Assembly: GCA_026388335.1 (NCBI GenBank)
Contig: JAPLJZ010000201.1
Coordinates: 1 to 43,154 of the forward strand
Reading direction: 5' to 3'
DNA: 43,154 bases
From: Deltaproteobacteria bacterium
Lineage (GTDB): Bacteria; Desulfobacterota; Syntrophia; Syntrophales; UBA8958
This document shows positions 1-43,154 of the stretch, one piece after another. The stretch's first letter is position 1; each line of letters begins with the position of its first letter. Under the pieces are notes generated by a model. The model was not told the DNA's origin and ran no database searches. It was given only the letters and a program-made list of their open reading frames with translations. The position numbers were made by a program, and so were the translations under genes.

Positions 1-504
1 AATGGTCTTGGCCATGGAACCGAATTCCTGGGGGAGGAACGGGGTCAGTTTTACGATCCGTTCGAAGAGTCCCACGAGGTTCGCCATGAGGGCCTCGACC
101 TCGATATCCTTACTGTCCTGATCCTGAATGGACTCAATGCGGGCCTGAAGATATGGTTTGCCGGTCACGATTTCCCTGACGTGGAAGCGTTCGATGCCCT
201 GCACGAGGAGTTGAGCTTTGTTCTCCGTGGTTTTGGCCATCTTCAGGATGACGGCGCTTGTCCCGATGGTGTAGAAGTCCTCGGCTTGAAAGGTTGTCTC
301 CGGCGGCGATTTTCTCGCCAGAACCAGGCCGATGATCCGGTCCTTCGCCATGGCTTCATCAATGAGTTGCAGGGATTGATCACCAAAAACCTCCAAGGGC
401 AGCATCATCTTCGGAAAGACGATCATATTGAAGAGGGGAAGAATCGGCAGTGTTTCCGGAATGTGAATGATCTTCAAATCGTTCGTTGCCTTTCTATCCG
501 TCAT
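1..504 (-). CDS. lon: Lon protease, N-terminal part (runs off left edge)
   Basis: ATP-dependent cytosolic protease of the AAA+ superfamily. Only the first 168 codons are in the window, so the ATPase and Ser-Lys protease parts lie outside. The reverse-complement translation starts MTDRKATNDLKIIHIPETLP and continues with the LON substrate-binding domain pattern: LPILPLFNMIVFPKMMLPLEV, then DRIIGLVLARK, then a GTSAVILKMAK segment and LVQGIERFHV. These are the usual landmarks of the Lon N-domain. The start codon (504-502) overlaps the stop of hsp20 as ATGA, so translation is probably coupled and the pair forms a heat-shock operon. The ATPase half cannot be checked here, so an N-domain-only protein is not formally excluded. 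Confidence 0.85.
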   Translation of the reverse strand, partial: MTDRKATNDLKIIHIPETLPILPLFNMIVFPKMMLPLEVFGDQSLQLIDEAMAKDRIIGLVLARKSPPETTFQAEDFYTIGTSAVILKMAKTTENKAQLLVQGIERFHVREIVTGKPYLQARIESIQDQDSKDIEVEALMANLVGLFERIVKLTPFLPQEFGSMAKTI

Positions 505-965
505 GTGTTGTTTCCTCCTCTTGGCCCCATCACCGGAATGCGCCTTTCCCGCTCCGCAGGTATTTTCCCTAAGCGGATTTCGAGAAGCCCATTTGCATAA
601 ATCGCCTGGACCGTTTCTGCATCCACAGGCGCATGCAGGGCCAGGTGCTTCTCGAAATAGCCGTAAGGGATTTCCGCGAGATGGTAGCGCGTCGTTCCGG
701 AAAGATAATGCTGATCTCGCTTCCCGGAGATTTTGATACTCTTGCGGTTTACCTCGAGACGAATATCGTCCCTTGCTACTCCGGCCAGATCAAGGAGGAC
801 GATAATAAGATCCGGCGTTTCATAGATGTCCGTGTGGGGACGCCAGATATGTTCACAAAGGGTAAACGCGGGGCTGGCGATATGAAACATGTCATCCAAT
901 ACATCCTGGATTTCCTGCTCGAACTTGCCGCTATCGTTCCTGAATTTAATCTTGATGTAGCCCAT
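501..965 (-). CDS. Small heat shock protein, Hsp20/alpha-crystallin family
   Basis: A 154-residue ATP-independent holdase chaperone that should bind unfolding proteins and hand them to other chaperones or proteases. The alpha-crystallin domain spans about residues 40-140: HTDIYETPDLIIVLLDLAGV, then IRLEVNRKSIKISGKR, and the conserved late strand motif ANGLLEIRL. A C-terminal RRIPV gives the I-x-I/V tail motif used in oligomer assembly. Length is normal for the family. The start at 965 has AGGGG about 12 bases upstream, a little far. It is co-transcribed with lon, whose start overlaps its stop. A strong promoter lies just upstream. Confidence 0.9.
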   Translation of the reverse strand: MGYIKIKFRNDSGKFEQEIQDVLDDMFHIASPAFTLCEHIWRPHTDIYETPDLIIVLLDLAGVARDDIRLEVNRKSIKISGKRDQHYLSGTTRYHLAEIPYGYFEKHLALHAPVDAETVQAIYANGLLEIRLGKIPAERERRIPVMGPRGGNNT

Positions 966-1001
966 CTCTGCATTGATCCCCTTTCATGTTTGTCGTTTTT
1001 C

Positions 1002-1029
1002 ATCATATAGAATGATCTTGACTTGTCAA
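1002..1029 (-). promoter_or_regulatory. Vegetative-type promoter for hsp20-lon with overlapping palindrome
   Basis: On the minus strand TTGACA (1029-1024) and TATGAT (1007-1002) are separated by 16 bases, a good sigma-70-like match. The -35 box sits inside a perfect palindrome, CTTGAC-TT-GTCAAG (1017-1030), which could be an operator. It does not match the CIRCE element of HrcA. The -10 is 37 bases upstream of the hsp20 start. Confidence 0.6.
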
Positions 1030-1040
1030 GCAGCAAAGCC

Positions 1041-1078
1041 GGATATTCTGGACCACGGCTTTCCCCGGGGTGACGGCA
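1041..1078. repeat. Dispersed palindromic repeat fragment
   Basis: The segment reads on the minus strand as GTCACCCCGGGGAAAGCCG followed by TGGTCCAGAATATCC. This resembles the intergenic repeat that yields spurious peptides of the type HPGESRGPE in many proteobacteria. Apart from this repeat and the hsp20 promoter, the 966-1294 gap shows no gene; its right half is AT-rich and must contain the galE promoter, which I could not place with confidence. Confidence 0.4.
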
Positions 1079-1294
1079 GGGGAGACTTTTTGTGAACGCG
1101 TCAATAATCACGTAACGCCGTGTAAACATTGTTGCCTGCCTGCTAAAAAGGTATTGCACTGTCTCCATATTTACCGTATGAGTCTATCATGTTCTCATAA
1201 TGTTAAACAATTTTCATAAACATGCCCGTTCCTACCACTTGGGATGCTTCTGTAACCGAGGGGGCGGAGCTTTATTTATTGAGAGCGATCAATC

Positions 1295-2329
1295 ATGAAA
1301 ACAATTTTTGTCACCGGCGGCGCCGGCTACATTGGCAGTCACACCTGCGTGGAGCTTCTTCAGGCGGGCTATGACGTCGTAATTGCGGATAACCTCTCCA
1401 ACAGCAAGATCAGCGTCCTCGACCGCATTGAAACCATTACGGGCCGTCGACCCATCTTTTACCATGTTGACTGCCGGGACCGCGCCGCCCTGAAGGCTAT
1501 TTTCGCCGCCCATCCCTGCGACGCCGTAATTCATTTTGCCGGTCTCAAGGCGGTGGGTGAATCCGTTGCCCGGCCCCTGTATTACTATGACAACAACATC
1601 GGTTCGACCGTCGCCCTCTGCGAGGTGATGGCTGCATGCGGGCTCAAAAGGATCGTCTTCAGTTCTTCCGCAACCGTCTACGGCGATCCCGCAACGGTCC
1701 CCATCCGGGAAGAATTCCCCCTTGCCCCTGCCAACCCCTATGGCCGCACAAAGATGATGATCGAGGAGATCCTTCGGGATCTCCGGATTGCCGATCCCGC
1801 CTGGCAGATCATCCTCCTGCGCTATTTCAATCCCGTGGGAGCCCACGAAAGTGGCCTGATAGGCGAGGACCCCGCCGGCATCCCCAACAACCTCATGCCA
1901 TATATCAGCCAGGTTGCCGTCGGCAAACTTTCCCGGCTCAGCGTCTTCGGGAATGACTACGACACGCCCGACGGCACGGGTGTCCGGGACTACATCCATG
2001 TAGTGGATCTCGCGCTGGGTCATTTGAAAGCCCTGGAAAGGATTCAACAAACGGATTTCGCCACCTATAATCTCGGTACGGGCAGGGGATACAGCGTTCT
2101 GGAGATGATTAAAGCCTTCGAAAAGGCATCGGGCCGGCCCATTCCTTATGGCATTGTCGACCGCCGCCCCGGCGATATCGCCGTCTGTTATGCCGATTCC
2201 AGCCTTGCCAAAACTAACCTGAACTGGACAGCCTCCCGGGGGCTCGATGCCATGTGCGCCGATAGCTGGCGCTGGCAATCCCGAAATCCCAACGGTTACC
2301 CTGAGAAGAATACGGGGGACACTTTATGA
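1295..2329 (+). CDS. galE: UDP-glucose 4-epimerase
   Basis: Interconverts UDP-glucose and UDP-galactose in the cytosol, feeding lipopolysaccharide and exopolysaccharide synthesis. The 344-residue protein is a full-length short-chain dehydrogenase-type epimerase. The N-terminal NAD-binding loop is [10 protein letters not shown], a [10 protein letters not shown] serine stretch follows, and the catalytic pair is Y149-x3-K153 in NPYGRTK. Further landmarks are [10 protein letters not shown] and [14 protein letters not shown], typical of GalE. The last four bases overlap the next start as ATGA, so it is translationally coupled to a coiled-coil protein and an adenylate cyclase, an unusual partnership for galE. 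No strong ribosome binding site is seen before this start. Confidence 0.95.
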
Positions 2330-2751
2330 CATCGGATGAACTTTACCAGGCCCAGATGGAGATCCGCTATCTGAAGGAAACGATCACCGCCCTCAGGGAA
2401 GAACTCGAGAAGGAAAGGATCTGCCGCGATGACGATGTTCAGAAGGCCTTAGCGGATGCCCACGATAATATCAAACAACTAAAGGAAACGGTAAACTCCC
2501 TCCGCCACGCAATGGAAAAAATGGCCATCGAACATGACAAAGATAAGCAGAAGGTTATCGTTGATAGTCATGATGAGACGAATCAATTGCGAGGCATGAT
2601 TGATGCCATGAGGTATGAAATGGAAAGAAGAAAAATTCAATATGAAGATGAAGTAGCAACCATTCGCCGCTCGGCTCGGGAAGAAATGCAACAATTGCAG
2701 GAAGCGATTTACACCTTGCGCCAGAAACTGGAGGGTTATGAAAAAAGATAG
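2326..2751 (+). CDS. Coiled-coil protein with exact 36-residue repeats
   Basis: A 141-residue, highly charged, cytosolic protein of unknown function. It has no signal peptide, membrane span or cysteine cluster. It is built of three full 36-residue units beginning at about residues 12, 48 and 84, and a shortened fourth unit. Each unit follows the pattern xxxxLKETxxxLRxxxEK and then a charged IxxDxDxQK stretch. Heptad-like leucines ([39 protein letters not shown]) point to a long helical rod. It overlaps galE by 4 bases and the next cyclase gene by 14 bases, so the three are almost certainly made together. A scaffold or partner for the cyclase is a guess. Confidence 0.8.
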
Positions 2752-4999
2752 GGCTCTCGATACTGATGTACGGCTTCACCAGGCGGAACTGCTTCTCAAT
2801 GTTGCCCAGACCATGGCGACCTATGAGACCCTCGATGAGATGCTGAATGTACTGGTGGAAATTACCACCAGGGAAATCCGTGCGGATCGGGGGACGATAT
2901 TCCTGAACGATGCAGAAACAGGGGAGTTATATTCACGGGTTGCCCAAGGGACCTTCCAGAGAGAAATTCGTATCATTAATAATACGGGCATCGCTGGTCA
3001 TGTTTTCACCACCGGGGAGAGTCTGCTTGTCCATGACGCTTACAAAGATGAACGGTTCAACCGTTCTGTGGATGAGAAGACCGGTTATACAACGAAAAGT
3101 ATCCTCTGTGTGCCCATTCGCACTATGAAGGCCGAGATCATTGGCGCCGCCCAAATGCTCAACAAAAAAAAGGGGCGATTCAACAAGGAAGATATGAAAC
3201 TTCTCGAATCGATGACGACCCAGGCAGCCATTACCCTGCAGAGCATCGGGATCGTCGAAAAGATGAGAAAGTTCCGGGCCAAGGAAATGGAATTTTTCGA
3301 TCTTGTCTCCAATGTCACAGCGGAAATCGACTTGGGGAGCCTTCTGAATAAGGTCATGTCGGAGGCGACCAGGATGCTTAACTCCGAGCGATCGACCCTC
3401 TTTCTTAATGACGAAAAACGGAAGGAATTGTTTTCTATGGTCGGGGAGGGGTTGGGGGCTATGATCATTCGCCTTCCCAACCACATGGGCATCGCCGGCG
3501 CCGTTTTCCAGTCCGGAGAAACGATCAATATTCCATACGCATATGCGGATCTGCGATTCAATCCTGCTTTTGACAGGAAAACGGGTTTCTTCACCAGGTC
3601 GATCCTCTGCGTTCCTGTCGTGAACAAGAGTGGAAAGACCATCGGGGTGACCCAGGTTCTCAACAAGCGGGGAGGCCCTTTTACGAAGGGAGACGAATCC
3701 CGACTCCGGGCCTTTACCGCCCAGGTATCCATCGCCCTCGAGAACGCCAAGCTCTTTGATGATATCCAGAACATGAAGAATTACAGCGAGAGTATGTTGG
3801 AGAGCATGTCGAACGGCGTCATGACCCTCGATGAAGAGGGAAAGATCATCACCTGCAACGCCGCAGGGCTTAGGATAATGCAGATTGATGCTCAGGACAT
3901 CATTGACTATGCGGTTCGGGATTTCTTCGTGGGAAAGAACTCTTGGCTTGTGGATAAGATCCACCGCGTGGAGGAAACAAGGAAATCCGAAATGACCATG
4001 GATGCCGAACTGGAGTTTGGAGAGAACAAGGTTTCAGCGAACATCGCCATTCTTCCCTTGACCAGTGTGGACAAAAAAAATCTGGGCGTCATGATTATCA
4101 TGGATGACATCAGCTCTGAAAAGCGGGTAAAATCAACCATGTCAAGATACATGGATCCCGGTCTTGCCGATCAGCTTCTGGAAGGGGGAGAGGATATCCT
4201 GGGCGGAAAAAGCACCCCCGCCACGATACTTTTTTCTGATATCCGCTCGTTCACAACCCTGAGCGAGGAGTTGGGGGCGCAGGGAACGGTATCGCTGCTG
4301 AATGAGTATTTTACGATCATGGTGGAATGTATTCAGCGCGAGGGCGGGATGTTGGACAAATTTATCGGTGATGCGATTATGGCCGCCTTCGGCATCCCCC
4401 TTGCCCATGACGACGACGAAGACCGCGCCATGCGGGCCGCTATTGCAATGATCAACGCCCTCAATCACTGGAATCGGGAACGCGTCTCCCAGGGAAAGAA
4501 GCCGGTGAAGATGGGACTGGGACTAAATACCGATGTAATAGTTTCGGGAAATATCGGCTCGCCGAAACGAATGGACTATACCCTGATCGGGGACGGCGTC
4601 AATCTCGCATCGCGACTGGAAAGCTTATGTAAAAAATATCATGCCAGTATCCTGATCAGTGAAAATACGTACAAGCGTTTGCGGGGAACCTACCGGATCA
4701 GGGAGATTGACCGGGTGGTGGTCAAGGGTAAGACGGAAACCGTAGGCGTCTATGAAGTCCTCGATTACCACAGTGCCGAGAGCTTCCCCAACCTGATGGA
4801 AGCGGTCAATCATTTTCAGGATGGACTTCAGAAATACAGGAATCAGCAATGGGACCGGGCGATTCAGTCTTTTGATAAAGCGAGGGAGCTTAATCCGGCC
4901 GACGAAATTTGCCGGATGTATACCGACCGCTGCAAATTCTGGAAAGAAACTCCCCCTGCTGAGGGCTGGGACGGTGCCTGGATCATGGATTCCAAATAG
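2738..4999 (+). CDS. Adenylate cyclase, GAF-GAF-PAS-class III catalytic domain
   Basis: A 753-residue soluble enzyme predicted to make cAMP from ATP. Two GAF sensor domains (about residues 18-165 and 186-335) share the pattern GIAGxVFxxGE followed by a TxSILCVPxxxxxxIxGxxQxLNK core. A PAS-like domain (about 345-460) precedes the cyclase homology domain (about 490-660). The metal aspartates are D501 (FSDIRSFT) and D545 (FIGDAIMA); the adenine-selecting pair is K541 and D613 (MDYT); the transition-state pair is N622 and R626 in VNLASRLE. The active site is therefore complete and of the homodimeric adenylate type. A TPR-like C-terminal tail ends in a PPAEGWDGAW motif shared with the cyclase at 7758. 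GGAGG lies 3 bases before the start. Confidence 0.9.
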   Translation: MKKDRALDTDVRLHQAELLLNVAQTMATYETLDEMLNVLVEITTREIRADRGTIFLNDAETGELYSRVAQGTFQREIRIINNTGIAGHVFTTGESLLVHDAYKDERFNRSVDEKTGYTTKSILCVPIRTMKAEIIGAAQMLNKKKGRFNKEDMKLLESMTTQAAITLQSIGIVEKMRKFRAKEMEFFDLVSNVTAEIDLGSLLNKVMSEATRMLNSERSTLFLNDEKRKELFSMVGEGLGAMIIRLPNHMGIAGAVFQSGETINIPYAYADLRFNPAFDRKTGFFTRSILCVPVVNKSGKTIGVTQVLNKRGGPFTKGDESRLRAFTAQVSIALENAKLFDDIQNMKNYSESMLESMSNGVMTLDEEGKIITCNAAGLRIMQIDAQDIIDYAVRDFFVGKNSWLVDKIHRVEETRKSEMTMDAELEFGENKVSANIAILPLTSVDKKNLGVMIIMDDISSEKRVKSTMSRYMDPGLADQLLEGGEDILGGKSTPATILFSDIRSFTTLSEELGAQGTVSLLNEYFTIMVECIQREGGMLDKFIGDAIMAAFGIPLAHDDDEDRAMRAAIAMINALNHWNRERVSQGKKPVKMGLGLNTDVIVSGNIGSPKRMDYTLIGDGVNLASRLESLCKKYHASILISENTYKRLRGTYRIREIDRVVVKGKTETVGVYEVLDYHSAESFPNLMEAVNHFQDGLQKYRNQQWDRAIQSFDKARELNPADEICRMYTDRCKFWKETPPAEGWDGAWIMDSK

Positions 5000-5050
5000 G
5001 GATAAATTTAGAAACTTCCCTTGAAAAATTCCATTTCACCCGACCACTTC

Positions 5051-5258
5051 CGAAACTTCGCCCTTAGTTTTTTCAATGAAGACTTCACCGACAGAAACAG
5101 CTATGATCAAAGAGAAGGAGTAGAAAGATGTAAAAGCCTTAAAGACACCGGAAGCTGACATCCTTGCGTGTCTGGTAAATGGCGAAGTTCCGTAAAGCTT
5201 TAAATCCATCCCCTGACCAAGCCCCTGTATGAATCTGATTCAGGGGCTTTTTCTTTTT
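5051..5258 (+). ncRNA. Candidate structured RNA with long closing stem and terminator
   Basis: The cyclase-to-QueG gap (5000-5389) has no credible gene but clear RNA structure. CGAAACTTCGCC (5051-5062) pairs with GGCGAAGTTCCG (5181-5192) in 11 of 12 positions, enclosing about 118 bases. Inside, AGACAC (5143-5148) pairs with GTGTCT (5168-5173). A strong Shine-Dalgarno, AAGGAG (5115-5120), sits 7 bases before an ATG followed directly by TAA (5128-5133), a start-stop element. A rho-independent terminator ends the unit. I could not fit it to 6S, SRP, tmRNA or a c-di-GMP riboswitch consensus. It may be a small RNA or the 3' tail of the cyclase message. Confidence 0.4.
5219..5258 (+). terminator. 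Rho-independent terminator
   Basis: AAGCCCCTG (5219-5227) and CAGGGGCTT (5241-5249) form a perfect 9-bp stem with a 13-base loop, followed by a T-rich run to 5258. It closes the galE-cyclase unit and the candidate RNA. Confidence 0.85.
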
Positions 5259-5389
5259 GACCTCAGCCGATATTTCCAATATACTTCCATCCAGATTTTG
5301 CCGGTAAAAATCATTGAGGATCTTGCTTTGCCGATATAGATTGGCCAGAAAGATTACAAATTCTACTTGTTGAATAAGGGGTTGATCCT

Positions 5390-6439
5390 ATGATTACCAA
5401 GGGCGATATTGTTGAAAAGGCAATTCAATGCGGATTCGGAGATATAGGTTTCACAACGGCTGAGCCCTTTGATTCTCAAAAAACGCTTCTGATCGAGAGA
5501 CGGGATGAATATGAATGGGTATTAAAATTGGGTCTTGACCTTATCTCCGGTACAGATCCCAGAACAATTCTCCCCGATGCCAGAACCATCATCGTCCTGA
5601 TGGAAGGATATTTCAACGAAGCTTTCCCCTCGTCCATGGAAAACCATTTCGGGCGTTGTTATCTGGATGATGACTGTGTTTTGCAAGATCGCCTGGCGGT
5701 CAGAATCAAAGCTTTTCGTTCCTTTCTTCGAGACAACGGGATCGGCTCAAAGGTTCCATTTCATCTCCCCCATAGGCTGGCCGCTGCCCGTGCAGGTCTG
5801 GGCACATTCGGCAAAAACTGTCTCCTTTACTCCAAGAAGATGTCCCATAAAGGCTCTTGGGTTCTGCCAATTGCCGTGGTGATTGATCGTGATTTCACCC
5901 CGGACGAGCCTACGCTTGAAGTGGGATGTCCGGATTGGTGCAAAAATGTCTGTATTACTGCCTGTCCCACAGGCGCCTTGAAGGGACCCAGAAAGATAGA
6001 TCCCCGCAGGTGCATTTCATATTTTACCTATCTGGACAGGCAAATAACACCGATGGAGTTACGGGCCCCCATGGGATTGTGGATCTATGGCTGTGATCGC
6101 TGCCAGAATGTTTGCCCGAGAAACACCCCATGGCTGGCAAAGAAGCTGCCGATGAATAAAAAAGTGGCAGGCATGGCAAATGATTTTAAACTTAAAAAGC
6201 TTCTGCATATGGACAAGGATTATTTTAACACCAAAATCTGGCCCCACATGTTCTATGGATCGGACAAGGATTTATGGCGATGGAAGATGAATGTGGCCAG
6301 GGCCATGGGAAATACATTGGATGACCGCTATATTTCTGCCTTGGTCAAGGCTTTCCTCAATAACGATGATGAAAGGGTCCTGGGGATGATTGCCTGGGCA
6401 TTGGGTCGTATCGGTGGACCAAAGGCAGAAAAGCACTGA
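5390..6439 (+). CDS. QueG-like double 4Fe-4S reductase, 3' end frameshifted
   Basis: The protein resembles the epoxyqueuosine reductase (QueG) family, which reduces the last intermediate of queuosine synthesis in tRNA using cobalamin and two Fe-S clusters. Seen: RLAAARAGLGTFGKNCLL, a first cluster with unusual C-x3-C-x3-C-x3-CP spacing (CPDWCKNVCITACP), then RRCISYFT and GCDRCQNVCP for the second. It is divergent, so another substrate is possible. The C-terminus begins a HEAT repeat (IAWALGRIGGPKAEK) and stops after 349 residues. In the +1-shifted frame, 6433-6507 encodes ALNSFLPQSKGS and IRDEIESALAGS, an exact completion of that repeat. The gene has therefore lost one base near 6430, or the sequence has an error there. 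AAGGGG lies 8 bases before the start. Confidence 0.75.
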   Translation: MITKGDIVEKAIQCGFGDIGFTTAEPFDSQKTLLIERRDEYEWVLKLGLDLISGTDPRTILPDARTIIVLMEGYFNEAFPSSMENHFGRCYLDDDCVLQDRLAVRIKAFRSFLRDNGIGSKVPFHLPHRLAAARAGLGTFGKNCLLYSKKMSHKGSWVLPIAVVIDRDFTPDEPTLEVGCPDWCKNVCITACPTGALKGPRKIDPRRCISYFTYLDRQITPMELRAPMGLWIYGCDRCQNVCPRNTPWLAKKLPMNKKVAGMANDFKLKKLLHMDKDYFNTKIWPHMFYGSDKDLWRWKMNVARAMGNTLDDRYISALVKAFLNNDDERVLGMIAWALGRIGGPKAEKH

Positions 6440-6554
6440 ACAGCTTTCTTCCTCAATCCAAAGGATCTATCCGGGATGAGATAGAAAGTGCATTAGCGGG
6501 AAGTTGAAAAGTGTCTGTCCAAACAACTTTAAAGGATGTCAAAAGGAGGGGATT

Positions 6555-7349
6555 ATGGATTTTGAAAATATTACCTTTCAGAAAGCTAATCACATCGCGA
6601 CAATCAGGCTGAATCGGCCTAAATATTTTAACGCTTTGGACTTTCTTCTTGGGAATGAACTGGTCAAAGCCCTGGAGATCTGTCAGGACGATGAAGACAT
6701 AAGAGCTGTTGTCTTAACGGGAGAGGGTAAAGCCTTTTGTTCCGGTGGTGATCTCCGATTATTTAGGGAACAGTTAGATAGCAGCAATCCATCGGAGGTC
6801 GTGCGGCAACTTGTACGAGTTTTCAATACAATCATCCACGGTGTCCGCTCTATGCCAAAACCTGTTATAGCCTCCATCAATGGCGCTCTGGGCGGTGGTG
6901 GTTTCAGTCTTGCCGCTGCATGTGATATTCGGATTGCGGCATCTTCTGCTATATTCAGACAAGCATATACCAGTGTCAGTCTTGTTCCTGATGGAGCCTG
7001 GACACTAATGGTTCCCATGCTCATCGGTTTAGGGAAAGCGACGGAACTGGTCCTTATGGATCCAATTCTCAGCGCCAAACAGGCTATGGGAATCGGCCTT
7101 GTTAATCAGGTCGTTGATGATGCTGATCTACAGAGAGTGACTCAGGAAGTAGCAGAAAAATTGGCGAAAGGTCCAACCAAGTCATTTGCCATAGCCAAGG
7201 AAAATCTCAATAATGCCATGCTTGGCCTTCTGGAACGGCAACTTGAACTTGAGCGATCAGGAATGATTAAGGCTGCGAAAACAGATGATTATAAGGAAGG
7301 TCTCAGGGCATTTTTCGAGAAAAGAGAACCTCATTTTACTGGGAGATGA
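6555..7349 (+). CDS. Enoyl-CoA hydratase/isomerase family protein (crotonase)
   Basis: A 264-residue cytosolic acyl-CoA enzyme. ATG 6555 is preferred over an upstream in-frame TTG because AAAGGAGGGG sits just before it. The oxyanion-hole segments are AFCSGGDL and NGALGGGGFSLAAACD. The glutamate used by true hydratases in the second segment is replaced here (GGGFSLA), and the second acid region reads LVPDGAWT, as in isomerase-type members such as PaaG. An isomerase or a different acyl-CoA reaction is therefore more likely than plain hydration. It stands alone after the QueG-like gene; nothing nearby names its substrate. Confidence 0.85.
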   Translation: MDFENITFQKANHIATIRLNRPKYFNALDFLLGNELVKALEICQDDEDIRAVVLTGEGKAFCSGGDLRLFREQLDSSNPSEVVRQLVRVFNTIIHGVRSMPKPVIASINGALGGGGFSLAAACDIRIAASSAIFRQAYTSVSLVPDGAWTLMVPMLIGLGKATELVLMDPILSAKQAMGIGLVNQVVDDADLQRVTQEVAEKLAKGPTKSFAIAKENLNNAMLGLLERQLELERSGMIKAAKTDDYKEGLRAFFEKREPHFTGR

Positions 7350-7514
7350 AGCCAACTCTATAAAATCATAAAAAAGATCGCTTGAAAGAGAGGATAGATA
7401 TTAGGTATCAAAAATCGTTCAACAACCGAAATATACCTGCATAGCTTTGGAATGGCTGAAAGGGAAGCGATCTCTGTATATGAATCGGCAAAACAAAAGT
7501 CTCACACAGGCAAA

Positions 7515-7557
7515 GAAAAAAGGGGGGTAGCCATGTGATAGCTAACCCCTTTTTTTC
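7515..7557. terminator. Bidirectional rho-independent terminator
   Basis: The arms GGGGGTAGC and GCTAACCCC (8 of 9 paired) are flanked by an A-run on the left and a T-run on the right. It can end transcription from the crotonase on the plus strand and from the tRNA gene on the minus strand. Nothing else is seen between 7350 and 7562. Confidence 0.75.
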
Positions 7558-7562
7558 TTTGA

Positions 7563-7638
7563 TGGAGCCGATGAGCGGATTTGAACCGCTGACCTGCTGA
7601 TTACGAATCAGCTGCTCTACCAGCTGAGCTACATCGGC
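7563..7638 (-). tRNA. tRNA-Thr (anticodon CGU)
   Basis: The minus strand gives a 76-base tRNA with encoded CCA. The acceptor stem pairs GCCGATG with CATCGGC. The D-arm contains AGCTCAGCTGGTAGAGC. The anticodon stem GCTGA/TCAGC holds the loop TTCGTAA with anticodon CGT, reading ACG codons. The T-arm has GGTTCAAATCC. All arms pair without bulges. Confidence 0.95.
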
Positions 7639-7651
7639 GTGATGAGGTGGT

Positions 7652-7680
7652 CCTTTAACTCAACATTCGCATTTTGTCAA
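7652..7680 (-). promoter_or_regulatory. Probable tRNA-Thr promoter
   Basis: On the minus strand TTGACA (7680-7675) is followed after 17 bases by TAAAGG (7657-7652), 14 bases before the mature 5' end. The -35 is perfect; the -10 is poor. Confidence 0.45.
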
Positions 7681-7698
7681 GACATAAGCCCATTTACC

Positions 7699-7727
7699 TT
7701 GACAATACACATGGTTTTCATTAGAAT
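7699..7727 (+). promoter_or_regulatory. Sigma-70-type promoter of the cyclase-alr-ddl run
   Basis: TTGACA (7699-7704), a 17-base spacer and TAGAAT (7722-7727) make a near-consensus promoter 30 bases before the cyclase start. It is back to back with the tRNA promoter. Confidence 0.7.
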
Positions 7728-7757
7728 CCGAAAGTATTTTTTTCAGGAGGGATGACC

Positions 7758-10007
7758 ATGAAGGAACTGATGAAAAAACTGCTGGTCCTGTCACCCATCA
7801 AGATTTCCATTTTTCTGGTGATCCTTGCCCTTGCCCTGTTCTTCATGGATCTGCCCTTTCTTCGCTTCATGGAATTAAAATCACTGGATTTGCGGATGGT
7901 ATCCCGGGGGCAGTTGCCGGCGGGAGGCGAAGTCGTCATTGCCACGGTCGATGAAAAAAGTCTCAGCGAAATCGGCAGATGGCCCTGGCCAAGGACGGTG
8001 AGCGCACGACTTGTCGACAGCCTGAAGGGTTACGGCGCGAAGGCCGTGGGGTTTGATATTGTCTTTGCCGAGCCGGATCAGAATGCAAGTCTGCAAACCC
8101 TGTCTGAAATCTTTCAGGATGCAACCAAGATGGGGATTCAGGATCCTCGTCTTATGGGTCTTCTTGAGGATAAGGCAAAAGCGGCTAATACCGACGCCAT
8201 TCTTGCCAAGTCCATCGAAAAGGCAAAGAATGTGAGTCTCGGCTATTTTTTTCATACGACGGCAAAGGATGTCGGTTTTATCAGTGAAGAGTATATTGCC
8301 GCCAGCTCCGCTCTGATCGGCGGTTCCATGTATTCCATGGTGCGGGCGAAAGGCCAGACGGGAACATACAATATCATCCAGGCCTATGCACCGGTCCCGA
8401 GCATCAAGGAGATTGCGGAAGCAGGAGAAAACAGCGGCTATTTCAATGCCTTTCCCGATCCGGACGGCGTCGTCCGCTGGGCTCCGCTGGTCATCAAATT
8501 TCAGGATAATTATTTCTATCCTCTGCCTATTGCCATGCTCATGCAATATCTGGATTTCCCTATGATTGTCCTCAACCTTGCCGATTTCGGCGTAGACAGC
8601 GTCATGCTCGGGGACCTGCGCATCCCCACCGATGAAAGCGGGCGCCTGCTGATCAATTACCTGGGACCGGCCAAGACCTTCCCCCACTACTCCATTACCG
8701 ACATCCTGAACGGCCGTCTTTCTCCCGATCTTTTCAAGGGAAAGATCGTAGTTGTCGGCGCCACCGCCACTGGTATCTATGATCTTCGGGTGACCCCCTT
8801 CAGTCCCGTTTATCCCGGGGTGGAACTACATGCAACGGTAGTCGACAACATTCTGCACCGGAATTTTCTGGAACAATCGGCGTGGACGACCTTTATCGAT
8901 GTCTGTAACATCGCCGTGTTCGGCATGATCATGGGTATAGCGGTCCCGCGGGTCAAAGCGGTCCAGGGCATCATCCTCGCCCTGGTTCTCACCGGCGGTT
9001 TCATTGTGGGCAATACAATCGTTTTTGCCAAATTCAATACGTGGATCAATATGATCTATCCCGTCTTGACCATGATGACGATTTATTTGGTCATAACCGT
9101 ATACCGCTACTTTACGGAAGAACGGGAAAAGAAAAAGATTCGCGGCGCCTTTCAGTATTATCTGACGGCCTCGGTCATCACCGAGATCCTCAAAGACCCC
9201 AGTAAGTTGAAATTAGGTGGAGACAAGAAGAACCTGACGGTCATGTTTTCGGACATTCGGGGCTTCACGACGATCTCGGAAAAGCTGAGCCCCGAGGAAC
9301 TCGTCAGACTCCTTAACGAGTACCTGACGGTCATGACGGATATCGTCTTCAAATATGAGGGGCTTCTCGACAAGTACATCGGCGATGCCATTATGGCCGT
9401 ATTCGGCGCGCCACTGGAACAACCGGATCACGCCCTGCGCGGCTGCCGGACCGCCCTGGAGATGATGGCGGAGCTGAAGGTACTTCAGGAGAGGTGGGCC
9501 CAGGAGGGAAGACCCTACGTGGATATCGGCGTCGGGATCAACAGCGGCGACATGGTGGTCGGGAACATGGGTTCGAATATGCGCTTCGATTATACCGTCA
9601 TGGGCGACCATGTCAATCTCAGCTCCCGTCTCGAGGGGATTAACAAAGAGTATGGAACCCATATCGTGCTCAGCGAATTTACCTATGAGGTCGTCAGAGA
9701 AGAGATGTTCTGTCGGGAGCTCGACTCCGTGCGCGTCAAGGGTAAGAAGCTTCCTGTCAAGATCTATGAATTGATCTGTGAAAAGAAGGACGCGGCGGAA
9801 CATGAAGAATATATAAGGCGTTTTCATGAAGGTATGGAAAAATACAAAGAGGGCCGGTGGGATGAAGGCATTGCGGCGTTTAAAAGTGTCCTGGAGGTCC
9901 ATCCCGATGATCCGCCGGCAAATCTTTACATCCAGCGCTGCCAGGACTTGAAAGAGCAGCCCCCGGAAGGGGAGTGGGACGGCGTGTTCACCATGACAAG
10001 AAAGTAG
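7758..10007 (+). CDS. Adenylate cyclase with CHASE2 sensor domain
   Basis: A 749-residue membrane protein predicted to turn an extracytoplasmic signal into cAMP. ATG 7758 is chosen over 7752 because AGGAGG ends 7 bases before it. One N-terminal membrane span (about 12-32) precedes a periplasmic CHASE2 domain with the typical LDLRMVSRGQ, GRWPWPR and GAKAVGFDIVFAEPD segments. Three hydrophobic spans follow (about 377-460), then the catalytic domain. Metal residues are D499 (FSDIRGF) and D543 (YIGDAIMA); K539 and D611 fit ATP selection; N620 and R624 lie in VNLSSRLE. The C-terminal TPR-like tail ends in PPEGEWDGVF, matching the cyclase at 2738. The alanine racemase starts 18 bases later. Confidence 0.92.
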   Translation: MKELMKKLLVLSPIKISIFLVILALALFFMDLPFLRFMELKSLDLRMVSRGQLPAGGEVVIATVDEKSLSEIGRWPWPRTVSARLVDSLKGYGAKAVGFDIVFAEPDQNASLQTLSEIFQDATKMGIQDPRLMGLLEDKAKAANTDAILAKSIEKAKNVSLGYFFHTTAKDVGFISEEYIAASSALIGGSMYSMVRAKGQTGTYNIIQAYAPVPSIKEIAEAGENSGYFNAFPDPDGVVRWAPLVIKFQDNYFYPLPIAMLMQYLDFPMIVLNLADFGVDSVMLGDLRIPTDESGRLLINYLGPAKTFPHYSITDILNGRLSPDLFKGKIVVVGATATGIYDLRVTPFSPVYPGVELHATVVDNILHRNFLEQSAWTTFIDVCNIAVFGMIMGIAVPRVKAVQGIILALVLTGGFIVGNTIVFAKFNTWINMIYPVLTMMTIYLVITVYRYFTEEREKKKIRGAFQYYLTASVITEILKDPSKLKLGGDKKNLTVMFSDIRGFTTISEKLSPEELVRLLNEYLTVMTDIVFKYEGLLDKYIGDAIMAVFGAPLEQPDHALRGCRTALEMMAELKVLQERWAQEGRPYVDIGVGINSGDMVVGNMGSNMRFDYTVMGDHVNLSSRLEGINKEYGTHIVLSEFTYEVVREEMFCRELDSVRVKGKKLPVKIYELICEKKDAAEHEEYIRRFHEGMEKYKEGRWDEGIAAFKSVLEVHPDDPPANLYIQRCQDLKEQPPEGEWDGVFTMTRK

Positions 10008-10025
10008 GAGGGCGTAATAAATCTT

Positions 10026-11984
10026 ATGCCTTATCAGGAAGTTCATAAATACCGGAGTTGGGTCGAGGTTGACCTGGATCATTTTGCCAGGAACTGGAAG
10101 GAGATGAAGCGTCTGGTCCGACCGGGCGTGAAGATCCTCCAGGTGGTCAAGGCAGATGCCTATGGTCACGGGGCCATCGAAATTGCCGAAGTGGCCCTGA
10201 AAAACGGCGCCGTCTATCTTGGTGTGGCCAACGCCGATGAAGGCGTTCAGCTCCGGGTCAGCGGCGTCATGTCCCCGATTGTAATCCTCAGCCCCTCACC
10301 GGAAGGGGAAATCGGCGATATCATCAAATACAATCTTATCCCTTCTGTTTCCGACCTGCATTTTGCAAGGTCCCTCCAGGATCGTTGTGAGAAGGCCCAT
10401 ATCCGAATATCGGTTCATGTCGAGGTGGATACGGGGATGGGAAGAGGGGGGACCCTTTACTATGAGGCATTTCAAACCATTAAGGATATCCTCGCTCTTT
10501 CGAACCTTATCCTCGAAGGGATTTTCACCCATCTTTCCTCGAGTGAGACGCTTCTGGAGTATAACGAGGGGCAGGCACAGCTTTTCAGTCGTCTCCTCGC
10601 ACAACTGGAAGCGGCGGGAATCCGTATTCCCATCCGGCATATGTCCAACAGCGGCGCCATCCTGAACTACCCCCAGTTCAATCTCGACATGGTGCGGCCG
10701 GGGCTCATGTCCTACGGTATCTATCCTTCCCCGGAGACAATGGATAAAGCGGACCTGCTGCCGGTGATGTCTTTCAAGACGCGGATCGTGCTGCTGAAGG
10801 ATTTCCCGAAAGGATACAGCATCGGTTACAATCGTACTTACATTACCGAAAAGCCCACCAGGATCGCAACGATACCGATAGGCTATGGCGACGGCTACGG
10901 TGTCATTCTCTCCAATCAGGGAGAGGTTCTCATCCGGGGAAAGCGCGTACCCGTCATCGGGCGGGTTTCCATGGATATGTGTACGGTGGATGTGAGCGGT
11001 ATCCCGGATTGCCAGGTTGGCGACGAGGTCGTCCTCATGGGGCGGCAGGGGCAGGAATCAATCTCCGCCAATGAAATTGCCGGTCGCGTGGGGAGCATCA
11101 GCTATGAAATACTTTGTGCCCTGGGGAAGCGGGCGCCCCGATTGTTTATCCATAAGGGGAAGGCGGACACCGTTCTGCCCAGGCTCCGGCGCATCTATAT
11201 CCCTGATGAAGAGCGGTCCATCGACCGGATCGACAGCATCATTCGACAGTGTTTTCAAACCCGGGCCCGGAGTGAGGAATTAGGGGATGCCATCTATTAC
11301 GAAATGTTCGAGACCCTCTTCGGGAAAGAGGATCGACAGTTGGAATTGCGGGAAGACTTCCGTTATGATATTAGCGTCGCCGAGTCCGATGCCGGGAAAG
11401 ATGGGACAGCGGCCCGACGCGGTGACGTCCTGAATGTGACCACCCGGGTGTCTTATAAGAAGGCCTTGAAAAACGACGCCTTCGTCATTGGCTGTGCTTT
11501 TGACAATGAACAGTTGGCCGCATTTTTTGAAGATCCCCGGTGCGAATATCGCTGGCTGATGAGCCGGGGGGAGCATCTGGTCATGGAGAGGGATTTTCGC
11601 GTTGCCAGAGTGAGCATCGATGACATTGATGTCCCCATCATCAGCACCGAAATGACCTCCCGGGGCTACGAGGTCTGGTGCAGCCATGAGGCCCTGCGGG
11701 AAAAGCTCAATACCCAGGTTGAAGTGGCCATCGAAATATTTACGAAGAAATCCCGGATGAACAACATTTTTTCCGTCTATGTCGTTTATCCGACCCGGGG
11801 ACTCGATATTTCCTTCAATTATGAGAAAACGGGTTTCCGGCATGTCCGGGAGGTGAGTTTTTTTGCAGGCAAGCATCCTTATCCGGAAGTCATTCGGGAA
11901 AAAGGAAAATATATCCGTCTCCGGGCGCCGAATCATACCTGGATCTTTCCGAACAGTGGTGTGACCTTCGTCTGGGATGCTTAG
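10026..11984 (+). CDS. alr: Alanine racemase with extra C-terminal domain
   Basis: Interconverts L- and D-alanine with PLP in the cytosol and supplies D-Ala for peptidoglycan. Residues 1 to about 385 are a full Alr: the PLP lysine is K42 in VVKADAYGHG, followed by MSNSGAIL, SIGYNRTY, ATIPIGYGDGYG and GRVSMDMC. A further stretch of about 260 residues continues in the same frame. It contains the segments TRVSYKKALKNDAF, YRWLMSRGEH, SRGYEVWCSHEALREKL and NHTWIFPNSGVTF, and I recognise no family in it. Normal Alr ends near residue 370-390, so this is a fusion or family-specific extension. The two D-Ala ligase homologues directly downstream fit the role. AGGAGGG is 13 bases before the start, rather far. 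Confidence 0.9.
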   Translation: MPYQEVHKYRSWVEVDLDHFARNWKEMKRLVRPGVKILQVVKADAYGHGAIEIAEVALKNGAVYLGVANADEGVQLRVSGVMSPIVILSPSPEGEIGDIIKYNLIPSVSDLHFARSLQDRCEKAHIRISVHVEVDTGMGRGGTLYYEAFQTIKDILALSNLILEGIFTHLSSSETLLEYNEGQAQLFSRLLAQLEAAGIRIPIRHMSNSGAILNYPQFNLDMVRPGLMSYGIYPSPETMDKADLLPVMSFKTRIVLLKDFPKGYSIGYNRTYITEKPTRIATIPIGYGDGYGVILSNQGEVLIRGKRVPVIGRVSMDMCTVDVSGIPDCQVGDEVVLMGRQGQESISANEIAGRVGSISYEILCALGKRAPRLFIHKGKADTVLPRLRRIYIPDEERSIDRIDSIIRQCFQTRARSEELGDAIYYEMFETLFGKEDRQLELREDFRYDISVAESDAGKDGTAARRGDVLNVTTRVSYKKALKNDAFVIGCAFDNEQLAAFFEDPRCEYRWLMSRGEHLVMERDFRVARVSIDDIDVPIISTEMTSRGYEVWCSHEALREKLNTQVEVAIEIFTKKSRMNNIFSVYVVYPTRGLDISFNYEKTGFRHVREVSFFAGKHPYPEVIREKGKYIRLRAPNHTWIFPNSGVTFVWDA

Positions 11985-12022
11985 AAATTGTTACAAGCTT
12001 TAAAGGAGGCAGCTTGGGTTTG

Positions 12023-13078
12023 ATGAATAAATTACGGGTGGGTATTATCCTGGGAGGGATGTCATCGGAGCGGGAGGTGTCCCTCAATAGCGGTCGGAAT
12101 GTCTACGACAATCTCGATCCGGAATACTATGCGGGGGTGCCGCTGTTTATGGACGGCGACGGCGGTCTCTGGGAGATCCCCTGGCAACTGGTATCTCAGA
12201 ATACGACGGTTGATATTGCGGAACGTCTGGCAAGCGAAGCCCGGAGAATGCCCTATGAAGCATTGAAAGAGAACATCGATTTTGCCTTTATTTCCCTCCA
12301 TGGTAAATACGGCGATGACGGATGTATCCAGGGTCTCCTCGAACTCCTCAGGATTCCCTATACAGGACCGGGGGTCCTGGCGTCCGCCCTGGGGATGGAC
12401 AAGCATATCCAGCAGAAAATATTGGCGGCGGCGGGGGTTAACGTCCCGAAAAGCATGGTTGTGTATGAAGATGAATGGTTGCGGGCACCGGAACAGGTGC
12501 AGAAAAAGTTGGGGGATAATTTTGCCCTGCCCTTTTTTGTCAAACCGGTCCGGGAGGGATCGAGCGTCGGGGTGGGCAAGATTCAGGATATGGCCGATCT
12601 GGATGGGGTTATAAAAGAGGCTTTGCGCTGGGACCGGGCGGTGCTGATCGAGGAATTTCTCGAAGGCATCGAGTTTTCCTGTATCGTTCTGGAGCGGGAC
12701 GGCGAGATCGCGCCCCTGGATCTGACAGAGATTTATCCCCAGAGCGCCTTTTACACCTACGACGACAAATACATGCCGGGACGTTGCCGTAAATTCACGC
12801 CGCCGAAAAACATTCCCCGGGAAACAGCGGAGATAATCAAGGCGGAAGCCACGCGAGCCTTTGAAGTTCTCGGGTTTCGATCCTATGGACGTATTGACGG
12901 GTTCTATCTGAAGGACGGCAGGATTTTTATTACCGATCCGAATTCGTCCTCAGGGATGGCCCCGTCTTCATTCTTTTTTGAGCAGGCGGCCAGCGCCGGG
13001 ATGCTACCGTCGATGATGATCTCGACATTAATTCAGAACGCCCTCACCATTCACAAGGGGAAAAAGGGGCCGTTGTAA
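12023..13078 (+). CDS. ddl: D-alanine-D-alanine ligase homologue 1
   Basis: An ATP-grasp ligase of 351 residues, predicted to join two D-alanines for the peptidoglycan stem. The start is uncertain: AAAGGAGG (12002-12009) precedes TTG 12014, TTG 12020 and ATG 12023; the ATG gives the usual MNKLRVGIILGG opening. The specificity triad of DdlB is intact: E16 (SSEREVSL), S180 (REGSSVG) and Y250 (DDKY). The metal-site loop is not normal: the usual LExNTxPGMT reads ITDPNSSSGMAPS here, giving a D in place of the glutamate and a changed NTxPG turn. It is followed 25 bases later by a second ligase gene. Confidence 0.88.
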   Translation: MNKLRVGIILGGMSSEREVSLNSGRNVYDNLDPEYYAGVPLFMDGDGGLWEIPWQLVSQNTTVDIAERLASEARRMPYEALKENIDFAFISLHGKYGDDGCIQGLLELLRIPYTGPGVLASALGMDKHIQQKILAAAGVNVPKSMVVYEDEWLRAPEQVQKKLGDNFALPFFVKPVREGSSVGVGKIQDMADLDGVIKEALRWDRAVLIEEFLEGIEFSCIVLERDGEIAPLDLTEIYPQSAFYTYDDKYMPGRCRKFTPPKNIPRETAEIIKAEATRAFEVLGFRSYGRIDGFYLKDGRIFITDPNSSSGMAPSSFFFEQAASAGMLPSMMISTLIQNALTIHKGKKGPL

Positions 13079-13103
13079 AATAATTATGGGGATGGGGTTG
13101 CTT

Positions 13104-14174
13104 ATGGTAGGTGAGATGGTAGAGAAAAAGCTCAGAGTCGCGGTCATCATGGGGGGGGTGTCCTCGGAGAAGGAGGTCTCCCTGGAGAGCGGCCGGAATA
13201 TCTTCAGCAAGATGGATCGGAAAAGATTCGATCCCTTAGCGGTGTTTATGGACTCTCAGGCCCACCTCTGGGATATCCCCTTGAAGCTCCTCATGAGAAA
13301 CAGTACCAGGGATATCGAAGATGATCTGGAAACAGAAGCCAGACGGATTCCCTATGAAGCACTGAATGACTGCACCGATCTCGTTTATCTGGGCCTGCAT
13401 GGCAAGTTTGGGGAAGACGGATGCATACAGGGACTCCTCGAGTTATTGCATATTCCCTATACTGGTTCGGGGGTTCTTGCCTCGGCCCTGGGAATGGATA
13501 AATATATATCCCGCCGTATCCTGTCCATGAGCGGCATTGACGTCCCCGCGACCATTCCGGTTTTCAGGCGGACGTGGGATGCGGAAGGGCGGGAAAAGAT
13601 TCTTGCCCGGGTGGAAAAAGAGACAGGTTTCCCTTGTATTGTCAAGCCCACCCGGGAAGGGTGCAGCACCGCCGTGAAGAAGGTTGTCTCCATTGAGGGA
13701 GTTGCCGCAGCTATAGAGTCTGCCTTCGCCTGGGACAATGTGGCCCTGGTGGAGGAATTCCTCGCCGGGACGGAAGTCACCTGCGGTGTCCTGGGGGACG
13801 ATCCGCCGCTGGCTCTCACACCGTCGGAAACGATTCCGACCGACGACATCCTTTCTCTTGAGGATAAGTTTCTTTACGGGCAGGGGGAAAACAAGACCCC
13901 GGCCCGGGTTCCTGATGATGTCCTGAGAAGAATTCAGGAGACAGCGATCGCGACTTTTCAAGCCCTGGACCTCACAGGTTATGCACGCATTGACATGTTT
14001 GTCCGGCCCGATGGGCGGATAGCTGTTCTCGAACCCAATACCCTGCCGGGGATGACGCCTTCGACAGTATTGTTTCATCAGGCCGCCGCCGCCGGCATTA
14101 CTCAGGCCGATTTCATCAGCCGGGTCATTGACGCGGCGTTGAAGGCCCATAGCAGTAAGCGGGGGCCGCTGTAG
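13104..14174 (+). CDS. D-alanine-D-alanine ligase homologue 2, altered specificity residues
   Basis: A second ATP-grasp ligase, 356 residues from ATG 13104 (starts at 13086 and 13116 are also possible). It is clearly paralogous to its neighbour: GGVSSEKEVSLESG, GLHGKFGEDGCIQGLLELL and PYTGSGVLASALGMDK occur at matching places. Its metal site is canonical (RIDMF, LEPNTLPGMT), but two of the three specificity residues differ: E22 is kept, the serine becomes C187 (REGCSTAV) and the tyrosine becomes F256 (EDKF). In known ligases a Phe at that position goes with D-Ala-D-lactate formation. The acceptor may therefore not be D-Ala, or the protein may act with homologue 1. The product remains to be shown. 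Confidence 0.85.
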   Translation: MVGEMVEKKLRVAVIMGGVSSEKEVSLESGRNIFSKMDRKRFDPLAVFMDSQAHLWDIPLKLLMRNSTRDIEDDLETEARRIPYEALNDCTDLVYLGLHGKFGEDGCIQGLLELLHIPYTGSGVLASALGMDKYISRRILSMSGIDVPATIPVFRRTWDAEGREKILARVEKETGFPCIVKPTREGCSTAVKKVVSIEGVAAAIESAFAWDNVALVEEFLAGTEVTCGVLGDDPPLALTPSETIPTDDILSLEDKFLYGQGENKTPARVPDDVLRRIQETAIATFQALDLTGYARIDMFVRPDGRIAVLEPNTLPGMTPSTVLFHQAAAAGITQADFISRVIDAALKAHSSKRGPL

Positions 14175-14255
14175 GTGCGACACCTTTCCTCCCCCCTGGA
14201 TTCTTTGTGGAGGACCGTCCTGCACTCGTTTGAAATCATTTGCAAAAGATAGTTC

Positions 14256-14283
14256 TTGACAAGTCGGGGAAAATGCATAAATT
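14256..14283 (+). promoter_or_regulatory. Probable promoter of the HExxH-protein gene
   Basis: TTGACA (14256-14261), a 16-base spacer and TAAATT (14278-14283). The -35 is perfect, the -10 matches four of six. It lies 45 bases before the start at 14328. Confidence 0.45.
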
Positions 14284-14327
14284 GCGAACGTCTAGTAAAA
14301 GAATAAGCGGTACGTTTTGACGGGATA

Positions 14328-14879
14328 ATGGTGAGGCCGATGGGCCGGTATTTCAATCCTGCACAAATATCCTTGGCGGGTTCGGTCTTTCAGCATGCAG
14401 AGAGGCTGACGAGCGAGTATTTTCGTTTGAGCCCGGAGACGATCAAGGCCCATCGCTATGACGTGAAAACCTTGGCGTTCTTAGAGGAGCATGAGGTCAG
14501 GAAAGGGGCTTTCGCCCATCTCTGCAAGTATCATTACCATAAAGATGAACATAAGGATGAAGGGGAGCAGGAGCAGGGATTTTATTTTTACCGGATCTGT
14601 CTCCAGGACGACCGGATTCTCGACGCCGTGGAACGGGCCCATTCCTTTATCCGCTTAAGCCCGTTGATGCTTTATATCGCGGCCCATGAACTGGTTCATG
14701 TTATCCGGTTTGACAACGGGCAGACGGCATTTGATCTTTCTGTCGACGAGAAGAGGCAGGAGGAAGAAAAGGTTCACGGTATTACCCGCGACATGCTGCA
14801 ATCATCGCTGAATCAGGATCTGAAGCTGGTTCTGGATTGCTTCAGCAGCCGCTATCATATCGGAGACATGTTTTCGTAA
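14328..14879 (+). CDS. Uncharacterised protein with HExxH motif
   Basis: A 183-residue cytosolic protein I cannot name. The notable feature is AAHELVHVIRF at about residues 122-132, a HExxH zinc-peptidase signature in a hydrophobic helix, followed by an acidic stretch (DEKRQEEEKVH) that could supply a third ligand. A charged, histidine-rich stretch (HLCKYHYHKDEHKDEGEQEQ) precedes it. There is no signal peptide or membrane span. It is followed 23 bases downstream by an FmdB-type zinc ribbon. A metalloprotease or metal-binding role is plausible but unproven. The start at 14328 has only a weak binding site; ATG 14340 is an alternative. Confidence 0.7.
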   Translation: MVRPMGRYFNPAQISLAGSVFQHAERLTSEYFRLSPETIKAHRYDVKTLAFLEEHEVRKGAFAHLCKYHYHKDEHKDEGEQEQGFYFYRICLQDDRILDAVERAHSFIRLSPLMLYIAAHELVHVIRFDNGQTAFDLSVDEKRQEEEKVHGITRDMLQSSLNQDLKLVLDCFSSRYHIGDMFS

Positions 14880-14902
14880 AATACTAATTGGGAGGGCAGC
14901 TT

Positions 14903-15190
14903 ATGCCAATTTATGAATACAAATGCAGGAAATGCGGAAGGGACTATGAGTTGTTTCAGAGGATTACAGATCCTGCCGTCAAATCTTGCCAGTTCTGCAA
15001 GGGCCCCGTTCAAAAACTGATGTCCCTGTCTTCTTTTCACCTGAAGGGAAGCGGCTGGTATGCCACCGATTACGGTGGGGTCAAGGCGCCGCACAGTGAG
15101 ACGAAGCACGAAGAGTCGGCGTCCACCGATACGACGGTTACGGAGACAACAAAAACGGAATCGTCCAGCGAAGCGAAATCTTCAGAATAA
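14903..15190 (+). CDS. FmdB-family zinc ribbon protein
   Basis: A 95-residue protein of the FmdB/CxxC regulatory family. ATG 14903 is chosen because GGGAGG sits 7 bases before it. The N-terminus MPIYEYKCRKCG and the pair CRKC...CQFC make a zinc ribbon in the first 40 residues; GSGWYATDYG follows, also typical. The C-terminal 40 residues are a low-complexity Ser/Thr/Glu/Lys tail, commonly seen in this family and probably disordered. Function is poorly known; some members are transcriptional regulators in amide and urea use. It appears to be co-transcribed with the HExxH gene. Confidence 0.85.
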   Translation: MPIYEYKCRKCGRDYELFQRITDPAVKSCQFCKGPVQKLMSLSSFHLKGSGWYATDYGGVKAPHSETKHEESASTDTTVTETTKTESSSEAKSSE

Positions 15191-15212
15191 AAAGCATCTT
15201 AATGTTAAGGAT

Positions 15213-15256
15213 AAGAAACCGGAGATCAGCGACACTCGGCTGTCTCCGGTTTCTTT
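15213..15256. terminator. Bidirectional terminator between fmdB and the DHH gene
   Basis: AAGAAACCGGAGA (15213-15225) and TCTCCGGTTTCTT (15243-15255) form a perfect 13-bp stem between two convergent genes. The T-run is short on both sides. Confidence 0.7.
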
Positions 15257-15306
15257 ACGTACCGAGGCGCCTTCAATGCAACTTGGTATAAAAATGTAAA
15301 TATTTG

Positions 15307-16383
15307 TCAGGTAGTTTCCCGGTCGTTGTTCGGCGCCCGCTTCCTGTTCTTGGCCGGGCGCTTCTGACGGAGGCGCTGGACGAGGAATTGTTCGACCGAC
15401 TCCTGGGACCACTCTCCCTGAAGAACCTCTCTGAGGGTTTCCAGGGGAATCTCAACCCGGGCGGCGCTCTTGTGCCCCCCGGCGCTGCCATACTTACCGA
15501 AGGCCTTTTCGGCAATGCTGCCGCAATCCTGGCGGTATCCGTCGCCCCGAAAGACAATAATCAACCTGTCCTTGATGACCCCCGCGATCACGACATAGTA
15601 GATATCGGCGATGCGGAGATAGAAATCGGCAACCTGGACGCAAACGTCCGGGCTTTCCACCTTTCCCAGAAAGCTGGTAACACGGTCACGGTAGCGACGT
15701 CGGTTGAAATAGGCGTGTTCAAAAGACTTGAGATAGCGCTCGGGAATCTGGTTGAGCTCGATACGACGGATGAGCTGCCGGTTTGCCCGGGCGTAGTTGA
15801 GATAATAGGCGCCGATATCCTCAAGAATGGAATCCCTTTCAAAATTGTTGGTATCGCTTTTAATGCCGTAAAGTAACGCCGTATAAAGCATTTTGGGAAT
15901 ACGCACCTTTGCGGCGAGGAGATATTCCGTCATGATCGTTGACAGGGCGCCATACTGCGGTCGGATATCGGCTAATTCGGCGTGCCAGACCGAGGTGACG
16001 GGATGATGATCGATGACAATCTGGGGATGTACGGCGTCGCAGGCTTTGCCAAAGAAGGTCGGTTGGGCGTCGACCAGCGCCAGGAGGCGGTAATCATGAA
16101 GGTTGACCTTGGGGAGGAGTTGGATTTCCACTTTCATGGCCCTGATGAATTCCATGTTCTGCTGGCGGAGCACCCCTTCGGTGGCCACGAAGGCAAATTT
16201 TTTCAATCCCCCCGTTTGTTTAAAGATTTCCCGCAGGGCCATGGCCGAGGCAACGGCGTCGGGATCGGGACTGCCATACATGAGGACCGCCAGAGTATCG
16301 TCCGGCCTGGCCATGGATTTGAGCTTGAAGACGTTGAACAGGGTGTCTTCTTTTTTAACGAGGAAGGATTCAATCCGTTTCAT
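15307..16383 (-). CDS. DHH/DHHA1 phosphoesterase (NrnA-like)
   Basis: A 358-residue phosphoesterase of the DHH superfamily, whose NrnA members degrade short RNA oligonucleotides and pAp. Metal-binding signatures in order: SPDPDAVASA, LALVDAQPT, VIDHHPV (the DHH triad) and YGIKSDTNNF. The DHHA1 substrate-binding domain ends in GGHKSAARV. The usual first histidine of the N-terminal motif is absent (MYGSPDPDA), as in some subfamilies. A basic C-terminal tail (RLRQKRPAKNRKRAPN) could contact nucleic acid. Its start overlaps the selD stop by four bases (ATGA), so the two are translationally coupled. The exact substrate is unknown. Confidence 0.85.
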   Translation of the reverse strand: MKRIESFLVKKEDTLFNVFKLKSMARPDDTLAVLMYGSPDPDAVASAMALREIFKQTGGLKKFAFVATEGVLRQQNMEFIRAMKVEIQLLPKVNLHDYRLLALVDAQPTFFGKACDAVHPQIVIDHHPVTSVWHAELADIRPQYGALSTIMTEYLLAAKVRIPKMLYTALLYGIKSDTNNFERDSILEDIGAYYLNYARANRQLIRRIELNQIPERYLKSFEHAYFNRRRYRDRVTSFLGKVESPDVCVQVADFYLRIADIYYVVIAGVIKDRLIIVFRGDGYRQDCGSIAEKAFGKYGSAGGHKSAARVEIPLETLREVLQGEWSQESVEQFLVQRLRQKRPAKNRKRAPNNDRETT

Positions 16384-17435
16384 AGGCTGACGATGATTTC
16401 CCCTTTTTTTGTGCCGGTTACTTCGCCGACAACGGCGGCGTCCTTCAGGCCGGAACGATGAAATTTATCCAGAAGCCCGACCGCCTGTTCCGGAGCGACA
16501 GACAGGAGCAGACCGCCGGCCGTTTGAGGGTCGAAGAGGATATCCACTAACCACTCCGGACAGTCAGAGCTCACCTCGATGCGGGACATGCGGAATTGTC
16601 GATTGCGGTGGAGACCCTCGGGAAGGATTCCCATTTCGGCAAGTTCCTGAAGACCTTCGAAAAAAGGGACCGCAGCGGCAAAGATATGTATTCCCACGTC
16701 GCTGTCTTCGATCATCTCACAGGCATGGCCAAGAAGACCGAAACCGGTGATATCGGTGCAGGCATGAACATCCGGCGTCTCCATAAGGATTTCCGCCGCT
16801 CCTTTGTTGAGGGTCGTCATGGTCGCGATGGATCTTTCGACGAGATCGGCAGGGGCCGCGCCGGCCTTGGCAGCGGTGCTCACGATGCCGGTCCCCAGGG
16901 CCTTGGTCAGGATAAGCTTATCCCCCGACCGGGCGCCGCGATTCATGAGCACTTGATCTGGATGGATGACCCCGGTCACGGCGAGGCCGTATTTGGTTTC
17001 ATCGTCTTCGACACTGTGTCCCCCCACGAGGAGGACACCCGCCTCCCGCATTTTATCGAGGCCACCGCGCAGGATATCCCGAAGGATGGACACGTCAAGT
17101 TTCTTGATGGGAAAACATACGATATTCATGGCCGTCAGGGGTTTGCCCCCCATGGCGTAAACGTCGCTCAAGGCGTTAGTTACGGCGATCTGGCCGAAAG
17201 TATAGGGATCATCCACAATGGGGGTAAAAAAATCCACGGTCTGAATGATGGCCAGATCGTCCCGGAGCTTATAGACGCCGGCGTCTTCAGAGTGCTCCAT
17301 GCCGGCTAGGAGATTGGGATCCGTCATGAAGGGAAGATCTTTCAATGCTTCGTAAAGGTCACCCGGACCTATTTTGCAGGCTCAGCCCGAGCCGTGAACG
17401 GTTTGGGTCAGGCGGGGCCGGATTTCTTCAGTCAT
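16380..17435 (-). CDS. selD: Selenide, water dikinase (selenophosphate synthetase), selenocysteine-containing
   Basis: Makes selenophosphate from selenide and ATP, the donor for selenocysteine and selenouridine. An uninterrupted reading starts only at 17345, but in the same frame upstream lies MTEEIRPRLTQTVHGSG, then UGA (17384-17382), then ACKIGPGDLYEALKDLPFMT. The UGA is at residue 18, exactly where E. coli SelD has its active-site Cys (GCGCK), so it should be read as selenocysteine. The full protein has 351 residues, normal for the family. Later landmarks: TVDFFTPIVDDPYTFGQIA, GGHSVED, DITGFGLLGH and DPQTAGGLL. AAAGGA is 7 bases before ATG 17435, and a strong promoter lies upstream. The downstream DHH gene is coupled by ATGA. 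Confidence 0.95.
17356..17370 (-). promoter_or_regulatory. SECIS-type hairpin downstream of the selD UGA
   Basis: On the minus strand AGGTC-CGGGT-GACCT forms a perfect 5-bp stem with a 5-base GU-containing loop. It starts 12 bases after the UGA, the place and shape expected of a bacterial SECIS element recognised by SelB. Confidence 0.7.
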
Positions 17436-17483
17436 TAGCTATTCCTTTGTCGAATGGGTGTATGCATATGCTTAACGGGCAGG

Positions 17484-17512
17484 ATTATCCGCCGAATTTG
17501 CTTGGATGTCAA
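17484..17512 (-). promoter_or_regulatory. Promoter of selD operon
   Basis: Minus strand TTGACA (17512-17507), 17-base spacer and GATAAT (17489-17484): eleven of twelve consensus positions. It lies 49 bases before the selD ATG at 17435, which supports the longer gene. Confidence 0.7.
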
Positions 17513-17526
17513 TCAGGAAGATGTGC

Positions 17527-17555
17527 TTGACGGCTCCACAAAAAGTTCATATGCT
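17527..17555 (+). promoter_or_regulatory. Probable thrC promoter
   Basis: TTGACG (17527-17532), a 17-base spacer and TATGCT (17550-17555), 48 bases before the thrC start. Confidence 0.5.
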
Positions 17556-17602
17556 TCGATCAATTTTAGGGCGTCAAAAATGACAGAAAAGAGGAGATGT
17601 TC

Positions 17603-18994
17603 ATGTCAGCCATGATTCGCTATTACAGCACGAATAGAAATCTTTCCCATGTTTCCGGTTTGACGCCGTTCCGGGGAACTGTCTCCTTTCGCGAGGCCCT
17701 GCTTATGGGGCAGGCCCCCGATGAGGGGCTTTTCATGCCGGATGCGATTCCTTCCTTGTCTATGGGTGAGATTATGGCTTTAAAAGGAAAACCCTATGTC
17801 GAGGCTGCTTTTCTGGTCGCTGGGAGTTTTCTGGCCGGGGAGATAGGCCTTGATAAATTACGGTGGATCGTTGAAGACGCCTATAACTTTGACGTTCCCC
17901 TGGAGCGGGTCACTGAGGGTGGGGGCAAGTACATCATGCGCCTGGATCAGGGACCCACGGCCTCTTTCAAGGATTTCGCTGCCCGGATGATGGCCCGGCT
18001 GATGAGCATGGTCCGTGATCCCGAGAAACGTCTCAATGTCCTGGTGGCCACATCGGGGGATACGGGCAGCGCCGTTGGCGAGGCCTTTAAGGGAGTACCG
18101 GGTATTGATGTCACGATTCTCTATCCCCGGGGCGAGGTCAGCGGGCGTCAGAAGAAACAGCTTGATACGATCGGACAAAATGTCCGGGCGATTTCTGTGG
18201 ACGGGAAGTTCGACGATTGCCAGGACCTGGTCAAGCAGGCCTTTGCTGATCCTTCCCTGAATAATCTCAACCTGACCTCGGCCAACTCCATAAATTTTGG
18301 CCGCATTCTTCCCCAGACGATCTATTATGTTTATGCCTACAGCCAGTTGGCGGTCGGGGGAGAGGAAATTATTTTTTCCGTTCCTTCGGGGAATTTCGGT
18401 AATGCCCTGGGCTGTGAATACGCCCGCCGCATGGGGCTGCCGGTAAAGACTCTGGTGATGCCCACCAATGAAAACGACGAGTTCCCAAGATTTTTAGAGA
18501 CGGGGGACTATGATAAGGTGTCGCCCTCCCGGGCCTGTCTCTCCAATGCCATGAACGTCGGCCATCCCAGCAATCTGGCCCGTTTTTTTGATCTCTTCGG
18601 GGGGACGGTGGATCGGAACGGATTGGTTCACCGCTACCCTGACCGGGAAGAAATGAAAAGGCATATCTACTCCGTCAGCATTACCGACGCCGAGACGAAA
18701 AAGACCATCAAAAGGATTTATGAGACCTATGGAGTGCTATTGGAGCCTCACGGCGCCGTTGGCTGGCGGGGGCTGGAGGATTACCTGGAAAAGCGGGGGG
18801 ATTTCCCCTTATGCGTTTCCCTAGAGACAGCTCATCCGGCAAAATTCCCAAATGAAATAAATGAACTCCTCGACATCGACCCGAAATTGCCGCAGAGCAT
18901 GAAAGACGTCGATGCCAGGGAAGGGGAACCGGTATTTCTTGACGCCGATGATGACACCTTCAGGACTTATCTGCGGAGACATCTGAGTGGCTAG
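17603..18994 (+). CDS. thrC: Threonine synthase
   Basis: PLP enzyme that converts O-phosphohomoserine to threonine, the last step of threonine synthesis. The 463-residue protein starts at ATG 17603 (GAGGAG ends 6 bases before; ATG 17597 is too close). The N-terminal segment GTVSFREALLMGQAPDEGLFMP is typical of the longer, plant/fungal/E. coli-like ThrC group. The PLP lysine is K123 in GPTASFKDFAAR. The phosphate-binding loop region follows as ATSGDTGSAVGEAF, and ANSINFGRILPQ and SGNFGNALG are further family marks. It is monocistronic, divergent from selD, and its stop codon touches the 28-bp inverted repeat. Confidence 0.95.
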   Translation: MSAMIRYYSTNRNLSHVSGLTPFRGTVSFREALLMGQAPDEGLFMPDAIPSLSMGEIMALKGKPYVEAAFLVAGSFLAGEIGLDKLRWIVEDAYNFDVPLERVTEGGGKYIMRLDQGPTASFKDFAARMMARLMSMVRDPEKRLNVLVATSGDTGSAVGEAFKGVPGIDVTILYPRGEVSGRQKKQLDTIGQNVRAISVDGKFDDCQDLVKQAFADPSLNNLNLTSANSINFGRILPQTIYYVYAYSQLAVGGEEIIFSVPSGNFGNALGCEYARRMGLPVKTLVMPTNENDEFPRFLETGDYDKVSPSRACLSNAMNVGHPSNLARFFDLFGGTVDRNGLVHRYPDREEMKRHIYSVSITDAETKKTIKRIYETYGVLLEPHGAVGWRGLEDYLEKRGDFPLCVSLETAHPAKFPNEINELLDIDPKLPQSMKDVDAREGEPVFLDADDDTFRTYLRRHLSG

Positions 18995-19053
18995 GGGTCA
19001 GGCTTACTAATAGACATTTGATTCATCAAATGTCTATTAGTAAGCCTGACCCC
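18994..19053. repeat. Perfect 28-bp inverted repeat (REP/MITE-like hairpin)
   Basis: Two 28-base arms (18994-19021 and 19026-19053) are exact reverse complements around a 4-base TTCA loop. The outer ends are GGGGTCAGGC and GCCTGACCCC. It fills the gap between the thrC stop (its last G is the first base of the arm) and the stop of the minus-strand J-domain gene at 19055. It lacks T-runs, so it is not a standard terminator, though such a hairpin could shield both 3' ends. GGGGTCAGG-type hairpins are known around REP-associated transposase genes; no transposase is present here. Confidence 0.8.
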
Positions 19054-19054
19054 G

Positions 19055-19813
19055 TTACCTCTTGAACCAGTGTCGGCGATTGTGATCTTTGAGCGCCGCC
19101 TCCAGGATATCCAGCTTTTTGGGTGGAAGGATGCCCCGCTCGATGAAGTAGTTGCCAATGCGGGGCTGGAGGATTTTCTGACGGCCCAGCAGTACCAGCA
19201 CTTGATAGAAGCTTAATAACCCCGTGCGTAGCCCGAACTCGCCAAAGAGCTCCCCTCGCTTCCGCTGCCGTAGGATGTGTTGAATATCAAAAGGGCTTAG
19301 CCAGCGCAGTTGGTAGGCAATATCACCGAGGCGCGGTCTCTGAATCTTCTGCCAGACTACGGCGTCCCACATCTGCCGCATGGAAATAACTCCGGAATAA
19401 TAAAGAAACTGGCCGATGAAGATTTTTCGGGAGGGTATTTCCCCCTTATAGAAATGCTGGCGTTGTGGAGACGGAGTTTTGGTTGCGGGGCGATCGGAAC
19501 GATAGAACGACCCGAGCGGCATCGTCAGTATGTAACGATCCGGTTCCTGAATATACGAAAAGACCTGTTCGTAGGCGCGATGGACTTCTTTGAAGCGCTC
19601 TTCCAGAATCGCTTCATTCACACCGATATGATACGCCCGATCCGGGTGCGTTTCCATGACCAGTTTGCGATACGCCGTCTTTACCCCGGAAGGTTGAAGG
19701 TAGCCGAGAAATTGCGACGTAATGTTCGCTTCCGGGCCAAAAAGAATCCGGCACGATTGGAGGAGCTGCTTTTCCGGAAGGATGATCCTGGTATTTATGC
19801 CGTTTGTGTTCGT
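19055..19813 (-). CDS. J-domain protein with non-AUG start (probable ACG)
   Basis: A DnaJ-type co-chaperone with an unknown C-terminal part. The first ATG in frame (19657) would cut the J domain just before its HPD motif (METHPDR). The open frame continues upstream with CRILFGPEANITSQFLGYLQ and then PSGVKTAYRKLV, which supply the missing J-domain helices, and ends at the TAA of the upstream lipoprotein gene. No ATG, GTG or TTG exists in that stretch. AAAGGGG (19827-19821) stands exactly 7 bases before an ACG (19813-19811), so one T-to-C change has probably altered an ATG. The C-terminal half has three related segments (IGQFLYYSGVIS, FGEFGLRTGLLS, IGNYFIERGILP). From ACG the length is 252 residues. 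Confidence 0.75.
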   Translation of the reverse strand, partial: TNTNGINTRIILPEKQLLQSCRILFGPEANITSQFLGYLQPSGVKTAYRKLVMETHPDRAYHIGVNEAILEERFKEVHRAYEQVFSYIQEPDRYILTMPLGSFYRSDRPATKTPSPQRQHFYKGEIPSRKIFIGQFLYYSGVISMRQMWDAVVWQKIQRPRLGDIAYQLRWLSPFDIQHILRQRKRGELFGEFGLRTGLLSFYQVLVLLGRQKILQPRIGNYFIERGILPPKKLDILEAALKDHNRRHWFKR

Positions 19814-19825
19814 GGAGAGTCCCCT

Positions 19826-21502
19826 TTATTTCGTCATGACAAATTTCTGTTCCTCTTTAGGAACATACCACTTGATAAAATTATGCGTGATTCCCTGAGG
19901 CGCCGGCTCTATGCCCCGGAAACGGGCATGAATCATGGGCAGGGCATCGGGGACATAGAGGAACAAATAGGGCTGTTCCTCGGCCAGGATCTCCTGGATA
20001 CGATCATAATACCTTTTTCTTTCTTTTTGGTCAAAGACCCCCCGAGCCTTTTCAATCAACCGGTCCACCTCCGCGTTTTTGAAGGAGATGAAATTCAACT
20101 CCTCCGGACCCGTCTTGCTGGAATGCCACACATCATAAATATCAGGATCCTGGGGGATTGTCCAGCCGAGGATTGTCGCATCAAAACGCCGCTTGTTGAT
20201 AAAGTCATTTACGAAGGCCGCCCATTCCAGGACCCTGATCTTGACCTTGATCCCCACGTCGGCGAGTTGTTTCTGGATGATCTCGGCGCATTTTGCCCGG
20301 ACTTCATTGCCCTGGTTGGTAATGATCTCAAAGGTGAAAGGTTGACCATCCTTGTCTAGGACGCCGTCCCCATCGGTGTCTTTCCAGCCGGCCGCGGCCA
20401 GCAGTGCTTTGGCCTGCCCGGGATCGTAGGGATAGTTTCTAACCCGGGGGTTATATGCCCAGGTTCCCGGTTTGTAAGGACCTGTCGCCGCCTTCCCCAA
20501 GCCTAAAAGCACGCCCTGGATCATCTCCTCTTTGTTGACGGCATGGGCGATGGCCTGCCGCACCCGCTTGTCTGCAAAAAGAGGGCTCTTGAGATTATAG
20601 CCCATGTAAACATAGGAGAAGGAGAGGTAGCGGTACTTGTTGTAATGCTTGCGGAAGAGATTATTTTCTGTCTGGCGGGTGTACTGAAGAGGCGTCAGTC
20701 CCATTTGGTCAATGCCGTTGGCCCGCAGTTCGAGAAACATGGTGGCCGTATCGGGGATGATCCGCATGATGTATCCGTCAATAAAAGGACGGCCTTCGAA
20801 GTAATCCATGTTGGCAACCAGGACGATTTTTTGCCCCGACAGCCATTCTTTGAAACGGTAAGGACCCGTGCCGATGGGATGCCTGGAAAGGGGGGAGGTG
20901 GTGATGTCCTTGCCCTCCAGAAGGTGTCTCGGCAGGATCGGGGACCCCCAGCTCATGAGGGCTGGAGCAAAGGGTTTATCATAGGACACGCGGAGGGTGT
21001 AATCATCCAGAATGGCGACTTTTTTCACTTTGAGAAAGTCCCCGGCATAGGCGGTGGGCGTCTTGGGGTCAATGATGGTTTTGTAGGTGAACAAAACGTC
21101 TTGCGCCGTAAAGGGATGAGCGTCGTGCCACTTGACCCCCTTACGGAGATGAAAGATAATCGCGAGGCCGTCTGGCGAGATCTCCCAGGATTCGGCAAGA
21201 TCGCCGACAATCTTGAGATCCTTGTCGTATTTCACGAGGCCGTTGTAAACCAGGCCGGCGATCTGGTGGGAGGTGGAGTCGCTGGACAGGATGGGAATGA
21301 GGTTGCTGGCGTCGCCGATGGACCCTTCGACGATAATGTCCCCAAATGCCGGTCCCGTACCCGTAGCGGATCGCGCTGACAAATCGGGATTTTGGCTGCT
21401 GCATGCGGCCAGTACAGCTATCAGCAGAAGGAACAAAAAACAACGTTTCACGAAAATCCGATCGATGCCAATTTCCCCCTCTTTAGGCTTCTTCATGGGC
21501 AT
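19826..21502 (-). CDS. Oligopeptide-type ABC transporter substrate-binding lipoprotein
   Basis: A 558-residue solute-binding protein of family 5 (OppA/DppA-like), which would capture peptides or similar solutes in the periplasm for an ABC importer. A basic n-region and hydrophobic stretch (CFLFLLLIAVLAAC) end in a lipobox with the acylated Cys at about residue 34. Family marks are LVYNGLVKYDKDLKIVGDLAESW, LRKGVKWHDAHPFTAQDV, PIGTGPYRFKEW and VRQAIAHAVNKEEMI. An insert, DTDGDGVLDKDG, looks like a calcium-binding loop. No permease or ATPase gene is adjacent, so it works with an importer elsewhere. The J-domain gene follows directly in the same frame. ATG 21496 is an alternative start. Confidence 0.9.
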   Translation of the reverse strand: MPMKKPKEGEIGIDRIFVKRCFLFLLLIAVLAACSSQNPDLSARSATGTGPAFGDIIVEGSIGDASNLIPILSSDSTSHQIAGLVYNGLVKYDKDLKIVGDLAESWEISPDGLAIIFHLRKGVKWHDAHPFTAQDVLFTYKTIIDPKTPTAYAGDFLKVKKVAILDDYTLRVSYDKPFAPALMSWGSPILPRHLLEGKDITTSPLSRHPIGTGPYRFKEWLSGQKIVLVANMDYFEGRPFIDGYIMRIIPDTATMFLELRANGIDQMGLTPLQYTRQTENNLFRKHYNKYRYLSFSYVYMGYNLKSPLFADKRVRQAIAHAVNKEEMIQGVLLGLGKAATGPYKPGTWAYNPRVRNYPYDPGQAKALLAAAGWKDTDGDGVLDKDGQPFTFEIITNQGNEVRAKCAEIIQKQLADVGIKVKIRVLEWAAFVNDFINKRRFDATILGWTIPQDPDIYDVWHSSKTGPEELNFISFKNAEVDRLIEKARGVFDQKERKRYYDRIQEILAEEQPYLFLYVPDALPMIHARFRGIEPAPQGITHNFIKWYVPKEEQKFVMTK

Positions 21503-21642
21503 CGATCCTAATGGATCGGCGGGAGATTTGCAATGTGTAAAATCTAAAAACGTCGGAGAGGGGAGTTTTAGCAGCTTCGTGCCATATTTTCTGGCCGTTC
21601 CCTTAACCTTTATCGCATAATCCGCATCGCTAACAGGGGTCT

Positions 21643-22035
21643 TTATTCGCTTAAAAGTTCCTGCACACTATCAATAAGGTCAGAGTATTTGAATGGTTTC
21701 GTCAAAGCCCGGCTGGCGCCGAGGTGCTTGGCCATTTTAAGATAGTCTTGGGGACCGACCCTTCCTCCTCCCGACATGGCAATGATCTTTACCTGGGGAT
21801 AGTCGCCGATCAATTCAATGATCGTTTCGATCCCCTCTTTATCCGGCATGATGATGTCGGTGATAACAAGATCGAAAGGGTGCTGCCGGAATAACTGTAT
21901 GCCGATATGACCGTCGTTGGCTTCTTCAACATCCGTGTAGCCGGCCTTTTCGAGCATCTTTCTCAACATCATTCTTAATTGTTCATCATCGTCAATGAGT
22001 AGTATTCTTGCCATAGTTGTTGACTCGCATGTCAT
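21643..22035 (-). CDS. Single-domain response regulator (receiver)
   Basis: A 130-residue CheY-like receiver without an output domain. Acidic pocket IDDDE, phosphoacceptor D60 in LVITDIIMPD, switch residue region IAMSGG and conserved lysine in LTKPF are present. The start at 22035 overlaps the previous stop as ATGA; ATG 22014 (MARILLIDDD) is an alternative. It is the last gene of the chemoreceptor-hybrid kinase operon and is likely phosphorylated through that kinase's Hpt domain. Confidence 0.9.
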   Translation of the reverse strand: MTCESTTMARILLIDDDEQLRMMLRKMLEKAGYTDVEEANDGHIGIQLFRQHPFDLVITDIIMPDKEGIETIIELIGDYPQVKIIAMSGGGRVGPQDYLKMAKHLGASRALTKPFKYSDLIDSVQELLSE

Positions 22036-22436
22036 CTGCCAAAATCAGGAAAGAATTCCCGAATGGCCGTAATCAAATTTTCTTCTGTGATCGGTTTGAC
22101 CAGGTAGGCGTCGCATAAGGATTTGAAAGCCGTTACCACGTTTTTGGGGTCGTCAAGGGCGGTGGTCATGATAATCTTTATCCCCTTGGGATAGATGATT
22201 CCCCATTCCTCTTCTTCAATTCTTCTGACCTCTGTGACTACTTCCTGACCATCCATTTCGGGCATCATAATGTCCAGAAGAATGAGATCATAGGGCTTTC
22301 CTTCCACAATTCCGATGATAAATGCCTCCACTGCTTCCTTGCCGTTGATAACCACATCACATTTCCCGTAGGGTTCAAGAAGCCGTTGCATCATCATGCG
22401 ACAGGTGAAATCGTCTTCTACTATCAGAATTTTCAT
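22032..22436 (-). CDS. Single-domain response regulator (receiver)
   Basis: A 134-residue receiver protein: IVEDD acidic pocket, phosphoacceptor D55 in LILLDIMMPEMDG, switch threonine in IIMTTALDD and lysine in LVKPI. There is an insert of charged residues after helix 3 (RRIEEEEWGIIYPKG), commonly seen in delta-type stand-alone receivers. Start and stop both overlap neighbours by four bases (ATGA), so it is made in step with the hybrid kinase and the last receiver. Confidence 0.9.
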   Translation of the reverse strand: MKILIVEDDFTCRMMMQRLLEPYGKCDVVINGKEAVEAFIIGIVEGKPYDLILLDIMMPEMDGQEVVTEVRRIEEEEWGIIYPKGIKIIMTTALDDPKNVVTAFKSLCDAYLVKPITEENLITAIREFFPDFGR

Positions 22437-24490
22437 CGGTTGTCCCTCTCTTTGATATTGGTATTCAATAAGTTAAAATGTTTCCGAAGCTCTTTCAGAA
22501 TCGAATCGGCTTTCCAAACGTTTTCGTCTTTGGCTGCTGATTGGATCTGGTCAGCCAGCACGGCTGCCTGATTGGCGCACATGGTTGCCGCGGCCCCCTT
22601 CAAGCGATGGGCGTGACTCCCCAACAATGAGAAGTCGCCGTCGGCCAAGGCTTTGGACATTTCCTCGATCTGCATGGGCAGGTCCTTGAGAAAATGACCG
22701 ATCAATTCAGAGACGAGCGTCTCCTTGCCCCCCACCCGGCGTAGCAAGGCTTCCCGGTCAATAAATCCTTTACGGGCCTTCGAATCCTCCTGAAGCTCCT
22801 CATTGACGACCACCTTATCGTATGACCCGTCATGGCGTGCCTGGAATAATGCCTTGATCTGACTGAACAATTCATTCATTAGAAACGGCTTTGTCAGATA
22901 GGCGTCCATCCCTGCCGCCAAACAGAGCTGGTGATCTTCTGGAGCGGCGTGACCCGTTAGCGCTATGATCGGGATATGCTTGCCGGTTTCGGGGTCGTTT
23001 TTTTCCACAGCCCGAATAGTAGCGGTTGCCTCCAGGCCGTTCATCTCCGGCATCTGGACATCCATAATGATGAGATCAAAGACCTCCTGCTGCCATGCTT
23101 CTATGGCTTCTCTGCCCGTGCCGACGGCGTGGAACCGGGCTTCCCCCAGTTCCAGCATTTCAAGAAGGACCCTGCTGCTGATGTCGTCATCCTCGGCAAC
23201 AAGGATTCTCAGGGGTTTGCCAGCGATGTCCGGCAATATCTCGCTGTCCGAGGCGCTGCTCGCCGATTTTGCGGTCTCAGCGACTCCTTTCAGGGATGGC
23301 GATTGAGCGTCTAAACGCAAAGGAACGGTAAACCGAAAGGTTGATCCGGCGCCTTCCACACTTTCACACTCGATCGTTCCTCCCATTAGTTCAACAAGTT
23401 GTTTTGTTACGGTAAGACCGAGACCGGTTCCCCCATAGCGCCGGGTCATGGAGCTATCCACCTGTGAGAAGGCTTCAAAAATATGCTTTTTCTTCTCTTC
23501 CGGGATGCCGATTCCCGTATCGGTGATGGAGAAGCGAACAACCATGTCCTCCCCGGATATCGAAACAGGTTCGATGTTTACAGAAATAGCCCCCTTCCTG
23601 GTAAACTTAATGGCGTTGCCGATGATATTCATCAGGACCTGCTTGAGTTTATGCTCGTCCCCGGAAACTTGCAGGGCCATACCTTCGGTGGTGATGAAGT
23701 TGATGTCGATATTCTTGCTCTCGGCCTGGAAAGACAAAAAATCGACGGTTTCCCTGCAAGTTTTTTCCAGGTCAAAAGGGAATATCTCCAGATCCATCCG
23801 GCCGGCCTCAATCTTGGAAAAATCAAGGACATTATTGACGATTTTCATCAGCGACCGGGACGACGACTGGACGGCCAGGGCGTATTCCCGCTGCTTTTCC
23901 GTAAGCCCGGTGCGGAGAAGCAGGTTGGTCAGTCCGATGATGCCGTTCATCGGCGTTCTTATCTCGTGGCTCATATTGGCTACGAACTCGCTTTTCATCC
24001 GGCTGGCGGCCTCCGCCTCTTCGATGACGCGATGTAGCTCGGCCGATTTTAATTTTTGATTATGGACATCATTGATGACAGCGAGCACGTGTTCCTGGTT
24101 GTCTATCAGCAAAGACCGGGCCGTGATCATGACGGTCCTGTCCTTTCCTGACTTGACCCGGAAGGTCATTTCCAAGCCGTCAACGAAACCGTTTTGAAGA
24201 AGCAGACGAATCAATTCACTTCTTTTATCCGGATTGGGATAAAAATTCATCTCAAAAACCGTGTTCCCAATAATCTCTTCCCGTGTATAGCCGGTCTCTT
24301 GACAAAAAATTTCATTCACCTCGATAAAACGACCATCGAGACACCGCGTAACAGCAAGTAGGAAGGGGCTCTTTTGAAATACAGATGTGTATAGATCCAA
24401 GGATCGACGCAGGTCTGCTTCCGACTTCCGGCATGGAGCCAATAATGTTTCCAGTTCCGAATCCTGCAAAGGTTGCCTCCTATGATTCAT
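22433..24490 (-). CDS. Hybrid histidine kinase, PAS-HisKA-HATPase-REC-Hpt
   Basis: A 685-residue soluble sensor kinase. A PAS domain (about 30-145, with [20 protein letters not shown]) precedes the dimerisation helix with phospho-H175 ([13 protein letters not shown]). The ATP-binding domain has N292 (GNAIKFT), DTGIGIP and GGTGLGLT. A receiver domain (about 427-552) has D477 ([13 protein letters not shown]), and a C-terminal Hpt domain has H628 ([13 protein letters not shown]), giving an internal His-Asp-His relay. No membrane span is seen, so the input may come from the chemoreceptor encoded just before it. Its first codon overlaps that receptor's stop as ATGA, and its stop overlaps the next receiver's start. 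Confidence 0.93.
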
Positions 24491-26247
24491 GGTCGTCGGA
24501 CAGGAAGTCTTCTTTGTCCGGAGCTGTAAAGGCCGGTGTCGTTGCCGGTTCCGCCGACGACGGCAATCAGATCCGCCACGAAAGCCTTCATCTCCTCCGC
24601 CTGGGCATTCATCTCCTCCGCGGCGCTCGCCGATTCCTCGGCGCTGGCCGCCGCCTGCTGGGTGACCTTGTCCATCTCCGCCACCGCCGTACTCACCTGA
24701 GAGATGCCGTGGGCTTGCTCCTGGGAAGCCGTGGCGATTTCATCCACCAACTGGCCGATCTTCAAAGAGATCTCCGCGTTTTCCTTAAAGGCGGCCTGGG
24801 TTGCCACAGTCAGCTCATTGCCGTTTTCCACTGCCTTGATCGTGTTCTCAATAAGATTGCTCGTGTTTTTTGCCGCCTCTGCCGCCCGCATTGCGAGGTT
24901 TCTCACCTCGTCGGCCACAACGGCAAATCCCGCCCCGGCCTCTCCCGCCCGGGCCGCCTCCACAGCCGCATTAAGGGCGAGCAAGTTCGTCTGGAAGGCG
25001 ATCTCGTCGATGGTCTTGATGATCTTGGAGGTCTCCTCACTGGTCTTGGTAATTTCCACAATGGCCTTGCTCATCTCGTCCATGTGCCCGCTCACCTTCT
25101 CGACGATGTGCCTGGCGTCTTCCATTATCGCCCTGGCCTGCCCGGCGTTGTCGGCGTTCCGGCTGGTCATGGAAGACATTTCTTCCAGGGACGAAGATGT
25201 CTCTTCCAGAGCAGCGGCCTGTTCCGATGTTCCCTCGGCTAATTCCTGACTGGCCGACGCTACCTGGGCGGAGGCGCCCGAGACCTGCTCGTGTGAAGCA
25301 GTGAGACCACGGATCGCCCGGTTCAGGGTCCTGACGAGGAAACGGACCAGGAAAAAGCTAAGGGCGACCATGAGGGACCCGATGATCAAAGCGGCAAGGA
25401 GGGTGGGGAAAATCGTGCCTTTCATCGTCTGTTCTATAAACTCGCGATCCTTCCCGATAAAGAACATGCCGACGATTTTGCCGTCTACATCTTTGAGGGG
25501 CCAGTAGGCGGTGTCGTAATTCTTTCCCAGGATCTTGTTGACGTTCAGGAACGTTTCCCCTTTTTTAAGAACCGTTTCTATCACCTGCGGGTTGTCCATC
25601 TTCGTTCCTATGGCCCGTTTCCCGTCCTTCATAATGGTGGTCGAGGCTCGCGTATCATCTTGGAATATCGTGCATTCCACCCCGAATGTTTTCTTCACTT
25701 CGTCCACGAAGGCCTCCGACGAGAGATCAAATCCCGCAGTCACGGAGCCGACCACAAGATTTTCGTTACGGATGGGATTTCCCGCCCGCAGGGAAAATTT
25801 GACCACGGTCCCCTCCTCGATGCCTGTCGATGCCTGACCGGCAAGAGACTTCTTCACATTGACCTGGTTCAGGACACTGTCTCCGGCCTTGTCGGAGTGT
25901 CCCCTACCCACCACGTTGCCGTCCTTGTTGGCAATGGTGAGAACGGAGACTTGGCGGGCCTTCACGTAGCCCTTACCCAGATTCTGCACGGCGGCCTTGT
26001 CCCCTTTCTCCACCGCCATGACCAGATCCTGTCTTTCCGCCAGGACGGCGGCGGTAATGACCGCCTTATCCTTCAGCTCGTCCACATGCCCCTGGACCAG
26101 CCCCGCCAGTTTTTTGATCTCTGACTGACCCTGTTCAAAGAGACCGCGACTGAGCATGATATAACTTGTCCCATAAACGACGCCCCCTACCAGGACAACC
26201 GTAATCACAATCAAACCGATGATCTTTCCGAATAACGAAATCCTCAT
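24487..26247 (-). CDS. Methyl-accepting chemotaxis protein with Cache sensor
   Basis: A 586-residue transmembrane receptor. ATG 26247 is preferred over 26253 because AAGGAG stands 7 bases before it. Span 1 is about residues 8-30; the periplasmic part (about 31-280) is Cache-like ([51 protein letters not shown]); span 2 is about 283-308. No clear HAMP follows. The cytoplasmic signalling hairpin has the conserved tip around residues 412-450 ([34 protein letters not shown]). The C-terminus ([10 protein letters not shown]) has no CheR-docking pentapeptide. It is encoded with a hybrid kinase and receivers instead of cheA/cheW. Confidence 0.93.
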
Positions 26248-26268
26248 GCCCATTCTCCTTATAATAGT

Positions 26269-26673
26269 TTAGTTTATTGGGACGTCCATCATCTCCCGCA
26301 CTTTCTCCGACAGTTTTCGCAGGTGAAAGGGTTTCTGGAGGAAACCGTTACATCCGCGGTCGAGGATCTCCTGGGCCTGGCCCATCAGACTGTAGCCGCT
26401 GGAAAGAAGGACCCGGACCCCGGGGTCGATCTTCCGGAGCCGGTCAAAGGTTTCGCCGCCGGAGATTCCCGGCATGATCATGTCCAGGATGACAAGATCA
26501 ATTTCTTCCCTTTTTTCCATAAACACCGCGAGGGCCTTCTGACCGCTTGCCGCAAGATAGACCCGATAGCCGAGGGATTCCAGCAGCTCCCTGGTAACAT
26601 CGAGATTCATCGGCTCGTCATCCACCAGGAGGATGGTTTCCTTCTGTCGGGTTTTGTCTTCATTGGCCGTCAT
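26269..26673 (-). CDS. Single-domain response regulator (receiver), first gene of operon
   Basis: A 134-residue receiver: LVDDE pocket, D64 in LVILDMIMPGISG, switch serine region LLSSGYS and lysine in LQKPF. An upstream in-frame GTG (26715) would overlap the sigma-54 promoter, so ATG 26673 is taken as the start. The stop is 21 bases before the chemoreceptor start. It resembles receivers that sit in hybrid kinase relays. Confidence 0.88.
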   Translation of the reverse strand: MTANEDKTRQKETILLVDDEPMNLDVTRELLESLGYRVYLAASGQKALAVFMEKREEIDLVILDMIMPGISGGETFDRLRKIDPGVRVLLSSGYSLMGQAQEILDRGCNGFLQKPFHLRKLSEKVREMMDVPIN

Positions 26674-26715
26674 CGGATGTAATTTCCCTCGGATTTCTAC
26701 ATATAGAAATTGCAC

Positions 26716-26731
26716 AGCAATAATCGTTCCA
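26716..26731 (-). promoter_or_regulatory. Sigma-54 (-24/-12) promoter of the receptor-kinase operon
   Basis: Minus strand TGGAAC-GATTA-TTGCT matches TGGCAC-N5-TTGCA/T with one mismatch; the invariant GG and GC are present with exactly 10 bases between. The predicted start of transcription is near 26705, ahead of ATG 26673. The divergent neighbour gene encodes a sigma-54 activator. Confidence 0.65.
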
Positions 26732-26873
26732 TTAAATACCGGATTGACGTCGCTTCCGCAAAGCAGGATACCGGTAAGATCATAAGGATTTTCTTGACCC
26801 AGACTCTATTTTATGAGACGTAGACTATCATTATATCGAATAAAGATAATGACAGTAATTGGGATTCAGGGAT

Positions 26874-28355
26874 ATGGCAAAAATCTTGGTCGTCGATGAT
26901 GATAACATGCTTTGTGAAATGTTGACTCGTAAGTTTCGGTCAATGGAACATGAAGTTGTCTGCTCACTGTCTCTGGAGGAAGGGGTGCAGGCCGCCCTTG
27001 TGGGCGCCTTCGATGTGGTCTACCTCGATGTTAGCCTTCCCGACGGCAATGGGCTGGAGGCCCTGCCGTCGATACGCAAAGCCGGGTCGGCGCCGGAAGT
27101 CGTGATCATGACCGGCAAGGGCGATCCCGATGGCGCGGAGTTGGCGATGAAAAACGGCGCCTGGGATTATATTGAAAAGCCCTCCTCTCTGAATATGATG
27201 ATCCTGCCACTCGTCAGGGCGTTACAGTACCGGGAGGCCAAGATGCAGGTGAAACCGGTGGTGGCCTTGAAAAGAGAAGGCATTGTCGGCAGCAGCCAGA
27301 AGATGCAGGCCTGTCTGGACACTGTCGCGCAGGCAGCCGCTTCGGACGTCAATGTCCTTGTCAGCGGCGCGTCTGGGACAGGAAAGGAATTGATCGCCTG
27401 GGCGATCCATAACAACAGCGCCCGAGCGGGAAAGAATTTTGTCGTCGTCGATTGTGCATCCCTAACGGAAACACTGGTCGAAAGCGTCCTCTTCGGGCAT
27501 GCACGGGGGGCCTATACGGGGGCCGACAAGGCCCACGAAGGGCTGATCCGGCAGGCCAACGGGGGTACCCTGTTTCTGGACGAAGTGGGAGAACTCACTT
27601 TTTCGATCCAGAAATCCTTCCTCCGGGTACTTCAGGAACATCGTTTCCGGCCTCTGGGGAGCAATCTTGAGGTGACTAGTGACTTTCGGTTGGTAGCGGC
27701 CACAAACCGTGATCTTGGCCGGATGGTTCAGGATGGAAATTTCCGGGGGGATCTCCTCTACCGACTTCAGGCCTTCAGCATCGAAATGCCGTTGCTCCGG
27801 GAACGAGCGGAGGACATTCCCGAATTGTCTCTCTATTATATGATGAAGTTCTGCGAACGTTACGGAATGGAGATCAAAGGATTATCGCCGGAATTATTTG
27901 AAATGCTGATGACTTACGAATGGCCGGGAAATGTGCGGGAGCTCGCGCAGGCCCTTGATCGGATGATTGCCGCGGCCCGCTATGATTCCGTCCTCGTACC
28001 CAAGCACCTGCCCACGCATATTCGTATCCACATAGCCAGGGCGTCTGTGACCAGAGATGAAAATTCAGAGCAGGAGACTCCCGAATCTGCTGCCCCGGCG
28101 CAGAAAACCGCCGATCCGGACACCTCAGCACCGGAGGCCCCGGGACAGGGGGACTCGGCATCTTCAGCGGAGGTCAATCTGCCGAAGTGGCAGGATTTCC
28201 GCGACGATATCCTTACTCAGGGTGAAAAAAAGTACCTTCAACACCTCTTAGCCCTTTCCGGGGATAGTTTAAAAAAAGCCTGTGAAATATCCGGCATGTC
28301 CCGTTCCCGCCTCTACGAACTCCTCAAAAAATACCAGCTGACCATCTCCGCCTGA
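26874..28355 (+). CDS. NtrC-family sigma-54-dependent response regulator
   Basis: A 493-residue activator with receiver, AAA+ and helix-turn-helix parts. Receiver D52 is in [10 protein letters not shown] with lysine in IEKP. The AAA+ domain has Walker [10 protein letters not shown] (K171), the sigma-54 contact loop as GAYTGA (212-217, a Phe-to-Tyr variant of GAFTGA) and Walker [11 protein letters not shown] (D236, E237), with the arginine-finger region LLYRLQAF. An acidic, proline-rich linker (about 400-435) precedes a Fis-type helix-turn-helix ending [20 protein letters not shown]. It is divergent from the receptor-kinase operon with its sigma-54 promoter, so it probably controls that operon and perhaps the chemotaxis cluster downstream. 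ATG 26874 is chosen over TTG 26859. Confidence 0.93.
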
Positions 28356-28373
28356 CCCTCAAGAAGTCCCATT

Positions 28374-28398
28374 GAATCCCACCTGCGCAGGAATGACA
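28374..28398. repeat. Dispersed palindromic repeat
   Basis: The plus strand reads GAATCCCACCTGCGCAGGAATGAC; its reverse complement begins GTCATTCCTGCGCAGG. This is the common proteobacterial intergenic repeat type whose spurious translation reads VIPAKAGI. It lies just after the activator gene. Confidence 0.5.
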
Positions 28399-28510
28399 AC
28401 TTTTTGTAACTCCATTATATTTGATGGTTTGCGCAGTCAGAATCTCCGGTGTCCGGTTCCAAAACTCCTTACGCCCATTGTCCTGTTCCGCCGGACGCAG
28501 TCCGGAATAT

Positions 28511-28526
28511 CCGGACGATCGTCCGG
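28511..28526. promoter_or_regulatory. Perfect 16-bp palindrome
   Basis: CCGGACGATCGTCCGG is its own reverse complement and sits in a run of CCGGA/TCCGG words (28500-28535). It could be a protein-binding site or part of the adjacent repeat element. Confidence 0.35.
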
Positions 28527-28534
28527 AAGAACCG

Positions 28535-28773
28535 GATTCCCTCCCCTTCAAGGGGAGGGCAGGGGTGGGGATGGGGTATTCTTTGTCATTCAGGCACAGA
28601 TCTTAGCTTATTCAGCTTTAGTTCCAATATCCAGAAGCGCTACATCCTCCCATAAATATTAATGATATTAATTAGCTTGCTATCTGCCTGCGGGTAAGAA
28701 TGTTTGTGTCCGGCCAATCATAAAAAATCAACCCCATCCCCGCCCTAACCCTCCCCTTGAAGGGGAGGGAATC
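28535..28773. mobile_element. MITE-like element with 43-bp inverted ends
   Basis: A 239-base segment is bounded by 43-base inverted repeats (28535-28577 and 28731-28773) that match at 39 positions. Each end also contains its own hairpin (CCCTCCCCTT and AAGGGGAGGG). The interior is AT-rich with no ORF. I see no target duplication that I would defend. It fills most of the 600-base gap between the activator and the chemotaxis cluster; the rest of the gap shows only the short repeats listed and promoter-like sequence. Confidence 0.5.
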
Positions 28774-28896
28774 TTAAATTCTCATTTATACGTAACTTTA
28801 CAAAATGGGGTGGGGACTCTTAAATAGTTGTTCTCCTTACATATTAATTAATTAGGATAGACGTTTATCCTGTTGCCAAGTCTGTGCCGGGACCTC

Positions 28897-28912
28897 TGGC
28901 ATGTAACTTGAA
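28897..28912 (+). promoter_or_regulatory. Possible degenerate sigma-54 promoter of chemotaxis cluster
   Basis: TGGCAT-GTAAC-TTGAA matches the -24 box well, but the -12 GC is GA. It stands 45 bases before the first receptor gene. The weak -12 makes this tentative. Confidence 0.28.
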
Positions 28913-28956
28913 GAATTGCTCGTGGACAGCAAACATCGGAGCAGGAGGAGTTCGGA

Positions 28957-30594
28957 ATGGGAAAGATGAAATTGAGCGTCAAACTGATCGGCGGTTTTGC
29001 CATTGTGGCGTTAATCTGCGTCATCGTCGGCATTTTGGGCTGGAAAGGTATTTACGATACGGAAAAGGCCCTGAAGGAGGTGAATGACAACCGCCTGCCG
29101 AGCGTTAACGCCTTGCAGATAATCAAAGAGGCCCAGACGGACATCAAGTCGAATCAACGGAGCCTGCTGATTCCTGAGGTCAACAAAAGTAGCGACGACC
29201 TTCAGAGGCTAACTAAGAACAACGCCGATGCCTGGGGCCGTGTGGACAAGGCCTTGAAGATCTATGAGCCTCTTCCCCAGACCAAGGAAGAAGAAGCTGT
29301 CTGGAAACAATTCAAGCCCGCCTGGGAGGCGTGGAAGAAGGACAGCCAAGGCTTCGATGAGCTGATCAAGGCCGGCAAACGTGATGAAGCTGTGACCCTT
29401 ACCTTGGGCAACCTCCGGGAATCTTTCTTCCGTGCCGAAAAGCCCATCGATGAACTTGTCGACATCAATATGAAGGCAGCCAAAGAAGAGGGGACGGCGG
29501 CCGAAAGCAAGGCCAGTTTCGCTAAGTATCTCGCCCTTGCGGGAATGCTTATCGGTACCTTTCTGTCCCTCGGTTTCGGTATCTTTTTGAGCACCGTCAT
29601 CACCCGGCCCATCAACCGGGTGGTGACGGGTCTTTCGGAAGGGGCCGATCAGGTGGCGTCGGCGTCCGCCCAGGTGGCCTCGGCGAGTCAGCATCTTGCC
29701 GAAGGGACGTCGGAACAGGCGGCGTCTCTTGAGGAGACGTCATCGTCCCTTGAGGAGATGTCATCCATGACGAGGCAGAATGCCGACAATGCCGAGCAGG
29801 CCAAGGCAATGATGGGGCAGGCAAAAAAGATTGTCGAGAAGGCCACGATTCACATGGAAGACATGGTCGAGGCCGTCCATGAAATCAACAAATCCAGTGA
29901 AGAGACCTCCAAGATCATCAAGACCATCGACGAGATCGCCTTCCAGACGAACCTCCTGGCCTTGAACGCCGCCGTGGAAGCGGCCCGGGCAGGAGAGGCC
30001 GGGGCGGGATTTGCCGTCGTTGCCGATGAGGTGAGAAACCTCGCCCTGCGGGCGGCGGAGGCGGCCAAGAATACGAGCAACCTGATCGAAAATACCATCA
30101 AAGCAGTGAAAAACGGAAATGACCTGACCCTGTCCACCCAGGAGGCCTTTAAGGAAAATGCGGAGATTGCGATTAAGATCGCCCAGTTGGTGGATGAGAT
30201 CGCCACGGCCTCCCAGGAACAGGCCCACGGCATCTCCCAGGTGAACATTGCCGTTGCCGAAATGGACAAGGTCACCCAGCAGGCGGCGGCCAACGCCGAG
30301 GAATCGGCCAGCGCCTCGGAGGAGATGAACGCCCAGGCGGAGCAGATGAAGGTCTTTGTGGAAGAATTAGCGGCTGTCGTGGGGGGCAGCAGCGCTCATC
30401 ACGGCCCTCTGGTCCGGCCTGCTTCCCATGGGAAAGGCAGGCAGCGCTCCGGAGACGGCCGCAAGCTCCTCGCCATGAACCGAGGGCAGGTGGGCGGCGC
30501 CGGAAAAGCAGTGGCAACGGGTAAGGATGGCAAGAGAAAGGTGCGACCGGATCAGGTGATTCCTCTTGAGGATGGACAGTTCCAGGACTTCTGA
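28957..30594 (+). CDS. Methyl-accepting chemotaxis protein with four-helix-bundle sensor
   Basis: A 545-residue receptor, first gene of the cluster, with AGGAGG 8 bases before the start. Span 1 is about residues 8-30; the periplasmic four-helix-bundle-type sensor (about 31-195) has [16 protein letters not shown] and the stretch [12 protein letters not shown]; span 2 (about 190-213) leads to ITRPINRVV. The signalling hairpin tip lies near residues 326-365 ([22 protein letters not shown]). The protein ends in DGQFQDF, where QFQDF fits the aromatic-x-x-aromatic docking pentapeptide for CheR. The sensor is closely related to that of the giant receptor at 39826, including the [10 protein letters not shown] segment. 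Confidence 0.93.
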
Positions 30595-30613
30595 GCATGG
30601 TGGTGGAAACTTC

Positions 30614-31048
30614 ATGAACGTCATTTTCTATTCGGCGCCAGGGACGTCACAGGGCGAAAAGCTACAACGGGTCATCGACATCCTTGTTCCGAGGAATAAC
30701 GTCGAGACGTTCCGAACTATTCCCTCTCTGTTACAGCGTCTGCACCAGCCGTTACCGGAAGCGGTGGTTTTTGTTTTCCTCGTCTCCAGCAGAGAGGAAT
30801 TGCTGGAGCTGGTCGAATATCAAGAATGGCTGAGAGACCGCAGGCTGATTCTGGTATTGCCGGACGACGACATGGAGACGATTTCCCGGGGACATGCCCT
30901 GAGACCAAGGTTCGTAACCTATGCGGAAAGTGATTTTATAGATATCTCTGCGGTTCTGGGAAAGATGCTCGGCGTCGGGGTCCTGCAAAGTTCGTCGCTG
31001 GTCTCGACAAGGTTGCCGGAAATTCTGGGAAACATTCATAATGAGTAG
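30614..31048 (+). CDS. Uncharacterised protein, possible pseudo-receiver
   Basis: A 144-residue cytosolic protein with no family I recognise. Alternating hydrophobic strands (MNVIFYSAPG, AVVFVFLVSS, RLILVLPDDD, PRFVTYAESD) separated by helices fit an alpha/beta receiver-like fold. However, the expected phosphoacceptor Asp after strand 3 is missing (VFVFLVSSREEL), so it would be a phosphorylation-independent pseudo-receiver. It sits between the receptor gene and a soluble receptor-like gene in the chemotaxis cluster. The start ATG 30614 is 20 bases after the receptor stop, with only a weak GGTGG binding site. Confidence 0.7.
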   Translation: MNVIFYSAPGTSQGEKLQRVIDILVPRNNVETFRTIPSLLQRLHQPLPEAVVFVFLVSSREELLELVEYQEWLRDRRLILVLPDDDMETISRGHALRPRFVTYAESDFIDISAVLGKMLGVGVLQSSSLVSTRLPEILGNIHNE

Positions 31049-31073
31049 CTGTGAAAAAGGAAAGGAGTCTCAT

Positions 31074-32999
31074 TTGAAGCTGATGCTGCCGGCACTGTTT
31101 AAGGGATTCTGGAAGACTAATATGTCTCCCAAGCGGGATTGGCGCCATTGCCTGGATCAGGCCGGCGAACGGATCATGAAAATGACGACCGGCACCGAAG
31201 GGGAATTTCTGCGCATTGGCGAGAGACTTCAGGAGATTCATCAACGGGCTCGGGCCATGTCGCAATTATCCGGCGCCGCTGCGGAACGCTTGTCAGGCGA
31301 CACAATCGTATCCGAGATGGAAGGGCTGAAAAGGATTCTTCAGCAGATCGGAGCTGAGAACGAATCTTCCCTGGGCGGGTCAGCAACCATTGCCATGATT
31401 CTCCAGCGCTTGAAAGAGGTGCATGGATATCTGGAGTCTTTCGAAAAGATCGTGAGAAATCTCCGGGTCCTCTGCAATCTGATCAGAATCGAAAGCGCCC
31501 GCCTGGGTAACCGACATGAAGGTTTCGCCGCCCTTGGCGACGATGTGCAGGGGCTCATTGCCCATGTGGATACCGGGTCGTCAACCCTACGGATGCGGAC
31601 GGAAGAAATCATCCGGCTCCTGGCGGACCATCTGGTCCTTGCCCAAGAATTTGAAACCTCACAGCAGGAAAAGGCGAAGCAGATACTCGATCAGTCAAAC
31701 AGCAGTATCCGGGAGATGGAGATGCGGCACGAGCTTTCCTCTCAGGTGATCAAAGATGCGGCGACGCGTTGGAAACAGATATCGGGAAGCGTTGGCGAAG
31801 TGGTGGCATCTCTCCAGTTTCATGACATCACCCGGCAAAGGATGGAACATGTCCGTGAAGCCCTGATGGAACTTATGGGACATCAAAAGAATACTTCGGA
31901 GCCCTTGGAACATGCATCTCGTGTGGCATGGCCACTGCGCAGCCGCCCGGGAAACAACGGGAAACGCGATACTACAGAAGTAATGTCCAAGGCGGCGGCG
32001 ACCTGTGAACTACAGGCGGCGCAATTGCATCATGCCCGGGAGGATCTCGCCGGGGCCGTGGAGCGGATCGGCCGGAATCTCGACCGCATCTCTTCCGAAA
32101 TATCCGTGATGTCGGAAGACATTCAGAAGGCAGCGGGGGCCTCGGGAGAAAATGAACAGACCTACTTCTCTGAGCTGGAAGCATCCCTTGCCAAGCTGAT
32201 GGAAGCTATCGGCGAGTTTACGGAGATGAATCGGAAGATGTCGGGGTCGATGTTGCAGGTCGCCCATGCCATGGGGGAGATGACGTCTTTCATCCGGGAC
32301 ATCCAGAAGGTGGGGATAGCAATGCGGGTGACCGCCCTCAATGCCTGCATTCACGCCGCCCATATCGGCGATAGCGGTCTGGCCCTGGGAGTCCTGGCCG
32401 AGTCCATCCATCAGTTGTCTGCCGATACCTCAGGGAGCATTGACAGCATATCTACTAATCTCGCGAGCATCGGCGGAGAGGCGGAATCACTTTCCCGGCA
32501 GGGGGGGCGGTACGATCAAGAACGTCTGGAGAGGGAAAACGGGACGCTTCTGGACCAGGTTAAATCGCTCATGAAACCACTGCGGCAGATGGACGAGGAA
32601 CTATCCGGCCTGTTGCAGCGGTTCGACAGTGACGGGGCCGCCCTGCAACAGGAGATCGAAGAAATGGCCGCCCATGTGCGGGTGCACGATGGGATGGACA
32701 GGGGGATCGGTGCGGTTGTGACGTCCCTGAAGGAGATGACGGTTGAGATACGTGCTGCTCTTCCGGCAGGATCTGGCCTGGCCAAGGCGGTGGCGCCTGG
32801 CGATTTGGCAACCCGCTATACCATGGAGAAGGAACGGAAGATTCACATGGACATTGTGGCGTCAGCGCCTGCTGCCGCAATAGGCATCTTGCCAATGCCG
32901 GCGGAAGACAGGGGAGAAGGGAAGGTGGAAATTGCCGAATCTTCCCCGGCGGCGGGGGGCGATGATGGGGATCTTGGGGACAATGTTGAATTATTTTGA
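31074..32999 (+). CDS. Soluble receptor-like protein with two degenerate MCP tips
   Basis: A long, mostly helical cytosolic protein of about 641 residues. TTG 31074 is preferred: AAGGAG (31062-31067) ends 6 bases before it; ATG 31041 has no such site. There is no membrane span. Two segments resemble the chemoreceptor hairpin tip but are altered: NLIRIESARLGNRHEGFAAL (about 135-155) and MRVTALNACIHAAHIGDSGL (about 417-436), each followed by a GDDV/AESI helix. The word LQFHDITRQRMEHV (about 255) recurs in receptor-like proteins. Both tips lack parts of the CheA/CheW contact consensus, so it may be a decoy, adaptor or CheZ-like factor. Confidence 0.7.
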   Translation: MKLMLPALFKGFWKTNMSPKRDWRHCLDQAGERIMKMTTGTEGEFLRIGERLQEIHQRARAMSQLSGAAAERLSGDTIVSEMEGLKRILQQIGAENESSLGGSATIAMILQRLKEVHGYLESFEKIVRNLRVLCNLIRIESARLGNRHEGFAALGDDVQGLIAHVDTGSSTLRMRTEEIIRLLADHLVLAQEFETSQQEKAKQILDQSNSSIREMEMRHELSSQVIKDAATRWKQISGSVGEVVASLQFHDITRQRMEHVREALMELMGHQKNTSEPLEHASRVAWPLRSRPGNNGKRDTTEVMSKAAATCELQAAQLHHAREDLAGAVERIGRNLDRISSEISVMSEDIQKAAGASGENEQTYFSELEASLAKLMEAIGEFTEMNRKMSGSMLQVAHAMGEMTSFIRDIQKVGIAMRVTALNACIHAAHIGDSGLALGVLAESIHQLSADTSGSIDSISTNLASIGGEAESLSRQGGRYDQERLERENGTLLDQVKSLMKPLRQMDEELSGLLQRFDSDGAALQQEIEEMAAHVRVHDGMDRGIGAVVTSLKEMTVEIRAALPAGSGLAKAVAPGDLATRYTMEKERKIHMDIVASAPAAAIGILPMPAEDRGEGKVEIAESSPAAGGDDGDLGDNVELF

Positions 33000-33028
33000 G
33001 CTGATGGAAATGGGGAGGGGACTGGATA

Positions 33029-33373
33029 ATGTTTGAAATTACGGGAGGAGAAGACAGGGCGACCTTGACGGTCAGCGGGGAGGTAACCATGCAGAACGCG
33101 CTGGCCTTCCGAGACGCCCTGAAGGAATGGATCGAAAAGGGCGATACCCTGGATCTGAATCTGGGAGGGGTGGCCGAGGCCGACCTGACGTGTCTGCAAC
33201 TTATCTGTTCGGCCCACCGGTCCCTGATGAACACGAAAAAAACCCTGACCGTGATGGGGGAGCTTCCGGAATCCATCAGCAAGGCAGCGCAGGAGGCGGG
33301 ATTTGTCAGGGAACGGGGATGCCGCGGGGAGGAAAGTCACAGCTGCATATGGGTGATGAGGCCTGAGAGATGA
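33029..33373 (+). CDS. STAS-domain protein
   Basis: A 114-residue single STAS (anti-sigma antagonist-like) domain. Landmarks are ATLTVSGEVTMQNALAFRDAL, LDLNLGGVAEADLTCLQLI and a C-terminal strand LTVMGEL. The residue where SpoIIAA-type proteins are phosphorylated is Thr here (ADLTCLQ), so switch by phosphorylation is possible. STAS proteins of this kind are frequent in deltaproteobacterial chemosensory clusters, but their partner is unknown. GGAGGGG lies 8 bases before the start. Just after it, 33365-33395 holds two near-direct 14-base repeats ahead of cheY. Confidence 0.85.
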   Translation: MFEITGGEDRATLTVSGEVTMQNALAFRDALKEWIEKGDTLDLNLGGVAEADLTCLQLICSAHRSLMNTKKTLTVMGELPESISKAAQEAGFVRERGCRGEESHSCIWVMRPER

Positions 33374-33390
33374 GAAATGAGGGATGAAAA

Positions 33391-33756
33391 ATGAGTAAAG
33401 TCATCATGACGGTGGATGATTCCGCCAGTGTACGCCAGATGGTCAGTTTTACCATTCGTGACGCCGGATACGAGGTGATCGAAGCAGTGGACGGAAGGGA
33501 CGCCTTATCCAAGGTCAATGGCCGGACTATTCATATGGTGATCACGGATCTCAATATGCCGAATCTTGACGGCATTGGCCTGATCCGGGAATTGAGAACG
33601 CTTCCGGCGTTCAAGTTCACGCCCATCATCATGCTGACCACGGAATCTCAGGCGGAAAAAAAACAGGATGGCAAGGCGGCAGGGGCGACCGGGTGGATCA
33701 TAAAACCCTTTAAGCCGGAACAACTGCTGGCTGTAATCCGGAAAGTGATTGGATAA
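33391..33756 (+). CDS. cheY: CheY-type response regulator
   Basis: A 121-residue CheY-like receiver. Acidic pocket VDDS, phosphoacceptor D53 in MVITDLNMPNLDG, switch threonine in MLTTESQ and lysine in IIKPFKPEQL. The length is that of a minimal CheY. Its stop overlaps the cheA start by one base (TAATG), so it is translationally coupled to its likely kinase. Either the flagellar motor or another output could be the target. Confidence 0.93.
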   Translation: MSKVIMTVDDSASVRQMVSFTIRDAGYEVIEAVDGRDALSKVNGRTIHMVITDLNMPNLDGIGLIRELRTLPAFKFTPIIMLTTESQAEKKQDGKAAGATGWIIKPFKPEQLLAVIRKVIG

Positions 33757-35900
33757 TGGATCAATTCAGAGAAGCGTTCAGAGAAGAAGCCCATGAACTC
33801 CTCGCGGAGCTCGAAACGGCCCTGCTGGAACTGGAAAAGGATCCGGGCGCCGCCGATCTGATTGGCCGGGTCTTCCGGGCCATGCACACCCTCAAAGGGT
33901 CAAGCGGCATGTTTGGGTTCGATGACATCAACAAACTGACCCATGATATCGAAAATGTTTACGACCTAGTCCGGGGGGGAAAGATTCCCGTCACCAGCCC
34001 CCTGATCGACATGACGTTGCGGGCCTGCGATGAGGTAAAAAAGATGATCGAACCGCGGGAAGAGGGCGACGCCGGTCCGGACCTCAAGGCGGCGCTTGCC
34101 GTCAGCGCATCTTTCCGCACCTATCTGGAAAGCTCCCGCGCGGCATCCGTACCCGATGCGGCCCGCGATCAAGCGGGAAAGCAGACTGATGAAAGTAATG
34201 ATACGGATAAAGACAAAGACCGCACCATGACCTATCGGATCTCCTTTCGACCCGCTGCGGACATCTTTTTATCCGGAACTAACCCGGTCCTGCTGCTGAA
34301 CGAAGTCCGCGATCTGGGCCTCTGCCATATCATAGCCAAGACGGAACAGATTCCCCCTCTGGACGAGATTAATCCCGAGGCCTGTTACACGGGCTGGGAG
34401 ATCCTCTTGACATCGGAGCACGATATCAACGCCATCCGGGACGTTTTTATCTTCGTGGAGGATCGATGCACCCTGAATATAGAAGAAATACCTGATGATT
34501 CAGGGGCGGAGGCGGACAAGGAGGACCGGAAGCTGGGAGAGATTCTGGTCGAGCGGGGAGATATTTCGGGATCAGATCTACGCAAAATATTGGATTCACA
34601 TAAGAAAATCGGTGAGATCCTTGTTGAATCGGGGCTGGTCGGGGCGGAAAAGGTGGAAGCCGCCCTTGTTGAACAGATACATACCCGGGAGGTAAAGCAG
34701 CGCAAACAGGTCGCCGAGACGGCAGCCAGCATCCGTGTCCCGGCGGAAAAACTCGACCGCCTCGTTAATATGGTGGGGGAACTGGTTACCGTTCAATCCC
34801 GCCTGTCCCAGATCTCTACGCAACGGAATGATCCGCTCCTTATTCAAGTAGCGGAAGAGGTGGAGCGTCTCATGGCGGAACTCCGGGACAATACCATGAG
34901 TATCCGCATGCTCCCGATCGGCAGCACCTTCAGCCGTTTCGAACGCCTGGTCCGGGATCTCTCGGCGGAATTGGGGAGAGAGGTGGTTCTGAAAACGGAG
35001 GGGGCCGAAACGGAGTTGGACAAGACGGTCATCGAGAAGCTCAATGACCCCCTGGTTCATCTGATCAGAAACTGCATCGATCATGGCATCGAACCCCCCC
35101 ACATCCGGGAAGCTGCGGGAAAACCCCGTCAGGGAACGGTGCTGCTGGCCGCCGAGCATTCCGGGGCCCATGTCGTGATCACCATCCGGGACGATGGGGC
35201 CGGCCTCGACGGGGAAGCGATCCGGGCGAAGGCTATCGAGCGAGGTCTCATCGCTCCGGACACACAATTGTCGGAAAAGGACCTCTATGCACTTATCTTG
35301 CAACCGGGATTTTCGACGGCCAAAAAGGTTTCCAGTGTATCCGGGCGCGGCGTCGGTATGGACGTGGTGAAGCGGGGGATAGAAACTCTCCAGGGGACGA
35401 TCGAGATTGTCAGCGAAAAGGGGCGGGGATCATCGATCATCCTCAAGCTGCCCCTGACCCTGGCGATCATCGACGGCCTGTTGGTCAGAATCGGCGACGA
35501 TTATTTCATTATGCCCCTGGCGGCAATCGAAGAATGCGTCGAGTTGACCGAGGCGGATATTGCCCGGGCTCATGGGAAGTGCATTGCCGAAATACGGGGG
35601 GAAATAGTGCCGTATCTGCGCTTGCGCGATGCTTTCGCTTTTATAGGAGAGCGTCCGGCGATTGAGCAGATTGTGACCACCCGGATTAACGGCAGCCGTG
35701 TCGGCTTCGTCGTCGATCAGGTAGTCGGCGGTCATCAGACGGTGATCAAGAACCTCGGCCGGATGTGCAGGGATGTGCATAGCGTTTCCGGGGCCACCAT
35801 CCTGGGCGACGGGACGGTCGCCCTGATCCTTGATCTTCCGAAAATCGTGCAACAGGCGGAGCAAGACGAAGCGACGAACAGAAAGCAAAGGGGGTATTGA
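33756..35900 (+). CDS. cheA: Chemotaxis histidine kinase CheA with PilB-N-like linker
   Basis: A 714-residue chemotaxis kinase. The Hpt domain has H44 in RAMHTLKGSSGMFGF. After a charged linker comes a P2-like region (about 155-250) and then a double motif LGEILVERGDISGSDL and IGEILVESGLVGAEKV (about 262-310), like the N-domain of type II/IV secretion ATPases. The dimerisation helices begin at VPAEKLDRLVNMVGEL. The ATPase part has HLIRNCIDHGIE, DDGAGLD, GFSTAKKV and GRGVGMDVV, and the C-terminal CheW-like domain ends near residue 700. All kinase motifs are present. No separate cheW is in the window. The stop overlaps the cheR start. Confidence 0.95.
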   Translation: MDQFREAFREEAHELLAELETALLELEKDPGAADLIGRVFRAMHTLKGSSGMFGFDDINKLTHDIENVYDLVRGGKIPVTSPLIDMTLRACDEVKKMIEPREEGDAGPDLKAALAVSASFRTYLESSRAASVPDAARDQAGKQTDESNDTDKDKDRTMTYRISFRPAADIFLSGTNPVLLLNEVRDLGLCHIIAKTEQIPPLDEINPEACYTGWEILLTSEHDINAIRDVFIFVEDRCTLNIEEIPDDSGAEADKEDRKLGEILVERGDISGSDLRKILDSHKKIGEILVESGLVGAEKVEAALVEQIHTREVKQRKQVAETAASIRVPAEKLDRLVNMVGELVTVQSRLSQISTQRNDPLLIQVAEEVERLMAELRDNTMSIRMLPIGSTFSRFERLVRDLSAELGREVVLKTEGAETELDKTVIEKLNDPLVHLIRNCIDHGIEPPHIREAAGKPRQGTVLLAAEHSGAHVVITIRDDGAGLDGEAIRAKAIERGLIAPDTQLSEKDLYALILQPGFSTAKKVSSVSGRGVGMDVVKRGIETLQGTIEIVSEKGRGSSIILKLPLTLAIIDGLLVRIGDDYFIMPLAAIEECVELTEADIARAHGKCIAEIRGEIVPYLRLRDAFAFIGERPAIEQIVTTRINGSRVGFVVDQVVGGHQTVIKNLGRMCRDVHSVSGATILGDGTVALILDLPKIVQQAEQDEATNRKQRGY

Positions 35901-36508
35901 TGGCCTTTACTTTTTTCTTCCGCGACCTCGATCCCCTGACGCACGCGGTTCGCTTTTTGATGAGTGCCGCCAGTGGCCGCAGCCGGGTTCGCATCTGGGA
36001 TGCCGGCTGCGCCATGGGGCAGGAACCTTATACCCTCGCCATCCTCTTGGCGGAGACCATGAATCCCTTTGCCTTCCGGAATGTCCAGATCTTCGCGACG
36101 GATTACGACGCGCCGCTTCTGGAGAGATTGAAAGAAAGCGTCTATCCCTGGGAAGAACTCCAAAGGATTCCTGAGGAGCTGTTCCAAAAGTATTTTCAGC
36201 CTGCGGAAAGGGAAGGGTACTTCCGGCTTATTGACCAGATCAGACAATGCATCCAGCCGAGCTGGCACGACCTCTTGACCTATAAACCGCTTCGGGACGG
36301 TTTCAGCCTGGTCTTATGTAAGAACGTCATGTTGCACTTCCAGCCCGAGCAGCGGGTGAAAGTGATCCGGATGTTTCACAGCGCCCTGGAGCCGGGGGGG
36401 ATTTTTGTCACCGAGCACACGCAGAAGATGCCTGGGGAGGCCTCCCATCTTTTCGAGCAGTTGCTGTCGGACTGTCAGGTATTTAGAAAGATTGAGGCGA
36501 CGACGTGA
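35900..36508 (+). CDS. cheR: CheR-type receptor methyltransferase, short form
   Basis: A 202-residue SAM-dependent methyltransferase that should methylate glutamates of the receptors. SAM-binding motif IWDAGCAMGQEPYTLAI matches the CheR signature, with Q in place of the usual second E. The motif IFATDYD follows, and LVLCKNVMLHF and GGIFVTEHTQ complete the catalytic domain. The all-helical N-terminal subdomain of ordinary CheR (about 80 residues) is missing, so docking to receptors may differ. ATG 35900 shares one base with the cheA stop (TGATG). The stop overlaps the next start (GTGA). No cheB is seen in the window. Confidence 0.88.
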   Translation: MAFTFFFRDLDPLTHAVRFLMSAASGRSRVRIWDAGCAMGQEPYTLAILLAETMNPFAFRNVQIFATDYDAPLLERLKESVYPWEELQRIPEELFQKYFQPAEREGYFRLIDQIRQCIQPSWHDLLTYKPLRDGFSLVLCKNVMLHFQPEQRVKVIRMFHSALEPGGIFVTEHTQKMPGEASHLFEQLLSDCQVFRKIEATT

Positions 36509-37137
36509 AGATTATCTCTGTCCCCGGCAACGGCAATATTTACAGCTCGAATGTCTATCTGGTCCAGGGGGATTGGAAGCGCATCGAGGACATTAACACG
36601 CTGGTGGACGTGGGGAACGATCCCGCCATCCTGGAACAGCTTGAGAAAATGTCTACGGGGGTAGGGAAAAAGAAGGTCGAGCAGGTGGTGCTGACGCACA
36701 GTCATTCGGATCATTCGGCCCTTTTGCCCATGATCAGGGAACGATATAAACCTAAAGTGTTCGCCTTTTCTCCCTATCTGGAAGGCGTTGACCACGTCCT
36801 TACCCATGGACAGCGCCTGCGGATGGGCGACCGGGACTTCGAGGTCATTCACACTACCGGACACAGCGAGGACTCCATTTCTCTGTTCAACGAAGACGAA
36901 GGTGTCCTCTTTGTCGGCGACGCGCAGGTGATCGTTCGTTCCTCGGGGGGAGAGTATGAGGAAGATTTCGTCCAAGCCATGAAGAACATCTGCCAGCGCA
37001 ATGTGAAGAAGATCTATTTTGGGCACGGCGACCCGATCTGTCAGGGGGTGCAGAGACTGTTGATTGATTCCCTGCACAATATCCGCAACGCCAATAGACG
37101 GTTGAAACAGGTCATGAAGGAGGCAGGGGCATACTGA
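36505..37137 (+). CDS. Metallo-beta-lactamase-fold protein of the chemotaxis cluster
   Basis: A 210-residue protein with all metal ligands of a binuclear metallo-beta-lactamase-fold hydrolase: THSHSDH, later H in HTTGHSEDS, bridging D in LFVGDAQV and final H in YFGHGDP. The GTG start (36505) overlaps the cheR stop, so it belongs to the cluster. A relative in other chemotaxis operons is the diiron oxygen sensor ODP, but that protein has the flavodiiron HxExDH pattern, whereas here HxHxDH favours zinc hydrolase chemistry. The substrate is unknown; a signalling ester or thioester are only guesses. Confidence 0.85.
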
Positions 37138-37211
37138 TTATCTTGATCAATCGGGAGAAAGAATCAGGATACGACAAAAAAGATAATGGCTATGAAGAGG
37201 GGGGAAAAGCA

Positions 37212-39599
37212 ATGTTGGCAAAAATGAAACTCACATCGCGGATTGTCCTGCAATCCGTCATCATCATCATGAGTTTTGTCCTGGCACTGGGATGGCTGCA
37301 TTATCATCTGAAGGGAAAACTGTATGATGAAAAAATCAAGGCGACAAAGCATGTGGTCGATGTCGCTTACAGTACTCTCGCGCAATATGATGAGCGCGTG
37401 AAGAAGGGGGAATTAGAAATGGAGGAAGCACGGAAAAGGGCGGCCTCAGATGTGCAAAACCTCCGGTATGCAGAGAAAGAGTACTTCTGGATCAACGATC
37501 TTGTTCCACGGATGGTCATGCATCCCTACAAACCCGAGCTGAACGGCAAAGATCTATCGGAAGAGAAGGATCCCAACGGGAAAAGACTTTTTGTAGAATT
37601 TGTCAACGTGGGTAAGGAGAAGGGAGAAGGCTTAGTCGAGTATATGTGGCCCAAGCAGGGCGAAACGAAACCGGTCCCTAAAATTTCCTATGTTAAGCTT
37701 TTCAAACCCTGGGGATGGATCGTCGGTTCGGGAATCTACGTCGATGATTTGCAGAAGGAGTTTGCAACTATATTCTATATTATCCTGGGTCTCATCCTGG
37801 TGATTAGTATCGGTGGCCTGGCCTGTTCTATCCTGATGACCCGCAGCATTACAAAACCTCTTAAAGACCTCCTTGCCGCCACGGACAAAATAGCAGCGGG
37901 TGATATGAATGTAACCCTGGAGATAAAAAGCAGGGACGAAGTTGGCACGCTTGCCCAATCCTTCAAAACAATGGTCAATAACATCAATCTGCTCATCACC
38001 GATGCCGATCTGCTCTCGAAGGCCGCCGTGGAAGGAAAGCTCGCCACCCGGGCCGATGCTTCCAAGCACCAGGGCGACTTCAGAAAGATCGTCCAGGGAG
38101 TCAATGACACCCTCGACGCCGTCATCGGGCCTCTGAATGTAGCCGCCGAGTATGTGGACCGGATCTCCAAGGGCGACATCCCCCCGAAGATCACCGACAG
38201 CTATAACGGTGACTTCAACGAGATCAAGAACAACCTCAACCAGTGCATCGACGCCGTTAACGCGCTGGTTGCCGATGTGAACATCCTCTCGAAGGCGGCA
38301 GTGGAAGGCAAACTGGCGACCCGTGCCGATGCCGCCAAGCACCAGGGCGACTTCCAGAAGATCGTCGCCGGTGTCAACGACACCCTCGACTCCGTCATCG
38401 GACCTCTTAATGTCGCCGCCGAGTATGTAGACCGGATCTCCAAGGGCGACATCCCCCCGAAGATCACCGACAGCTATAACGGTGACTTCAACGAGATCAA
38501 GAACAACCTCAATGTCCTTATCGAGGCGATGAATGAGATTACCGGTGTGGGCGAGCAGATTGCCGATGGCAATCTGATGGTGGAAATTAGCAAACGATCG
38601 GAACAGGATAAACTCATGCAGGCACTGATTGTCATGCTGGAAAAACTGACCGAGGTCGTCACAAACGTTCAGAATGCGACGGAGCAGGTAGGACAGGGAA
38701 GTCAGGAGATGAGCTCGAAAACCGAGCAGATTTCCCAGGGAGCAACGGAACAGGCGGCTTCAGCGGAAGAGGTGTCTTCTTCCATGGAAGAAATGGCCGC
38801 AACCATCATGCAAAACGCCGATAACGCGCAACAGACGGAGCAGATTGCCGTTAAATCCGCCGCCGACGCCCGTGAAGGCGGCAAGGCAGTAGAAGAGACG
38901 GTGACGGCCATGAGGGAAATCGCCAACAAGATTTCCATCATCGAGGAAATCGCCCGTCAGACCAACATGCTGGCCCTCAATGCAGCGATTGAAGCGGCGC
39001 GGGCAGGCGAGCACGGAAAAGGATTTGCCGTCGTTGCCGCCGAGGTGAGACGCCTGGCGGAGAGAAGCCAGACGGCGGCGGGAGAAATCAACCGCTTGTC
39101 CGCCTCCAGCGTTCAGATTGCCGAAAAGGCGGGTCAGATGCTTGCTCAGATCGTCCCGGCGATTCAGAAGACGGCCGATCTGGTTCAGGAGATCAACGCC
39201 GCCAGCAGTGAACAGAAGAACGGCGCCGATCAGATCAACAAGGCCATCCAGCAGTTGGACCAGGTGATTCAGCAGAATGCGGCGGCGGCGGAAGAAATGG
39301 CCGCTACGTCGGGAGAACTGACGGAACAGGCCGACCAGCTCCAGACAGCGGTTGCGTTCTTCAGGACGGATGACCAAGCCGGAAACAAGCGAGACGGAAA
39401 GAAGAGCGCCCGCATGAAAGAAACTACTGGCGGCTATAAGAGCGTGGTGCCCGGCTTGATAATTCGGACCGCGGACAAACGCCTGGCTGCAAGTGCCGCC
39501 TCGCCAAAAACAACCGTAAAACCATCAGGTTATGCGCTGGACCTCACGGATAGTAAACCCAAAAGAGATGCTCAAGACGCAGAGTTCGAGAAATATTAG
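37212..39599 (+). CDS. Methyl-accepting chemotaxis protein, Cache sensor and HAMP repeats
   Basis: A 795-residue receptor. ATG 37212 follows GAGGGGGG by 7 bases; the open frame upstream has only a TTG. Span 1 is about residues 12-34; the periplasmic single-Cache domain (about 35-180) has [25 protein letters not shown] split by motif spacing typical of the family and ends [15 protein letters not shown]. Span 2 (about 182-207) leads to a HAMP ([10 protein letters not shown]). Two 91-residue units follow (VEGK at 273 and 364), each apparently a HAMP pair. The signalling tip is near 579-620 ([22 protein letters not shown]). The protein ends AEFEKY, where EFEKY fits a CheR docking pentapeptide. 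Confidence 0.93.
37974..38519 (+). repeat. Two tandem 273-bp repeats (HAMP-pair units)
   Basis: Units 37974-38246 and 38247-38519. The second half is almost identical in DNA: across about 93 bases starting at GCCGAGTATGT (38145 and 38418) I count one difference, much closer than third-codon drift would allow. This suggests recent duplication or gene conversion. Confidence 0.85.
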
Positions 39600-39825
39600 G
39601 GGGTATCATGGCTTGCTTCGGACTCTTAAAAAACGCGATTCCAAGAAAGAAAAACGAAATTGCAACCTTATAATGAAGGGAAGGAGTGATGAGAAAAAAG
39701 TTGATATTGATGTTCGTGGACATGTCCGGCGCATGCCGCGTTGACGGGGCAAACGAGAAACCGGTCGGGGGAAGACCCGGCCATACGGAAAGACTTCGAC
39801 TGGAAACCAAGATAAGGAGGGAGAT
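39600..39825 (+). other. Leader between the two poly-HAMP receptor genes
   Basis: There is no convincing gene here. An ORF of 50 codons (39689-39841, MRKKLILMFVDMSG onward) has AAGGAG only 2 bases before its ATG and overlaps the receptor start; I doubt it is expressed. Two hairpins are visible: CGGC-GCAT-GCCG near 39730 and GGTCGGG...CCCGGCC near 39765-39785. They may belong to an mRNA leader. Confidence 0.35.
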
Positions 39826-42800
39826 ATGTTTAAAAACGTGAAAATCGGTGCAAAGCTTATGGGCGGATTCTCATTGGCGGTGCTTATAATGGTTATCGTC
39901 GCCGCCGGTGGTTACTGGGGTGCGCACTCATTAGCGAAGAAAACGGAAGAAATTGCCGCTAACAGGTTGCCGAGTATCATAGGGCTTGGGCTGGTGAGCG
40001 AGGCACAGATAGCTATACAGAGAGCTGAACGTGCTATATTGATCCCGGAGTTTTTTAAGGATGAGAAAGAAAGGAACCATCAGATCAAAAATGCCGAGGA
40101 TGCTTGGAAAAAGGTGGAGAAGGGCTGGAAGATCTATGAGCCCCTCCCTCAGACAAAAGAAGAAGAAAAGCTCTGGAAGCAGTTTGTCCCGGTCTGGGAG
40201 CAGTGGAAGGATTTGCACAAACAGGTCTTTACCCTTGTAAAGAGCGGCAAACGGGATGAAGCGCTGGCCCTCTCAACTGGAAAGGCGCGGGAAGCACTCA
40301 ATGGTTCGGAAAAGCTTCTCGATGAACTGGTAACTATGAACGAGAATCTTGCTGCGGAAGAGCACAAAGCGGCCACCGCAATGGCAGCATCGGTGAAAAT
40401 GCTCTTGTTGATTGTTGCGCTGATCGGTGTCGTCCTGGCCATACTCTCAGCTGTATTCATCTCCCGGGACATCAGTAAAATCCTCAATGCGCTGCTGGCG
40501 GAAATCAAAACCCTGGTTGCTGCTGCCGTAGGCGGAAAACTTGCCACAAGAGCCGATCCGGAGAAAATTAACTTTGAATTCAGGGGAATTGCCACGGGTC
40601 TTAACGAAACCCTCGATGCGGTGATCGGGCCGCTGAACGTGGCGGCGGAGTACGTGGACCGGATCTCGAAGGGTGATATCCCCCCGAAGATCACGGACAG
40701 CTACAACGGTGATTTCAACGAGATCAAGAATAACCTGAACCAAGCCATCGATGCGGTGAATGCGCTGGTGGCCGACGCCAATGTGCTGTCGAAGGCGGCG
40801 GTGGAAGGTAAACTCGCCACCCGTGCCGATGCAACGAAGCATCAGGGCGACTTCCGGAAGATCGTAGAAGGGGTGAACCAGACCCTGGATGCGGTAATCG
40901 GACCGTTGAATGTAGCAGCGGAGTATGTGGACCGGATCTCGAAGGGCGATATTCCCCCGAAGATCACGGACAGCTATAACGGCGACTTCAACGAGATCAA
41001 GAACAATCTGAACCAGTGCATCGACGCTGTAAACGTGTTGGTGGCTGACGCCAACATGCTCTCGAAGGCAGCGGTGGAAGGCAAACTGGCGACCCGGGCC
41101 GACGCCGCGAAGCATCAGGGTGACTTCCGGAAGATCGTGGAAGGGGTGAACCAGACGCTGGATGCGGTCATTGGGCCGTTGAATGTAGCAGCGGAGTACG
41201 TGGACCGGATCTCCAAGGGCGATCTGCCCCCGAAGATCACGGATGCATACAATGGAGACTTCAACGAGATCAAGAATAACCTGAACAACTGTATCGACAA
41301 CATCAACGCCCTGGTGGGCGACGCCGGGCTGCTGGTCACGGCGGCGGTTGAAGGGAAGCTGGCCACGAGAGCGGATGCAACAAAGCATCAGGGTGACTTC
41401 CGGAAGATCGTGGAAGGTGTCAATCAGACGCTGGACCGGGTGGTGGGATTTATCGATGATATGCCGACGCCGGCAATGATTATCGATAATGATTACAGCA
41501 TTATGTATATGAACAAGATTGGGGCGCAAGTAGGGAATCGGCAGCCGAAAGACCTTCTGGGCACGAAGTGCTTCGAACATTTTCGGACCAGCGACTGCCG
41601 TACCGCCAAGTGTGCATGTGACCGGTCAATGCAGTCGGGTTCGGGGGCCACCAGTGAAACGGACGCCCACCCAGGTACGCTCAATCTTGATATCTCGTAT
41701 TCGGCTACACCGGTAAAAAACAGAGAAGGGAAAGTCATCGGGGCGTTTGAAGTGGTGACGGACCAGACGGCAGTCAAGCAGGCGATGCGATTGGCGGATA
41801 AGGTAAAGACATTTCAAGATAATGAAGTGGCGATACTGCTGACTGGACTGGAAGCTATGGCGCAGGGAAAGATGGCGTTTGAACTTGCGGACGTAGCGGG
41901 GGATTCAGATACGGCGGTGGTCAAGCAGGCGTTTGACCGGCTGAAGACGGCGGTCAGCACTTGCCGAGATGCGGTCAATGCTATGACTACAGACGCCGGT
42001 GTGCTGGTGAAGGCGGCAGTGGAGGGTAAGCTTGCCACCCGTGCCGATGCGACGAAGCATCAGGGCGACTTCCGGAAGATTGTGGAAGGGGTAAATCAGA
42101 CCCTGGATGCGGTCATTGGACCGTTGAATGTAGCGGCGGAGTATGTGGACCGGATTTCGAAGGGTGAGACTCCTCCCGTCATTACTGATAACTATAACGG
42201 AGACTTCAATGAGATCAAAAATAATCTAAATGCCTGTATAGAGGCGACGGCTCAACAAGCTAATGCAGCACAAAAAGTGGCCGAAGGGGATCTGTCCGTT
42301 CAGATTCACGTAAGATGCGAACAGGATATTCTTGCCAAAAGCATGAATAATGTCATTGGAGCCTTAAAAGATTTGCAGAAGGAAATGTCCAGACTTACGA
42401 TTGCTTCCCGTGAAGGCTTGCTTTCCGAGCGCGGCAAGACCGAAAACTTCAAGGGCGCCTATGCGGAAGTGGTGACGGGTGTTAATGAGATGCTGGACGC
42501 GATCCTTCTTCCCATCGGTGAGGGTAATCGTATCTTGAGCTTGATATGTGGTGGAAATCTCCGGGAAAAGATTGAGATTGCCTGCAAAGGTGATCATGAG
42601 CGAATGAAGGACGCAATAAACGGCGTACATACCTGGTTAAGCGAGCTGGTTGCCTATGTTACCAAGATCGCCAATGGTGATCTGACGGCAACAATGTCTA
42701 AAGCATCTGAACAGGATCAAATCCACGAGTGGCTAGTATTGATGAAGAACAACATCAACGCCCTGGTGGGCGACGCCGGGATGCTTGTCACAGCAGCAGT

Positions 42801-43154
42801 GGAAGGGAAGCTGGCTACAAGAGCCGATGCGACGAAACATCAGGGCGATTACCGTAAGATTGTGGAAGGGGTGAACCAGACCCTCGATGCGGTGATCGGG
42901 CCGCTGAATGTAGCTGCGGAGTACGTGGACCGGATTTCGAAGGGCGATCTGCCTCCGAAGATCACCGATGCTTATAATGGCGACTTCAACGAGATCAAGA
43001 ACAACCTTAACAATTGTATCGACAACATTAACGCCCTGGTGGGCGACGCTGGTCTGCTGGTAACGGCAGCGGTGGAAGGTAAACTGGCCACCCGTGCCGA
43101 TGCAACGAAGCATCAGGGTGATTTCCAGAAGATTGTCAAGGGAGTCAACCAGAC
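39826..43154 (+). CDS. Giant poly-HAMP chemoreceptor with embedded PAS (runs off right edge)
   Basis: At least 1109 codons, open to the window end; AAGGAGG precedes the start by 5 bases. Span 1 is about residues 11-33; the four-helix-bundle sensor (about 34-185) has NRLPSIIGLGLVSEAQ and [18 protein letters not shown], as in the receptor at 28957; span 2 is about 188-212. Then come 91-residue HAMP-pair units with VEGK-type words at 235 (divergent), 326, 417 and 508, a PAS domain at about 539-640, another unit at 732, divergent HAMPs (about 800-970) and further units at 992 and 1083. The PAS has a cysteine cluster C582, C591, C596, C598. The signalling domain lies beyond the window, so a kinase output is not excluded. 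Confidence 0.88.
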   Translation, partial: MFKNVKIGAKLMGGFSLAVLIMVIVAAGGYWGAHSLAKKTEEIAANRLPSIIGLGLVSEAQIAIQRAERAILIPEFFKDEKERNHQIKNAEDAWKKVEKGWKIYEPLPQTKEEEKLWKQFVPVWEQWKDLHKQVFTLVKSGKRDEALALSTGKAREALNGSEKLLDELVTMNENLAAEEHKAATAMAASVKMLLLIVALIGVVLAILSAVFISRDISKILNALLAEIKTLVAAAVGGKLATRADPEKINFEFRGIATGLNETLDAVIGPLNVAAEYVDRISKGDIPPKITDSYNGDFNEIKNNLNQAIDAVNALVADANVLSKAAVEGKLATRADATKHQGDFRKIVEGVNQTLDAVIGPLNVAAEYVDRISKGDIPPKITDSYNGDFNEIKNNLNQCIDAVNVLVADANMLSKAAVEGKLATRADAAKHQGDFRKIVEGVNQTLDAVIGPLNVAAEYVDRISKGDLPPKITDAYNGDFNEIKNNLNNCIDNINALVGDAGLLVTAAVEGKLATRADATKHQGDFRKIVEGVNQTLDRVVGFIDDMPTPAMIIDNDYSIMYMNKIGAQVGNRQPKDLLGTKCFEHFRTSDCRTAKCACDRSMQSGSGATSETDAHPGTLNLDISYSATPVKNREGKVIGAFEVVTDQTAVKQAMRLADKVKTFQDNEVAILLTGLEAMAQGKMAFELADVAGDSDTAVVKQAFDRLKTAVSTCRDAVNAMTTDAGVLVKAAVEGKLATRADATKHQGDFRKIVEGVNQTLDAVIGPLNVAAEYVDRISKGETPPVITDNYNGDFNEIKNNLNACIEATAQQANAAQKVAEGDLSVQIHVRCEQDILAKSMNNVIGALKDLQKEMSRLTIASREGLLSERGKTENFKGAYAEVVTGVNEMLDAILLPIGEGNRILSLICGGNLREKIEIACKGDHERMKDAINGVHTWLSELVAYVTKIANGDLTATMSKASEQDQIHEWLVLMKNNINALVGDAGMLVTAAVEGKLATRADATKHQGDYRKIVEGVNQTLDAVIGPLNVAAEYVDRISKGDLPPKITDAYNGDFNEIKNNLNNCIDNINALVGDAGLLVTAAVEGKLATRADATKHQGDFQKIVKGVNQ
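40474..41436 (+). repeat. Tandem 273-bp repeats, first block of giant receptor
   Basis: Units start at 40474 (5' half divergent), 40747, 41020 and 41293; the last is cut after its first half by the PAS insert. The period is exactly 273 bases. They match the units in the previous gene, for example GACTTCAACGAGATCAAGAA occurs in most copies. Confidence 0.85.
41965..42237 (+). repeat. Single 273-bp repeat unit after the PAS domain
   Basis: One HAMP-pair unit, with a diverged second half (GETPPVITDNYNGDF instead of [15 protein letters not shown]). Confidence 0.8.
42745..43154 (+). repeat. 273-bp repeats, last block, cut by window edge
   Basis: One full unit (42745-43017) and half of a second (from 43018). 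Both keep the NINALVGDAG opening also found in the unit at 41293, so this block resembles that copy more than the others. Confidence 0.8.

Follow-up and report, generated by a model that had tools for sequence, protein, structure and literature searches.

Adjacent chemoreceptors of a deltaproteobacterial operon carry arrays of a 91-residue HAMP-pair unit with candidate specialised end units

Two adjacent MCP genes in a deltaproteobacterial draft genome share one repeated unit of 91 residues (273 bp), present in nine in-register copies and one diverged copy, and on the combined evidence of Pfam HAMP_2 matches, an AlphaFold model and structural matches to Aer2, each unit comprises two serial HAMP domains. 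The window analysed here is the entire contig C39 (43,154 bases) of an assembly of 4.06 Mb in 268 contigs. We consider it highly probable that these two same-operon receptors take different inputs and relay them through poly-HAMP chains to a like output, with specialised units at the chain ends. Poly-HAMP receptors are already known in many bacteria and archaea, and their classes were reportedly defined by Dunin-Horkawicz and Lupas in 2010 and Airola in 2010. Two comparative patterns look less familiar, namely the behaviour of units by slot and a rule for a junction glycine, and either of those studies may already describe the latter.

Both proteins are membrane chemoreceptors, as the sequence-only reading had proposed: Pfam searches identified sCache or 4HB sensors, which are combined with transmembrane (TM) segments and an MCP output (Table 1). 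Gene 1 comprises 818 residues when counted from its TTG codon, the likelier start being an ATG 23 codons further in, at 37212. PF18947 and PF00672 matched in both genes, which means several HAMPs in series, and HAMP_2 reached E-values of 1.4e-200 in gene 2 and 1.6e-71 in gene 1. The MCP output was identified as PF00015 in gene 1; gene 2 acquires it through a join to contig C209, its C-terminal part being 77% identical to that of gene 1. The order in gene 2 is 4HB sensor, three units, a half unit, PAS, a unit, a diverged unit and two units, followed by the MCP output on the joined part. About 15 HAMPs are recognisable in gene 2, and there are perhaps more in linkers that Pfam misses when these are searched alone; the linkers at 41779-42027 and 42670-42810, searched in this way, gave no HAMP match. 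The inserted PAS domain had no match to solved structures at E 0.01, and its Cys-rich motif was matched in 40 rows, about 38 separate places once rows for one gene are merged, in poly-HAMP receptors from several phyla and from methanogens. A PHROGs search returned function-less families only.

Table 1. Coordinates of the features discussed, in window positions
Feature	Position	Strand	Basis
Upstream chemosensory operon: MCP-like 31041-32999, STAS 33029-33373, CheY-like 33391-33756, CheA 33756-35900, CheR 35897-36508, MBL-fold 36505-37137	31041-37137	+	
Gene 1 chemoreceptor: sCache_2, TM, canonical HAMP, two 91-aa di-HAMP units, MCP output	37143-39599	+	Pfam
sCache_2 sensor of gene 1	37326-37772	+	Pfam, E 1.3e-42
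Canonical membrane-proximal HAMP of gene 1, DEVG (DExG) motif	37833-37988	+	Pfam, sequence
Gene 1 unit 1 (two HAMPs)	38028-38300	+	Unit search, DNA comparison
83-nt tract of gene 1, identical to 38430-38512 of unit 2	38157-38239	+	DNA comparison
Gene 1 unit 2 (last; continues into output linker)	38301-38546	+	Unit search, DNA comparison
MCP signalling domain of gene 1	38844-39266	+	Pfam, E 2.5e-35
Gene 2 chemoreceptor, cut by contig end; 1507 aa once joined to C209 (L032)	39826-43154	+	ORF and overlap
4HB_MCP_1 sensor of gene 2	39835-40386	+	Pfam, E 1.5e-31
Gene 2 cap unit, immediately after TM helix	40528-40800	+	Phe at junction Gly16 position
Gene 2 units 2 and 3 (starts 40801, 41074)	40801-41346	+	Unit search; AlphaFold of 40741-41346
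Gene 2 unit 4, first HAMP only (half unit)	41347-41454	+	Unit search
PAS_4 inserted within gene 2 array, Cys motif KCFEHFRTSDCRTAKCAC	41455-41778	+	Pfam
Gene 2 unit 5	42019-42255	+	Unit search
Gene 2 diverged HAMP_2 unit	42409-42681	+	Unit search
Gene 2 unit 6	42799-43071	+	Unit search
Exact 141-nt overlap with end of C209 (reverse strand)	43014-43154	+	Sequence search
Gene 2 unit 7, cut by contig end, runs on in C209	43072-43154	+	Unit search and contig overlap

Genes 1 and 2 close an operon of MCP-like, STAS, CheY, CheA, CheR and MBL-fold genes. Relatives come from a search that covered a single genome for each species, in which 79 named loci were picked by similarity to gene 2. The order CheA, CheR, MBL, poly-HAMP receptor, CheW was seen again among them; CheW also lies 3' of poly-HAMP receptors in, for example, L050 (87% identical), L073, L094 and L105, and a relative of the MBL-fold protein was present at 29 of the 79 loci. 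Assignment of the MBL-fold neighbour as an ODP di-iron protein was rejected, its Pfam ODP score (26.8 bits) lying just below the cut-off of 27.2.

The repeat is well defined within the genome. A search of the same assembly with the 91-residue unit returned matches down to E 5e-56, which excludes chance. The copies are in register in both genes, and the exact 273-base period first read from the letters holds inside runs; it does not extend to two steps in gene 2, of 672 and 780 bp, because other domains intervene there, one of them the PAS domain. The earlier end coordinate of the array, 43154, marks the contig end within the array and not the end of gene 2.

The proposal that each unit consists of two HAMPs agrees with several lines of evidence, beginning with the HAMP profile matches in both genes. 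An AlphaFold model of two units (monomer, 50-sequence alignment) had a mean pLDDT of 94.1 and predicted helices at residues 2-21, 37-67, 81-112, 127-158 and 172-201, which make up four helix-connector-helix HAMPs whose helices run continuously from one HAMP to the next. Foldseek placed three Aer2 poly-HAMP chains at the top (probability 1.00, E 0.003-0.02), and four modelled HAMPs over two units, together with these Aer2 matches, point to two HAMPs per 91 residues. The top VIA matches were 3lnr (Z 10.5, 143 residues, rmsd 9.0) and 4i3m (Z 10.0, 136 residues, rmsd 3.7); a Z near 10 can be reached by unrelated helical repeats, and the top eight VIA rows were nonetheless all HAMP. Profile searches matched 9trk at E 4.6e-23 and Aer2 3vol at E 1.1e-8, and the best sequence match among solved structures was again 9trk, a histidine-kinase HAMP array (E 9.5e-16).

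We then weighed whether misassembly produced the array or its copy number, which we judge very improbable. The suspicion arises from the contig ending within the array, with its last 141 bases equal to the end of C209 (8571 bases) in reverse and found at full length nowhere else in the assembly, and from the frequency of array-terminated contigs in relatives; in the within-genus relatives L142, L143 and L144, arrays are interrupted by contig ends or a run of N. Against it, the units differ from one another at many sites, so no single read pile was copied, and the reading frame stays open across the join, giving a protein of 1507 residues with an MCP end that is followed on C209 by CheW, as in relatives, and a PilZ-like gene. 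The window also opens with 141 bases that a further contig, C12, has in common with it; this length is therefore most likely the k-mer of the assembler, and the C209 overlap would be an adjacency in the graph. Since contigs that end in an exact k-mer overlap usually do so at a branch of the assembly graph, the exact copy number of gene 2 is provisional. Same-design arrays also exist in a genome assembled as one contig (G244), where three receptors with different sensors carry units that are 99.6-100% identical at matching positions; such arrays are thus not products of draft assembly only, and they can be shared between sensors. The check for misassembly accordingly favoured the design and left this particular count open to revision. 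Poly-HAMP arrays break short-read assemblies, and receptors of this kind are therefore probably under-reported.

Among the 79 loci, the unit was found in Desulfuromonadales, other deltaproteobacterial lineages, Bacteroidota, Riflebacteria, Holophagaceae, Ignavibacteriales, Firmicutes, Spirochaetes and methanogens, and unit steps measured exactly 91 residues in 383 of about 450 cases. Proteins of relatives have between 2 and 14 units, so the array length that had first seemed unusual is not distinctive. The median identity of the best unit to the window was 86%, a value biased upward by the selection of loci for likeness to gene 2. Closer to the source genome the spread is patchy, with the unit in 9 of 149 genomes of the order (E 1e-10) and HAMP_2 in 32 of 395 genomes of the phylum (E 1e-15), as expected if such genes are often exchanged or lost. 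The same phylum includes Trichlorobacter thiogenes, which carries locus L078: G345 of the phylum search and G528, the genome with L078, gave matches on identical contigs and coordinates.

Comparison of the copies at the DNA level indicates that those in the window are old and are kept alike by selection on the protein rather than by recent copying, with one short tract excepted. The best full-unit pair (41074 versus 42799) is 87% identical in DNA and 98% in protein, with dS of about 0.86, and the other full or near-full pairs are 63-84% identical, mostly with dS of about 1 or higher, or saturated. The earlier statement that some copies are nearly identical in DNA thus fails, the unit-by-unit maximum being 87% with silent sites near saturation, and the identity matrix and dS led us to reject near-identical copies as a sign of recent expansion in the window. 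The exception is the 83-nt tract of gene 1, inside which 27 of 27 same-residue codons are identical compared with 28 of 43 outside (0 of 20,000 permutations); this tract is likely a trace of conversion or late duplication. It lends something to the idea that the array of this genome is currently being remodelled by expansion, contraction or gene conversion, as do the near-identical units of three paralogues in the one-contig relative and a 224-residue module whose presence differs between close relatives. We nevertheless regard that idea as improbable for the window, where most units have dS of about 1 and DNA identity is at most 87%; the turnover suspected at the outset is supported elsewhere in the family, by the three near-identical paralogue arrays.

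Position within the array was then related to similarity across 54 complete receptors of four or more units, with labels shuffled within each receptor, so that kinship among receptors stays in the comparison. First units had another genome's first unit as their best match 35 times (permutation mean 8.3, maximum 21), and last units another genome's last unit 30 times (mean 8.4, maximum 20). The bias towards the unit's own array, interior over end units, was 0.40 (permutation 0.07, sd 0.04). This slot pattern, drawn from sequence comparison, fits fixed end couplers flanking an interior that turns over. The chain might instead be chiefly a mechanical spacer, with copy number setting the reach of the output tip to suit array height and any signal processing by the single HAMPs being a side effect. 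We find this fairly unlikely: the wide range of 2 to 14 copies and the interchangeable look of the interior units speak for it, yet the unit is very conserved (28 of 91 positions at 90% or more, polar positions included) and PAS domains are inserted inside chains, suggesting that signals pass through them. Fixed couplers around a relaying interior remain the preferred reading.

The end units differ most clearly at unit position 16, a lone glycine at the connector-AS2 junction of the unit's first HAMP. In relatives, Gly16 is present in 325 of 328 interior units and 52 of 54 last units, and Gly61 in 327 of 328 interior units. The units of the window retain both glycines, except that the cap unit of gene 2 reads KINFEFRG, with Phe for Gly16 (codon 40573-40575). 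Gene 1 places a DExG HAMP before its array, and its first unit retains Gly16. Across a first sample, Gly16 was found in none of 27 first units directly after a TM helix versus all 48 with a HAMP between; 35 of the 48 were scored directly and 13 after register correction, these 13 having been partial profile matches on the membrane HAMP with a true first unit that carries Gly. In a second sample, where loci overlapping in sequence with the first were kept separate, the counts were 0 of 16 after a TM helix versus 23 of 23 after a HAMP, and 79 of 79 later units. Over both samples, with TM helices called from hydropathy only, Gly16 therefore stood in 71 of 71 first units after a membrane-proximal HAMP versus 0 of 43 directly after a TM helix. 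Soluble receptors of the second sample had Gly16 in 7 of 11, and the four lacking it mean that the absence of a HAMP above may matter, not the membrane itself.

In Aer2, adding DExG to HAMP1 lets it respond to a membrane receptor, and the lone glycine of divergent HAMPs has been proposed to serve packing in chains (PMC3570549). The junction pattern tentatively suggests that a chain can be coupled to the membrane when the canonical DExG motif is missing; it would carry this distinction into natural receptors and would point to a third wiring. Our tentative proposal, held with somewhat less than half conviction, is that the post-membrane unit is a specialised coupler in which Gly is replaced, usually by Phe within INFEFR, forming a third input route besides the canonical DExG HAMP and the soluble start, and that the interior turns over while end couplers keep their identity across phyla. 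The missing glycine could also reflect mere ancestry from one old Gly-less receptor and be functionally meaningless, a possibility we take seriously while leaning against it: cap units are alike across genomes, but the replacement varies (F, E, R, P, C, L, D, S), and glycine is absent from all 43 caps, in receptors of many phyla. The main caveat to the coupler proposal is that the pattern may stem from few cap ancestors rather than repeated selection.

In the mechanism we envisage, the receptor dimer would form a stiff parallel HAMP stack, as proposed for Aer2, whose HAMPs would toggle between two conformers and relay the change to the kinase-control tip. Gene 1 (sCache) and gene 2 (4HB plus internal PAS) would thereby feed different signals along poly-HAMP chains into output domains of one kind. 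Membrane input would enter gene 1 by the canonical DExG HAMP ahead of its array and gene 2 by the cap unit, where, we propose, Phe stands in for the stacking glycine because no HAMP lies above. The PAS domain splits a gene 2 unit between its two HAMPs and would give a cytoplasmic input mid-chain. Interior units would be largely interchangeable relays, gained, lost or homogenised over long times, with the first and last units as fixed couplers to membrane and output, respectively.

How signals pass through HAMP, and what sets their sign, is still debated. A natural series with one relay unit and varying copy number, input wiring and sensor would open such questions to tests based on unit counts and exchanges. 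Should the junction rule hold, a single position would tell HAMPs driven by a membrane helix from those driven by another HAMP, to the benefit of annotation and receptor engineering; the comparative patterns, the junction residue above all, are the part worth testing.

Several known systems resemble these receptors in part. Receptors of the Tar/Tsr type share the order of sensor, TM, HAMP and MCP, and gene 1 has their DExG HAMP at the membrane; they contain one HAMP only, and gene 2 lacks a DExG HAMP at that position. FrzCD of Myxococcus xanthus likewise has more than one HAMP ahead of its MCP output, but it is cytoplasmic and DNA-binding and has two HAMPs only (PMC12077210). The suggested likeness to fungal HAMP-repeat kinases stands at the domain level: fungal group III (NIK1-type) and bacterial HAMP-repeat kinases (9trk, 9trj, and L145 from the same order) carry HAMP pairs in tandem, each about 90 residues long (92 in L145), with a detectable sequence relation that includes the best solved match. 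Their output is a kinase and not MCP, and the L145 units score low against the unit profile (6-28 bits); identity as a group III or NIK1-type histidine kinase was rejected, the Pfam output here being MCPsignal with no kinase. Also close in design is Aer2 from Pseudomonas aeruginosa (3lnr, 4i3m, 4i44, 3vol), a soluble receptor that has 3 + 2 HAMPs together with a haem-binding PAS (PMC3570549) and shares serial divergent HAMPs, one junction glycine, a PAS between HAMP stretches and an MCP output. Orthology to Aer2 was rejected, since NCBIfam NF041847 (Vibrio Aer2 equivalog) scored 295 and 275 bits against a cut-off of 1200. Unlike Aer2, the receptors of the window are membrane-anchored and built from conserved 91-residue HAMP pairs, and gene 2 combines about 15 or more HAMPs with a Cys-rich PAS.

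The PAS_4 domain inserted into the second of the two adjacent chemoreceptor genes (gene 2) carries the Cys motif KC-x8-C-x4-C-A-C, which is common to poly-HAMP receptors from several bacterial phyla and from methanogens and is possibly a metal or redox site. A search of solved structures with this domain returned zero matches at E 0.01. Comparison of three close Trichlorobacter/Geobacteraceae receptors (L078, L088 and L102), whose N parts are 93–96% identical, demonstrated that they differ by a module of ~225 residues, comprising a half unit, the Cys-PAS and a linker, which L102 does not have.

Features of the window and their positions
Feature	Position	Location or partner
Shared contig end	1-141	C12
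Putative ligase-type ORF	12014-13078	adjoins the next
Putative ligase-type ORF	13086-14174	adjoins the previous
MBL-fold protein	36505-37137	between CheR and poly-HAMP receptor
PAS_4 domain, Cys motif	41455-41778	between two HAMPs of one unit
Shared contig end	43014-43154	C209

The neighbouring MBL-fold protein contains HSHSDH and additional His/Asp ligand motifs, and its relatives were present at 29 of the 79 poly-HAMP loci, sampled at one genome per species by similarity to gene 2. At three loci from the window's genus (L142, L143 and L144), the poly-HAMP receptor likewise comes after CheR and MBL and starts without a recognisable transmembrane helix; these arrays break off at contig ends or at a stretch of N.

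In the window, exactly 141 bases at each end are shared with another contig of the assembly, pointing to de Bruijn assembly with k = 141. Elsewhere, the two adjoining ORFs begin alike (GGMSSEREVSL and GGVSSEKEVSL) and, judged by eye, resemble duplicate copies of a D-Ala-D-Ala ligase-type gene.

The one-contig genome G244 encodes three receptors (L169, L170) with differing N-terminal sensors, HAMP units 99.6–100% identical and nearly identical outputs, a pattern that sensor swapping or conversion between paralogues may have produced. A genome of the window's order encodes a histidine kinase (L145, 5572-8281) with HAMP repeats of period 92, resembling those of fungal NIK1.
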